DNA of 43,319 nt from NCBI GenBank assembly GCA_041690355.1, contig JAWLHK010000030.1, positions 1-43,319 of the forward strand, given 5' to 3'. Of the stretch, positions 1 to 43,319 are shown one piece after another. The notes below the pieces were generated by a model. That model was not told where the DNA came from and did no database searches. It saw only the letters and a list, made by a program, of their open reading frames with translations. This DNA is from JAWLHK01 sp041690355 [NCBI: bacterium] (GTDB taxonomy: Bacteria; J088; JAWLBW01). The stretch's first letter is position 1, and each line of letters opens with the position of its first letter. The translations under genes were made by a program, and so were the position numbers.

Positions 1-349
1 CCAACCTTTGCGCCCGGCGCGCTGCGTATGGCGGGTAGAAGGGGCTGGGGGATGAGGGCGGTCCAACTCGATGGCCGGTGAAAGACCCCGCCACCGCCCC
101 CTCCGCAGGTGCACCCGCGGAAAAAGGTTCTCCCCCGCCTCCTCCGTCCGCACGCGCGGGCGGTCCTTGCAGCGCAAACCTTTGCACAAGTCTCACCGCG
201 CGGGGCGGAGGAGGAGGGGGAGCTGGACATGCGCTTCAGGCCGCAATCGCTCCCCTTGTCCCGCCAACCTTTGCGCCCGGCGCGCTGCGTATGGCGGGTA
301 GAAGGGGCTGGGGGATGAGGGCGGTCCAACTCGATGGCCGTTGAAAGGA
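1..349. repeat. Family A tandem repeat, about 1.3 copies
   Basis: A partial unit (1-87) is followed by a full unit of about 262 bp (88-349). The same unit recurs four times at 9581-10612, and a diverged form lies at 42929-43319. Each unit holds two inverted repeats: CTCCCCTTCTCCCGCCA facing TGGCGGG-AGAAGGGG, and CTCCCCCGCCTCCTCCG facing CGGAGGAGGAGGGGGAG with one mismatch. Open frames on both strands have no coding character and arise from high G+C. The array runs off the left edge. Confidence 0.9.
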
Positions 350-362
350 CGCCGGTAGGCCC

Positions 363-455
363 GGGAAGGACAAGACATAGGTACCGGCTATTTGCCAAAA
401 CATGGGTACCAGATCTATCAGTGCTCAGTGCTTAGCGCTCAGCGCTTGGCGCTTC
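363..455. repeat. Family C repeat, copy 1
   Basis: A block of about 90 bp with an AAGACAAGACATAGGTACC-like start, the invariant core TTTGCCAAAACATGGGTACC and a tail of nested CAGCGCTTGGCGCT palindromes. Two other copies lie at 11996-12085 and 14841-14935. Here it overlaps the 3' end of the broken PIN toxin gene by about 24 bp, so the last PIN codons may derive from the repeat. Confidence 0.85.
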
Positions 456-868
456 CCCGCCCCGCAACCGATGGAGCAGCTGATCAGGGGTCAACACCGG
501 GATCGCAGACGCGCGGAAGTCCCGTACATTCCGCGTGGCAATGGCGTCGACCATCGCTTCGCGCGCGGCCGCATGGAGAACGGCATCCTCAAAGTCGTGG
601 AAGCGGGAGGCCATGGCCTCGGTCAGGACGAGCCGCGTGACCGGCGCCACTTCAAACAGCTCCAGGAGCGAGCGCACATGCGTCATTGCTTTGCGTGCGC
701 CCAAGGCCTTGGCCGCCAGGAGTGAACCGTGGTGATCGTCGTCGCACAGAGCAAGCCGTGTACGCGACCCGTTTCAGCCTCGGTGAACAGACCCGCCGCT
801 GCGTCGGCGAACGGCGCCCGATCGAGAAGCACGTCGAGCACCACATCCGTGTCGAGCAGCACCCTCAC
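432..868 (-). pseudogene. PIN-domain toxin (VapC-like), frameshifted
   Basis: The N-terminal half (from 868) reads MRVLLDTDVVLDVLLDRAPF with the first catalytic Asp at residue 6. It goes out of frame after ATTITTVH. The C-terminal half continues in another frame (to 432) with LAAKALGARKAMTHVRSLLE and ends in a typical RNVRDF segment. Restoring one base in the CACTCCTGG stretch near 723-727 (to read H-Y-L-A-A-K) joins the halves into a PIN protein of about 145 residues. The GTG start overlaps the antitoxin stop by 4 bp (GTGA), the usual coupling of such pairs. Either a real inactivating deletion or a sequencing error is possible. If real, the toxin is dead and only its antitoxin remains. Confidence 0.8.
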
Positions 869-1101
869 CGGTACTTCTCTTCCAGATGACGTCGATAGTC
901 ACTCCGGTCGAGGTCGACCCCCTTCAGGACGCCGCGCAGCTTGCGCGTCACCGGCCCGAGAGACTCCTCGGCCGCAGGCTCCTCGAGTACGGCAAAAAAC
1001 TCGCCGACCATCTGCGAAAGCGACTTCCCGGATTTCCGGGCATATTGCCGCGCTCTTTCGATGAGGGATTTTTCAACACGGAGAGTCAGTTTGGTCTGCA
1101 T
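865..1101 (-). CDS. VapB-like antitoxin, DUF6364 type
   Basis: A 78-residue protein beginning MQTKLTLRVEKSLIERARQY. The short beta strand followed by two helices with KSLSQMVGEFF resembles DUF6364/ribbon-helix-helix antitoxins that sit before PIN toxins. The basic N-terminal strand would bind DNA and the acidic C-terminus (residues 40-78) would wrap the toxin. I chose the ATG at 1101 because the conserved part begins there and AAAGAA lies about 9 bp upstream; an in-frame ATG at 1119 would add six residues (MKECIR). The gene is intact while its toxin partner, overlapping by 4 bp, is frameshifted. The family call rests on pattern resemblance only. Confidence 0.75.
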   Translation of the reverse strand: MQTKLTLRVEKSLIERARQYARKSGKSLSQMVGEFFAVLEEPAAEESLGPVTRKLRGVLKGVDLDRSDYRRHLEEKYR

Positions 1102-1128
1102 ACGTATACATTCTTTCATAATGTACGT
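1102..1128 (-). promoter_or_regulatory. Candidate operator before the antitoxin
   Basis: An imperfect inverted repeat lies directly before the antitoxin start: ACGTACATT, a 7-base spacer, then AATGTATACGT on the minus strand. The arms match apart from two extra bases. Position and symmetry suit autorepression by a ribbon-helix-helix antitoxin; this is inferred. Confidence 0.4.
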
Positions 1129-1169
1129 CTGGTGTCGCAGGCGGCGGCCGGAACCTTTCCAGACGTCGG

Positions 1170-1745
1170 CCCCCCCTTCCGCTGCGCTACGGGGGGCAAT
1201 GCGCCGGTGAAGCAAGGGCATCGGAACACCGCTGGCGCGGCCCCCACGCTCGTGCACAGCGTGAACCAGGGCTCCCTGGGGGGAGCAACCATTGCTGCAT
1301 GTGCTTGCGGACCCCTTCGGGCCCCCACCTTGTGCACTTTGTAGACGATGGCTCCCCCAGGGGAGCATCCATTGCTGCAGATGAGACAGCGTGTTCAAGG
1401 TTCTCCGACCCCAGCGGGGTTCGCAGCTCTTAGAATGACGTGGTGCGGAATCGTGCCCCCCGGGCTCGGGAGCGCCGGCGCGGCGCGAGCGAGTCCTTTC
1501 CGGACGTCGGACGCCGGACACCGGACCCCCCATCCGCTTCGCTACGGGGGGCAATGCGTCGGTGAAGCAAGGACCCGACCCCGCGCTCGTGCACATCGCG
1601 AACGCCCCCGGGGGAGCAAACCCGCGCCGCGCGTATGCCAGATGGCAGAGCGCGAGAAGATTGCAAATGGCGGAGGACGGACCCTGCGTCTTACTCCGTC
1701 GGCACGAGAGAGGAGCGGGCGGAAAGAGAAAACGGCCAACGAGGC
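1170..1745. repeat. Intergenic repeat tract (families F and B)
   Basis: No gene is supported here. Family F hairpins (CCCCCC-CCGCTTCGCTAC-GGGGGG followed by GCAATGCGTCGG) lie near 1174-1210 and 1525-1565. Family B elements (a GCTCCCC/GGGGAGC hairpin joined to a GTGCACAAGGTGGGGGCC-like tail, read on either strand) lie near 1222-1385. The stretch 1226-1500 is nearly repeated at 13503-13778. The rest is GC-rich sequence with degenerate CGGACGTCGGAC motifs. Confidence 0.8.
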
Positions 1746-3413
1746 TCAGCGTGCGCGCAGGCTCAGTCCGGCTTCACGATAGGGCGGCGTGACGGCGGCC
1801 GGCCGTTCCCGGTCACCCATGGGGAAGCGGTAGACCTGCGCGTCCGCAGCCGCATACGGAAGGCCCCACCACCCCGGCAGCTCGGCGACACGCAGCGGCG
1901 GTTGTGCCGGCAGATGCGGCTCATGCCGCCGATAGTCGGCCGGTTCGAACACGCGGATGACATGCGCGTAGAGATCGGCCACCCAGATCGTGCCGGGAAA
2001 AATCTCCCCATCGCCGAGGGCCGTCACATCGAGGGGCGACGCCCCCACATCCGCAAAGAGCGTTTCCTGCTCTAAAACCTCTTCGCCCGACTCGGCAAGC
2101 CGGATACGGATCAGGCGATTGTCCCACGACCCGGCCAGGATATCGCCCTGGAGCACGCCGCCGAAGTTGGAGGCCGTGTACTCGACGAGACCATTGGTCG
2201 ACGCCGGGAAGACGGCCAGCGCCCCATCTTCACCGGGCGCAAGAAATTGACACTGCCGGGGGTCGGCCGCCGGCACGGGTGACTGCGGATTCGAGGCGTT
2301 GAAACGAATGGCCGGATTGCCGCGGGTCGGATTCGGGTGTCCGCCATAGACGCCCCGCCGCACGAGGTGCAGCTGGTCGCCGTGGGTTGCGCCGCCGTCG
2401 CGGAGCCTGTGGGTGCACGTTCCCCCCGGGCCTTCGCCTTCGGGCAGGCCGCCCCACTTCTGGTTGGGGCCGTTGTCGACCGTGTACAAACGCCCGCCGG
2501 CGATCACCAGATCGTAGGGATTGCGAAATCCCGGCGCATAGACTTCGACCGGCCCGCCCGGCACGATACGCGCCTGGTTCTTGCCCGCATTGCCTCCGAA
2601 GGGATCGTTGGCGTCCTGAATTCCGGCGCGATCTTCATCGTCGAGGGTGGGCAAATCGTAGGTCTGCTCGCCGATGGCCCGCAGATCGACGCGAAGGATC
2701 GCAGCGGAGAGCGCATACTCGGGCAGCCCGAGGAACGATGTCGAGGGCGCTCCGGTATTGGTATTGCTCCCCTGGGCGACATACAGAACGTGGCGTTCGG
2801 GGTCGTAGGCGAGGCCGTTGGTCGAGTGGCTTTCTTCGGAGCGAGGGAGCCCACGCACGAGATCCAGGCGTTGCCAACCCTGCGGCGTACGCAGCAGGCG
2901 GGAGAGGACGCCCGAATTCGTGTCGACGGCGAACTTGCCCTTGTTGTCGCTGCCCCCGCCGATACGGGGATCGCTGGAGGATACATAGACCACCGGCTGC
3001 CGCGGCGTGCCGGTTACGACGAGGCCTGTGAGTTGGCGCGTCGTGATCCGCGGCTCCGGCTCGCCGCTGTCATTGTGATTGGGGATTTCGCGCACCTCCG
3101 TCAGGTTCTCGACCGCCACGGCCTCATATCGCGCCGGCCCGCGTCTCACGATCGTATAGACGCGGATCAGGCCGTCAAGATGCCCGACGTACAGACGGCC
3201 GTCGGGACCGAACTGCAATACCGTAGGGTTGTCGGCTTCAGAACCGAGCAAGTCGCTCCGGGAAAACCGAATCGCCTGTTCGAACGGGCGCACCCGCACC
3301 TCGAACGCGACCGGTTCGCCGGATTCACTTCCTTCTGACGAAGCGCCACGCGAACAAGCCAGCGGAACGCTTGTTACACAAAGCATCAGCAGGGATACAA
3401 CTTGCCGCCTCAT
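1746..3413 (-). CDS. Exported glucose/sorbosone dehydrogenase-like beta-propeller protein
   Basis: A 555-residue protein. The start at 3413 follows GGGGGA by a few bases; an upstream in-frame start at 3434 would only add seven residues before the signal. MRRQVVSLLMLCVTSVPLAC is a signal peptide. Cys20 could be a lipoprotein site, although Pro at -3 is atypical. The mature chain shows blade motifs of the PQQ-type glucose/sorbosone dehydrogenase family: LQFGPDGRLYVGHLDG, a STNGLAYDPERHVLYVAQGS stretch, the APGFRNPYDL motif, and a C-terminal GDIFPGTIWVAD-like strand. Such proteins oxidise sugars or are non-enzymatic propellers in the periplasm; the substrate cannot be read here. It stands alone between a repeat tract and the divergent sugar operon. 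Length is somewhat above that of the smallest soluble family members. Confidence 0.8.
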   Translation of the reverse strand: MRRQVVSLLMLCVTSVPLACSRGASSEGSESGEPVAFEVRVRPFEQAIRFSRSDLLGSEADNPTVLQFGPDGRLYVGHLDGLIRVYTIVRRGPARYEAVAVENLTEVREIPNHNDSGEPEPRITTRQLTGLVVTGTPRQPVVYVSSSDPRIGGGSDNKGKFAVDTNSGVLSRLLRTPQGWQRLDLVRGLPRSEESHSTNGLAYDPERHVLYVAQGSNTNTGAPSTSFLGLPEYALSAAILRVDLRAIGEQTYDLPTLDDEDRAGIQDANDPFGGNAGKNQARIVPGGPVEVYAPGFRNPYDLVIAGGRLYTVDNGPNQKWGGLPEGEGPGGTCTHRLRDGGATHGDQLHLVRRGVYGGHPNPTRGNPAIRFNASNPQSPVPAADPRQCQFLAPGEDGALAVFPASTNGLVEYTASNFGGVLQGDILAGSWDNRLIRIRLAESGEEVLEQETLFADVGASPLDVTALGDGEIFPGTIWVADLYAHVIRVFEPADYRRHEPHLPAQPPLRVAELPGWWGLPYAAADAQVYRFPMGDRERPAAVTPPYREAGLSLRAR

Positions 3414-3728
3414 GTTTTCCCCCAGAAGAGGCACGCCGGTGCCGGAGCGCTGAACCTCGGCGCACCCTGTCTACCTTAGCAATGGTGTGTGGGGGCGTAC
3501 AGGTACCCGACGCAGAAAGACGGGTCTAACAGCAATCCGGTCGCCTGGCAAGCACCGGCGGATTCATCGGGGTGCGCAGCGATGCCCGAAGCGAACCGCG
3601 CCCCGTCGCATGCTACGCTGGTCTTAAACCGGCCGAATCACCTCTGCCCCGCCAGCCGAGAACGGCCCGCCACGCAGGCTGATTCGACGTCCATACGCTT
3701 CCACTCCGAGACCTTAGCGAGGCGACGC
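3414..3728. other. Divergent intergenic region
   Basis: It separates the minus-strand dehydrogenase-like gene from the plus-strand amino-sugar operon and so should hold promoters for both. I see no convincing -35/-10 pair, repeat family member or RNA. The upstream in-frame extension of the acetyltransferase (from 3489) has no family resemblance and is treated as non-coding. Confidence 0.5.
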
Positions 3729-4469
3729 ATGCGACACCCTACCGCCGTGGTCGAAACCGAACGCATCGGTGCCGGTACGGTCATTCACCCTTATGCCGTC
3801 ATCGGCAGGGACGTCGTCATCGGGCGGAACTGTACGATTCACCCCCATGTCGTCCTCGAGGGGGACGTCCGCATCGGCGACGGGGTCGAAATTTTTCCCG
3901 GTTCCTACCTCGGCAAACGTCCGCAGGGCGCCGGCGCGACGGCCCGGCCGCTGCGTGATGACGGCCCGGTCGAGATCGGCGACGGCTGCGCCATCGGTCC
4001 GCATGCGGTCGTCTATCGCGACGTGCGCATCGGGCGAAACACCCTGCTCGGCGACGGCGCTGCCATCCGCGAACAGGTGCGTATCGGCGATTTCTGCATC
4101 ATCAGTCGCTTCGTCACCGTCAATTACGAAACCAGCATCGGCTCGCGCACCAAGATCATGGACCAGACCCATATCACCGGCAAGTGCCGGGTCGGCGACG
4201 ACGTCTTCATCGGCATGCTCGTGTCGACCGCGAACGATAATTCCCTGTTGACGCGGGAATATGACGAGGCCGCGACCCAAGGTCCTCAGATTGACGACGG
4301 GGCGACCATCGGCACCGGCGCCATTGTCTTCCCCTCCGTGCGGCTGGGCGCGAAATCGCTCGTCGGCGCCGGCGCCGTGGTCACGCGTGACGTCGCTCCG
4401 GGCGATGTCGTGATGGGCATGCCGGCCCGGGTCGTGCGCAGCCTGAACGTCAACAATGCGGGAGGGTGA
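3729..4469 (+). CDS. Left-handed beta-helix (hexapeptide) acetyltransferase, probable 3-amino-sugar N-acetyltransferase
   Basis: A 246-residue protein made almost wholly of hexapeptide repeats, for example IGAGTVIHPYAVIGRDVVIG (13-32), VRIGDGVEIFPGSYLG (47-62), VEIGDGCAIGPHAVVYRDVRIG (from 81) and ATIGTGAIVFPSVRLGAKSLVGAGAVVTRDV (from 192), with the usual terminal GDVVMGMPARVVR. These form a trimeric beta-helix using acetyl- or acyl-CoA. The start at 3729 is the first Met before the repeats. It is the first gene of an operon with a 3,4-ketoisomerase and an aminotransferase, so N-acetylation of the 3-amino group (the FdtC/QdtC step) is the best reading. A substrate-specific His is not identified, and O-acetylation remains possible. 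The next gene begins 1 bp after its stop. Confidence 0.8.
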   Translation: MRHPTAVVETERIGAGTVIHPYAVIGRDVVIGRNCTIHPHVVLEGDVRIGDGVEIFPGSYLGKRPQGAGATARPLRDDGPVEIGDGCAIGPHAVVYRDVRIGRNTLLGDGAAIREQVRIGDFCIISRFVTVNYETSIGSRTKIMDQTHITGKCRVGDDVFIGMLVSTANDNSLLTREYDEAATQGPQIDDGATIGTGAIVFPSVRLGAKSLVGAGAVVTRDVAPGDVVMGMPARVVRSLNVNNAGG

Positions 4470-4470
4470 C

Positions 4471-4875
4471 ATGCCGGGAACTTCGATCGACCTGCCCTCC
4501 GTGCGCGAATCGCGCGGTACGCTGACGCATCTGACCGTGCCCACGCAGGTGCCTTTCCCGGTACAGCGGATCTTCTTTCTGCACGATCTTCCTCCCGATA
4601 CCGTGCGCGGCAGACACGCCCACCGCACGCTGCACGAATTCGTGCTCTGCCTCTCGGGATCGGCCGAACTCCTGCTCGACGACGGACGCACGACGAGCGT
4701 CTGGCCCTTGGTGGCGGCTGAAAACGGCGTGCATATCCCCCCGCTGCACTGGATCACACTGCGCAACTTTTCCCCCGACGTGACGGTCGTCGTCCTGGCC
4801 TCGGCGCCCTACGACGAAGCCGATTACATCCGCGACTATGCGACCTTCCGCCGACTGGCAGGAGCGAGCGCATGA
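4471..4875 (+). CDS. fdtA: dTDP-4-oxo-6-deoxyhexose 3,4-ketoisomerase (FdtA/QdtA family)
   Basis: A 134-residue cupin that moves the keto group of dTDP-4-keto-6-deoxyglucose from C4 to C3. The family core is plain: [20 protein letters not shown] (46-65), LLLDDG, and [14 protein letters not shown] near the C-terminus. With the start at 4471 (GGGAGGG four bases upstream) the active-site histidines fall at 49 and 51, the numbering I recall for FdtA, which supports this start over the ATG at 4456. As I recall, FdtA carries Arg15 and His95 where QdtA has Tyr and Arg; here residue 15 is Arg but residue 95 is Ile (HWITL). The product configuration (galacto, for Fuc3N, or gluco, for Qui3N) is therefore not settled, with Arg15 favouring Fuc3N. 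Its stop overlaps the aminotransferase start by 4 bp. Confidence 0.88.
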
Positions 4876-5984
4876 CCGTTCGCATGCTCAATCTGCAACG
4901 CCAGCACGAGGCGATCGAGGGCGCCCTGCGCGACGCCATGGCGCGCGTACTCGCTTCGGGCGAATTCATCCTCGGGCCGGAATGCGCCGCTTTCGAACGC
5001 GAATTCGCGGCGTATTGCGGGGTGCGTCATTGCATCGCCGTGGGCAATGGCCTCGACGCCCTGCACCTCATCCTGCGCGGGCTCGGTGTCGGTCACGGCG
5101 ACGAGGTCATCGTGCCCGCGCATACGTTCATCGCCACCTGGCTGGCCGTGACGCACACGGGCGCGACACCCGTGCCGATCGAGCCGCGGGAAGGGGGCTT
5201 TCAGATCGACCCGGCCGCCGTGCGCAGAGCCCTCGGCGCCCGCACCAGAGCCATCGTCGCCGTGCACCTCTACGGCGAACCCGCCGACATGACGGCCCTG
5301 CGTGCGATCGCCAACGCGCGGGGACTGCCCCTGATTGAAGACGCCGCCCAGAGCCATGGCGCCCGATGGGACGAAAGCGTGACCGGCAGCTTCGGCAAGG
5401 CCGCCGCGTTCAGCTTCTATCCCGGCAAGAACCTCGGCGCCTGTGGCGACGGCGGCGCCATGACCACCAACGATGACGAGCTGGCCGAACGGCTGCGGCG
5501 GCTGCGGAACTACGGTTCGAGCCAGAAGTACGTCCATCGCGAGGCAGGCTTCAACTCGCGACTCGACGAGATGCAGGCGGCCCTTCTGCGCGTCAAGCTC
5601 CGGCTGCTCGACGAGTGGAACGAACGGCGGCGGGTCATCGCAGGCCGTTACCACGAAGGGCTGGCCGGTCTGCCCCTGCGGCGCCCGGAACCCGACCCCC
5701 GATGCACACCGGTCTGGCACCAGTACGTCGTGAGGACGGCGGCGCGCGACCGGTTGGCCGGCTACCTGCGCGACAACGCCATCGAGACGGGCCTGCACTA
5801 CCCGGTGGCCGTGCACCGCAGCGAAGCGTACAGCGGGTCGTATGGTAGCGTCTCTCTGCCACGGACCGAGCGTCTCGCCGACGAGGTTCTCAGCCTGCCG
5901 ATGGATCCGTTTCTCACCGACGACGAAGTCGACCGCGTCATCGAGGCCGTGCGGGACTTTCACCGGAGGGCCGTGGCGGCATGA
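4872..5984 (+). CDS. fdtB: PLP-dependent 3-keto-sugar aminotransferase (DegT/DnrJ/EryC1/StrS family)
   Basis: A 370-residue fold-type I aminotransferase. [12 protein letters not shown] (58-69) contacts the PLP phosphate, EDAAQSHGA (156-164) gives the PLP-pairing Asp157, and [15 protein letters not shown] (181-195) contains the Schiff-base Lys186. The C-terminal [14 protein letters not shown] is the usual subunit-interface segment. The length is normal for the family. Coupled by 4-bp ATGA overlaps to the ketoisomerase before it and the glycosyltransferase after it, it should transfer an amino group, normally from glutamate, to C3 of dTDP-3-keto-6-deoxyhexose, as FdtB or QdtB do. The family alone does not fix the sugar; context does. 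Confidence 0.85.
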
Positions 5985-6862
5985 CGGGGAGGCGGAACCG
6001 GGAGACCCCATCGATCAGCGTGCTGATGCCCGCGTACCAGCACGTTCGCTTTCTCGGCGAAGCGGTCGAGAGTGTCTGGCGCCAACAGGACATTCCGCTC
6101 GAACTCATTGTGGTCGACGACGGATCGACCGACGGCACCTTCGAGCTTGCCAGCGCGCTGCGGGAACGTTCGCCGATTCCCATGACGGTGGTGAAGCAGG
6201 CCAACGGCGGCACGGCAGCGGCCCTCCGGCGGGCATTCCAATTCGCACGGGGAACCTACGTGGCGCTGCTGGCTTCGGACGACCGCTTTGCCGCCGGGCG
6301 CTTCGTTTCTCAACTGGCCGCGTTCACCCCCGACGTGCAGGTGGTGTACGGCAATGGCGTGGCGTTCAGCCAGGCCGGCCCTGTCTCTGCTATCCATGGC
6401 CCCGCCGCCGTCGCCCTGCTGCGGCGCAGCGCCGCGGAAATCCGCGATCACCTGTACCGCTCGGTCGATCCCTGTCTGTACGTGCAGGCGGCGCTCTTCC
6501 GGCGAAGCTTTCTCGAAGCGATCGGGGCGTTCGATGCGGCCGGCAGCCTCGACGACTGGCCGCTCAACATCCGTGTCTTCGAGGCGCTCGCCGCAGGGGC
6601 CGGACGGTTCGCCTTCGTCGATGAAATCGTCGTGGAGTACCGCCGTCACGCTACCAACAGCGATCGCGATCTCCCGCGGCACGTCGCCCGTATCGAACGG
6701 GCCGCCCGCGACTGTGTGCCCGCGCACCTGCGCGCCGACATGCTCGCCGGCATGTACCTTCTGTTCGGCAGGAACGCCCTCTTTCGCGGGCAAGTGGCGA
6801 CGGCCATCCGCATGCTCTCCCGGGGGCTCCGCTATCGCCTGCAAGCGGGAAGCATGGAGTGA
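5981..6862 (+). CDS. Family 2 glycosyltransferase
   Basis: A 293-residue GT-A fold protein. [20 protein letters not shown] (11-30) starts the nucleotide-binding fold, [12 protein letters not shown] (42-53) binds UDP or dTDP, and ASDD (98-101) is the DXD-type metal site. [11 protein letters not shown] and [12 protein letters not shown] are typical of the acceptor half of rhamnosyl/amino-sugar transferases. There is no membrane helix. As the last gene of the operon, overlapping the aminotransferase by 4 bp, it probably adds the 3-acetamido sugar, or a sugar next to it, to a surface glycan. Donor and acceptor are inferred. Confidence 0.85.
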
Positions 6863-7322
6863 ACCACGAAGCTGGCCTTCGTGCGGCGACGGACGCCGCG
6901 CGGGGCGAGGTTCAACGCGAAACGGGGCCGATGCCGGCCAGGACGGGCGTGCCGCGGCGTGAACGCCTGACCCCCCATTCGCTTCGCTACGGGGGGCAAT
7001 GCGTCGGACGTCGGTTTTCAGCAGGTACCAAGCAAGGGCATCCCACGCGGAGCCGCGGAGTCGCGGAGAGGAAAGGACCGGAAAGGGCCTTAGCCACCTG
7101 TTCCGGATTCCATGTAAGTCCAAGCGGTACTCGAGTTCCGCCTGCCCCGCATCCCTTGTGAAAAAGCCCTTTCTTCGCTCCGCGGCCTCCGCGCCTCCGC
7201 GTGAACCCAGCCCTTCGCATACCCTGAATCCCATTCCGGTGCCCCCTCCGGGGGAACCGCATGCAGCACTCGGGCGCCGTGGAGGCGGGGGGCCCCATCT
7301 CCGAATCCGGGACAGCCACTTC
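6863..7322. repeat. Convergent intergenic region with hairpin elements
   Basis: No gene is supported between the two convergent sugar blocks. A family F hairpin lies at about 6970-7005. A larger inverted pair has arms near 7049-7080 (ACGCGGAGCCGCGGAG) and 7172-7204 (CTCCGCGGCCTCCGCGCCTC), flanking an unrelated core of about 90 bp. Folding on either strand would place a long stem here, which could stop convergent transcripts; that role is inferred. Confidence 0.7.
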
Positions 7323-8231
7323 TTACGCGCATAGCCGGATCCCGTCTCTTTCTGCCCGGTGCTCTTCGGCCAGGCGCCTGAGGTAAGCCCCGTACCCCGA
7401 CTTGGCCAGACGGGCCGCGGCGGCCTCGAGCTGGTCGACGGAGATCAGGCCCATGCGGAAGGCCACCTCTTCGGGGCAGGCCACTTTCAGCCCCTGGCGC
7501 CGTTCGAGCGTGGCGACGAAATTCCCCGCTTCGAGCAAAGAGTCATGCGTGCCCGTGTCGAGCCAGGCCATGCCGCGCCCGAGGGGCACGACCTGCAGCC
7601 GCCCTGCCCGCAGATAGGCGTCGTTGACGGCGGTAATCTCCAGCTCGCCGCGGGCCGACGGCTCGACCGCCCGGGCGATGTCGACGACGTCGGCATCGTA
7701 GAAATAGAGACCGGTCACGGCAAGCGACGAGCGGGGCCGGCTCGGCTTTTCTTCGATGCTGAGCGGACGGCCCCGGCTGTCGAGCTCGACGATGCCGAAG
7801 CGCTGCGGATCGTTGACGTGATAGGCGAATACGGTCGCCCCCTCGGGCTGCTGAGCCGCATCGCGCACGAGCCGCCCGAGGCCGTCACCGTAGAAGATGT
7901 TGTCGCCGAGGATCAGGGCCGCAGGGGCGCCATCGAGAAACGGGGCGCCGATGAGAAAGGCGTCGGCGAGGCCGCGGGGGGTCTCCTGAATCGCGTAGGC
8001 AAGCCGGATCCCCCATTGGCTGCCGTCGCCGAGAAAACTCTCGAAGCGCGCCTGGTCTTCGGGTGTGGTGATGAGGAGAATCTCCCGGATCCCCGCCAGC
8101 ATGAGCGTCGTCAGCGGATAATAGATCATCGGCTTGTCGTAGACGGGCATGAGCTGCTTGCTGCCGGCCAGCGTGACCGGGTGCAGCCGGGTGCCCGCCC
8201 CGCCGGCCAGAATGATTCCCTTGCGTTTCAT
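7323..8231 (-). CDS. rmlA: Glucose-1-phosphate thymidylyltransferase RmlA
   Basis: A 302-residue protein that makes dTDP-glucose from dTTP and glucose-1-phosphate. [16 protein letters not shown] (5-20) with Lys25 ([17 protein letters not shown]) is the nucleotide-binding signature, [10 protein letters not shown] (109-118) carries the metal Asp110, and [20 protein letters not shown] and [13 protein letters not shown] are further family blocks. The start at 8231 (ATGA overlap with the rmlB stop) gives the usual length of about 300 residues. It forms an rmlB-rmlA operon on the minus strand, facing the amino-sugar operon. No rmlC or rmlD accompanies it. Confidence 0.96.
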
Positions 8232-9289
8232 ACTTCGTCTCCCTCGAGCAGCCCACGCCGCTGCAGGTGATAGGTGTCGCCCGAAACCTCGGCGCACCAG
8301 GCGGCGTGATCGAGGTACCACGCGACGGTCCGGCGCAGTCCGCTCGCCAGGGTTTCCTGCGGCTGCCAGCCGAGCTCGTCGCGGATGCGCGAGGCGTCGA
8401 TGGCGTAGCGCCGGTCGTGCCCGGGCCGATCGGCGACGAAGGTGATGCGCCCGGCGCAGCCGGCCGCTTCGGGTGCGAGTTCCTCCAGCAGGGCGCACAG
8501 CGTGAGTACCAGGTCGAGGTTCGCGACTTCGCAGTTGCCGCCGATGTTGTACGTCGCCCCCGGACGCCCGTGATCGAGCGCTGCGGCGAGCGCGGCGCAG
8601 TGGTCGCCGACGAACAGCCAGTCGCGCACGTGTCTTCCGTCGCCGTACACGGGCAGGGGCAGGCCGCGGCGCGCTCGCGAGATCATGTGCGGAATGAGCT
8701 TCTCCGGAAACTGGTACGGCCCGTAGTTGTTCGAGCAGTGGGTCGTGACGGCCGGCAGCCCGTAGGTCTGCCCGTAAGCCCGTACCAGGTGGTCGGAGGC
8801 CGCCTTGGAGGCGGCGTACGGCGAGTTGGGCCGATAGGGCGAGTCCTCGGTAAAGTACCCGGCCTCTCCGAGGGAACCATAGACCTCATCGGTCGAAACA
8901 TGCAGAAAGCGGAACGCGCGGCGATTCTCCGGGGTGAGCGTTTCCCAGTACCGGCGGGTCGCCTCGAGCAGCAGAAAGGTGCCGTGCACATTGGTTTCCA
9001 TGAACGCGGCCGGCCCCTCGATGGAGCGGTCGACGTGCGACTCGGCCGCGAAGTGCACGACGGCTTCGGGCCGGTGCGCGCCCAGCAGGCTCTCGACGAG
9101 CGGCACGTCGCAGATACTGCCGTGGACGAAGACATGCCTGCCGGGGCCCTCGACATCCCGAAGGCTGGCCAGGTGACCCGCGTAGGTGAGCGCGTCGAGG
9201 TTGATGACGGTGAGCCCGCCGGCCACACATTGGCGGACGAAGTTGGCGCCGATGAATCCGGCGCCGCCGGTCACGAGTATCGTGCGCAT
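8228..9289 (-). CDS. rmlB: dTDP-glucose 4,6-dehydratase RmlB
   Basis: A 353-residue extended SDR enzyme that converts dTDP-glucose to dTDP-4-keto-6-deoxyglucose, the substrate of the ketoisomerase encoded at 4471. [13 protein letters not shown] (6-18) is the NAD Rossmann loop, STDEVYG (132-138) gives the Thr133-Asp134-Glu135 catalytic set, and Tyr158 with Lys162 (PYAASK) is the YxxxK pair. [17 protein letters not shown] and [13 protein letters not shown] are diagnostic for RmlB. GAGGA lies about six bases before the ATG at 9289. It is the first gene of the rmlBA pair. Confidence 0.97.
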
Positions 9290-9580
9290 CGTGTCCTCGC
9301 TCCGCAGCCCGCACCGCGGATGACGGCCGGCAGGGTTTTCCGGAGTACGTTCAGGTCGCCGCCGGAACTCCACCGGTTGCGATGTTCGAGGTCGAACGTC
9401 ATCCACTGTCATGCATTGTCATGGTTCCAGGATTTGCCGCCGGGCGTTCCGGCATCCGGGCAAGCGCTTCTCTTCCCATTATGGTTCCTGCCCCGTCCGT
9501 TCACAGCCGCGCCCCATCCGATGACGGCGGCAGGGGTTGATCCGCTTGTGGGTTCGGCGCCGTTCTGCTAGCGCGAGCGG
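9290..9580. other. Intergenic region upstream of rmlB
   Basis: It contains the leader and presumably the promoter of rmlBA, but I see no clear -35/-10 hexamers. A short imperfect duplication (TGTCATGCATTGTCATGG) lies near 9408-9422. The family A array begins at 9581. Confidence 0.5.
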
Positions 9581-10612
9581 CCGCCACCGCCCCCTCCGCA
9601 TGTACACCCGCGGAAAAAGGTTCTCCCCCGCCTCCTCCGTCCGCACGCGCGGGCGGTCCTTGCCGCGCAAACCTTTGCACAAGTCTCACCGCGCGGGGCG
9701 GAGGAGGAGGGGGAGCCGGACATGCGTTTCAGGCCGCAATTGCTCCCCTTCTCCCGCCAACCGTTGCGCCCTGCGCGCTGCGTATGGCGGGAAGAAGGGC
9801 CTGGGGGATGAGGGCGGCCCAACTCGATGGCCGGTGAAAGACTCCGCCACCGCCCCCTCCGCAGGTGCACCCGCGGAAAAAGGGTCTCCCCCGCCTCCTC
9901 CGTCCGCACGCGCGCGCGGGCCTTGCAGCGCAAACCTTTTTACAAGTCTCACCGCGCGGGGCGGAGGAGGAGGGGGAGCTGGACATGCGTTTCAGGCCGC
10001 AATCGCTCCCCTTCTCCCGCCAACCTTTGCGCCCGGCGCGCTGCGTATGGCGGGCAGAAGGGGCTGGGGGATGCGGGCGGCCCAACTCGATGGCCGGTGA
10101 AAGACCCCGCCACCGCCCCCTCCGCATGTGCACCCGCGGAAAAAGGGTCTCCCCCTCCTCCTCCGTCCACACGCGCAGACGGGCCTTGCCGCGCAAACCT
10201 TTCCACTAAGGCCACCGCGCGGGGCGGAGGAGGAGGGGGACTTGGACATGCGTTTCAGGCCGCAATCGCTCCCCTTCTCCCGCCAACCGTTGCGCCCGGA
10301 GCGCTGCGTATGGCGGGAAGAAGGGGCTGGGGGATGAGGGCGGCCCAACTCGATGGCCGGTGAAGAAGACCCCGCCACCGCCCCCTCCGCATGTGCACCC
10401 GCGGGAAAAGGGTCTCCCCCGCCTCCTCCGTCCGCACGCGCAGGCGGTCCTTGCAGCGCAAACCTTTGCACAAGTCTCACCGCGCGGGGCGGAGGAGGAG
10501 GGGGAGCCGGACATGCGTTTCAGGCCGCAATTGCTCCCCTTCTCCCGCCAACCTTTGCGCCCGGCGCGCTGCGTATGGCGGGTAGAAGGGGCTGGGGGAA
10601 GAGGGCGGCGGA
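9581..10612. repeat. Family A tandem array, four copies
   Basis: Units start at 9581, 9844, 10107 and 10372, a period of 263-265 bp, and differ from each other by scattered substitutions. Each has the two inverted repeats described for 1-349. The arms stay complementary while loops vary (for example AACCTTTGCGCCCGGCG versus AACCGTTGCGCCCTGCG), which suggests the hairpins matter or are copied as such. Frames on both strands are open by composition only: they share no start context, and three frames translate to low-complexity Arg/Pro/Ala. Confidence 0.92.
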
Positions 10613-10731
10613 CCATGCTTGCTGAAACAAGGGCCGGGACCCCCACTTTGTGAACCTTGTCCCTCCTGGAATCGGAAATCCCGTTCACCGGAAGAGGGGA
10701 ATCATCAGCGCGGGTGAGCCAAAGGGGGACG

Positions 10732-11202
10732 CTACGTCTTCACGTTCCGCGCATACGGAATCCCATGCTCGTCGAGGAAGTCGGCGGCGTAGTCTTCCCA
10801 GGCGCGTTGCAGGTGCGCATACCAGGCCTCGAGCAGGCCGTGGTGGTATGCGCGATCCTTGAATCGGCGGAAGGCGCCCCGGCCCTCGATCGCATCCGCC
10901 AGCTCCCGCGCGGCTTTTCCCTCCGGAAGCGCGTGGATGAATTCTTCCATCAGGCGGTACTCGTTGAGATCGGATCGCTCGGGGAGCCGTACGAATTCGT
11001 CGGAGTCCAACACCCGGCGTGCGAGTTCGGCGGCTTCGCGCTGCCACTCCGGAAGCTCGGAAAGATCGTCGCAGTCAGCCGCGCTCCGGTCCTCGTCCGT
11101 CAGGTGGACAAGTTCCCCGGTGGTGCGATGGATGTACGCGGCGGTCGTGCCGTCGCTGGCCTGGGCCTGGATCTCTTCGGCGATTTCACGAAGGGTCGGC
11201 AT
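10732..11202 (-). CDS. UPF0158 family protein
   Basis: A 156-residue acidic protein. It resembles UPF0158 (PF03682): an N-terminal region around TTAAYIHRTTGELVHLTDED, and a C-terminal helix pair with LMEEFIHALPEGKAARELADAIEGRGAFRRFKDRAYHHGLLEAWYAHL, whose GRGAFRRFKD block is the family hallmark. The function is unknown. GAGG lies seven bases before the ATG at 11202. It starts 24 bp after the stop of the vapC gene on the same strand, so it is probably the third gene of that toxin-antitoxin transcript. Confidence 0.85.
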   Translation of the reverse strand: MPTLREIAEEIQAQASDGTTAAYIHRTTGELVHLTDEDRSAADCDDLSELPEWQREAAELARRVLDSDEFVRLPERSDLNEYRLMEEFIHALPEGKAARELADAIEGRGAFRRFKDRAYHHGLLEAWYAHLQRAWEDYAADFLDEHGIPYARNVKT

Positions 11203-11226
11203 AGGGAACCTCGATGGTTTTCCATT

Positions 11227-11637
11227 TTACCGGAACGGATTCAACACCCGAATCCCGCACGCCTCGAAGTCGCGTTCATTGCGCGTGACCAGCGTGAGGT
11301 CGTGCACCGCGGCCGTCGCCGCAATCAGCATGTCGGCCTGCGTGCGGGGTTTGCCCATGCGTTGCAGGCGGCCCCGCATCGCTCCGGCCTGTTCAGCGAT
11401 CGTCTGGTCCACCGGCAAGACGGTTGCGTGCCGCTCCAGGAACGCCGCAAACCAGGCTGCGATCCTCGCGTTCGGCCGCCACGCGAGGCCATAGGCAATT
11501 TCCTCGACGGTGACGGCGCTGAGGAAGACGCACGTGACCCCCGCGGCCCAGCGGAGTACACCGGGGTCGGGCCGGGGACGCGCGAGTTCGGCCAGGATGT
11601 TCGTGTCGACGAGCACGCTCAATGGGAGGACGCTCAT
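11227..11637 (-). CDS. vapC: PIN-domain ribonuclease toxin (VapC/FitB-like)
   Basis: A 136-residue PIN nuclease. VLVDTNILAELARPRPD places catalytic Asp11 in the first strand, VEEIAYG gives Glu45/46, QADMLIAATA gives Asp102 and TRNERDF gives Asp123, so the acidic quartet is complete. PIN toxins of this type cleave RNA, typically tRNA or rRNA; the target is not predictable from sequence. It starts 13 bp after the stop of a Phd-like antitoxin gene. FitB/VapC members with IAYGLAWRPN-like segments are common after Phd antitoxins. Confidence 0.88.
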   Translation of the reverse strand: MSVLPLSVLVDTNILAELARPRPDPGVLRWAAGVTCVFLSAVTVEEIAYGLAWRPNARIAAWFAAFLERHATVLPVDQTIAEQAGAMRGRLQRMGKPRTQADMLIAATAAVHDLTLVTRNERDFEACGIRVLNPFR

Positions 11638-11650
11638 GGGGCGGGGACGC

Positions 11651-11932
11651 TCATTCGTCGTCGGCGCCGAACGGGTTGGCGCGGTCACGACGGGGGGGCG
11701 CCTCGAAGACATATCCCTCGCTCTCGCACAGACCGCGCAGCGTTTGCGTCGCCTGGGCGAGGCTTTCCTGATCCTGCGCACGCCGCCAGCGTTCGTACCG
11801 CTCGAATTCCCGGGGGCCGAGCATGGCGCCCGCCAGCCGGCCGCGGTTATACACGGCCTGGGGCTCGGCCTCGGCATCCTTGAGGAACCGGGCAAAGAAT
11901 TTCCGCGCCTGGGCGATGGACCATTCCTTCAT
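11651..11932 (-). CDS. Phd/YefM-type antitoxin
   Basis: A 93-residue protein. MKEWSIAQARKFFARFLKDA followed by EPQAVYNRGRLAGAMLGPREFERYERW is the Phd fold: an N-terminal DNA-binding alpha/beta domain with the conserved small beta hairpin. The C-terminal 40 residues are charged and probably unfolded until they bind the PIN toxin encoded 13 bp downstream. The start at 11932 is chosen because the Phd motif begins there and a promoter -10 ends only seven bases upstream; the in-frame ATG at 11968 would lie inside that promoter. Autorepression through the palindrome at 11932-11958 is likely. Confidence 0.82.
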   Translation of the reverse strand: MKEWSIAQARKFFARFLKDAEAEPQAVYNRGRLAGAMLGPREFERYERWRRAQDQESLAQATQTLRGLCESEGYVFEAPPRRDRANPFGADDE

Positions 11933-11968
11933 GTACATCAGTATAGGCGTCATGTACAACGCGTGCAA
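11932..11968 (-). promoter_or_regulatory. Leaderless-type promoter with operator for the Phd/VapC pair
   Basis: On the minus strand, TTGCAC (11968-11963) and TATACT (11945-11940) are separated by 17 bp. The expected start of transcription falls one or two bases before the ATG at 11932. TGTACAT and ATGTACA form an inverted repeat (arms 11958-11952 and 11938-11932, spacer 13) that brackets the -10 and touches the start codon. The -10 matches five of six consensus bases; the -35 is weak. Confidence 0.55.
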
Positions 11969-11995
11969 CGGGCTGTCCGGACGTCGGACGTCGGG

Positions 11996-12085
11996 GTAAG
12001 GACAAGACCGTGGTACCCGCTATTTGCCAAAACATGGGTACCGGTTCTTGCCGGAATGTCAGCGCTCAGCGCTTGGCGCTCGGCT
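11996..12085. repeat. Family C repeat, copy 2
   Basis: It shares TTTGCCAAAACATGGGTACC, TTCTTGCCGGAAT and the AGCGCTCAGCGCTTGGCGCT tail with the copies at 363-455 and 14841-14935. It lies upstream of the gene at 12130 and could affect its expression. Confidence 0.85.
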
Positions 12086-12129
12086 CTTCGCCACTTGACG
12101 CCTCGCCCCGGCCGCTCTACCGTGTTCCG

Positions 12130-13497
12130 ATGGAATTCGCGCCGTTTCATTCCCTGTTCCTCGAAGTTGCGGAAGACGATCTCCTGCGCATCGAGATCAG
12201 ACCCGGCGATCCCCTCCCCAAGGGGGAATATGCATTTCTCGAACACTACTGCATGGATGCCGGCTGTGACTGCCGGCTCGTCATGCTCCAGGTCGTCTCC
12301 CTGAAGCACCCGAAGAAAGTGCTCGCGACCGTGCAGTACGGCTGGGCGCCGCTGAAGCACTACAAGGCGCAGTTCGGTGACGCCGCGGCGAAAGAGGCCA
12401 AGGGGCCGAGCCTGGTCGTGGGGGCGCCCCAGTCGCGCCAGGCCGATCTGTGGCTCGAAATCGTGACCGAGGTCCTGCGCGAAAAGCCGGTGGCAGCCCA
12501 GCTGCGCACCCATTACCGGATGTGGAGAGAAGCGGTGAACCGTGCGGGTGACCTGCCGGATCTCCTGTCGCACTTCGAGCCCGACGATGCCCGCGAACTG
12601 GCCGAGCAATTGCTGCGGTTCGCCCAATCACCGCCGCCGCTCGCCGCCCGGGAACCGCTGCCGGGGACCGACCTGCCCGAACCCGATGCGTTCTATGCCT
12701 ATGCGCTCGGGCCGATTGAAACGGGTGAAGGGAGCGTCCAGGCCTACATGGCCGGGTCGCGGGCTTTCGCGTTGCCCCCCATCCTCGGCGGGAAACCTGC
12801 CGAGGCCCTGCGCGCCCTCCAGGCCCAGACCGGCGGCGCGCCGTTGTATGTGGAACCCGCGCTGGCCGCGGCCGCGCGCGCCGCGAAGCTCGCGACCGCA
12901 TCGCCGCCGGACTGGGCGCTGACCATGCGGGCTCATCTCGCGACGCGGCTGGCGCTCGCCGGGTTGGGAGAGAACCTTACGGCGGAGCTGATCGACGAGT
13001 TCCTTCCTGCCCTGACCGCTTTCTGTCACGCGGAACCCTGGCGCTACTGGCCGGATCGGTTTCCGCTGCGCGTCACGGTCGATGCCCCGCGCGCCGAGCG
13101 GTTCGAGGGCTCGATCATGGGCGCCGCCGGCCTCGAGTACGGTCTTGCCCTCTACCGGAAGCCGGGGGCCGTTGCCCGGATTCACACGCTAGCGGCCCAA
13201 GGACAAGCCGACAAGGCGCGGGAACTGGCCGACGGCATTGCGATCACCTTCGATGCCGAGCCTGCGTGGGCCGCCCGCGCCGTCGGCGACCGGTTCGGGT
13301 TTGACCGGATTCCCCTCCCCTACGCGCTGCGCAAGGGGCAGATGCTGCCGGTGCGCGCCTCGGAAGCAGCGGTGCTGGCCGCCTGTCTGCACGCGTGCGC
13401 GCTGCTTTCGCCGGGCCGTCTGGAAGCGACCGCCGAAATCGTATTCGAGGGGAAACCGGTCCACGTGACCGTGGTGGCGCCGCCGGTGGCGCATTAG
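12130..13497 (+). CDS. Hypothetical protein, possibly DUF6930/DUF7309-like
   Basis: A 455-residue soluble protein I do not recognise with certainty. The N-terminal part (1-110) includes EYAFLEHYCMDAGCDCRLVMLQV, with three cysteines in CxxxxCxC spacing that could bind metal. The central part is alanine-rich and helical. The C-terminal part has EGSIMGAAGLEYGLALYRKPGAV, similar to a block I associate with DUF6930/DUF7309 proteins, which often accompany pRiA4b ORF-3 proteins; such a gene lies 282 bp away on the other strand. The start at 12130 (MEFAPFHSLF) is the first Met beyond the family C repeat; upstream in-frame codons are repeat sequence. No signal peptide or membrane helix. Function unknown. 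Confidence 0.75.
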   Translation: MEFAPFHSLFLEVAEDDLLRIEIRPGDPLPKGEYAFLEHYCMDAGCDCRLVMLQVVSLKHPKKVLATVQYGWAPLKHYKAQFGDAAAKEAKGPSLVVGAPQSRQADLWLEIVTEVLREKPVAAQLRTHYRMWREAVNRAGDLPDLLSHFEPDDARELAEQLLRFAQSPPPLAAREPLPGTDLPEPDAFYAYALGPIETGEGSVQAYMAGSRAFALPPILGGKPAEALRALQAQTGGAPLYVEPALAAAARAAKLATASPPDWALTMRAHLATRLALAGLGENLTAELIDEFLPALTAFCHAEPWRYWPDRFPLRVTVDAPRAERFEGSIMGAAGLEYGLALYRKPGAVARIHTLAAQGQADKARELADGIAITFDAEPAWAARAVGDRFGFDRIPLPYALRKGQMLPVRASEAAVLAACLHACALLSPGRLEATAEIVFEGKPVHVTVVAPPVAH

Positions 13498-13499
13498 CG

Positions 13500-13779
13500 G
13501 ACCGGAGCGGCCCCCACGCTCGTGCATAACGTGAACTACGGCTCCCCGGGGGGAGCATCCGGCGACGTAGGCGATTACGGACCCCTTCTGGCCCCCACCT
13601 TGTGCACATCGTGAACCAGGGCTCCCCCAGGGGAGCATCCATTGCTGCAGGCGAGACAGCGTGCTCAAGGTGCTCCCGACCCCAGCGGGGTCGCACTCTT
13701 GAGACGCGCCGTGCGGTGCGGAATCGTTCCCCCAAGGCTCGGGAGCGCCGGCACGGCGCGAGCGAGTCGTCCTTTGCGC
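13500..13779. repeat. Family B composite repeat
   Basis: This gene-free stretch between convergent genes is nearly the same as 1226-1500: two GCTCCCC/GGGGAGC hairpin elements, a CGACCCCAGCGGGGTCGCA hairpin (near 13677-13697), and a CGTTCCCCCAAGGCTCGGGAGCGCCGG block. It may fold strongly enough to end both transcripts. Confidence 0.85.
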
Positions 13780-14766
13780 TCAACGGACGAGGCGTAAACG
13801 GGCCGCGCGGGGTTTGGGCACGCGGATCCGGTGCAGGCGTTTGTTGACGGCCGCGCGGTCAAACCGGCCGGGGTCGAAGCTGCCGCCGAGCCACTCCCGG
13901 TAGCTCTCGTGCTCGTCATCGCCGGGATCCGCGAGCGAGGCCAGCATGCGCTCATACCCCGGCGGTCCGCCGACGTCTTCGGGAGGACACGCATTCTTCC
14001 CCGCCAGGCAACTGATGCGCCCGTCCGGCGGCGGCTCGGCGAGCACCTTTTCGACGACGACCTCGTGCTCCCAACTGTCGCCGAAATCGTATTCGTAGAT
14101 CAAGTGGTCCTTGGGCGCGCCGAGGAGATCGCCCACGTACATCTTGCGCTCGTCCCCATCGGGCGGCGTGAAGTCGTCTTCGTGGGGAATCGCATAGCGC
14201 AGATGTCCGAGCAGGAACTGGTGCAGGTGGCTGTCGGTCCACCCCATCGCTTCCTGCAGAACCGTGTGCAATGCGGGCAGCTTGAGATCCGCGGGCACGA
14301 CCACGCGCCGCCAGACGGCCGGTGCGACATGCCGCAGCGTAACCTTGAGCTGCAGCCAGGCGCCTGCCGGCGCATGTGCCCTGGGCCGGGTCGCGGGCTG
14401 CGCCTTCTGCAGATTGACGATGATGTTCGAGAGCGGGAAAAGGTTACTCTCGACGTAGGCGGCAATCTGGCGGGCTTCGCTCTGCGACAGAAGCTCCATC
14501 AAGACGTGGGCCTGCAGGTAGGTCTCGGCCAGGGCGAGCAGATCGAGATTGTCGCTGTCGTCGCGCCCCTCCGCGAGCGCGCCGGCGAGCGCACCCGGGG
14601 TCCACGTCTTCTCCCGCGCAGCGCGCGGGATCTGGTAGGCCATCGGTCCGACCGCGTACCGGCCGAACTGCGTGTCGAGGATCGTGGCCAGCATGCCGAT
14701 CTCGAGGAGCCACTCGGCGTTGGAGGCGGGAAGCGGGCGATCGGCGGCATTCGGTACGCGAGACAT
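13780..14766 (-). CDS. Plasmid pRiA4b ORF-3 family protein
   Basis: A 328-residue protein. The C-terminal half is the pRiA4b ORF-3 domain (PF07929): LQLKVTLRHVAPAVWRRVVVPADLKLPALHTVLQEAMGW, then DSHLHQFLLG, YEYDFGDSWEHEVVVEKVL, and a CLAGKNACPPEDVGGPPGYERML segment with the two conserved Cys. The domain's function is unknown; it is frequent on plasmids and in accessory DNA. Residues 1-140 are a helical extension (NAEWLLEIGMLATILDTQFGRYAVG) I cannot place. The start at 14766 lies just past the family C repeat. It is divergent from the small gene at 14985. Confidence 0.88.
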   Translation of the reverse strand: MSRVPNAADRPLPASNAEWLLEIGMLATILDTQFGRYAVGPMAYQIPRAAREKTWTPGALAGALAEGRDDSDNLDLLALAETYLQAHVLMELLSQSEARQIAAYVESNLFPLSNIIVNLQKAQPATRPRAHAPAGAWLQLKVTLRHVAPAVWRRVVVPADLKLPALHTVLQEAMGWTDSHLHQFLLGHLRYAIPHEDDFTPPDGDERKMYVGDLLGAPKDHLIYEYDFGDSWEHEVVVEKVLAEPPPDGRISCLAGKNACPPEDVGGPPGYERMLASLADPGDDEHESYREWLGGSFDPGRFDRAAVNKRLHRIRVPKPRAARLRLVR

Positions 14767-14840
14767 GCGGGTCAGCGTATCAGAAGGTTGACCGGGCGGC
14801 GACTGGCGCCGATCATCGGACGCCGGTAGGCACCCACCTT

Positions 14841-14935
14841 GGGGAAAGACAAGACATAGGGACCGGCGATTTGCCAAAACATGGGTACCCGTTCTTGCCG
14901 GAATATCAGTGCTCAGCGCTTGGCGCTTCTCCCCC
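14841..14935. repeat. Family C repeat, copy 3
   Basis: A third copy of the repeat with the TTTGCCAAAACATGGGTACC core and the CAGCGCTTGGCGCT tail, set between two divergent genes. It is closest to the copy at 11996 through the shared CGTTCTTGCCGGAAT segment. Confidence 0.85.
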
Positions 14936-14951
14936 AAGGCACCCGAGGAAC

Positions 14952-14972
14952 GGTGGACACCCACTGTCCACC
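14952..14972. promoter_or_regulatory. Perfect inverted repeat before the 14985 gene
   Basis: GGTGGACA and TGTCCACC flank a five-base spacer and end 12 bp before the proposed GTG start. It lies where an operator or 5' hairpin would act on the downstream gene. No known regulator matches it to my knowledge. Confidence 0.4.
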
Positions 14973-14984
14973 CTCTCGGCTACC

Positions 14985-15431
14985 GTGGCATGGCGCCCGG
15001 ATCACTTCGAGAACGCGCCCCCTGAGCTGCGCGCCGCAGCCCACGAACGGATGTGCGCCCTCACCGAAGCCTACCGGCAACTCGTGAATCTGCTCGTGCG
15101 CGACGGAAGCGGGTACGGCGGGGGCGACCGGGAGAGCGCCGACGTGGCCCGGTGGGTCGGGCGGGCGCACGGCCACGACACCGACCTGCGCTCCGGCGAC
15201 TACGCCGAGATTGTCGAGATCGGCCCGCAGGACGACTTCTACACCCGCCGCGACGCCTTCCTGGGCGCCCTCGTCCTGATCCGCGATCCGCTCCCCCGCG
15301 GCCTCGGCTGGTACTGCGTGCATGTCGCCTTCCACCTCAACCCACGCCTCCTCGCCCGCCATGCCGACGGGGCCCTGTTCGGGTATGTGCGGTTGCGGCG
15401 GGTTATTCATGCAGAAATGGAGAAGGGGTGA
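14985..15431 (+). CDS. Small hypothetical protein
   Basis: A 148-residue soluble protein starting VAWRPDHFENAPPELRAAAH if the GTG at 14985 is used; the frame is open upstream to 14871, but that part is family C repeat and the palindrome. The body (RDAFLGALVLIRDPLPRGLGWYCVHVAFHLNPRLLARHADGALFGYVRLRR) looks like a folded alpha/beta protein with high-GC codon use like the chromosome around it. I do not recognise a family. It ends where the lower-GC island begins. Confidence 0.6.
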   Translation: MAWRPDHFENAPPELRAAAHERMCALTEAYRQLVNLLVRDGSGYGGGDRESADVARWVGRAHGHDTDLRSGDYAEIVEIGPQDDFYTRRDAFLGALVLIRDPLPRGLGWYCVHVAFHLNPRLLARHADGALFGYVRLRRVIHAEMEKG

Positions 15432-15721
15432 CGTGGCTGCCATGAGACCATTCTGGAGTCATCGAGTGACATACGACGCCCCCGTCGGCATCGCTTCACA
15501 ATGACACAGATATGGCCACTCTCCAGCGGTATGCATGCCGGTGATTCACGACGCTCGGGACCCAGCTGTTGCCTAAGCCAGAGACAAGTTAATCGCGCGC
15601 TCTCAGGTCGAAAGTACCACGCAGCAATTGAGGGGGCACTTGTCTTACATTCACACGAGTGCGCGACCGCCATGTGTATCGGCGGAGATCCGTCACAGGC
15701 CCAGGCGGCGGGGATTACGGT
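15432..15721. other. Left boundary of the defence island, no gene seen
   Basis: This convergent intergenic stretch is less GC-rich than what precedes it and lacks the repeat families found elsewhere. Short open frames exist, but none has a ribosome site or recognisable protein. It probably contains the terminator of the minus-strand operon, although I see no strong hairpin with a T-run. Confidence 0.5.
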
Positions 15722-16459
15722 TTATGAGGGGGCCAAGCCACAAGCCCTCATCGTCCCACAACATGCCAAGCCCGAATTCGCCTGGTAGAACTGTTGTTCA
15801 GCTTTGCGAACCTCATCGCGAAGTTTGCGAATTTGAATGAGGTTGGGCCCATGGCATGCCTCCACTCGAAGTGCCGACCCGCAAGGGCACTGCTTACCCG
15901 GGGTCGTGGTTGTGTTCCACTCTTGCAGTGAGGCGGGGACAGTCTCGAGGACCCTATCTAATTCAATTTGGATCTCGGCCGCTTTCCGTCCATGCGGCCA
16001 TGCGTCGTCCTGCCATTTTCCGGAGAGGGTGGCTTTATTCTGAAGCTTCAGAAAATGATGCAGGATGCCCCAGAATTTCTGGGCGTCGTTTCGTGTAATG
16101 GGATATGACGGTTGACTGGGGTCAAATCCCAGGCAGAAATACCCCTCCCGCACGATGTGTCTGGGGAAGCAGACTCCTGGTAGCTTTCTCGCCCCCGGAA
16201 ATTCACGAACCCTGACCGCACCTGGAGCAAACGGTCTTGCGGGCACCCACGAAGGGTCTGTAATCTCAATGACATACGTGGGACCCCGGCCATCGAGTTG
16301 CTCGGTGGCTACACCTGCCAAAAGCGTCGGCGTCCTTACGCAGCCGGGCAGCGTCAGGGCGTCAAGTCTCGTGTCTGACGAGCCGACCAAAAGTGAGGTT
16401 GTCACGTACTTCCGATCAGCCTCACGTTCCAGAAGAATGAGTGCAGGTGAAGGAGTCAT
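15722..16459 (-). CDS. E2-like (UBC-fold) protein with C-terminal SEC-C zinc motif, third gene of the Pycsar-like operon
   Basis: A 245-residue soluble protein. Residues 60-170 resemble prokaryotic E2/UBC-like proteins of conjugation-linked defence operons: strands YVIEITDPSWVP and VRVREFPGARKLPG, then FPRHIVREGYFCLGFDP (98-114), where His101 and Cys109 sit like the HPN-like strand and catalytic Cys of E2 proteins. HHFLKLQNKATLSGKWQDDAWPHGRKAAE follows, matching the Trp/Gly-rich helical part seen in CBASS-type E2s. Residues 191-203 (CPCGSALRVEACH) are a SEC-C zinc motif, CxCxSx6CH. The tail has another cysteine set (LACCGTMRACG). Its ATG overlaps the cyclase stop by 4 bp, so the two are translationally coupled. 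No E1, JAB or ubiquitin-like gene is present. Seen: motifs and coupling. Inferred: E2 fold and a role in tuning the cyclase or effector. Confidence 0.55.
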   Translation of the reverse strand: MTPSPALILLEREADRKYVTTSLLVGSSDTRLDALTLPGCVRTPTLLAGVATEQLDGRGPTYVIEITDPSWVPARPFAPGAVRVREFPGARKLPGVCFPRHIVREGYFCLGFDPSQPSYPITRNDAQKFWGILHHFLKLQNKATLSGKWQDDAWPHGRKAAEIQIELDRVLETVPASLQEWNTTTTPGKQCPCGSALRVEACHGPNLIQIRKLRDEVRKAEQQFYQANSGLACCGTMRACGLAPS

Positions 16460-17949
16460 TCCGCAAAGGCCCGACTCTTTACGAGCACGGGGCCCCCTAC
16501 CTGCTGTAAGACCTCCAATTTGGCTTTCTCGGCCGCCTTCTCGGGGATATGAGCCTCAACCATGTTAAAAGTCAGCTGGGTAGATTTTCCATTGGTATCG
16601 AAGAGGTCGCGAAAGTGTTCCGGGAGCTTCTTCTGCATGACCTCACCGACTGCCGTCTCGGAGCCACTGCAACGTTCCTGAGCAGCCTCCGAGCTGTAGA
16701 CTGCTTGGCCACCAGCCGCGCGAACTCGGCTGCCTTTCACCCCAAGGCGGGTGATGCTGAGCGGCCCGAACTCCAGTCCGATGGCCAAGCCGAGCACCTG
16801 CGTATCCGGTAGGATCTCTTGGATTTCTGCGAATGCGTCCCTCATCGCGCCGGCTGCCAGTAGTGCCTGGGTGATCGTCGCATTGACGTCAGTCGCTTGC
16901 GCACCCACGGCAATCATGGCATGCATGCAGTCCCCGATGTACCGAATCTTTCGACCCTCGAATACCTGGTGAATGATATTCCGCAGCTCGGTGCGGATTA
17001 CGTGGAGCGCCTGAATCGCCCCCTTCGCGTCTCCGTTCTCGATTGCTTCGCGAACGTACTTTGTAAAGCCGTCGATGTCCGCATAGATCGAGATGGCTTC
17101 GATGCGCCTCGAGTTGGCTGGGGTCAGTACACCAAATTCAAGTTGGTTCAGTGGGGGTGTCGGTCTCGAGAAGGAAATTTCCGAGAGCCGGTGCTCGGTG
17201 AGCTCCTCTTCCCAAGCATCGAGAAGCGAGTCCATTACGATGCCGAGCTGGGCGGCGGTTTCACAGTCTTCGATCTGGCCACTCGTCAATGGTGTCTGTT
17301 TCGGGTTGCTGGCTGCCCAACCTGCCCCCATCGACGATCTCGCCTGAGAACCAAGGTAAATGCCTTCCTGGTTGCCGGCGAGCAGTTTCGCGGCCTGGTT
17401 TGCGGGCTCCCCAATGAAAAGCGGTTCCCGATCGCCGTTCGTTCCGTTGTTCACGGCCAGCGAAATGCCCGACTCGATACCAATCCGAACTCTCACGTCA
17501 GGCAGTTCTTCGTGAAGCTCATCTGCCGCTTTCAGCAACCGCCACACCAAATTGGCCACCGCCACGGCGTTCTGGACCCTCGCTACTTCGCGAGAGGTAT
17601 CCTGGCCGTCGTAAGGTTTAAACACAACGAAGTGTAATCGCGCGTTCTGAAAGTCAACCCTCATGGCAGCATCCGTGTTCCGAAACACGGTATGGCAAGC
17701 CCGGACGTACAGGTTCAAAAAGCGAAGGTATCGTTTATGACTGCGTTCAGAATCCGACTTGTCGGTTTGAAGCAGCTCGCGGGCGTTCAGAATGTCGATA
17801 TAGACGTGAACACCTCGTACCAGGTAGGCCTTTCCGTTCGGGATAGAGGTCAGGTCCCGCTCTCGGACAAGGTCGACAATTTCCGGATTGGCGAGCTTCT
17901 TCTTCTCCGCTTCGCTACGCTTCCGGCTTTCTTCGATTGACCATTTCAT
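16456..17949 (-). CDS. pycC: Class III nucleotide cyclase with two cyclase domains, Pycsar PycC-like
   Basis: A 497-residue protein. Cyclase domain 1 spans about 45-205: VHVYIDILNAREL with Asp52, DFQNARLHFVVF with Asn102 where the second metal Asp normally sits, and IGEPANQAAKLLAG with Asn184/Lys188 in the VNxAAR position. Domain 2 spans about 285-425: IYADIDGFTKYV with Asp291 and IRYIGDCMHAMI with Asp340, with Arg336 in the usual substrate-Lys position and a degenerate VRAAGG where NxxxR would be. The two halves therefore complement each other and predict one active site per pseudo-heterodimer. Pycsar cyclases make cCMP or cUMP on phage infection; Arg in place of the purine-reading Lys fits a non-adenylate product, but the base is not proven. 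GAGGAA precedes the start; the gene follows the membrane effector by 10 bp. Confidence 0.8.
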   Translation of the reverse strand: MKWSIEESRKRSEAEKKKLANPEIVDLVRERDLTSIPNGKAYLVRGVHVYIDILNARELLQTDKSDSERSHKRYLRFLNLYVRACHTVFRNTDAAMRVDFQNARLHFVVFKPYDGQDTSREVARVQNAVAVANLVWRLLKAADELHEELPDVRVRIGIESGISLAVNNGTNGDREPLFIGEPANQAAKLLAGNQEGIYLGSQARSSMGAGWAASNPKQTPLTSGQIEDCETAAQLGIVMDSLLDAWEEELTEHRLSEISFSRPTPPLNQLEFGVLTPANSRRIEAISIYADIDGFTKYVREAIENGDAKGAIQALHVIRTELRNIIHQVFEGRKIRYIGDCMHAMIAVGAQATDVNATITQALLAAGAMRDAFAEIQEILPDTQVLGLAIGLEFGPLSITRLGVKGSRVRAAGGQAVYSSEAAQERCSGSETAVGEVMQKKLPEHFRDLFDTNGKSTQLTFNMVEAHIPEKAAEKAKLEVLQQVGGPVLVKSRAFAE

Positions 17950-17959
17950 CGTGAATTCC

Positions 17960-18523
17960 TCAACTCACAAGATTCAAAATAAGGGCCGCGACCAGCGCCA
18001 CCAAGCCGGCCAGTGCCGACGTCAGCCGTGCTCTCCCGAACCATTTATACTTTTTGGCGACAATCCGAGCCTGTTTGTACACTTGGAACGAGAGGTCGAC
18101 CCAAGCGGCCCGTCGGTCGAGACGAGCATATCGGTCGACATACTCTTTTCTCGGTGCGTCAGCGACCGCTCCGAAGTAGATCAACTCCTCCGGCTTATAG
18201 TCCTCGGGCCAGCCGCCTTGGTACTCGTCCTGATCCAGGCGTGCCTTCACGAGTGCGTAAATGCAGACGTACGAGGCGATCAGTAAACCCAGGCTCCCTA
18301 GGAGAGCCAAAATGACCATGGTTTTCAGCGGACAGTAGCCTGCCAAGACTTCGCTTGCCCGGACTTTGGGTGCCAGATCGGCCGAAAGCAGCACAAAGAT
18401 AGCCGCGTTCACCGGGATCAGGAAGGCACCCTTTCGGTCTGCAGCCTGAATCTGGCCATCCACGTGCAGGTTGGCCTGCTGCGCATGTTGATAGCGCAGT
18501 TGTAGTTGTTCGTCGTCGGTCAT
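17960..18523 (-). CDS. pycTM: Pycsar membrane effector, PycTM-like
   Basis: A 187-residue membrane protein. An N-terminal amphipathic helix ending QAADRKGAFLIPVNAAIFVLLS (26-47) matches the ADxKA motif that starts the Pycsar effector domain, followed by transmembrane helices at about 33-50, 67-93 and 166-185. The cytosolic loop contains PEELIYFGAVAD (111-122), like the family's LIFWG block, and a YKQARIVAKKYKW segment before the last helix. In known systems PycTM binds cyclic pyrimidine nucleotide and permeabilises the inner membrane. GGAGAA lies eight bases before the ATG at 18523, which I prefer over the GTG at 18550. It is the first gene of the operon effector-cyclase-E2-like. Confidence 0.8.
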   Translation of the reverse strand: MTDDEQLQLRYQHAQQANLHVDGQIQAADRKGAFLIPVNAAIFVLLSADLAPKVRASEVLAGYCPLKTMVILALLGSLGLLIASYVCIYALVKARLDQDEYQGGWPEDYKPEELIYFGAVADAPRKEYVDRYARLDRRAAWVDLSFQVYKQARIVAKKYKWFGRARLTSALAGLVALVAALILNLVS

Positions 18524-18583
18524 GCCTGTTCTCCACAGCTCGGCAACCACTCGATGAGCGGATAAGACCGGAGATGACAGGCA

Positions 18584-18697
18584 GGCGCTTGCGCGCCAGG
18601 GGGTAATTTGCTAAGTTGAGGATGCGATATCTGGTTGCCTGTCAACCAGCCTATGTACGGGGAAGTCATGTTGGCGCATGACTTCCCCATTTTTTTT
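18584..18697 (+). ncRNA. Candidate structured small RNA
   Basis: Three stems follow one another on the plus strand: GGCGC/GCGCC (18584-18597), CTGGTTG/CAACCAG (18631-18649) and a perfect 12-bp stem (18659-18670 with 18677-18688) ending in eight T. No coding gene lies upstream on this strand that would need a terminator, so an independent short transcript is a reasonable reading. A weak promoter (TTGCGC at 18589, TAAGTT at 18612, spacing 17) would give an RNA of about 75 nt covering the last two stems. The alternative is a terminator insulating the divergent region from antisense transcription. Confidence 0.4.
18659..18697 (+). terminator. Strong rho-independent terminator
   Basis: GGGGAAGTCATG and CATGACTTCCCC form a perfect 12-bp stem with a six-base loop (TTGGCG), followed by A and eight T residues. 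The T-run defines the plus strand as the terminated one. It lies between the divergent pycTM and XRE genes. Confidence 0.8.
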
Positions 18698-18806
18698 GCC
18701 AATCTTGATATGTAAGCCTTAGTGCTCCCGCGAAAGAGACTCTTTCCGTCCTCGGCAATGAGCGCTCGGAATCATGCCACCTACAGTGAAGCACATTCTG
18801 CGCACG

Positions 18807-18845
18807 TTGACAAGTTACGTCTACCTGCCCATAATTATGGGCAGG
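18807..18845 (+). promoter_or_regulatory. Sigma-70 promoter with palindromic operator for the XRE/ImmA gene
   Basis: TTGACA (18807-18812), a 17-bp spacer and CATAAT (18830-18835) form a near-consensus promoter. A perfect 22-bp palindrome (18824-18845, half-site CCTGCCCATAA) covers the -10 and the expected transcription start. A ribosome site AGGAGGA (18843-18849) follows. The layout fits autorepression by the XRE domain encoded just downstream. Confidence 0.8.
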
Positions 18846-18855
18846 AGGAGTACAC

Positions 18856-20019
18856 ATGGATAACGCCCTGAAACCGAATGCAATTTTGGCGGAAAATATC
18901 CGTAAGTACCGTCTAGAGCGCGGTCTTTCTCAGACTGATGCGGCAAAAACTGCAGGCCTCTCCCGGAATGCGTATCTTAATCTTGAGGCCGGCCGATCGG
19001 AACCACGATTTAGCACCCTTTTGCAGCTCGCGAACTTGTTTGGTGTGAAGCTAGAAGACTTCTTCACCCCGCCTAGGACTTTGCATTCCGTTCGTTTCCG
19101 CGCTCATAAGCAGATGACGACGAGGGATGAGATACTTCACCGCGTCGGCAGATGGCTGGACAGCTATGTCGAACTCGAACTCATCACGAAACAGGTCTGC
19201 GAATTTCCGGTCAAGAAGATACGGGGTGTCGCCTCGCGTGTCAAGAGTGGGAATCGAGCCGAAGTTGCCGCTCAAGAAGCCAGGAAAGCGTTTGGGCTGA
19301 ACGACACTGATGCTATCCGGGATATCTGCGGCCTCTTTGAGGACAAAGGTATTAAGGTCTTCGCTATGTCGGTTAAGTCGGACGGGTTCTTTGGGCTGTC
19401 CGTTGGTGAAGAAGATGGTGGCCCGGCCGTGGCTGTCAATACCGACGAACGAATTCCTGTAGAACGGCAAATATTCACTGCTGCCCATGAGTTAGGCCAC
19501 CTCATTCTTCACTTGGACGCATTCAATGTGAATAATTCGGAAGAGGATGAGCGGCAAGAAAAGGAAGCCAATCTTTTTGCAGGTTGCTTCCTCATGCCGA
19601 AGACGCTTTTCGAGTCAGAGTGGGAGGAAACGAGAGGTCTTCGCTTCGTCGATCGGGTCTTGAAGGTGAAGCGGATCTTCAATGTTAGTTACAAAACCGT
19701 ACTTTACCGTGTGGGCGAAGTAACGAACGAGCGGCAAGTCTGGGAACGCTTCAAAACGGAGTACAAAGAGCACTACCAGAAAACACTGAAGTTTGACGAG
19801 GAACCCGACGGCATTAAGGGGAGTATTCTGAACCATGGGGCACCCGCTCGGTTGGAGCCGAGGCGGTTGGACCCAGCCGACTTTATGGTTGATCGGCTGA
19901 ATCGACTTGTAAGGAAGGCTCTTGAGGACCAGTTAATAAGTCGTAGTCGAGCGGCAGAAATTCTTGGGATGCCAGTCCCACGTCTGCTCGAACTGCAAAA
20001 GTCCTGGGCGCTTCATTGA
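18856..20019 (+). CDS. XRE-family regulator fused to an ImmA/IrrE metallopeptidase
   Basis: A 387-residue protein. Residues 13-70 are an XRE helix-turn-helix (LAENIRKYRLERGLSQTDAA ... LEAGRSEPRFSTLLQLANLFGV). After a linker, residues 120-300 are an ImmA/IrrE zinc protease: TAAHELGHLILH with HELGH at 211-215 and the third ligand in EKEANLFAGCFLMP (Glu237). The C-terminal 90 residues contain a short helix-turn-helix-like stretch (ISRSRAAEILGMPVPRLLEL). Members of this class repress a neighbouring gene and are thought to cleave or release repression under stress or infection. Codon use is AT-richer than the flanks. It is followed by a PIN gene 36 bp later and is divergent from the Pycsar-like operon, so it may regulate one or both. 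Confidence 0.9.
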   Translation: MDNALKPNAILAENIRKYRLERGLSQTDAAKTAGLSRNAYLNLEAGRSEPRFSTLLQLANLFGVKLEDFFTPPRTLHSVRFRAHKQMTTRDEILHRVGRWLDSYVELELITKQVCEFPVKKIRGVASRVKSGNRAEVAAQEARKAFGLNDTDAIRDICGLFEDKGIKVFAMSVKSDGFFGLSVGEEDGGPAVAVNTDERIPVERQIFTAAHELGHLILHLDAFNVNNSEEDERQEKEANLFAGCFLMPKTLFESEWEETRGLRFVDRVLKVKRIFNVSYKTVLYRVGEVTNERQVWERFKTEYKEHYQKTLKFDEEPDGIKGSILNHGAPARLEPRRLDPADFMVDRLNRLVRKALEDQLISRSRAAEILGMPVPRLLELQKSWALH

Positions 20020-20055
20020 TCAGCGTCATTGGAGCGCGCACTTTTGGACATATGG

Positions 20056-20604
20056 ATGAAGTTGCCATCAATAAAGAACGGCCTTGTTGTGGATGCAAGC
20101 GCTCTGATCGACCTATATGTTGGTGCCAGGAGAGCCCTTCCGCTGATTAGCGCAAACATTGGCCAGTTGCATGTGCCCACGCCCATTCTCAGCGAGGTCG
20201 AACACCTCGACGAAAGACGTTGTCGTCGTCTTGGCCTATCCGTTTATCAACCGTCGGTACAGCAGCTCACGATAGCGAGTCGTCGAATCGCAGGCTTGTC
20301 GTTCGCGGATCGAATCTGCTTGACCGTCGCCTGCGAAGAAAGGTGGGTAGTCGTTACGAATGATAAGCCCCTCAGAAAGCAGTGCGTTGAAGCCAACGTG
20401 CTCGTTGCCTGGGGACTGGAGCTGCTGGTAGACTTGGTCGGTCGAAAAGTCATCCCTAAAGACGACGCCGTTGCGATGGGCAAGGCGATTCAAGAAACCA
20501 ATCCTTACATTACAGCCGGGATATTGGATCGCTACGTGAAGAAGTGCGCGGGCGCAACTCGGGAAAACCTTTTGGTGCCGACACTTTTGCGAGAGTCATC
20601 GTAG
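20056..20604 (+). CDS. PIN-domain protein, probable RNase effector partnered with the XRE/ImmA gene
   Basis: A 182-residue protein. The PIN acidic residues are visible: Asp13 (LVVDASALIDLY), Glu47 (LSEVEHLDE), Asp85 (LSFADRICLTVA) and Asp103 (VTNDKPLRK). The extra C-terminal 60 residues (QETNPYITAGILDRYVKKCAG) are longer than in minimal VapC toxins and resemble PIN proteins that follow XRE-ImmA/IrrE genes. I use the ATG at 20056 (GGA seven bases upstream); a TTG at 20029 would add nine residues. Likely a toxin held in check or activated by the upstream regulator-protease; the RNA target is unknown. Confidence 0.82.
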   Translation: MKLPSIKNGLVVDASALIDLYVGARRALPLISANIGQLHVPTPILSEVEHLDERRCRRLGLSVYQPSVQQLTIASRRIAGLSFADRICLTVACEERWVVVTNDKPLRKQCVEANVLVAWGLELLVDLVGRKVIPKDDAVAMGKAIQETNPYITAGILDRYVKKCAGATRENLLVPTLLRESS

Positions 20605-20708
20605 CCGAGAGCGTACTCGTCGGCGGGTGGCCTCAAGGACATCCATCATGCGCGGGTCGGACTGCATCGGGAGAGTCATATAGGTCACCTCTTTTAGGAA
20701 CACGGCGC

Positions 20709-21776
20709 TCAGGCAGGGGCATTGGCACCGGAGTTGACCGGGGGGAAGCGCCTGTGCACAGGTCGGCCCCGTCCCGACTTCTCGATAAGCGCCAACTCGA
20801 TGCCGTGCTCCTTAGAAAGAACATCCAACGTACCGGCTATCTGCTCCGCATAGCCGTCCTTTGTCTCCCCGGTAAGGAGGACGATGGCGGGGCCACGATG
20901 TTTCCACGCGGCAGTATATATCGGAAGTTGCTCTCGGATAAGTCGATCCAGCGCGTCCTTCCTATTGAGATCAGCTTTCATTTCAATGATGACATTGCCA
21001 ATGCAGATGTCCGCACGCCTAGTTAACCCATCAAACCCAGACTCCTTCGAAAGGTGAACACCAGGGAATTCGGCACTCAGGTGAGCATTAAGGCTGTCCT
21101 GAAACTGTCTCTCCCAAACAAGCCATCCCTGCGGTCGCCACGATTCAACGGCTCCGATGACACTTGCGACCGGGTCACCCGGAAATTGCATTGGCAGGCG
21201 CTCTGCTACGTCAAAGAGTATCGGCGCGCCTGCCGGAATCTCGGGCTCAACCTTTCGATAGGGGAAAGAGACCCTGACTTCAGGCGCAAGGTATGTCAAG
21301 GCGACGGCACCAAGCATGAAGATCGTACCGAGCGCTCCGTAGTTCCAAACCAGGGTCGGTGCATGAAAATTCACAAGCCTGACCCAGGCTACTCCTATGC
21401 CCTTCGTGAGAGCAAGGTGCGGATAGCCCAACGCATCGAGAAGACCAAAAAATGCGAGAACCACGAGTATTGCAACGAACCCCGCACGAACCTCTAAACC
21501 CTCGGCTCCTTCACGCATGAGCCAACCCAATGGGAGGCGGCGTCTGGACGCTGGAGCCTGATAGTAGACGACGGAGCCTAAAGCGATCGAGGCCAGGCCA
21601 ACGAGAACACCCAGCCCGCAAGCAAGGTAAAGAAAATCAGGCAATATCGGGAGCCATGCGGCACGAACGTACTGTAGAAACGCAGAGAGCCCGCAGAATA
21701 GAACGCCCACCACGAGGAAAAGAAGGTAGTAGGGGACGATGATTGTGGTCGCGACGTTATCGGCTTTCGTGCGCAT
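20709..21776 (-). CDS. Membrane protein with C-terminal PD-(D/E)XK nuclease-like domain
   Basis: A 355-residue protein. Four predicted transmembrane helices occupy about 10-34, 44-72, 99-117 and 141-165. The cytosolic C-terminal half resembles a restriction-endonuclease fold: WERQFQDSLNAHLSAEF (helix with Glu222), RRADICIGNVIIEMKADL (Asp256 and the E-x-K pair Glu265/Lys267), followed by DRLIREQLPIYTAAW and PAIVLLTGETKDG, the usual helix and strand after the active site. This would be a membrane-anchored nuclease. I know no named family with this exact make-up; membrane-tethered nucleases occur among phage-defence proteins. It is convergent with the PIN gene and monocistronic. Nuclease activity is inferred from the motif alone. 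Confidence 0.72.
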   Translation of the reverse strand: MRTKADNVATTIIVPYYLLFLVVGVLFCGLSAFLQYVRAAWLPILPDFLYLACGLGVLVGLASIALGSVVYYQAPASRRRLPLGWLMREGAEGLEVRAGFVAILVVLAFFGLLDALGYPHLALTKGIGVAWVRLVNFHAPTLVWNYGALGTIFMLGAVALTYLAPEVRVSFPYRKVEPEIPAGAPILFDVAERLPMQFPGDPVASVIGAVESWRPQGWLVWERQFQDSLNAHLSAEFPGVHLSKESGFDGLTRRADICIGNVIIEMKADLNRKDALDRLIREQLPIYTAAWKHRGPAIVLLTGETKDGYAEQIAGTLDVLSKEHGIELALIEKSGRGRPVHRRFPPVNSGANAPA

Positions 21777-21905
21777 CAGGGTCTCTTCGAGGGGCAGCTG
21801 CGTATTTCGGTCTAAGCGGCCGAGGATTTCGGTTAAATCGGCCGGCGTATCGGAGAATTACGGCCGGGGTAAACCCTTAGCGTAACGGCACCAGCTCCGC
21901 TCATC

Positions 21906-22183
21906 TTACTTGGCGGGCTTCTCCGCCTGCAAACCCCGCTTCGTCTTGCGCATGGATCCACCCTTCATCTCGATCCTGTGCGCGTTGTGCACAAGCCGGT
22001 CGAGGATTGCATCGGCGAGTGTGGCCTCGCCCATCAGGGCGTGCCAGGCCTTCACGGGCTGTGATTAGTATTGAGCCAAAATCGTTGTTCCTCGAGCACT
22101 TCTAGAATGTCCCTTCGTCCCGTGTCGCCGATGGGCTCGAGTTTCCAGTCGTCGATGACGAGCAGGTTCGTACGGGCGACCTT
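21906..22183 (-). pseudogene. istB: IS21-type istB remnant
   Basis: Two pieces of the IstB ATPase survive. VARTNLLVIDDWKLEPIGDT followed by GRRDILEVLEEQRF is the Walker B region. In a different frame, [20 protein letters not shown] followed by [20 protein letters not shown] runs to a stop at 21906 and is the normal C-terminus. The segment between them (around 22045-22075) is deleted or replaced and introduces a frameshift; the first half with Walker A is gone, as is istA. This is the scar of an insertion sequence between the membrane-nuclease gene and the type I restriction operon. Confidence 0.85.
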
Positions 22184-22231
22184 TCAAAGAACGCTCGTTA
22201 ATGCCTGCTGATTCCCCTATCACCCGCCCCC

Positions 22232-25200
22232 TCACCCCACCCCGCCGCGCAGCAGCTCTTTCGCCTCGGTCAGCAGGCGCAGCACGGTGAGGGTGAAGCG
22301 GTGGGCCGACTCGTCGGTGGCCAACACGGCCAGCGACATCTTTTCCTGGTCCTGCATGTTGTCGAGCACGGTGTCGGTGACGCGTTGCGGGAAAATGCCG
22401 TGCATGACTGTTTCGGGGGTGTGGTTCTGCACCTGGGCCATGACGTCATCCTGCCGGCTGATGCGTTCGGCGATGGTTTTCGCGAACTGGAGCTGGTCGT
22501 TATCCCCCACCTCGGCGCCGAAAATCTCGTTGAGCGCCTGAATGATCTCGGCCAGCCGCTTCTTCTCGGGCTCGTGGGCCTTGCCGGTGCCGATGGCGCT
22601 GCCGGGCTGCAGGGGATACGGATCATGGTCGTCGCCGAGGCGCAGCGCGGCTTCGTCGTGTTTCGTAAGCCGGTAGTGCGTCAACTGCAGTTCGGCGACG
22701 TCGACATCCTCGGTCTCCAGCCGGTCCACGCGCAAGAGCGGATACAGGTGCCGGGCGTAGACGCAGAGCTGCTCGAGCTCGCGGTCGTCATATTCCACGA
22801 TCTGCGAGAGAAACTCGTACAGCCGCACGAAGCTCATAAGGTTCTTCTTGAACAGATCGAGCTGGTCAATTTGCTCGCCGGCCACCTTCAAATCATGTTC
22901 CGCCCGCTTCAGGCCGATGCTGTCGCCGTTGGTGTCGGCCGTACGCTTCGCCTCGCGCGCGCGCTGGGCCGCCTCCTGCGCCTCGCGGTAGCGCAGCTTG
23001 AAGCGATCCTTCGCCGGCTGGCAGTAGAAGGACAGTTTGCTCGCCGGCGCCTTGGGGTCGAAGAAGGCGAGCGCGAAACTGCGCACTTCCTCCCAATGAT
23101 AGATCCCCTCGGCGTCGAGTGTTTTCTGCACGTCGTAGACGGTCTGCGGGTCCGAGACATCCGCCAGCTCGGCCTTGTTGTAGTAGGGGAGAAAGGCGTC
23201 GAGAATGTCCTGCGGGTCGTTGAAAAAGTCGAGGATGAACGTCTCCTTGCCCGGAAACGTGCGGTTGAGCCGCGAGAGGGTCTGCACGCAGTCGACCCCC
23301 TGGAGCTTCTTGTCAACGTACATGGCGCACAGCTTCGGCTGGTCGAAGCCGGTCTGGTACTTGTTGGCCACGATCATGACGTTGAAGTCCTGTGTGTCGA
23401 AGGCCTCGGCCAGGTCGCGCTTGTTCAGCCCGGGGTTGAGCAAGGTGCTCGTCTCGCTCACCTCTTCGGGAATCACGCCGTCGGGGAGCACGGTGCCCGA
23501 AAAGGCGACGAGCGGGTGCACGTCGGCATAGCCCATCTCCTTCACGTACTGCTTCACGGCGAGCTGGTAACGCACGGCTTCCTGGCGGCTGCCGGTGACG
23601 ACCATGGCCTTGGCCTGGCCGTTCAGCAGGTGACGCACGTGCTGCCGGAAGTGCTCGACGATGACCTCGACCTTCTGGCGGATGTTGTGCGGATGCAGCC
23701 GCACCCAGCGGGCCAGCTTCGTGCGCGCCTTCTTCGAGTCGACCTCTTCGTCTTCCGCATGCGGATGGGCGATCTTCCACGCCGTCTTGTAGGTGGTGTA
23801 GCGCTGCAGCACGTCGAGGATGAACCCCTCTTCGATGGCCTGCCGCATCGAATAGATGTGAAACGGCGCCGGCTTGTTCTCGGCGCCCGGCGGCTGCGAC
23901 GGGTCGGGTACGCGGCCGAACAGCTCCAGCGTGCGCGCCTTGGGGGTCGCGGTGAAGGCATAGTAGCTGATGCGATCATGGGGCCCGCGGGCCTGCACGG
24001 CGGCATCAAGCAGCTCTTCGGCGCTGATCTCTTCACGCTCGGGATCTTCCCCCTCGGCCTCCTTCTCGCTCGTCAGGATCGCTTTCAGCTTACTCGCCGA
24101 AGAGCCGGTCTGCGACGAGTGAGCCTCGTCGGCGATGACCGCGTAGCGCCCCGAGGCGAGCTTCGGCTGCTTGTTCAGCGCCTCGAACAACGCGGGAAAG
24201 GTCTGAAGGGTGACAATGATGATGCGCGTCTGTTCGGCCAGGGCCTCGGCGAGCTGCTCAGATTTGCTCTGGTTGCCGAGATCGCGGCTGATGGGGCGCA
24301 CGACCCCCTGCGCATGTTCAAACTGGTAAATCGTGTTCTGCAACTGGCTGTCGAGCACGGTTCGGTCGGTGACGACGATGACCGAGCTGAACATGCGGTT
24401 CCCCGCGTCGTCGTAGAGCGAGGCGAGCTGGTGGGCCGCCCAGGCGATGGAGTTCGACTTGCCCGAACCGGCGCTGTGCTGCACGAGATAGCGCCGTCCC
24501 GCCCCCTCGGCGCGCGTGGCGTCGACGATCTTGTTCACGACCTCCCACTGGTGGTAGCGCGGGAAGATCATCGTCTCTTTGGTGACCGGTTTGCCGTCGA
24601 ACCCCTCCTTCGTCTCTTTCTGGAGGTGCAGGAAACGCCCCAGCACCTTGAGCCAGGCGTCGGGCTGAAAGAGTCGCTCCCACAGGTAGCCCACGGCATA
24701 CTGCGTGTCGTCGGCGGGGCGGGGGTTGCCGGCACCCCCGTCTTCGGTCCCCCGGTTGAAGGGGAGAAAGAAGGTGTCGTCGCCGGCCAGCCGGGTGGTC
24801 ATGGCCACCTCGCTCTGCCCCACGGCGAAGTGCACCAGGGCGCCCCGCTTGAAGGTGAGCAGCGGTTCGGGCTTGCGCGTGACGGGATCCTTGACCGGGC
24901 GGTCTTTGCAGTACTGGCGCTTGGCGTTCTCGACCGACTGCTTGAACTCGCTCTTCAGCTCGAGGGTGGCCGTGGGGATGCCGTTCACGAAGAGCACCAG
25001 GTCGAGGCGCGGGTTGTACTCCCCTTCGCGCGCGTGGGGCGAGTAGGAGACCTCGGGCACGACGCGAAGGCGGTTGGCGCGGTAGCGCCGCAGGCTGTCG
25101 GGGTTCATGCCGTGATCGGGCTGAAAGCTGCACAGCTCAATCTTCACGCCGGGCACCTTGAACCCGTGGCGCAGCACATCGAGGGTGCCGTCCTGATCGA

Positions 25201-25426
25201 GCGCGCGCACGACCTTCTGCACCAGCACCGATTCGGGGTTGTTCGGGTTGCTCTTGCGGAATTTCTCCCACCGGTCAGGCCAGGCTTCTTGAAAGTAAGC
25301 GATCAGATCTTCGGGGTAGACGGCTGCCGCGCGGTCGTACCCGGATGCCTTGCCCACCAGCCACCCCTGGGCGGCCATGGCGCCGATTATGTCCTGCTGA
25401 AAGGCCAGCTCCCGGCTGTCAGCCAT
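22232..25426 (-). CDS. hsdR: Type I restriction enzyme, R subunit
   Basis: A 1064-residue protein that, with HsdM and HsdS, translocates and cuts unmodified DNA. The nuclease site is Asp142 with Glu156-Leu-Lys158 (PRLDLVLFVNG ... TLELK). The SF2 motor has Walker A HSAGSGKS (317-324), DEAH (433-436), and FTATPK. GYQTGFDQP-like (KYQTGFDQPKLC) and QTLSRLNR are later helicase motifs. The C-terminal helical part binds HsdM. The full length and all motifs suggest an active enzyme. Its ATG lies inside the hsdS 3' end (8-bp overlap). The order hsdM-hsdS-hsdR on one strand suggests a single transcript. Confidence 0.96.
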   Translation of the reverse strand: MADSRELAFQQDIIGAMAAQGWLVGKASGYDRAAAVYPEDLIAYFQEAWPDRWEKFRKSNPNNPESVLVQKVVRALDQDGTLDVLRHGFKVPGVKIELCSFQPDHGMNPDSLRRYRANRLRVVPEVSYSPHAREGEYNPRLDLVLFVNGIPTATLELKSEFKQSVENAKRQYCKDRPVKDPVTRKPEPLLTFKRGALVHFAVGQSEVAMTTRLAGDDTFFLPFNRGTEDGGAGNPRPADDTQYAVGYLWERLFQPDAWLKVLGRFLHLQKETKEGFDGKPVTKETMIFPRYHQWEVVNKIVDATRAEGAGRRYLVQHSAGSGKSNSIAWAAHQLASLYDDAGNRMFSSVIVVTDRTVLDSQLQNTIYQFEHAQGVVRPISRDLGNQSKSEQLAEALAEQTRIIIVTLQTFPALFEALNKQPKLASGRYAVIADEAHSSQTGSSASKLKAILTSEKEAEGEDPEREEISAEELLDAAVQARGPHDRISYYAFTATPKARTLELFGRVPDPSQPPGAENKPAPFHIYSMRQAIEEGFILDVLQRYTTYKTAWKIAHPHAEDEEVDSKKARTKLARWVRLHPHNIRQKVEVIVEHFRQHVRHLLNGQAKAMVVTGSRQEAVRYQLAVKQYVKEMGYADVHPLVAFSGTVLPDGVIPEEVSETSTLLNPGLNKRDLAEAFDTQDFNVMIVANKYQTGFDQPKLCAMYVDKKLQGVDCVQTLSRLNRTFPGKETFILDFFNDPQDILDAFLPYYNKAELADVSDPQTVYDVQKTLDAEGIYHWEEVRSFALAFFDPKAPASKLSFYCQPAKDRFKLRYREAQEAAQRAREAKRTADTNGDSIGLKRAEHDLKVAGEQIDQLDLFKKNLMSFVRLYEFLSQIVEYDDRELEQLCVYARHLYPLLRVDRLETEDVDVAELQLTHYRLTKHDEAALRLGDDHDPYPLQPGSAIGTGKAHEPEKKRLAEIIQALNEIFGAEVGDNDQLQFAKTIAERISRQDDVMAQVQNHTPETVMHGIFPQRVTDTVLDNMQDQEKMSLAVLATDESAHRFTLTVLRLLTEAKELLRGGVG

Positions 25427-26774
25427 GCACGGCCTCGCGGGCGGATGATTTCAATGCCGTGTCGGGGGGCGGTTGCCAGCCCCGCACGTCGATCTTCCCG
25501 GTGACAGCGGCGGAAATGAGGGCGGAGCGGCGTTCTTGAAGGAGGTGGACTGCTTGCTCAGCCGTCATCACCAACATATCCATTGCGTTAGAAGCAGCTT
25601 CCAAATGGTCCACTATTCGTTCCTGCTCCCCAAGAGGAGGGACAGCGAGGCTGTAATTTCTGACCGTGGCCACATTGACATGAGGCGACGTTGCCCCGAC
25701 CGTGTCTACGTCGCCTTGCTTATAAACCGCATCTGAATTCAAAAGGAACATCAGATAGGAGGGCGAGATACCCTCAGCTGCCCGAAACTGCATCATACGC
25801 TGCCCCAAGGCATAACGTCCTGATTCCGGAACCACAGCTGCATGACCCCACCGTTCACCTTCTCGGCCATAAACGATGTCCCCTTCATCAAGGCTCGCGC
25901 GTCGCGTCCGAATAATGTACTGATCCTGATCCAACCTGTACATCTGCTCTCGCTTTAAGACCCCACGATCAATGTCCGCCGTCCTGATGACAAGATACTC
26001 ACCATCTGGCTCGTATATCGGCGTTTCGTGAGGGCAATCCACGATCATCGATGTCACATGCTTCAGTCTGGTCACCTCCCAATGCGCCGGCACCTCGCCA
26101 AGCCACTCGACTCCGGAATCCTTCATGGGCACGGTGGGGTCGAGCCCCTTGGTCACGGCATGGGAAATCACCGCCTGCCGCTTTTCCTGGAGCAGTTCGA
26201 TGAGCCGCTGCTGCTCGGTGATCAGCGCGTCGATACGCGCCGTTTCGTGGTCGAGGAAGCCGGCGATTTGGGATTGTTCGCCGTCGCTGGGAATCAGTAC
26301 CGGCAGCCATTTCATGTCGGCATATCCAATGGACTGTCGAAGGCCACCACCCATGGAGTAGAAGACCTTCGTTAAGTCGTACGCCCGAAACAAGTAGTTG
26401 GAGAACCTAGGGTTGATGCCCCGGCTGACAACAGCGAGATAGGCCGATGTTATGATTCCTTTCTTACCAACAATTGCACTGCGGAGGCTTCGTTTATCGT
26501 TCTGAAGGTCAGTGAGACGAAAAACAACGTCGTCTTCGTATACGATCTGGTAGGTCTCAAAAGACTCTGGAAGCAAGCCTTCAAGGGTGTTGATGTCCTT
26601 GTCGACGATCGCACCGTAGCTCAATGACAGGAGATTCGACTCTTGCATCCCAATGTTCTTTTCTTTTCGCTCTCGAAATTGGCTGAAGAACGGGACAACT
26701 TGCCAATGACCAGGCACGGGCCCTACCCACTCGACCCCCGAATCCTTATACGCCTCGTACTTCGGGAAGCTCAT
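25419..26774 (-). CDS. hsdS: Type I restriction enzyme, specificity subunit
   Basis: A 451-residue protein with the two-fold layout of HsdS. TRD1 begins at [16 protein letters not shown] (9-24) and TRD2 at [16 protein letters not shown] (217-232). The conserved spacer helices are [19 protein letters not shown] followed by [19 protein letters not shown] (171-208), and the C-terminal [16 protein letters not shown] followed by [20 protein letters not shown]. Each TRD reads one half of a bipartite target; the target sequence cannot be derived here. TRD1 and TRD2 have lower G+C than the helices, typical of exchanged TRD cassettes. It overlaps hsdM by 4 bp and hsdR by 8 bp. Confidence 0.96.
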
Positions 26775-28525
26775 GCCGACAGCTCCTCGATCATCTGCTT
26801 GATGCGGTCGGTGCAGGCTTTCAGGTCGCGGTCGATCTCCTCCAACGGGCGCGGCGGCTTGAACTCGTAGAAGTGGCGGTTGAACGGGATCTCGAAGCCG
26901 ACGATCCCCACTTCGCCGTCTTTCTCGTCCCGCTTGCTCTCGTCGATCCAGGCATCGGGCACATGGGGCTTCACTTCGCGCTCGAAGTAGTCATCGACCG
27001 ACTGGCCGAGCGGCACGTTCTCGGAGTCGCGCAGGGCGGGGTCGGCTTCGGGTTTCCCCTTGTTCTTCCCCTTGGTCGCGATGACGACCTTCCCCTTCTC
27101 GTCGCGCAGGGGGCGCTCGACGGTGATGCGCCGGTAACCGAACGCCTCGACCGGGAAAATTTTGCTCTTCGGCCCCTCTTCAAAGCGCCCGTAGAGGCGC
27201 ACGAGGTCTTCGATCTGCTCGTCGGCGATGTACTGGCGCTTGCTCCCTAGCGACTTGCGCATCTTCGTGAAGTGCTGCGTGCCGTCGATGAGCTGCACCT
27301 TGCCCCGCCGCACCTTCGGCTTGTGGTTCGAGAGAATCCAGACGTAGGTCGCGATGCCGGTGTTGTAGAACATGTCGGTGGGCAGGGCGACGATCGCCTC
27401 CACCAGGTCGTTTTGCAGCAGATAGCGCCGGATCTCCGATTCGCCGCTCCCCGCGCCGCCGGTGAACAGGGGCGAGCCGTTCAGGATGATGCCGATGCGC
27501 GAACCCCCTTCGCGCGGGTCGCGCATCTTGCTCACCAGGTGCAGCAGAAAGAGCATCGACCCGTCTGACACGCGCGGCAGGCCGGGGCCGAAGCGGCCGG
27601 CGAACCCTTTCTTGGCGTGTTCGTCCTTGATCTGCTTTTCGACCTTCTTCCAGTCGACCCCGAACGGCGGGTTGCTGAGCATGAAGTCAAATTTTTCGTT
27701 CGGCAGAAGGTCGTTCGAGAGGGTGTTCTCTTTCTTGATGTTGCCGACCGCCTGTCCCTTGATGAGCATGTCGGCCTTGCAGATGGCATACGATTCGGGG
27801 TTGAGCTCCTGCCCGAACAGCGAAACGGTGACCTTCTGGCTCACCTGCTGAATGTACTCCTCTGACTCGGAGAGAAAGCCCCCCGTGCCGGCCGTGGGGT
27901 CGTAGATGGTGACGATGCCGTTCGGCTTGAGTTTGTCGTCCTGCCCGGTGAGCACGAGCGAGGTGGTCAGGTGCACGATGTCGCGGGGGGTGAAGTGCTC
28001 TCCGGCCGTCTCATTCGAACTTTCGGCGAACTTCCGGATGAGCTCCTCGAAGATGATCCCCATGCCGAAGTTGCTGATCCGTTTCGGGCTGAGATCGACG
28101 GCGGCGAACCGCTGGATGACCTGGTAGAGCAGGTTGTTGGCGGCGAGCTGCTCGACGTAGTCTTCAAAGTGGAAGTGTTCGAAGATGTCGCGGCCGTCGG
28201 CGCTGAACGACTGCACGTAGCTCATCAGGTCCTGGGCCGGCTGGCTGTCCGAGATCGTGCCCAGCGAGAGGGGCGAGGCGTTGTAGAACTGCTGCCTGGC
28301 TTCGCGCAGCAGAATCTTCTCGCGCGCCGCGTCGGGTTTCTTCTGGTGCTCTTTGGCCGCCGCCAGCACCTTCTTCTTCGTGGGCTCGAGCACGCACTCC
28401 ATGCGGCGCAGCAGCGTGAAGGGGAGAATGATGCGGCCGTACTGGGATTGTTTGAAGTCGCCGCGCAGCAGGTCGGCGATGGACCAGAGAAACGCGGCGG
28501 TCTGGGAGTGGTTTTCGGTGTTCAT
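26771..28525 (-). CDS. hsdM: Type I restriction enzyme, N6-adenine methyltransferase subunit
   Basis: A 584-residue protein. The N-terminal HsdM_N domain ([20 protein letters not shown] ... [17 protein letters not shown]) is followed by the methyltransferase: EHFTPRDIV (176-184), motif [10 protein letters not shown] (209-217) binding S-adenosylmethionine and motif IV NPPFG (285-289) catalytic. The start at 28525 ([14 protein letters not shown]) is the conserved beginning; the longer frame upstream lacks homology. It protects host DNA and forms the M2S1 core. The stop overlaps the hsdS start (ATGA). Full length, no visible defect. Confidence 0.96.
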
Positions 28526-28883
28526 CCGGGTAACGCGTCCATACAGGGGGTGCGGGGCCGCGGGGCAGAGGGCGCGCGGGGGTCCGCAGAATATCCGATC
28601 GGGTACCCGACCGGGCTTCAATCGAAGCGATATTCTACCAGAATGGGGTGGACAGCGGTTGTCTGGGGACAGTCGTCTGTCGTCAGTCGTCAGTCCGCTG
28701 TCGGCAGTCGGCAGTCCGCAGTCGGCAGTCGGCAGTCGGCAGTTTCTATCCTAGGCCTGTACCTGGTCGAGTGGCGGCAGGGAACAAGGCCGGCGCGTAT
28801 GTGGTCGAGCCCCCAGGTCGCCCCGTCTAAGCAGCTCCCTCATCCGGCCAATCAGAAGAGGCGCAAGGTTGAAGATAAACGTG
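28526..28883. repeat. hsdM upstream region with a 7-bp tandem repeat
   Basis: It should hold the promoter of the hsd operon. At 28671-28744 degenerate copies of CAGTCGG/CAGTCGT run in tandem, reading CGTCAGTCGTCAGTCCGCTG and then four or five CAGTCGG units. Such tracts can change length by slippage. I see no gene and no clear promoter hexamers. Confidence 0.7.
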
Positions 28884-29915
28884 CTATGCTTTCCCACCGG
28901 TCGGCAGGTCGTCGTGATCGTCGTCTCGTCTCGACCGCCCCCCTTGCGCCGTTCTCCCAAGGACATACCCGGAAATTCCACCGAGAAGTGTGCCCAAAGA
29001 GTTACTTTCAATCTTTCCGGCGAATCCGAGAACCAGGATTGTAGACGTCAAAAGGAAGATAGTAAAAATCTGCACCAGCAATCCTGAATTGAGGATGTAT
29101 TCCTGCGCGTTCCCCCTCCGATAAAACATCGGGACTATGATAAGGCTGATCATCGTAAGGGCAATGGCAGGAATGCCATAGGTGACCAGCGCTTCATCAA
29201 TCTGGGTCTGAGCCTTCTTCTTTTTTTCAAGCGCAGGATATAACAGGCGCAGATTGTTCTCGACCTCGACCAGCTCTTGGCGTTTGGCGTTCAGCCTCCC
29301 ACTAACCACTTCCAACTTCGACTTCAAGTAATTCTTCAGTTGCGTCCGCTTTGTGTTGAATGATGTGGGCGAAAGCGTGTCAAGTAGCGTGCGGAGTTCT
29401 TGCCGAGTTTCTTCGTTCAGGTCCGCATCCGGCGCCATCGGCAGATAGTTCTTCACAAGGATATCGGTACCATCAAAATCCATGTAGAGCTCGCTGCTGA
29501 TATCCTGTCGGAGTGTGGTCGGCTGAGGTCCTGGTGCGCCGTAGAAACCGCGCGGCATCAGCTCAGGTGCCACTGATCCGAGCTTCATGTTGAATTCGCC
29601 CATGATCTGAAAAATCGTCCCGATAGATTGATTGTCGATAGAACGTCCCACACGTTTTTTCAATGCGGAAAACGTCTTTTCCAGGCCACTCGGATAAGCG
29701 AGTTGATCTGTCCTGGCGATGGATGAAGCAATCGAATCTTTGATTTGCGAGAGAGCATCTATTTCGGCCTCAAGTCTCTTTTTCTTACCCTCCGCCGCAC
29801 TTATCCTCTGTGACAGTTCAGGCTCGCTCAGGTTTTCGAACGAGTCCTGGGCCCATGTCGGGTTTGCCACGAAAAGTCCAAGGGCCATGAGCGCAATACT
29901 GAGTCCGAATTTCAT
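28884..29915 (-). CDS. Exported coiled-coil membrane protein of unknown function
   Basis: A 343-residue protein. MKFGLSIALMALGLFVANPTWA is a signal peptide with cleavage after AxA-like TWA. Two charged heptad-like stretches follow (34-66 and 188-240, the second running to EKKKKAQTQIDEAL), around a GFYGAPGPQPTTLR linker. Three hydrophobic helices close the chain (about 245-264, 277-299 and 306-321), then a charged tail with DDDHDD. The topology suggests a periplasmic coiled coil anchored by the C-terminus. I recognise no family. GGAG lies seven bases before the ATG at 29915. It sits 25 bp behind the phosphatase gene on the same strand and may be cotranscribed. Confidence 0.75.
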   Translation of the reverse strand: MKFGLSIALMALGLFVANPTWAQDSFENLSEPELSQRISAAEGKKKRLEAEIDALSQIKDSIASSIARTDQLAYPSGLEKTFSALKKRVGRSIDNQSIGTIFQIMGEFNMKLGSVAPELMPRGFYGAPGPQPTTLRQDISSELYMDFDGTDILVKNYLPMAPDADLNEETRQELRTLLDTLSPTSFNTKRTQLKNYLKSKLEVVSGRLNAKRQELVEVENNLRLLYPALEKKKKAQTQIDEALVTYGIPAIALTMISLIIVPMFYRRGNAQEYILNSGLLVQIFTIFLLTSTILVLGFAGKIESNSLGTLLGGISGYVLGRTAQGGRSRRDDDHDDLPTGGKA

Positions 29916-29940
29916 GTCCGCTCCAAGAATCAAAGGTCTG

Positions 29941-32154
29941 TTACCCAATCGCCGCCGCCATGAAGTCGCTCCCCGCAGGGGCAACGTCAGGCTCCCTCTC
30001 CAGAGCGGCTGCGACCGACCAGTGTAGGATGGGGGCATCCTCAGGGGTCAAGCCCAGCACGGTGTGGTAGACCCGCCCGGCGGTGCCGTTGCTGAAGCTG
30101 ACCAGCGCCGCGGCGTTCGCCAGGGACCCTTTCGCCCCCGCAACTGCATGCGAATTTTTGGCATAGGTGATCCCCTCCGGCAGTTCCACATCGGCGCCAA
30201 GGAGGCGGACTCTATACTTCCACTCAGGTTCCCGTTCGGCAAGAAACCGGTTACCACCACGCCGCGCAACTTCGCACTTGAGCAGGGCCGGGGAGCCCTG
30301 GACAAGAACCTTCCGCTTGTCGTGACCGTTCACCCGGTAACCGACATGCCGGATGGATGCCCCCGGATTCTGCCAGCCTGCACGAAGGAAATCGTCCACC
30401 GATTCCGTGAACCAGGCGCGCATCAGGAATCCGCCGCCGCCAACGGTCGCGTTCTTCGCCGCGCTCGACGTGCACTGTATGAAATGTGCGCCGACGCCGG
30501 AGTGCGACCAGTAGTGCATATCCATGGTGTAGCTGTAATGGACATCACCCGAGAGAATCACGATCGGGTGCCGGGGGCTCCCGTATCGGGCAGCCGCTTC
30601 ACGTAGAAACTGCTCGAATCCCGATTCGCTCCCCGACCAGGGCTCGAAATCGAACAGGTATGGGCCCGCAAGGCTCCGAATCAGGTTCTGCCCGTCTTCG
30701 ATCATCTGGAAATTCAGGACTGGAGCGGGCGAAACCAGGATGGTGAGCCGCTCGCCGCTCACGTCGGGCAACTGGCGTCTTTCTCCGGCGTATGCACTTG
30801 GGTGGAGCAGCTGTGCGCCCTCTTCGCCATCGCGGAACCCACGCATGGTCCGTGTGTCGAGGACCACGATGCGGTGGCCGGGATAGTCGAGATGGTAGTG
30901 CCAATGCATGGCATGCGGGGGCTTGGGTAGCATCCCCTCGCTATCAAGACCGGATAGCATTTCCGCTCTGCCGCTGGTGTGCGGGACACCGAGCCGACTC
31001 GCCAGGTCTGCATCCGCAGACACGGCGCCCCGCGCGTCGATCCATGCCCGGGCGGCGCTCAACAGCCCCTGGCCGTCCCAAGACTCGTAGTCCGCGGGCT
31101 TATTGCCCCAATCCTGGAACAGCGCATAGGCAAGCATCCCGTTCTGAATCGTGCGCATCCCCATGGGCGCATCAAGAAGGGCCCGGCACCACTCCGCATC
31201 CAGATACCAGTCATCGGTGATCTCGTGGTCGTCGAAGATCATGTAGGAAGGGATGTTGGCCAGGAGCCGTCGAACCTTCGGCAGAGTGTCCTTGAACGCA
31301 CGAAGCGCCGTGCATTCCTCGTAGAAAGTCGATGGCGCTTCGCCCCCCTGATACACCGCCTCTGCCTTGGGGAGCGACTGCGGCCAGAGCACGTCCGACC
31401 ACGCGAAAAGGTACATCAGCGCGAATTCTTCGAAGAAGAGCAGGTGAGACTTCCGGGCGCCAGAATTCGCGGTCAGGCGGCAGAGCTCCCTCGTCATTTT
31501 CCCTCGCGCGCCCGGCCGCAGGGATGCCGGATCCAGCGTGACTGGAGCGGTTTCGGTCCATCCCAGAAGCGCGGTCGCGCGGTCACGAATCAGGTGAAGA
31601 AGCGCATCCGCCACGTCGTCGGCATAGATCTGATCGCCCGTCAAAAAAAGCTGCTGGGGGCGCGTCTCGTCGTCGGGACCGCCTTCAAGAACTCTGTCGA
31701 GATGCGCGAGCGCATCCGGCCAGCTCCCGTGCGGCTTCCTGCAGGACGCATGGGCCAGCCGGAGACCCGCCGCATCCGCGGCCGGAAGCCGGAACGCGGG
31801 ATAGGAGTGTCCAGGATACGCAAGGTCTACGGTGTATGTCGCCGAAGAAAGAACCCCCTCGGTGGCGAGTCTGCCCCGATCTCCAACCTGAACATCGTAT
31901 TCGTACAGGACGCCCGGCGAGAGAGGGTCACCGGTCGGCCGTGCTGTCACGACGACAAGCCACAGGTGATCGCCGATGCGGAATGGGCGACTCGGCGTGC
32001 TCGCCATGGCGACGTTCCCATCCGGGTCGAAAACCCGCAGGGTTACGGGAAGGTCTTCCTTCAGGGCCAGCCAGACGGAGACCGCATTGGCCTCGACGCG
32101 GCGAAGAATCGGTCCGGCGAGAATCAGGGGCAGGTCATCAAGGGTAACGCTCAT
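29941..32154 (-). CDS. PhoD-like metallophosphatase
   Basis: A 737-residue protein of the PhoD/alkaline phosphatase D-like family. The metal-binding motifs are in order: LAHASCRK (133-140), LTGDQIYADD (171-180), IFDDHEITDDW (306-316) and LSGDVHYSYT (534-543). The N-terminal 110 residues form the Fn3-like domain common before PhoD catalytic domains. There is no Tat or Sec signal at the chosen start (32154), so a cytosolic location is likely, unlike secreted PhoD; upstream in-frame sequence also lacks a twin-arginine motif. It probably hydrolyses a phosphoester or diester with bound metals. A ribosome site is weak (GAGAAGAG about nine bases upstream). Confidence 0.87.
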   Translation of the reverse strand: MSVTLDDLPLILAGPILRRVEANAVSVWLALKEDLPVTLRVFDPDGNVAMASTPSRPFRIGDHLWLVVVTARPTGDPLSPGVLYEYDVQVGDRGRLATEGVLSSATYTVDLAYPGHSYPAFRLPAADAAGLRLAHASCRKPHGSWPDALAHLDRVLEGGPDDETRPQQLFLTGDQIYADDVADALLHLIRDRATALLGWTETAPVTLDPASLRPGARGKMTRELCRLTANSGARKSHLLFFEEFALMYLFAWSDVLWPQSLPKAEAVYQGGEAPSTFYEECTALRAFKDTLPKVRRLLANIPSYMIFDDHEITDDWYLDAEWCRALLDAPMGMRTIQNGMLAYALFQDWGNKPADYESWDGQGLLSAARAWIDARGAVSADADLASRLGVPHTSGRAEMLSGLDSEGMLPKPPHAMHWHYHLDYPGHRIVVLDTRTMRGFRDGEEGAQLLHPSAYAGERRQLPDVSGERLTILVSPAPVLNFQMIEDGQNLIRSLAGPYLFDFEPWSGSESGFEQFLREAAARYGSPRHPIVILSGDVHYSYTMDMHYWSHSGVGAHFIQCTSSAAKNATVGGGGFLMRAWFTESVDDFLRAGWQNPGASIRHVGYRVNGHDKRKVLVQGSPALLKCEVARRGGNRFLAEREPEWKYRVRLLGADVELPEGITYAKNSHAVAGAKGSLANAAALVSFSNGTAGRVYHTVLGLTPEDAPILHWSVAAALEREPDVAPAGSDFMAAAIG

Positions 32155-32360
32155 CGTAACGCTCTTCTCAGAATTGCGGGGAGTTAGAAACGCTACCAAA
32201 TTGAAGCGTGCCTGTCGATACCATGAATTGGGTATATTGCCGGCACTAGGCAGCCCTGCTTCCTGCCCCCACGCAATATCGCTTGACAACCCCTCCCCAT
32301 CCGGACTAGGCTGCACGCGATCGAAGCGTTGCCGAACCCTAGTCTTGAAGGAGGCTCCCC

Positions 32361-33011
32361 ATGAAGCGTGGACCCACCGCGAAGGCCGGCAAAGTGGCCC
32401 GGCAGGCCGTCGAGAGCGAGACGGCCGCGGAGTACTATCCCCCCGATCACCCGCGCGTCGCCTCGCTGGCGGCGAAGATCGAAACCCTGCAGCTGCAGAA
32501 GAACCGGGACGAGGTCGAGACCGTCGCGGAACTGGGCAGCCTGCTCGAGAAGGCCCGCGACTTGCTCGGCCCGGCCTTCACCGAGTGGATCGAGGAACGC
32601 GGCCTGAGCCGCCGCACCGCGTACAACTACATGGGGGTGTCTGCGCTGGCGGCGGCGCGCCCCGACCTGCTGCGCGACTGGAAGGAGATGGGCGCGAGCA
32701 AGTTCTACATGCTGACCCGCGTCGCCGCGAACCGCTGGGACCGCATCCTCAAGCCCGAACACCAGGAGAAGATTCTGCGCATGACCGATGTGGAATTCTT
32801 CCGCCTCGTCGACAAGCAGCGCGGCCGGCGGCCCGAGGCGACCCCCATCCAGCTGGCGAACGGCTATCGCTCCCGGTTCCGCACGTGGCGCGAGCACCTC
32901 GACGGCTTCGAGGCCTGGGTGAAGGAGAGCGACGAGGTCCCCGCCGGCCTGGTCGAGGAGTACGTGGCGCTGCGCGCGCGCATCCTCGAACTCGACGCCT
33001 TGCTCGCGTGA
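32361..33011 (+). CDS. DUF3102-like/KfrA-like helical protein
   Basis: A 216-residue protein after a strong ribosome site (AAGGAGG). ELGSLLEKARDLLGP followed by FTEWIEERGLSRRTAYNYM (residues 57-90) resembles the DUF3102 block of phage and plasmid proteins: a helix plus a helix-turn-helix-like segment in which SRRTAYNYM would be the recognition helix. The rest is charged and helical, ending in LVEEYVALRARILELDALLA, a possible coiled coil. DNA binding is plausible, but the function is unknown. It is monocistronic and ends before a clear terminator. The basic N-terminus (MKRGPTAKAGKVARQ) would suit nucleic-acid contact. Confidence 0.6.
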   Translation: MKRGPTAKAGKVARQAVESETAAEYYPPDHPRVASLAAKIETLQLQKNRDEVETVAELGSLLEKARDLLGPAFTEWIEERGLSRRTAYNYMGVSALAAARPDLLRDWKEMGASKFYMLTRVAANRWDRILKPEHQEKILRMTDVEFFRLVDKQRGRRPEATPIQLANGYRSRFRTWREHLDGFEAWVKESDEVPAGLVEEYVALRARILELDALLA

Positions 33012-33043
33012 CGGGCACTCCTGCTTCCGCATCGGTTTTCGGA

Positions 33044-33065
33044 CGGGGCCTGCGGGCCCCGTTTT
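33044..33065 (+). terminator. Rho-independent terminator of the 32361 gene
   Basis: CGGGGCC and GGCCCCG pair around a TGCG loop and are followed by TTTT. It lies 33 bp beyond the stop codon on the plus strand. Confidence 0.8.
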
Positions 33066-33133
33066 CGATCCGGGGGGCCGCCGCAAACCTATCACTTCGA
33101 CCCCCTGTTTTCTAATGATTTCAGATACCTCCA

Positions 33134-33155
33134 ATTGTGCAATTAATTGCACAAT
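33134..33155. promoter_or_regulatory. Perfect 22-bp AT-rich palindrome
   Basis: The half-site ATTGTGCAATT is followed directly by its reverse complement with no spacer. It lies about 70 bp beyond the terminator and before the repeat tract, with no gene start nearby. A dimeric regulator operator or a partition-type site is possible. Its base composition differs from everything around it. Confidence 0.6.
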
Positions 33156-33177
33156 CGGGTCGGTAGGGTACCCCGCG

Positions 33178-33624
33178 GGCGGTCATCGGACGTCGGACCC
33201 CCCATCCGCTTCGCTACGGGGGGCAATGCGTCTGACTTCGGTAAAATCCCTCAGAAGCCGCATCGGTTGCAGTTTGCTCCCCTGGGGGAGCCATGGTTCA
33301 CGAAGTGCACAAGGTGGGGGCCCGAAGGGGTTCGCAGGCCCATGCAGCAATGGATGCTCCCCCGGGGGAGCCCTGATTCACGAAGTGCACAAGGTGGGGG
33401 CCGCGGCAGCGGAATAGCTCGTGATCAAGGGGCGCCCTCTCGCTGTCGCGGGCGCGCTGCTCCCGCCGTCAGCTCGAGACGAACGGGTTCTGCCATTTGC
33501 GATTTGCCATTCGCGGAGCGCCGGTTTGCTCCCCGGGGGAGCCATGGCTCACGAATCTGGACAACTGTTGTCCGCCCCATGGTCTATGCTGTGGGCCACA
33601 CAACACTACACCCAGGGAGGCCAC
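33178..33624. repeat. Intergenic repeat tract (families F and B)
   Basis: A family F hairpin lies at about 33197-33232. Three family B elements follow at about 33277-33330, 33353-33415 and 33530-33560, each with GCTCCCC...GGGGGAGCC and two with the GTGCACAAGGTGGGGGCC tail. A TGCCATTTGCGATTTGCCATTC degenerate stretch near 33491 recurs around 41480-41510. A ribosome site GGGAGG (33615-33620) closes the tract. No gene is supported before 33625. Confidence 0.75.
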
Positions 33625-33921
33625 ATGCTGAAGTCCATCCTTCTCGCCCTTCTGTTCCTTGCCGTCACGGCCCAGACCGTTTACGCCTGTCGCTTCACCA
33701 CAGACTGTGCCGTCGGTTCAACGTGCGTAAAGCAGGACTACGCCTTGAACGGCGTGTGCGTCGGTGGACTGAAGCCCGGGAATGATGGCGACAGGCGCCC
33801 GGTATACAACCCCGGCAACCGCCGGGACTCTATCGGAAAGACATGCAGCTTCGACCTCGACTGCGGCATCGGACGGGCCTGCATAAAAGAGGGTGGCGCG
33901 ATCAAAGGGGTCTGCATGTGA
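33625..33921 (+). CDS. Small exported protein with two four-cysteine motifs
   Basis: A 98-residue protein. MLKSILLALLFLAVTAQTVYA is a signal peptide, probably cut before Cys22; a lipoprotein reading is less likely because Tyr sits at -2. The mature part has two copies of a C-x5-C-x5-C-x10-C module: Cys22, 28, 34, 45 and Cys74, 80, 86, 97, joined by a Pro/Asn/Asp-rich linker. The modules align as CRFTTDCAVGSTCVK and CSFDLDCGIGRACIKE, suggesting two disulphide knots. I do not recognise the family. GGGAGG stands four bases before the ATG. A role at the cell surface or in the periplasm is all that can be said. Confidence 0.8.
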   Translation: MLKSILLALLFLAVTAQTVYACRFTTDCAVGSTCVKQDYALNGVCVGGLKPGNDGDRRPVYNPGNRRDSIGKTCSFDLDCGIGRACIKEGGAIKGVCM

Positions 33922-34032
33922 ACCGGCCGGGCGCGATCTCATGGACCCTGCGGCCGCTACCCCGGCTGGGTTGAGCACACCTGGCCGGAATGCTAAGCTT
34001 AGCCGTTGCCCTGCGATACATGGAGGAGGAGC

Positions 34033-36219
34033 ATGGTGAAGTCACTGAAACGCATAGATCAGGGTCGGGATCGACTCTGCCCGCGGTGTGGCTACAGGGG
34101 CGAACCCATGCGGGTACGTGCATGGTATTTTCTGGGCGCCATTCCCGCGTTTCTGCTGCACTCGGTCGCAGGCTATCTGTGGTTTGCGTTTCTCCTCTGG
34201 TTGGACCATCGCTGCCGCGGATGCCGCCGCGCGCGGATGCGCGTGAATCCCGTGACGCCCCGCCTCGAACCGAACGAGCGGATTCATGTCTGGCTGCACG
34301 GGAAGGATGGAACGATGCGTTCGTCATTCGCGGTGACCGCCCGGCGCATCTTCGTCGTTGACTGGCTCCTCGAGCCCGCGGTCGAAGAAATGCCGTGGGA
34401 AGACGTGATCGCCGTTCAGGTCGACAATCCCGATGGGGAACCCGCGCTGCGCATTGAGTCGAATGAAGACGTGCTCGAGCTCACGCACGTGCACAGCCCG
34501 CTCGCCCTCGCGATCCTGCGGGCTCTGCTCCCGCAGTCCGTCTCCGCGCATCCGCAGAGTCGACTGCCGCAGTCTCTACTGGCGATGATCGAAGGTCCCG
34601 CCGTTGATGAAAACGCCGAGCCGCCGGAGCCCCAGGTCGAGGCGCCGGGGCCAATCGAGTTCGTGCCCCTCCGACCACCCAAACGGGTCGACAGCCCCGC
34701 TAAAGGCAGCCTTCGCCGCCACTGGGACGGCGACAACTCCCTCGCCTACGCGTACTGGGTGGTCGGCAGTCTCCTGGGATTCGCAATTTCGAAGGCCGGC
34801 GAGCTGCTCAATCTTTTGGATTGGTCGGCGTACCGGTTGACCGCAGGCATGATAATCGGTTACTGGATTCTGCTGTTGGCCTTCGCCATCTGGAGCCCCG
34901 TCGGCACGTGGCGATCGGCCACGCGCTATATCCGCACCGGCCTTGGGGTCTTCTGGCCTCGCGTCGCGCAGGTGATGCTCGTCCTCGGGGCGCTGATGTG
35001 GGCCTGGGTCATCCCTTCTGTCGCCATCCCCCAGTGGAAGGAGCATGTTTCAATCCTCTTCAGCGATCAGTCCTCGCTGTATACGATTCGCCCCCTTCGC
35101 GATGGCTTGGAAATCGAACTGAAGGGTGGCATCGCGTTCGGCGTGGCCGATGCGTTTGCTCGCGTCCTCGCCAGCTATCCACAGGCCGTAACCGTCCATC
35201 TGTCGAGCGACGGCGGTCGCATCTCCGAGGCACGTAAGCTCTTTGACCTTATCCAAAGGTCGAAGCTGGATACTTACGTGCCGAAGTACTGCGCCAGCGC
35301 ATGCACGATCGTGTATTCGGCAGGCAGAACGCGCCTGCTCAAAGAAGGCGCCCGGCTGGGTTTCCATCAAGCGTCGTTTCCGGGCGTCAGCTATGCCTTC
35401 ATGAAAAGCGAGGATGACGCCGACGGCCGTCGCTTCAAACAGCAGGGGGTCACCGCTGCGTTTGTCGACAAAATTCACACGCTGCCTGCAGACGACATGT
35501 GGCACCCTTCGGAGTACGAACTGACCTCTTCCGGCTTGGTCCACCAGATGGTCAGCGGCTTCGATCTCGCCTGGTCGGAGATGGATCCCGCCACGGACGA
35601 TCTGAAACTCGAGAGCTGGCTGCTCACAGACAAGCTCATGCAGGTGGTGCATGAGAACGCGCCAAAGGAATTCGCGGATGTACTGAAGGCGGTCAAGCAC
35701 GCGGTACGCCGAGGTTCTTCTCAGGCCGAGCTGTGGAATGACGTGTACCGGCTCTTGTCGATCGAACGGATGCGCCGCATGCCGTTCGTGGACCCGGAGA
35801 TCGTGCTGGAGTTCGTGGCCCTTCAGCAGGATATTCTGCCCGGGCTTCTCGAGCGGTCTCCCCATGACTGTCTGGCCTACGCGAACCCGGTGCATTGGGG
35901 GCGTCGCAATCCGCACCGCTGGTTCAACCGCGAACTCTGGTGGGATAACGAAACGAACCTGTCGCTCACGTTTCAGTCTGGATATGAGGCACATGAAAAA
36001 ACGCCGGGCGATCGCCTGACGAAGCGCCTCACCTTCGAGGATGGTACCTCTCTGTTTTCGGTCGGTCTGGGCGACTCGGCAGAGCGAATCACAGCGGCCT
36101 GCAGACAGTGGGGCACGCTGTACGTGGGCCTGCAGGCCCTGGAAACCGGGGACGCTGTCCGGGCCGCACGCGTCATCACTGCCCGGTGGTCCGAGACGCT
36201 GGGCCAGGAAGGAAATTAG
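34033..36219 (+). CDS. Membrane protein: LITAF-like zinc ribbon, PH-like region, ClpP-fold protease-like domain
   Basis: A 728-residue protein with a GGAGGAGGA ribosome site. Residues 16-64 have CPRC, a hydrophobic stretch of about 27 residues and HRCRGC, the split zinc-ribbon layout of LITAF-like domains. Residues 78-165 look like a bacterial PH domain (RSSFAVTARRIFVVDWLL ... MPWEDVIAVQV). Three transmembrane helices follow at about 237-255, 270-288 and 312-333. Residues 345-520 resemble ClpP/crotonase-fold periplasmic proteases (COG3904-like): VHLSSDGGRISEARKLFDLI, then YCASACTIVYSAG with Ser422 as candidate nucleophile and ARLGFHQASF with His445 as candidate base. The last 200 residues are unassigned. 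Activity and substrate are unknown; the domain order is seen, the names are by resemblance. Confidence 0.72.
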   Translation: MVKSLKRIDQGRDRLCPRCGYRGEPMRVRAWYFLGAIPAFLLHSVAGYLWFAFLLWLDHRCRGCRRARMRVNPVTPRLEPNERIHVWLHGKDGTMRSSFAVTARRIFVVDWLLEPAVEEMPWEDVIAVQVDNPDGEPALRIESNEDVLELTHVHSPLALAILRALLPQSVSAHPQSRLPQSLLAMIEGPAVDENAEPPEPQVEAPGPIEFVPLRPPKRVDSPAKGSLRRHWDGDNSLAYAYWVVGSLLGFAISKAGELLNLLDWSAYRLTAGMIIGYWILLLAFAIWSPVGTWRSATRYIRTGLGVFWPRVAQVMLVLGALMWAWVIPSVAIPQWKEHVSILFSDQSSLYTIRPLRDGLEIELKGGIAFGVADAFARVLASYPQAVTVHLSSDGGRISEARKLFDLIQRSKLDTYVPKYCASACTIVYSAGRTRLLKEGARLGFHQASFPGVSYAFMKSEDDADGRRFKQQGVTAAFVDKIHTLPADDMWHPSEYELTSSGLVHQMVSGFDLAWSEMDPATDDLKLESWLLTDKLMQVVHENAPKEFADVLKAVKHAVRRGSSQAELWNDVYRLLSIERMRRMPFVDPEIVLEFVALQQDILPGLLERSPHDCLAYANPVHWGRRNPHRWFNRELWWDNETNLSLTFQSGYEAHEKTPGDRLTKRLTFEDGTSLFSVGLGDSAERITAACRQWGTLYVGLQALETGDAVRAARVITARWSETLGQEGN

Positions 36220-36263
36220 TTACACTTGCGGAACCGGTTGTTTGCTCCTCGGCAGAGGGTGAT

Positions 36264-37178
36264 CTAGCCGTGGGGCGGCACGACCCTTCGCCTCTGTTCC
36301 GCTTCGGAACCTTCTGGGCGTTCTCCCAGGAGGCGAAGAAATGCTGCAGCGAGAATGAGCAGGGGCCCGCCTACCACGAGTAATTCAAGCCAGCTTGTGC
36401 TCGGCAGGTCATCCAGACCGACAATGTCACGGATGCCGGCGATCGAGATGACCGTGGCTGCTACAGAAGCCACGCTCGAAATTGCGCGCGCTTCCTTTCC
36501 CGGCGCATTGAGCTGGAATACGGCAACCCCCAGAAGAAGCAGAAAGACCAGGGCGCTTGTCAGAATAAGAACGCGCTCGACGAGGGGTCGCTCAAGCAGA
36601 ACATAGAGATCCTGCGGACGATCGCTCGCCAGGCTCAGCTCTCGCCCAGGAAAGTCTTTTTGCACCAGATATCGCGCAGGCTGCAGCATTCCGCCGGAAG
36701 TTGAAACACGCAGGTCCACTTTCGCAGCGTGAGCGTCGAATGGATAGTCCGCAAGCAGAGAGAACGTAGGCAGGATGAATCGAGCCGTCTCGGCAAGGTA
36801 GCCTCGCTTGACGCGTTGTGCATCATCCGAATTCAGGGACACCACAAGGGGAAGTGGTAGCGTCCCCGAGGATTCCGTCAGCGTCGCGCGGACGGTTTCG
36901 CCCTGGGCGATCCCGTGGGTCACTTCCGGGTCATCAATCCATAGTTGGAGGCTCGCCTCGACACCATTCTGTTCGGGAGCGATGCGATGCAGAACCAACG
37001 CCAGCGTCACCCCCTGTTTTCCCACCGTGCCTGCCGCCCAGACCGCCTGCCTGCTTCGCGCGGTGACATCGCTGTTGGCAAGCGGGAGCCAGATGGCCAG
37101 GAGAATGCTCCACAGACCTACGAGGATCAGAAGGGCCGCGCTGGTATGCGTGATGAGTTTGTAGCTTCGCCTCAGCAT
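36264..37178 (-). CDS. Multi-spanning membrane protein, possibly DUF4436-like
   Basis: A 304-residue protein. One N-terminal helix (about 12-34) leads to an extracytoplasmic domain of about 170 residues built of strands (VTLALVLHRIAPEQNGVEAS, LPLPLVVSLN, VDLRVSTSGG) and containing LLADYPFDAHAAKVDLRV. Three helices follow (about 203-222, 232-250 and 261-283), and a charged tail. One anchor, a beta domain with a YPFD motif and three C-terminal helices recall DUF4436, but I am not sure. It is convergent with the gene at 34033, with only 44 bp between their stops. The function is unknown. Confidence 0.7.
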   Translation of the reverse strand: MLRRSYKLITHTSAALLILVGLWSILLAIWLPLANSDVTARSRQAVWAAGTVGKQGVTLALVLHRIAPEQNGVEASLQLWIDDPEVTHGIAQGETVRATLTESSGTLPLPLVVSLNSDDAQRVKRGYLAETARFILPTFSLLADYPFDAHAAKVDLRVSTSGGMLQPARYLVQKDFPGRELSLASDRPQDLYVLLERPLVERVLILTSALVFLLLLGVAVFQLNAPGKEARAISSVASVAATVISIAGIRDIVGLDDLPSTSWLELLVVGGPLLILAAAFLRLLGERPEGSEAEQRRRVVPPHG

Positions 37179-38598
37179 TATGCCAATGACCTTTCGACAC
37201 CGCGGCTAGAGTGAAGAGCCACGCGTCGAAGAGTATCCCCTAAGGGCCGCGAGCACGCAAGAATCTTCGTGACGATCGTGCGTCCGGCTCCCCCCGTGGG
37301 AGCCATGGTTCACGATGCGCACAAAGTGAGGGCCGCGCCGGCGGGCATTGCCCCCCGTAGCGCAGCGGATGGGGGGTCCGCTCCGACGCCGCCCGTGCAC
37401 CCTCGTCCTTCACGGCATGCGGCGAGCGTGCAAACGCTTCGGCATCCTGTGAAACGAGCCTGGCGGGCCGTGCGCAAGTGCACCAGGATAGCCCCCTCGC
37501 TCCTGCTCGGGGGGACAGTGCCTCCACGTTACGCATGGCCTCCGGCGGCGGTGAAACCAGCTGCGCGAAGGACGACTCGCTCGCGCCGTACCGGCGCTCC
37601 CGAGCCCGGGGGGAATGATTCCGCACGGCGTGGCGTAGTCTCAAGAATGCGACCCCGCCGGGGTCGGAGCACCATGCGTCCCCTGCCCACTCCCCCTTCG
37701 GGGGAGTCCTGCGACGCAGGATTCACAAGGTGGGGGGCCGCGCCGGCGGGCATTGCCCCCCGTAGCGCAGCGGATGGGGGGTCCGCTCCGACGCCGCCCG
37801 TGCACCCTCGTCCTTCACGGCATGCGGCGAGCGTGCAAACGCTTCGGCATCCTGTGACAAGCCTGGCGGGCCGTGCGCAAGTGCACCAGGATAGCCCCCT
37901 CGCTTCCGCTCGGGGGGACAGTGCCTCACGTACCGCATGGCCTCCGGCGGCGGGTGACATCGGGCACGCGAAGGACGACTCGCTCGCGCCGTACCGGCGC
38001 TCCCGAGCCCGGGGGGAACGATCCCGCACCACGCTTGCTGCGGCTGGCGCCGCGGCTAAGGGATGCGACCCCGCCGGAGTCGGAGCACCATGCGTCCCCT
38101 GCCCACTCCCCCTTCGGGGGAGTCCTGCGATGCAGGATTCACAAGGTGGGGGCCGCGCCGGCGGATCCGCTCCGACGCCGCCCGTGCACCCTCGTCCTTC
38201 ACGGCATGCGGCGAGCGTGCAAACGCTTCGGCATCCTGTGAAACAAGCCTGGCGGTCCGTGCACAAGTGCACCAGGATAGCCCCCTCGCTTCCGCTCGGG
38301 GGGACAGTGCCTCCACGTTGCGCATGGCCTCCGGCGGCGGTGAAACCAGATGCGCGAAGGACGACTCGCTCGCGCCGTACCGGCGCTCCCGAGCCCGGGG
38401 GGAACGATTCCGCACCACGCTTGCTGCGGCTGGCGCCGCGGCTAAGGGATGCGACCCCGCCGGAGTCGGAGCACCATGCGTCCCCTGCCCACTCCCCCTT
38501 CGGGGGAGTCCTGCGACGCAGGATTCACAAGGTGGGGGCCGGGTCCTTCCTGCGCCGACGTCCGGCGTCCGGCGTCCGATGACCGCGCGCGCAGCGCG
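37179..38598. repeat. Repeat tract with three tandem units of about 400 bp
   Basis: After a family B element (37288-37330), three direct repeats start at 37331, 37736 and 38151 and end near 38541. Period is 405 then 415 bp. The third unit lacks a family F hairpin of about 37 bp that units 1 and 2 carry (37350 and 37755); units 2 and 3 carry a GCTTGCTGCGGCTGGCGCCG insert near 38030 and 38420. Each unit ends with CTCCCCCTTCGGGGGAG and GGATTCACAAGGTGGGGGCC. Long frames through the units are open by composition and shift with unit differences, so they are not genes. Confidence 0.88.
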
Positions 38599-39000
38599 CT
38601 ACCCCACCATCTCCCCCTCGCCGCAGCGGCAGAGCCGGTTTCCGTTCGCGGCGCGCGGATGGGTTTCGAGGCAGCCGTGACAGACGCCGCGCCGGCAGGC
38701 CGTGCAGAAGGCGAGGTTCTCGTACTTCCACGTCCAGCCGCAGGAGCCTCCGCACTCCTCTTTTCCGCGGAAGAGGGCAGCGTAGCCGGTGCCGAGGCGC
38801 TCGCGGCAGGCGGTGAGAAAGGCCTGGGCGATGGCCGAGAGCCCCTCGGCCTTGCCGCCGGGACTGGAGGACCACCACCAGGCGACGAGAAAGGTCCAGT
38901 CCTGCCAGAGCAGGTCCGGGTTCTTTCCCGCAGCGGCCCAGGCGGCGGCGCGGTCTTCGATCTGCGAGCGGATGCGGACGGGGTGGGTGTTCGGTTCCAT
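38599..39000 (-). CDS. Small cysteine-rich, probably zinc-binding protein
   Basis: A 133-residue protein with GGAGGA five bases before the ATG at 39000. The N-terminal half is helical with a tryptophan cluster (LLWQDWTFLVAWWWSSSPGGK, residues 30-50). The C-terminal half has Cys83, 87, 99, 102, 107, 110, 124 and 126 plus His108 and His114, in EECGGSCGW, FCTACRRGVCHGCLETH and LCRCGEGE. This would hold two zinc ions in a treble-clef or B-box-like arrangement. There is no signal or membrane helix. I do not recognise the family. It stands alone between repeat tracts. Confidence 0.72.
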   Translation of the reverse strand: MEPNTHPVRIRSQIEDRAAAWAAAGKNPDLLWQDWTFLVAWWWSSSPGGKAEGLSAIAQAFLTACRERLGTGYAALFRGKEECGGSCGWTWKYENLAFCTACRRGVCHGCLETHPRAANGNRLCRCGEGEMVG

Positions 39001-39413
39001 GGAGTCCTCCGGAAACGGACGTCGGGTGACCGTCATGCAGCATGACGGCACGCCAACCGGACTCCTGCCCCGCGGGTCCAAGGGGAAGGACGGGTGCGAT
39101 TTCCCTCCGCACGGGAGGGCACGTGGGAACAGTCTAGCCGAGCGGATGGACAGACGCTGTCGCGGCTGGGTCCTGTTGCGCACACCCCCTGTCTTCCCCT
39201 TGGAGGGGGACCCAATACAGAGCGATATCACGCCGGCGTGAAGGCGAGAACGCATCGATTCCCGCTTGCTCCCCCCGGGGAGCCCTCGGTCACGTGGTGC
39301 ATAGCATGGGGGTCGCGGCAGCGGGCCCTTCCAAAGCTCATGCAAGCGCCCTTTTTTGGTTTTTTCTTCGCCCCCCCGTCCCCCACTCCCCCACTCTCCC
39401 ACTCCGCGTGAGG
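39001..39413. repeat. Intergenic repeat tract (families D and B)
   Basis: 39178-39312 is a family D block starting GCACACCCCCTGTCTTCCCC, with a CTTCCCCTTGGAGGGGGACC hairpin, CGATATCACGCCGGCGTGAA and a GCTCCCCCCGGGGAGCC element. It is nearly identical to 41187-41312. The tract ends with a C/T-rich run (39362-39405) directly before the truncated HEPN gene. Confidence 0.82.
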
Positions 39414-39569
39414 TCACGGGAATGCCAATTGGCGCCAGTCGGGACTCAGCGTTGCAGTGGCACTGTCGGCAAGGTCGCGCTCAACTACGTGCAGGAGATC
39501 GCGGATTTCTTCCCGGCTGGGTTCGTGTCGAACCAGCCAGCCATTGCGGAGCCAGTCGTCCAAGCGCAT
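39414..39569 (-). pseudogene. HEPN toxin, 3'-truncated
   Basis: After a strong ribosome site (GGGAGGAG) the frame reads MRLDDWLRNGWLVRHEPSRE followed by EIRDLLHVVERDLADSATAT and LSPDWRQLAFP, then stops. The EIxDLLxVVERDLADA...LSPDWR stretch is the start of HEPN proteins paired with winged-helix MNT nucleotidyltransferases, which normally continue FxIAYNAALQ for about 100 more residues including the RxxxxH RNase motif. Homology stops at DWR, just before the repeat tract, so the catalytic part has been lost. It overlaps the MNT gene 3' end by 89 bp. Confidence 0.62.
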
Positions 39570-40146
39570 CGTCTCCTCCCAGTAGAAAAAGACGCTCCTG
39601 CTTTCGCAGTGCCGTCAGAAAATGCTGTTTCTCTGCGACCCGTCGCGCAAACTCCGCGGGGGGATAGACCGCAGGGTTGATTTCGCGTCCCAGGCGTTCC
39701 TGTGCGGGCGCCAGTGCAGACACGACCTCGGGAAACGAGGCGTCGCCGACGACCAGAATATCGATATCGCTGCCGCTCTGCAGCCCACCTCTTGCCGCAG
39801 AACCGTAGACAAAGGCGGCTTCAACGTTCCCGGCGACCGGCTCGAGCGCGATGCGCAGGATATCCACGAGGGCCCCGGTCTTGGTCAGGAGAGCAGCCAG
39901 CTCGCTAAAGATCGGAGACTCGGTATTGGCTTCAAAGAACACCTGATTTCCCCGCTCCGATCGGCGAATGAGGCCGATGCGCGTCAGGGTTTCGAGCTCC
40001 CGTTGAACGGCGCCATGGGCTGCACCGGTATGCCGGATCAGTTCCCGCAGGTAGAACTTTTCATGCGGATGCAGCAGCAGCCACCCGAGTACGCGATGAC
40101 GCGTTTCACCGAGGAGAACCGATGCGATGCTTCTTTCCGTACTCAT
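39481..40146 (-). CDS. Winged-helix MNT nucleotidyltransferase (antitoxin-type)
   Basis: A 221-residue protein. Residues 8-72 form a winged helix (SVLLGETRHRVLGWLLLHPHEKFYLRELIRHTGAAHGAVQRELETLTRIGLI). Residues 108-180 are an MNT-type nucleotidyltransferase with GSAARGGLQSGSDIDILVVG: GSxxxG at 115-120 and metal Asp127/Asp129. MNT antitoxins AMPylate or bind HEPN toxins, and the winged helix suggests autoregulation. The start is the ATG at 40146; a TTG at 40167 lies in the promoter -10. The C-terminal 30 residues run past the HEPN start and have no family resemblance, suggesting the original stop was lost. Its HEPN partner is truncated, so it is now an orphan. Confidence 0.82.
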   Translation of the reverse strand: MSTERSIASVLLGETRHRVLGWLLLHPHEKFYLRELIRHTGAAHGAVQRELETLTRIGLIRRSERGNQVFFEANTESPIFSELAALLTKTGALVDILRIALEPVAGNVEAAFVYGSAARGGLQSGSDIDILVVGDASFPEVVSALAPAQERLGREINPAVYPPAEFARRVAEKQHFLTALRKQERLFLLGGDDALGRLAPQWLAGSTRTQPGRNPRSPARS

Positions 40147-40186
40147 TATGAGTACGATTGTACTCAATTCGGGTACGTAGCGTCAA
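40141..40186 (-). promoter_or_regulatory. Promoter with operator for the MNT gene
   Basis: On the minus strand, TTGACG (40186-40181) and TACAAT (40162-40157) are 18 bp apart. GAGTAC-GATT-GTACTC (40150-40165) is a perfect inverted repeat over the -10, and ACTCAT-T-ATGAGT (40141-40153) overlaps the start codon. The expected transcript starts about three bases before the ATG, so it is nearly leaderless. Confidence 0.65.
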
Positions 40187-40445
40187 CGAGTCGGCGGAGC
40201 GAATTTGGCGACATGACCCCTGCTCGCTGACGCTCGCTGGAAGGGCAAGGAGAAAAAGAGAAATTCCCTTCCGCTACCCAGGGCGCTGCCCTGGGCAAAA
40301 AGCGCATCGCCCCTTCAGGGCTCTGAGGAAACCGGGGTGGCTCCGCGGGCTCTCGTTCCGCTCCCCCTGGGGAGCCATCGTCCACTTAGTGCACATGGTT
40401 GGGGTCCGAATTGATCTGCCATTTGCTTTGCCATCTGGCATTCGC
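40187..40445. repeat. Intergenic repeat tract (families E and B)
   Basis: 40216-40340 (GACGCTCGCTGGAAGGGCAA, CCCAGGGCGCTGCCCTGGGC hairpin, CGCCCCTTCAGGGCTCTGAG) is repeated with changes at 41000-41115. A family B element follows at 40358-40405. A TGCCATTTGC...GCCATCTGGCATTCGCG stretch abuts the remnant at 40446. No gene is supported. Confidence 0.78.
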
Positions 40446-40703
40446 GCTAGTTTATTGGTGATCAGGTCGGCTTTGGAAATGGCGGGAACCTGGAGCCCAT
40501 CGACGGGAACGGCCACCCGATGACGCCACGCATGGTCGAATAAGACGCCGTCAATGGAGGTGAGGAAATCGATTAGAAATCGATGTCACCGGTCGCGCGC
40601 GCGGCCAGCCGTACGCCGCGACTGCGTAGGCGCCGACGAGCAGGAACTCAACGCTCTCGTCGAGTAACGCAGACAAGATGTCGCGGTAATCGGGATTCAG
40701 CAA
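40446..40703 (-). pseudogene. Nucleotidyltransferase (DUF6036/AbiEii-like), decayed
   Basis: The first part reads LLNPDYRDILSALLDESVEF followed by LLVGAYAVAAYGWPRA, the usual start of these proteins, then shifts frame: one extra CG in a CGCGCGCGCG run (around 40592-40603) turns the expected RATGDIDF into RARPVTSIS and a stop. After the GDIDF region much of the middle is missing. A last piece, SIDGVLFDHAWRHRVAVPVD followed by GLQVPAISKADLITNKLA, is the known C-terminal helix region. A short duplication (TCGATTTC twice near 40566-40585) marks the deletion point. The proposed TTG start overlaps the small upstream gene by 56 bp. Confidence 0.72.
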
Positions 40704-40845
40704 GCAGCTCTCCCTGAAAGGCCCAGGCGTCCATCGTCAACTGCCAGACCAGCCCGATGCGCTCGGCAGGCGTGAGATCGCGGTAGGCGTCCTCGGCCTG
40801 GTCGAGCCGTCGTATTCGCACGGGAGTCGGGATGCCGTCGCGCAT
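40648..40845 (-). CDS. Small protein preceding the nucleotidyltransferase remnant
   Basis: A 65-residue protein, MRDGIPTPVRIRRLDQAEDA followed by YRDLTPAERIGLVWQLTMDA and WAFQGELLAESRLPRHLVCV. Short proteins with a SPAERLxMxWQLxxDAWAF...AESRLQRHVV pattern commonly precede nucleotidyltransferases of the decayed type just downstream, probably as their partner. It appears intact. A TAGAAT (40857-40852) lies seven bases before the ATG, so its transcript may be leaderless; there is only a poor ribosome site. Confidence 0.6.
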   Translation of the reverse strand: MRDGIPTPVRIRRLDQAEDAYRDLTPAERIGLVWQLTMDAWAFQGELLAESRLPRHLVCVTRRER

Positions 40846-40879
40846 ACCTGTATTCTAACAATCGCCGCGTGCGGTGACG

Positions 40880-41839
40880 AGAAGTGCTTGCAGAAGCAAC
40901 GAGAAACCCGTTTGCTCCCCTCGGGGAGCCATGGTTCACGATGCGCACGAGCGTGGGGGCCGCGCAAGCGGCACAGTGGACGCCCAGGCGGGGGCAATGA
41001 TCGCTGCTCACCGACGCTCGCGGGAAGGGCAATGAGAAAAAGAGGAATTCCCTCTCGCAACCCAGGGCCCTGCCCTGGGCGGATGGCCGTCGCCCCTTCA
41101 GGGCTCTGAGGAGACCGGCTTGATCGAGATGGTAGCCGCTCGGGACAGTGCTCCCACCTCCGCGCCGTCTGGCATTCGCGGAGCGCACACCCCCTGTCTT
41201 CCCCTTGGAGGGGGACCCAATACGGAGCGATATCACGCCGGCGTGAAGGCGAGGACGCATCGATTCCCGCTTGCTCCCCCCGGGGAGCCCTAGTTCACGA
41301 GTTTCACAGGGTGGGGGCCCGAAGGGGTCCGCAATCGCCTGCAGCAACAGGTGCTCCCCTGGGGGAGCCGTGACTCACGATGTGCGCAAGGTGGGGGCCG
41401 CGCCAGCGGAGGCAGGCCATGGGCGCCCTCTCGCTGCCGCGGTCGCGCTGCTCCCGCTGTCCGCTCGAGACGAACGGATCTGCCAGCTGCCATCTGCGAT
41501 CCGCCATTTGTCATTCGAGCAGCACCTGTTTGCTCCCCCGGGGAGCCATGCTTCACGATGTGCACAAGGTGGGGGCCCGAAGGGATTTGCCATCTGCGAT
41601 CTGCCATCCGGCATTGGCGCAGCCCTTCAGGGCTCTGAGGAAACCGGCAGGAGGCAGGGGGTCGCTGCTCGGGGGAACGGTACTCTCGTGTGGCGAATGG
41701 CCTCCGGCGGCGCGAAGTCCGAGGAAGCACGTGGCCCTTGCCCTTGTTTCTCCCCCACTCTCCCACTCCCCCACTCCCCCCCTCCCGCCGCAATCCGTGA
41801 GGCCCACACGCACGGACCTCAACTTGCTAAGATGAACCC
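40880..41839. repeat. Long intergenic repeat tract (families B, D and E)
   Basis: Almost all of it belongs to repeats: family B elements at about 40912-40965, 41272-41325, 41352-41405 and 41528-41580; a family E block at 41000-41115; and a family D block at 41187-41312. TCTGCCATCTGCGATCYGCCAT-like degenerate stretches lie at 41478-41510 and 41585-41615, and a C/T-rich run at 41748-41795 resembles that at 39362-39405. I see no gene. The ldhA promoter should be near the right end but is not evident. Confidence 0.78.
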
Positions 41840-42835
41840 ATGCGCATCGCGGTCTTCGACACCCACCAGTACGAACGGCGCGCCTTCGAGGCGGCGAACG
41901 CAGACTACGGTCACGAACTGGTCTATCTGGAACCGCGCCTCACGGCGGCCACCGTGCCGCTGGCCGAAGGGTTCCCCGCGGTCTGCGTCTTCATCCACGA
42001 CGATCTGAGCGCGCCGGTGTTGGGGGAACTGCACAGGTTTGGCGTGCGTCTCGTCGATCTGCGATCGGCCGGCTACAACAATGTGGACCTCGACGCCGCG
42101 CGGCGCCTGGGGATGCCCGTCGTGCGCGTGCCCGAGTATTCCCCCTATGCCGTGGCCGAACATGCGGTGGCGCTGCTGCTCGCGCTGAACCGCCGCGTGC
42201 ACCGCGCCTACCTGCGCCAGCAGGAGCAGATCTTCTCGCTCGAGGGCCTGGTGGGCTACGACGTGCACGGCAAGACGGTCGGCATCGTCGGCCTGGGTCG
42301 CATCGGGCGCGCCTTTGCGCAGATCATGCGTGGATTCGGTTGCCGCCTGCTCGGCTACGACATCGCCGTGCATCCGGATCTCGCGCAGGAGCTCGGTCTG
42401 CGTCAGGTCTCCTTTGAGGAGCTGCTCGAAACATCGGACATCGTGTCGCTGCACGCGCCGCTGACCCCGGCCACGCATCACCTGATCGACGCGGCGGCGT
42501 TCGCGCGCATGAAGCGCGGGGTCGTGCTGTTGAACACGAGCCGCGGAGCGCTCGTCGACAGCCGGGCGCTCATCGACGCCATCAAGCGCGGGCATCTGGG
42601 GGCGGCCGGACTCGACGTGTACGAAGAAGAAGAAGGGGTCTTTTACGAGAACCTCTCGGATCAGGTCATCCAGGACGACGTGCTCGTGCGCCTCATGTCC
42701 TTCCCCAACGTCCTCATCACGTCGCACCAGGGCTTTCTGACCCGCGAAGCCCTCGCCAACATCGCCCACACGTCCCTCGCCAACGCCACCGCCTTCGAGC
42801 GCGGCGAACCGCTGGTGAACGAAGTGACCCGGTAG
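41840..42835 (+). CDS. ldhA: D-lactate dehydrogenase (LdhA-type 2-hydroxyacid dehydrogenase)
   Basis: A 331-residue NAD-dependent enzyme that reduces pyruvate to D-lactate. GIVGLGRIGRAFAQIMRGFG (148-167) is the Rossmann loop with Asp174 for the NAD ribose. The catalytic set is Arg235 (NTSRGALVD), Glu264 (DVYEEEEG) and His296 (TSHQGF). YSPYAVAEHAVALLLALNRR and VYEEEEGVFYENLSDQVIQD are diagnostic of the fermentative LdhA group and not of general D-2-hydroxyacid dehydrogenases. The length fits. The ribosome site is weak (AAGATG about six bases upstream). It is monocistronic and may serve redox balance under low oxygen. Confidence 0.93.
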   Translation: MRIAVFDTHQYERRAFEAANADYGHELVYLEPRLTAATVPLAEGFPAVCVFIHDDLSAPVLGELHRFGVRLVDLRSAGYNNVDLDAARRLGMPVVRVPEYSPYAVAEHAVALLLALNRRVHRAYLRQQEQIFSLEGLVGYDVHGKTVGIVGLGRIGRAFAQIMRGFGCRLLGYDIAVHPDLAQELGLRQVSFEELLETSDIVSLHAPLTPATHHLIDAAAFARMKRGVVLLNTSRGALVDSRALIDAIKRGHLGAAGLDVYEEEEGVFYENLSDQVIQDDVLVRLMSFPNVLITSHQGFLTREALANIAHTSLANATAFERGEPLVNEVTR

Positions 42836-42837
42836 CG

Positions 42838-43319
42838 CACCCCCCTGCCGTCCCCCGACCGGGGGACCCAAAACGGAGCGATACTTCGGCGAGCCTATCG
42901 GTGGCGGACCTTCGGCAGGGCTCGAAGAATCGGATCAGATAGATTGCTCCCCTTCTCGCTCCAACCGGTACGCCGAGCGGACTGCGTATGGAGGGAGAAG
43001 GGGATGGGGGAAGTGGGTGGCACTCACAAGCGCTGAAGAAACCCCGCCACCGCCCCCTCCGCACGCGAATCCGTGCAAACCGATCTCCCCCGCCTCCTCC
43101 ATACCACGCGCGCAGGTGCACCACGTCGAACCCCACGGACGCAGGCCCGGCGCGCGTTGGAGGAGGAGGGGGAGAAAAATCGGATCAGATAAATTGCTCC
43201 CCTTCTCCCTCCAACCGGTGCGCCGAGCGGACTGCGTATGGAGGGAGAAGGGGATGGGGGAAGTGGGTGGCACTCACAAGCGCTGAAGAAACCCCGCCAC
43301 CGCCCCCTCCGCACGCGAA
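42838..43319. repeat. Family D fragment and family A-prime tandem repeat
   Basis: 42838-42895 is a diverged family D start (CCCCCTGCCGTCCCCCGACC with GGGGGACCC). From 42929 a unit of 250 bp begins and repeats at 43179, cut by the window end. It shares with family A the CTCCCCTTCTCCCTCCA / TGGAGGGAGAAGGGG hairpin, the AACCCCGCCACCGCCCCCTC start and the CTCCCCCGCCTCCTCC / GGAGGAGGAGGGGGAG pair, but loops and linkers differ. This is a second subfamily at another locus. Confidence 0.88.

What the first reader, a model, noticed from the sequence alone, without database searches (positions are those of the whole stretch)
15722..16459. E2-like/SEC-C gene translationally coupled to a Pycsar cyclase
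A protein with an E2-like core (His101 and Cys109 in a FPRHIVREGYFCLGF strand, a Trp/Gly-rich helix region, WPHGRKAAE) and a SEC-C zinc motif overlaps the cyclase stop by 4 bp. Ubiquitin-like conjugation enzymes are known to control CD-NTase signalling in CBASS; I know of no Pycsar operon with such a partner. No E1, JAB or ubiquitin-like gene is nearby, as in E2-only short CBASS operons. If correct, the operon would extend conjugation-based control to cyclic pyrimidine signalling.
Basis: partly seen in the sequence, partly recalled or inferred. Interest (0 to 1): 0.9.

Follow-up and report, generated by a model that had tools for sequence, protein, structure and literature searches.

The report
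Ubiquitin-type enzyme partnered with Pycsar cyclase
A bacterial anti-virus operon that makes a cyclic-nucleotide alarm signal also carries a relative of eukaryotic ubiquitin-attaching enzymes, and the signal-making enzyme ends in a short conserved tag that this relative probably grabs, which suggests that protein tagging controls this alarm as it does in a second, unrelated one.

Summary
The finding holds. The gene at 15722-16459(-) is a prokaryotic E2 (Pfam E2-ntca, E=3e-11) overlapping by 4 bp the stop of a two-domain (clade A type) Pycsar cyclase, behind PycTM. It is not a one-off: in 33 distinct loci this E2 lies directly behind such a PycC, and in 369 plus 385 genomes the E2 family above cut-off and full-length two-domain PycC occur in the same five genomes, two of them seeds. 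New here: these PycCs end in a disordered tail with the motif [RQTEN]-[PAS]-[HYF] (27 of 27; 0 of 7 E2-less PycCs; broad pattern, read from the data first), and cyclases beside E2-only CBASS E2s end in K/S-P-W plus 2-4 residues (9 of 9, one a hold-out). A Bacteroidota PycC with a CBASS-type E2 ends RPWLKRS. I infer that the E2 recognises, and probably processes and conjugates, the cyclase tail without an E1. Conjugation is untested, and the window's copy lacks the usual active-site asparagine. Pfam and RefSeq already hold the domain; the novelty is the Pycsar link as a rule and the shared tail.

The parts
15722..16459 (-). E2 gene (E2-ntca UBC-like domain, putative catalytic Cys109, His101; C-terminal Cys-rich region)
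16456..16459 (-). ATGA start-stop overlap of E2 and pycC (translational coupling inferred)
   Evidence: a 4-bp overlap with an ATG/GTG/TTG start is possible in 16 of 22 locus records, near-identical ones included
16456..17949 (-). pycC, two-domain (clade A type) Pycsar cyclase; 41% identical to the PycC of L002, which is nearly identical to solved PaPycC 6YII
16459..16518 (-). low-confidence (disordered) C-terminal tail of PycC, residues 478-497 (pLDDT<50), ending SRAFAE, the window's version of the tail motif
17960..18550 (-). PycTM, Pycsar effector; 10 bp before pycC
18856..20019 (+). divergent HTH + ImmA/IrrE (Peptidase_M78) protein, possible regulator of the operon or antitoxin of the PIN gene behind it
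   Evidence: role inferred, membership of the system not shown

Best explanation
The operon is a clade A type Pycsar system with a dedicated, E1-independent E2. The cyclase (probably UTP to cUMP, by clade) signals to PycTM. The E2 binds the flexible C-terminal tail of PycC through its short polar/basic - Pro/small - H/Y/F motif; Cys109 attacks the tail near the motif, releases the few trailing residues and holds PycC as an acyl-enzyme, then passes it to a lysine of PycC, of E2 or of another protein. This conjugation tunes cyclase output, as reported for CD-NTases with Cap2. Shown here: E2 identity by sequence, consistent coupling to PycC, conserved catalytic Cys and His, conserved low-confidence tail, similar tail on CD-NTases with related E2s. 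Inferred: binding, cleavage, thioester, conjugation, effect on cUMP and defence.
For: E2 profile matches. PycC directly upstream of E2 in 34 of 34 locus records (33 distinct loci) and reciprocal in class-wide searches. Cys and His in 26 of 26 intact E2s of the non-redundant set. Tail motif [RKQTNE][PAS][HYFW] in 27 of 27 non-redundant PycCs against a shuffled mean of 4.3 and maximum of 11; stricter R[PAS][HYFW] 21 of 27 against mean 1.7, maximum 7. 0 of 7 E2-less PycCs or relatives have it. The tail is the only segment of three or more residues under pLDDT 50 in the PycC model. K/S-P-W tails in 9 of 9 assessable cyclases next to E2-only CBASS-type E2s, one of them a hold-out; RPW in the Bacteroidota PycC with a SEC-C E2. 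E2 and PycC distances correlate (Spearman 0.71, 24 pairs). Conjugation of CD-NTase through its C terminus by Cap2 is in print (PMC10097602, passages).
Against: No biochemical evidence. The window's own copy has H-I-V instead of H-I-N (of 26 intact E2s 22 have N, 3 Q, 1 V), and its tail, RAFAE, is atypical. The motif was read from the data before it was tested (except one hold-out), and the broad pattern also occurs by chance (4 and 10 of 27 in the two preceding 20-aa stretches). E2 status and PycC clade are confounded: the E2-less controls are not two-domain PycCs. Jenson et al. [quoted passage not shown] whether E2-only operons were among them I could not see. Foldseek found no match at E<=0.001 and VIA-align Z is at most 7.5, within the range the tool calls common.
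Confidence: 0.6

Rival explanations
1. The E2 is a non-catalytic (UEV-like) binder: it holds PycC by its tail to inhibit or oligomerise it, with no covalent chemistry. Top structural neighbours are UEV domains that bind short Pro-containing peptides, which would fit such a tail.
For: Best VIA-align rows are Tsg101 UEV (Z 7.5), some in complex with PTAP/PSAP peptides; the window copy has lost the HxN asparagine.
Against: The Cys, preceded by Phe, is conserved in 26 of 26 intact E2s of the non-redundant set; UEVs lack a catalytic Cys (recalled).
Confidence: 0.2
2. The E2 works with a host E1 and an unlinked modifier, conjugating that modifier to phage or host proteins; PycC is only its operon mate or its target.
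For: ThiF-type enzymes are common in bacterial genomes (recalled).
Against: No E1, JAB or ubiquitin-like gene near the E2 in the 16 window ORFs scanned or named among the annotated features of the plasmid loci (tables incomplete, two loci without annotation not counted); the tail motif tracks the E2.
Confidence: 0.08
3. The tail motif serves another purpose (localisation, protease site, dimer contact) and merely co-occurs with the E2.
For: Only an association; PycC tails could be clade-specific.
Against: A similar tail stands on CD-NTases and on a single-domain Bacteroidota PycC that have an E2 behind them; absent from 7 of 7 E2-less PycCs or relatives.
Confidence: 0.1
4. The gene is chance or neutral cargo behind the cyclase.
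For: Operon order in defence islands is fluid (general knowledge).
Against: 33 of 33 distinct loci, frequent start-stop overlap, same genomes in both directions.
Confidence: 0.02

Closest known systems
Clade A Pycsar (PaPycC, PDB 6YII)
   Same: Two-domain PycC with PycTIR or PycTM; the PycC in L002 is nearly identical to 6YII and has the E2 directly behind it.
   Different: Described in a held paper as cyclase plus receptor (PMC11224242, abstract, introduction and passages seen, no 'ubiquitin' in its text); here a third, coupled E2 gene is the rule.
Type II short (E2-only) CBASS
   Same: E2 with CPCG/SEC-C-type end directly behind the cyclase, no E1 or JAB named nearby; homologous E2; similar cyclase tail.
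   Different: Cyclase is a CD-NTase, not a class III cyclase; tail is K/S-P-W rather than mostly R-[PAS]-[HYF].
Cap2/Cap3 (E1-E2/JAB) type II CBASS
   Same: Cyclase conjugated through its C terminus.
   Different: Cap2 systems use a terminal Gly/Ala (PMC10097602, passages) and have E1 and JAB; here neither was found.
Serratia E2-only CBASS (Yan et al. 2024)
   Same: Recalled from its abstract: E2 processes the CD-NTase C terminus and conjugates it.
   Different: Paper not held (seen only as a reference in another paper); its tail could not be compared. Another cyclase superfamily.

Membership tests
Pycsar | PycC pyrimidine cyclase | tested here: met
   PADLOC PDLC00762 1.9e-167; 41% identity to the 6YII-like PycC of L002
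Pycsar | PycTM or PycTIR effector in the operon | tested here: met
   PF18967 36.5 bits, cut-off 27.2; PADLOC PycTM 2.2e-21
Pycsar | cUMP or cCMP synthesis | not testable with these tools
   cUMP inferred from clade A (paper passages)
Prokaryotic E2 (E2-ntca, PF20298) | score above curated cut-off | tested here: met
   44.1 bits, cut-off 27.5
Prokaryotic E2 (E2-ntca, PF20298) | catalytic Cys and upstream His | tested here: met
   H101, C109; 26 of 26 intact E2s of the non-redundant set
Prokaryotic E2 (E2-ntca, PF20298) | Asn of the HxN (HPN-like) motif (usual, not invariant) | tested here: not met
   window has HIV; 22 of 26 have N
UBC fold | structural match | tested here: inconclusive
   model pLDDT 72; the 50 listed rows almost all UBC/UEV but Z<=7.5 and no Foldseek E<=0.001
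SEC-C | Pfam PF02810 | tested here: not met
   not reported at E<=1; E2-Crich 24.4 bits under cut-off 27
CBASS type II short | CD-NTase gene | tested here: not met
   neighbour is a class III cyclase
Cap2/Bil conjugation systems | E1 and JAB or ubiquitin-like genes | tested here: not met
   none among the 16 window ORFs scanned
E2 conjugating enzyme (activity) | thioester with and ligation of a protein | not testable with these tools
   needs biochemistry

The most novel reading that the evidence does not exclude
E2-only enzymes are a portable, E1-free, tail-specific conjugation module that bacteria have grafted onto two unrelated cyclase superfamilies: any cyclase that carries a C-terminal tag of the K/R-P-aromatic kind becomes its own ubiquitin-like modifier, cut and ligated by the E2 much as a sortase does, so that one mechanism controls both CBASS and Pycsar signalling.
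Probability: 0.45. Interest if true: 0.92.

Novelty: new variant of a known kind. Interest (0 to 1): 0.82.

Why it matters
Pycsar is described as a two-gene system (PMC11224242, introduction). If clade A Pycsar is in fact a three-gene system with an E2, then work on these cyclases without the E2 would miss a regulator; the gene stands directly behind a near-identical relative of the solved PaPycC. A shared tail tag on unrelated cyclases would give a predictive signature for E2 substrates, make the question of how PycC is switched on testable with single mutants, and show how ubiquitin-like conjugation can run without E1 and without a beta-grasp modifier.

Tried and rejected
Chance ORF or misread frame: rejected. 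Own-genome search: no genome held. Relatives in viral contigs: none for the window E2, for E2 alignment A3, for the Chryseobacterium PycC or for CBASS E2 alignment A7; no match among phage records with the L003 E2. E2 alignment A1 was too diverse for a genome scan, so a three-sequence alignment was used, which biases that scan towards PycC-linked E2s; the class-wide PF20298 searches are less biased, but the centres G005 and G012 were known positives, so independent cases are two in Gammaproteobacteria and one in Alphaproteobacteria. The one sub-cut-off E2 (G688) sits beside a CD-NTase. Sequence searches of solved structures with A1 and with the L058 E2: nothing at E<=0.001. Shine-Dalgarno as cause of the tail motif: not tested by a call; thought unlikely on reading, since the codons vary and the distance to the start varies. 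The CBASS E2 profile matched 80 of 103 genomes, but 79 of them only by the short CPCG stretch, mostly in frames of about 900 aa (probably SecA); one genome had a full-length match. Rfam and tRNA scans of the window: nothing. Papers not held: Tal 2021, Burroughs 2015, Burroughs and Aravind 2020, Yan 2024.

Literature searches: 'E2-ntca' 0 papers, 'Pycsar'+'E2-like' 0, 'Pycsar'+'E2 domain' 1, 'Pycsar'+'conjugating enzyme' 2, 'Pycsar'+'ubiquitin' 18; further searches. Passages seen in PMC10952713, PMC10419184, PMC12948488, PMC9117128, PMC7159879 and PMC12804361, and the first part of two of PMC10449767, do not describe an E2 in a Pycsar operon. The other papers of those listings were seen as listings only. 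That the name E2-ntca stands for nucleotidyltransferase/cyclase-associated is my guess; if so, its authors knew the link.

Full report
OBSERVATION. The ORF at 15722-16459 on the minus strand codes for 245 aa. Its ATG overlaps the TGA of the upstream gene by 4 bp (ATGA, 16456-16459). The upstream gene 16456-17949 is PycC (PADLOC 1.9e-167) and 10 bp before it 17960-18550 is PycTM. The protein matches Pfam E2-ntca above cut-off (E=3e-11) and E2-Crich below cut-off. SEC-C is not called; the Cys-rich end is E2-Crich-like.

IT IS THE RULE, NOT AN EXCEPTION. tblastn found 17 plasmid records. I looked at 14 of these 17 and at two further records from a second search; the three left out have the same coverage, identity and E-value as one examined. 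A genome scan gave 14 loci, and all 14 have a PycC ORF directly upstream on the same strand. In a joint set of 34 locus records, the window included, 34 of 34 have both genes adjacent. These are 33 distinct loci, some nearly identical, since L060 is a second view of L020; in three one partner is partial (L007, L016: PycC; L022: E2). L005 was left out of this count because an insertion sequence interrupts its PycC. Class-wide, PF20298 over its cut-off was found in 3 of 369 gammaproteobacterial genomes and full-length two-domain PycC (over 700 bits) in the same 3; 102 further genomes had only weak cyclase matches of at most 37 bits. In 385 alphaproteobacterial genomes both were in the same 2. 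The genes are adjacent by coordinates in all five. One genome in each set was the known centre. The single sub-cut-off E2 lies behind a CD-NTase. In 16 of 22 locus records, near-identical ones included, a 4-bp start-stop overlap with ATG, GTG or TTG is possible, as in the window; three more have only CTG there and three have none. Effectors vary around the pair: PycTM or PycTIR, before or behind.

THE CYCLASE. Clade A PycCs have two cyclase domains, and clades A-D make cUMP (PMC11224242; abstract, introduction and passages seen). The window's PycC is 41% identical to the PycC of L002, which aligns over its whole length to the solved PaPycC 6YII with few differences. So a near-identical relative of the solved enzyme has this E2 directly behind it. 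The PLSDB gene table, which is incomplete, lists no E2 gene there; the E2 there would start at TTG. That the window's PycC belongs to clade A is my assignment from its two domains and this similarity; no tree was made.

THE ENZYME. In 26 of 26 intact E2s of the non-redundant set, the window included, the Cys and His of the active-site stretch are kept; the HxN asparagine is N in 22, Q in 3 and V in the window. The AlphaFold model is moderate (pLDDT 72, pTM 0.65). Foldseek gives no hit at E<=0.001, though ranks 1, 2 and 4 come from E2 entries; the 50 VIA-align rows are nearly all UBC or UEV folds, best Z 7.5, which the tool says may be only a common arrangement. Profile comparison with nine E2s that have a CPCG/SEC-C-type end, eight from CBASS-type loci (one with the cyclase lost) and one from a Pycsar locus, gives 98.1% probability. 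So the family is E2 by sequence, with fold support that is consistent but not decisive.

THE TAIL. The C-termini of E2-linked PycCs end in R/Q/T/E/N - P/A/S - H/Y/F followed by 2 to 11 residues of no common sequence, for example RPHS, RPYT, RAHF, RSHA, TPYA; the window has SRAFAE. The pattern [RKQTNE][PAS][HYFW] is in the last 20 residues of 27 of 27 non-redundant PycCs; shuffled tails give a mean of 4.3 and a maximum of 11 in 2000 trials; the two preceding 20-aa stretches give 4 and 10. Stricter forms: R[PAS][HYFW] 21 of 27 (shuffle mean 1.7, maximum 7; preceding stretches 1 and 0), [RKQTNE]P[HYW] 16 of 27 (mean 1.2, maximum 6; 0 and 0). The patterns were chosen after looking at tails. Five tails carry the motif twice (L072, L073, L077; L006, L008). 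In the PycC model residues 478-497 are the only stretch of three or more under pLDDT 50. Seven PycCs or relatives with no E2 in the fetched flanks lack the motif; they are not two-domain PycCs, so clade is confounded with E2, and L084 has no recognised effector beside it.

SAME KIND OF TAIL ON UNRELATED CYCLASES. E2-only CBASS loci were fetched with the CD-NTase-linked E2 of L058 (9 of 12 plasmid records examined). The L058 cyclase and the six annotated nucleotidyltransferases, seven of seven, end in KPW plus 2-4 residues. The ORF in front of an Enterococcus E2 ends ISPWSR. After the KPW tail was written down (note), one new locus was found in 103 genomes; the ORF in front of its E2 ends SKPWGMHE. 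These last two ORFs were taken as CD-NTases by position and look, not by a profile search. That makes 9 of 9 assessable with [KS]PW; the Carnobacterium locus could not be assessed because a transposase lies where the cyclase would be. A Chryseobacterium plasmid has PycTM, a single-domain PycC and a SEC-C E2; that PycC ends NRPWLKRS. Jenson et al. report a terminal Gly/Ala for cGAS with full-length Cap2 and Cap3, and no conservation of C-terminal residues for other architectures (PMC10097602, passages). The second statement counts against my reading if E2-only operons were included; an internal motif a few residues from the end might escape such a test, which is my guess.

MECHANISM. Most likely the E2 recognises the tail, cleaves behind or near the H/Y/F/W residue and conjugates PycC, without E1. 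The variable trailing residues fit a cleaved-off end. This parallels what I recall of the Serratia E2-only CBASS work, which I could not read. Binding, cleavage, conjugation and any effect on cUMP are inferred.

NOVELTY. Pfam and RefSeq already know the E2 domain. In the papers I could search I found no description of an E2 in a Pycsar operon (what was seen of each is told under tried and rejected), but key papers are not held. I file it as a new variant of a known kind: E2-linked Pycsar. The shared tail signature is, as far as I could check, new, and is the most testable part.

Noticed in passing
window 22232-28621 (-): Type I restriction-modification genes HsdR, HsdS, HsdM near the Pycsar operon: a defence island.
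   Followed up: partly
window 18856-20604 (+): HTH + ImmA/IrrE protein followed by a PIN-domain protein, divergent from the operon; ImmA/IrrE genes also lie near the E2 operons of L003, L061 and L062.
   Followed up: no
L001 1733-3356, L072 468-2080, L073 214-1832, L077 4593-6259: A second, short cyclase with a TIR or nucleotide-binding protein sits beside the two-domain PycC-E2 pair, as if two Pycsar modules were stacked.
   Followed up: no
L006 1340-3111, L008 1398-3157, L075 323-2082: A cyclic-nucleotide-binding protein and a WYL protein stand divergent from PycC-E2 in three roseobacter plasmids, which suggests a different effector or regulator.
   Followed up: no
L006, L008, L072, L073, L077 PycC C-termini: The tail motif is present twice (RAH...RAH).
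   Followed up: partly
L005 2042-4812: PycC interrupted by an IS3-type element while the E2 behind it stays open.
   Followed up: no
window 4872-9412: Sugar aminotransferase-like, glycosyltransferase-like and dTDP-sugar-type genes (read by eye): perhaps a surface polysaccharide cluster near the island.
   Followed up: no
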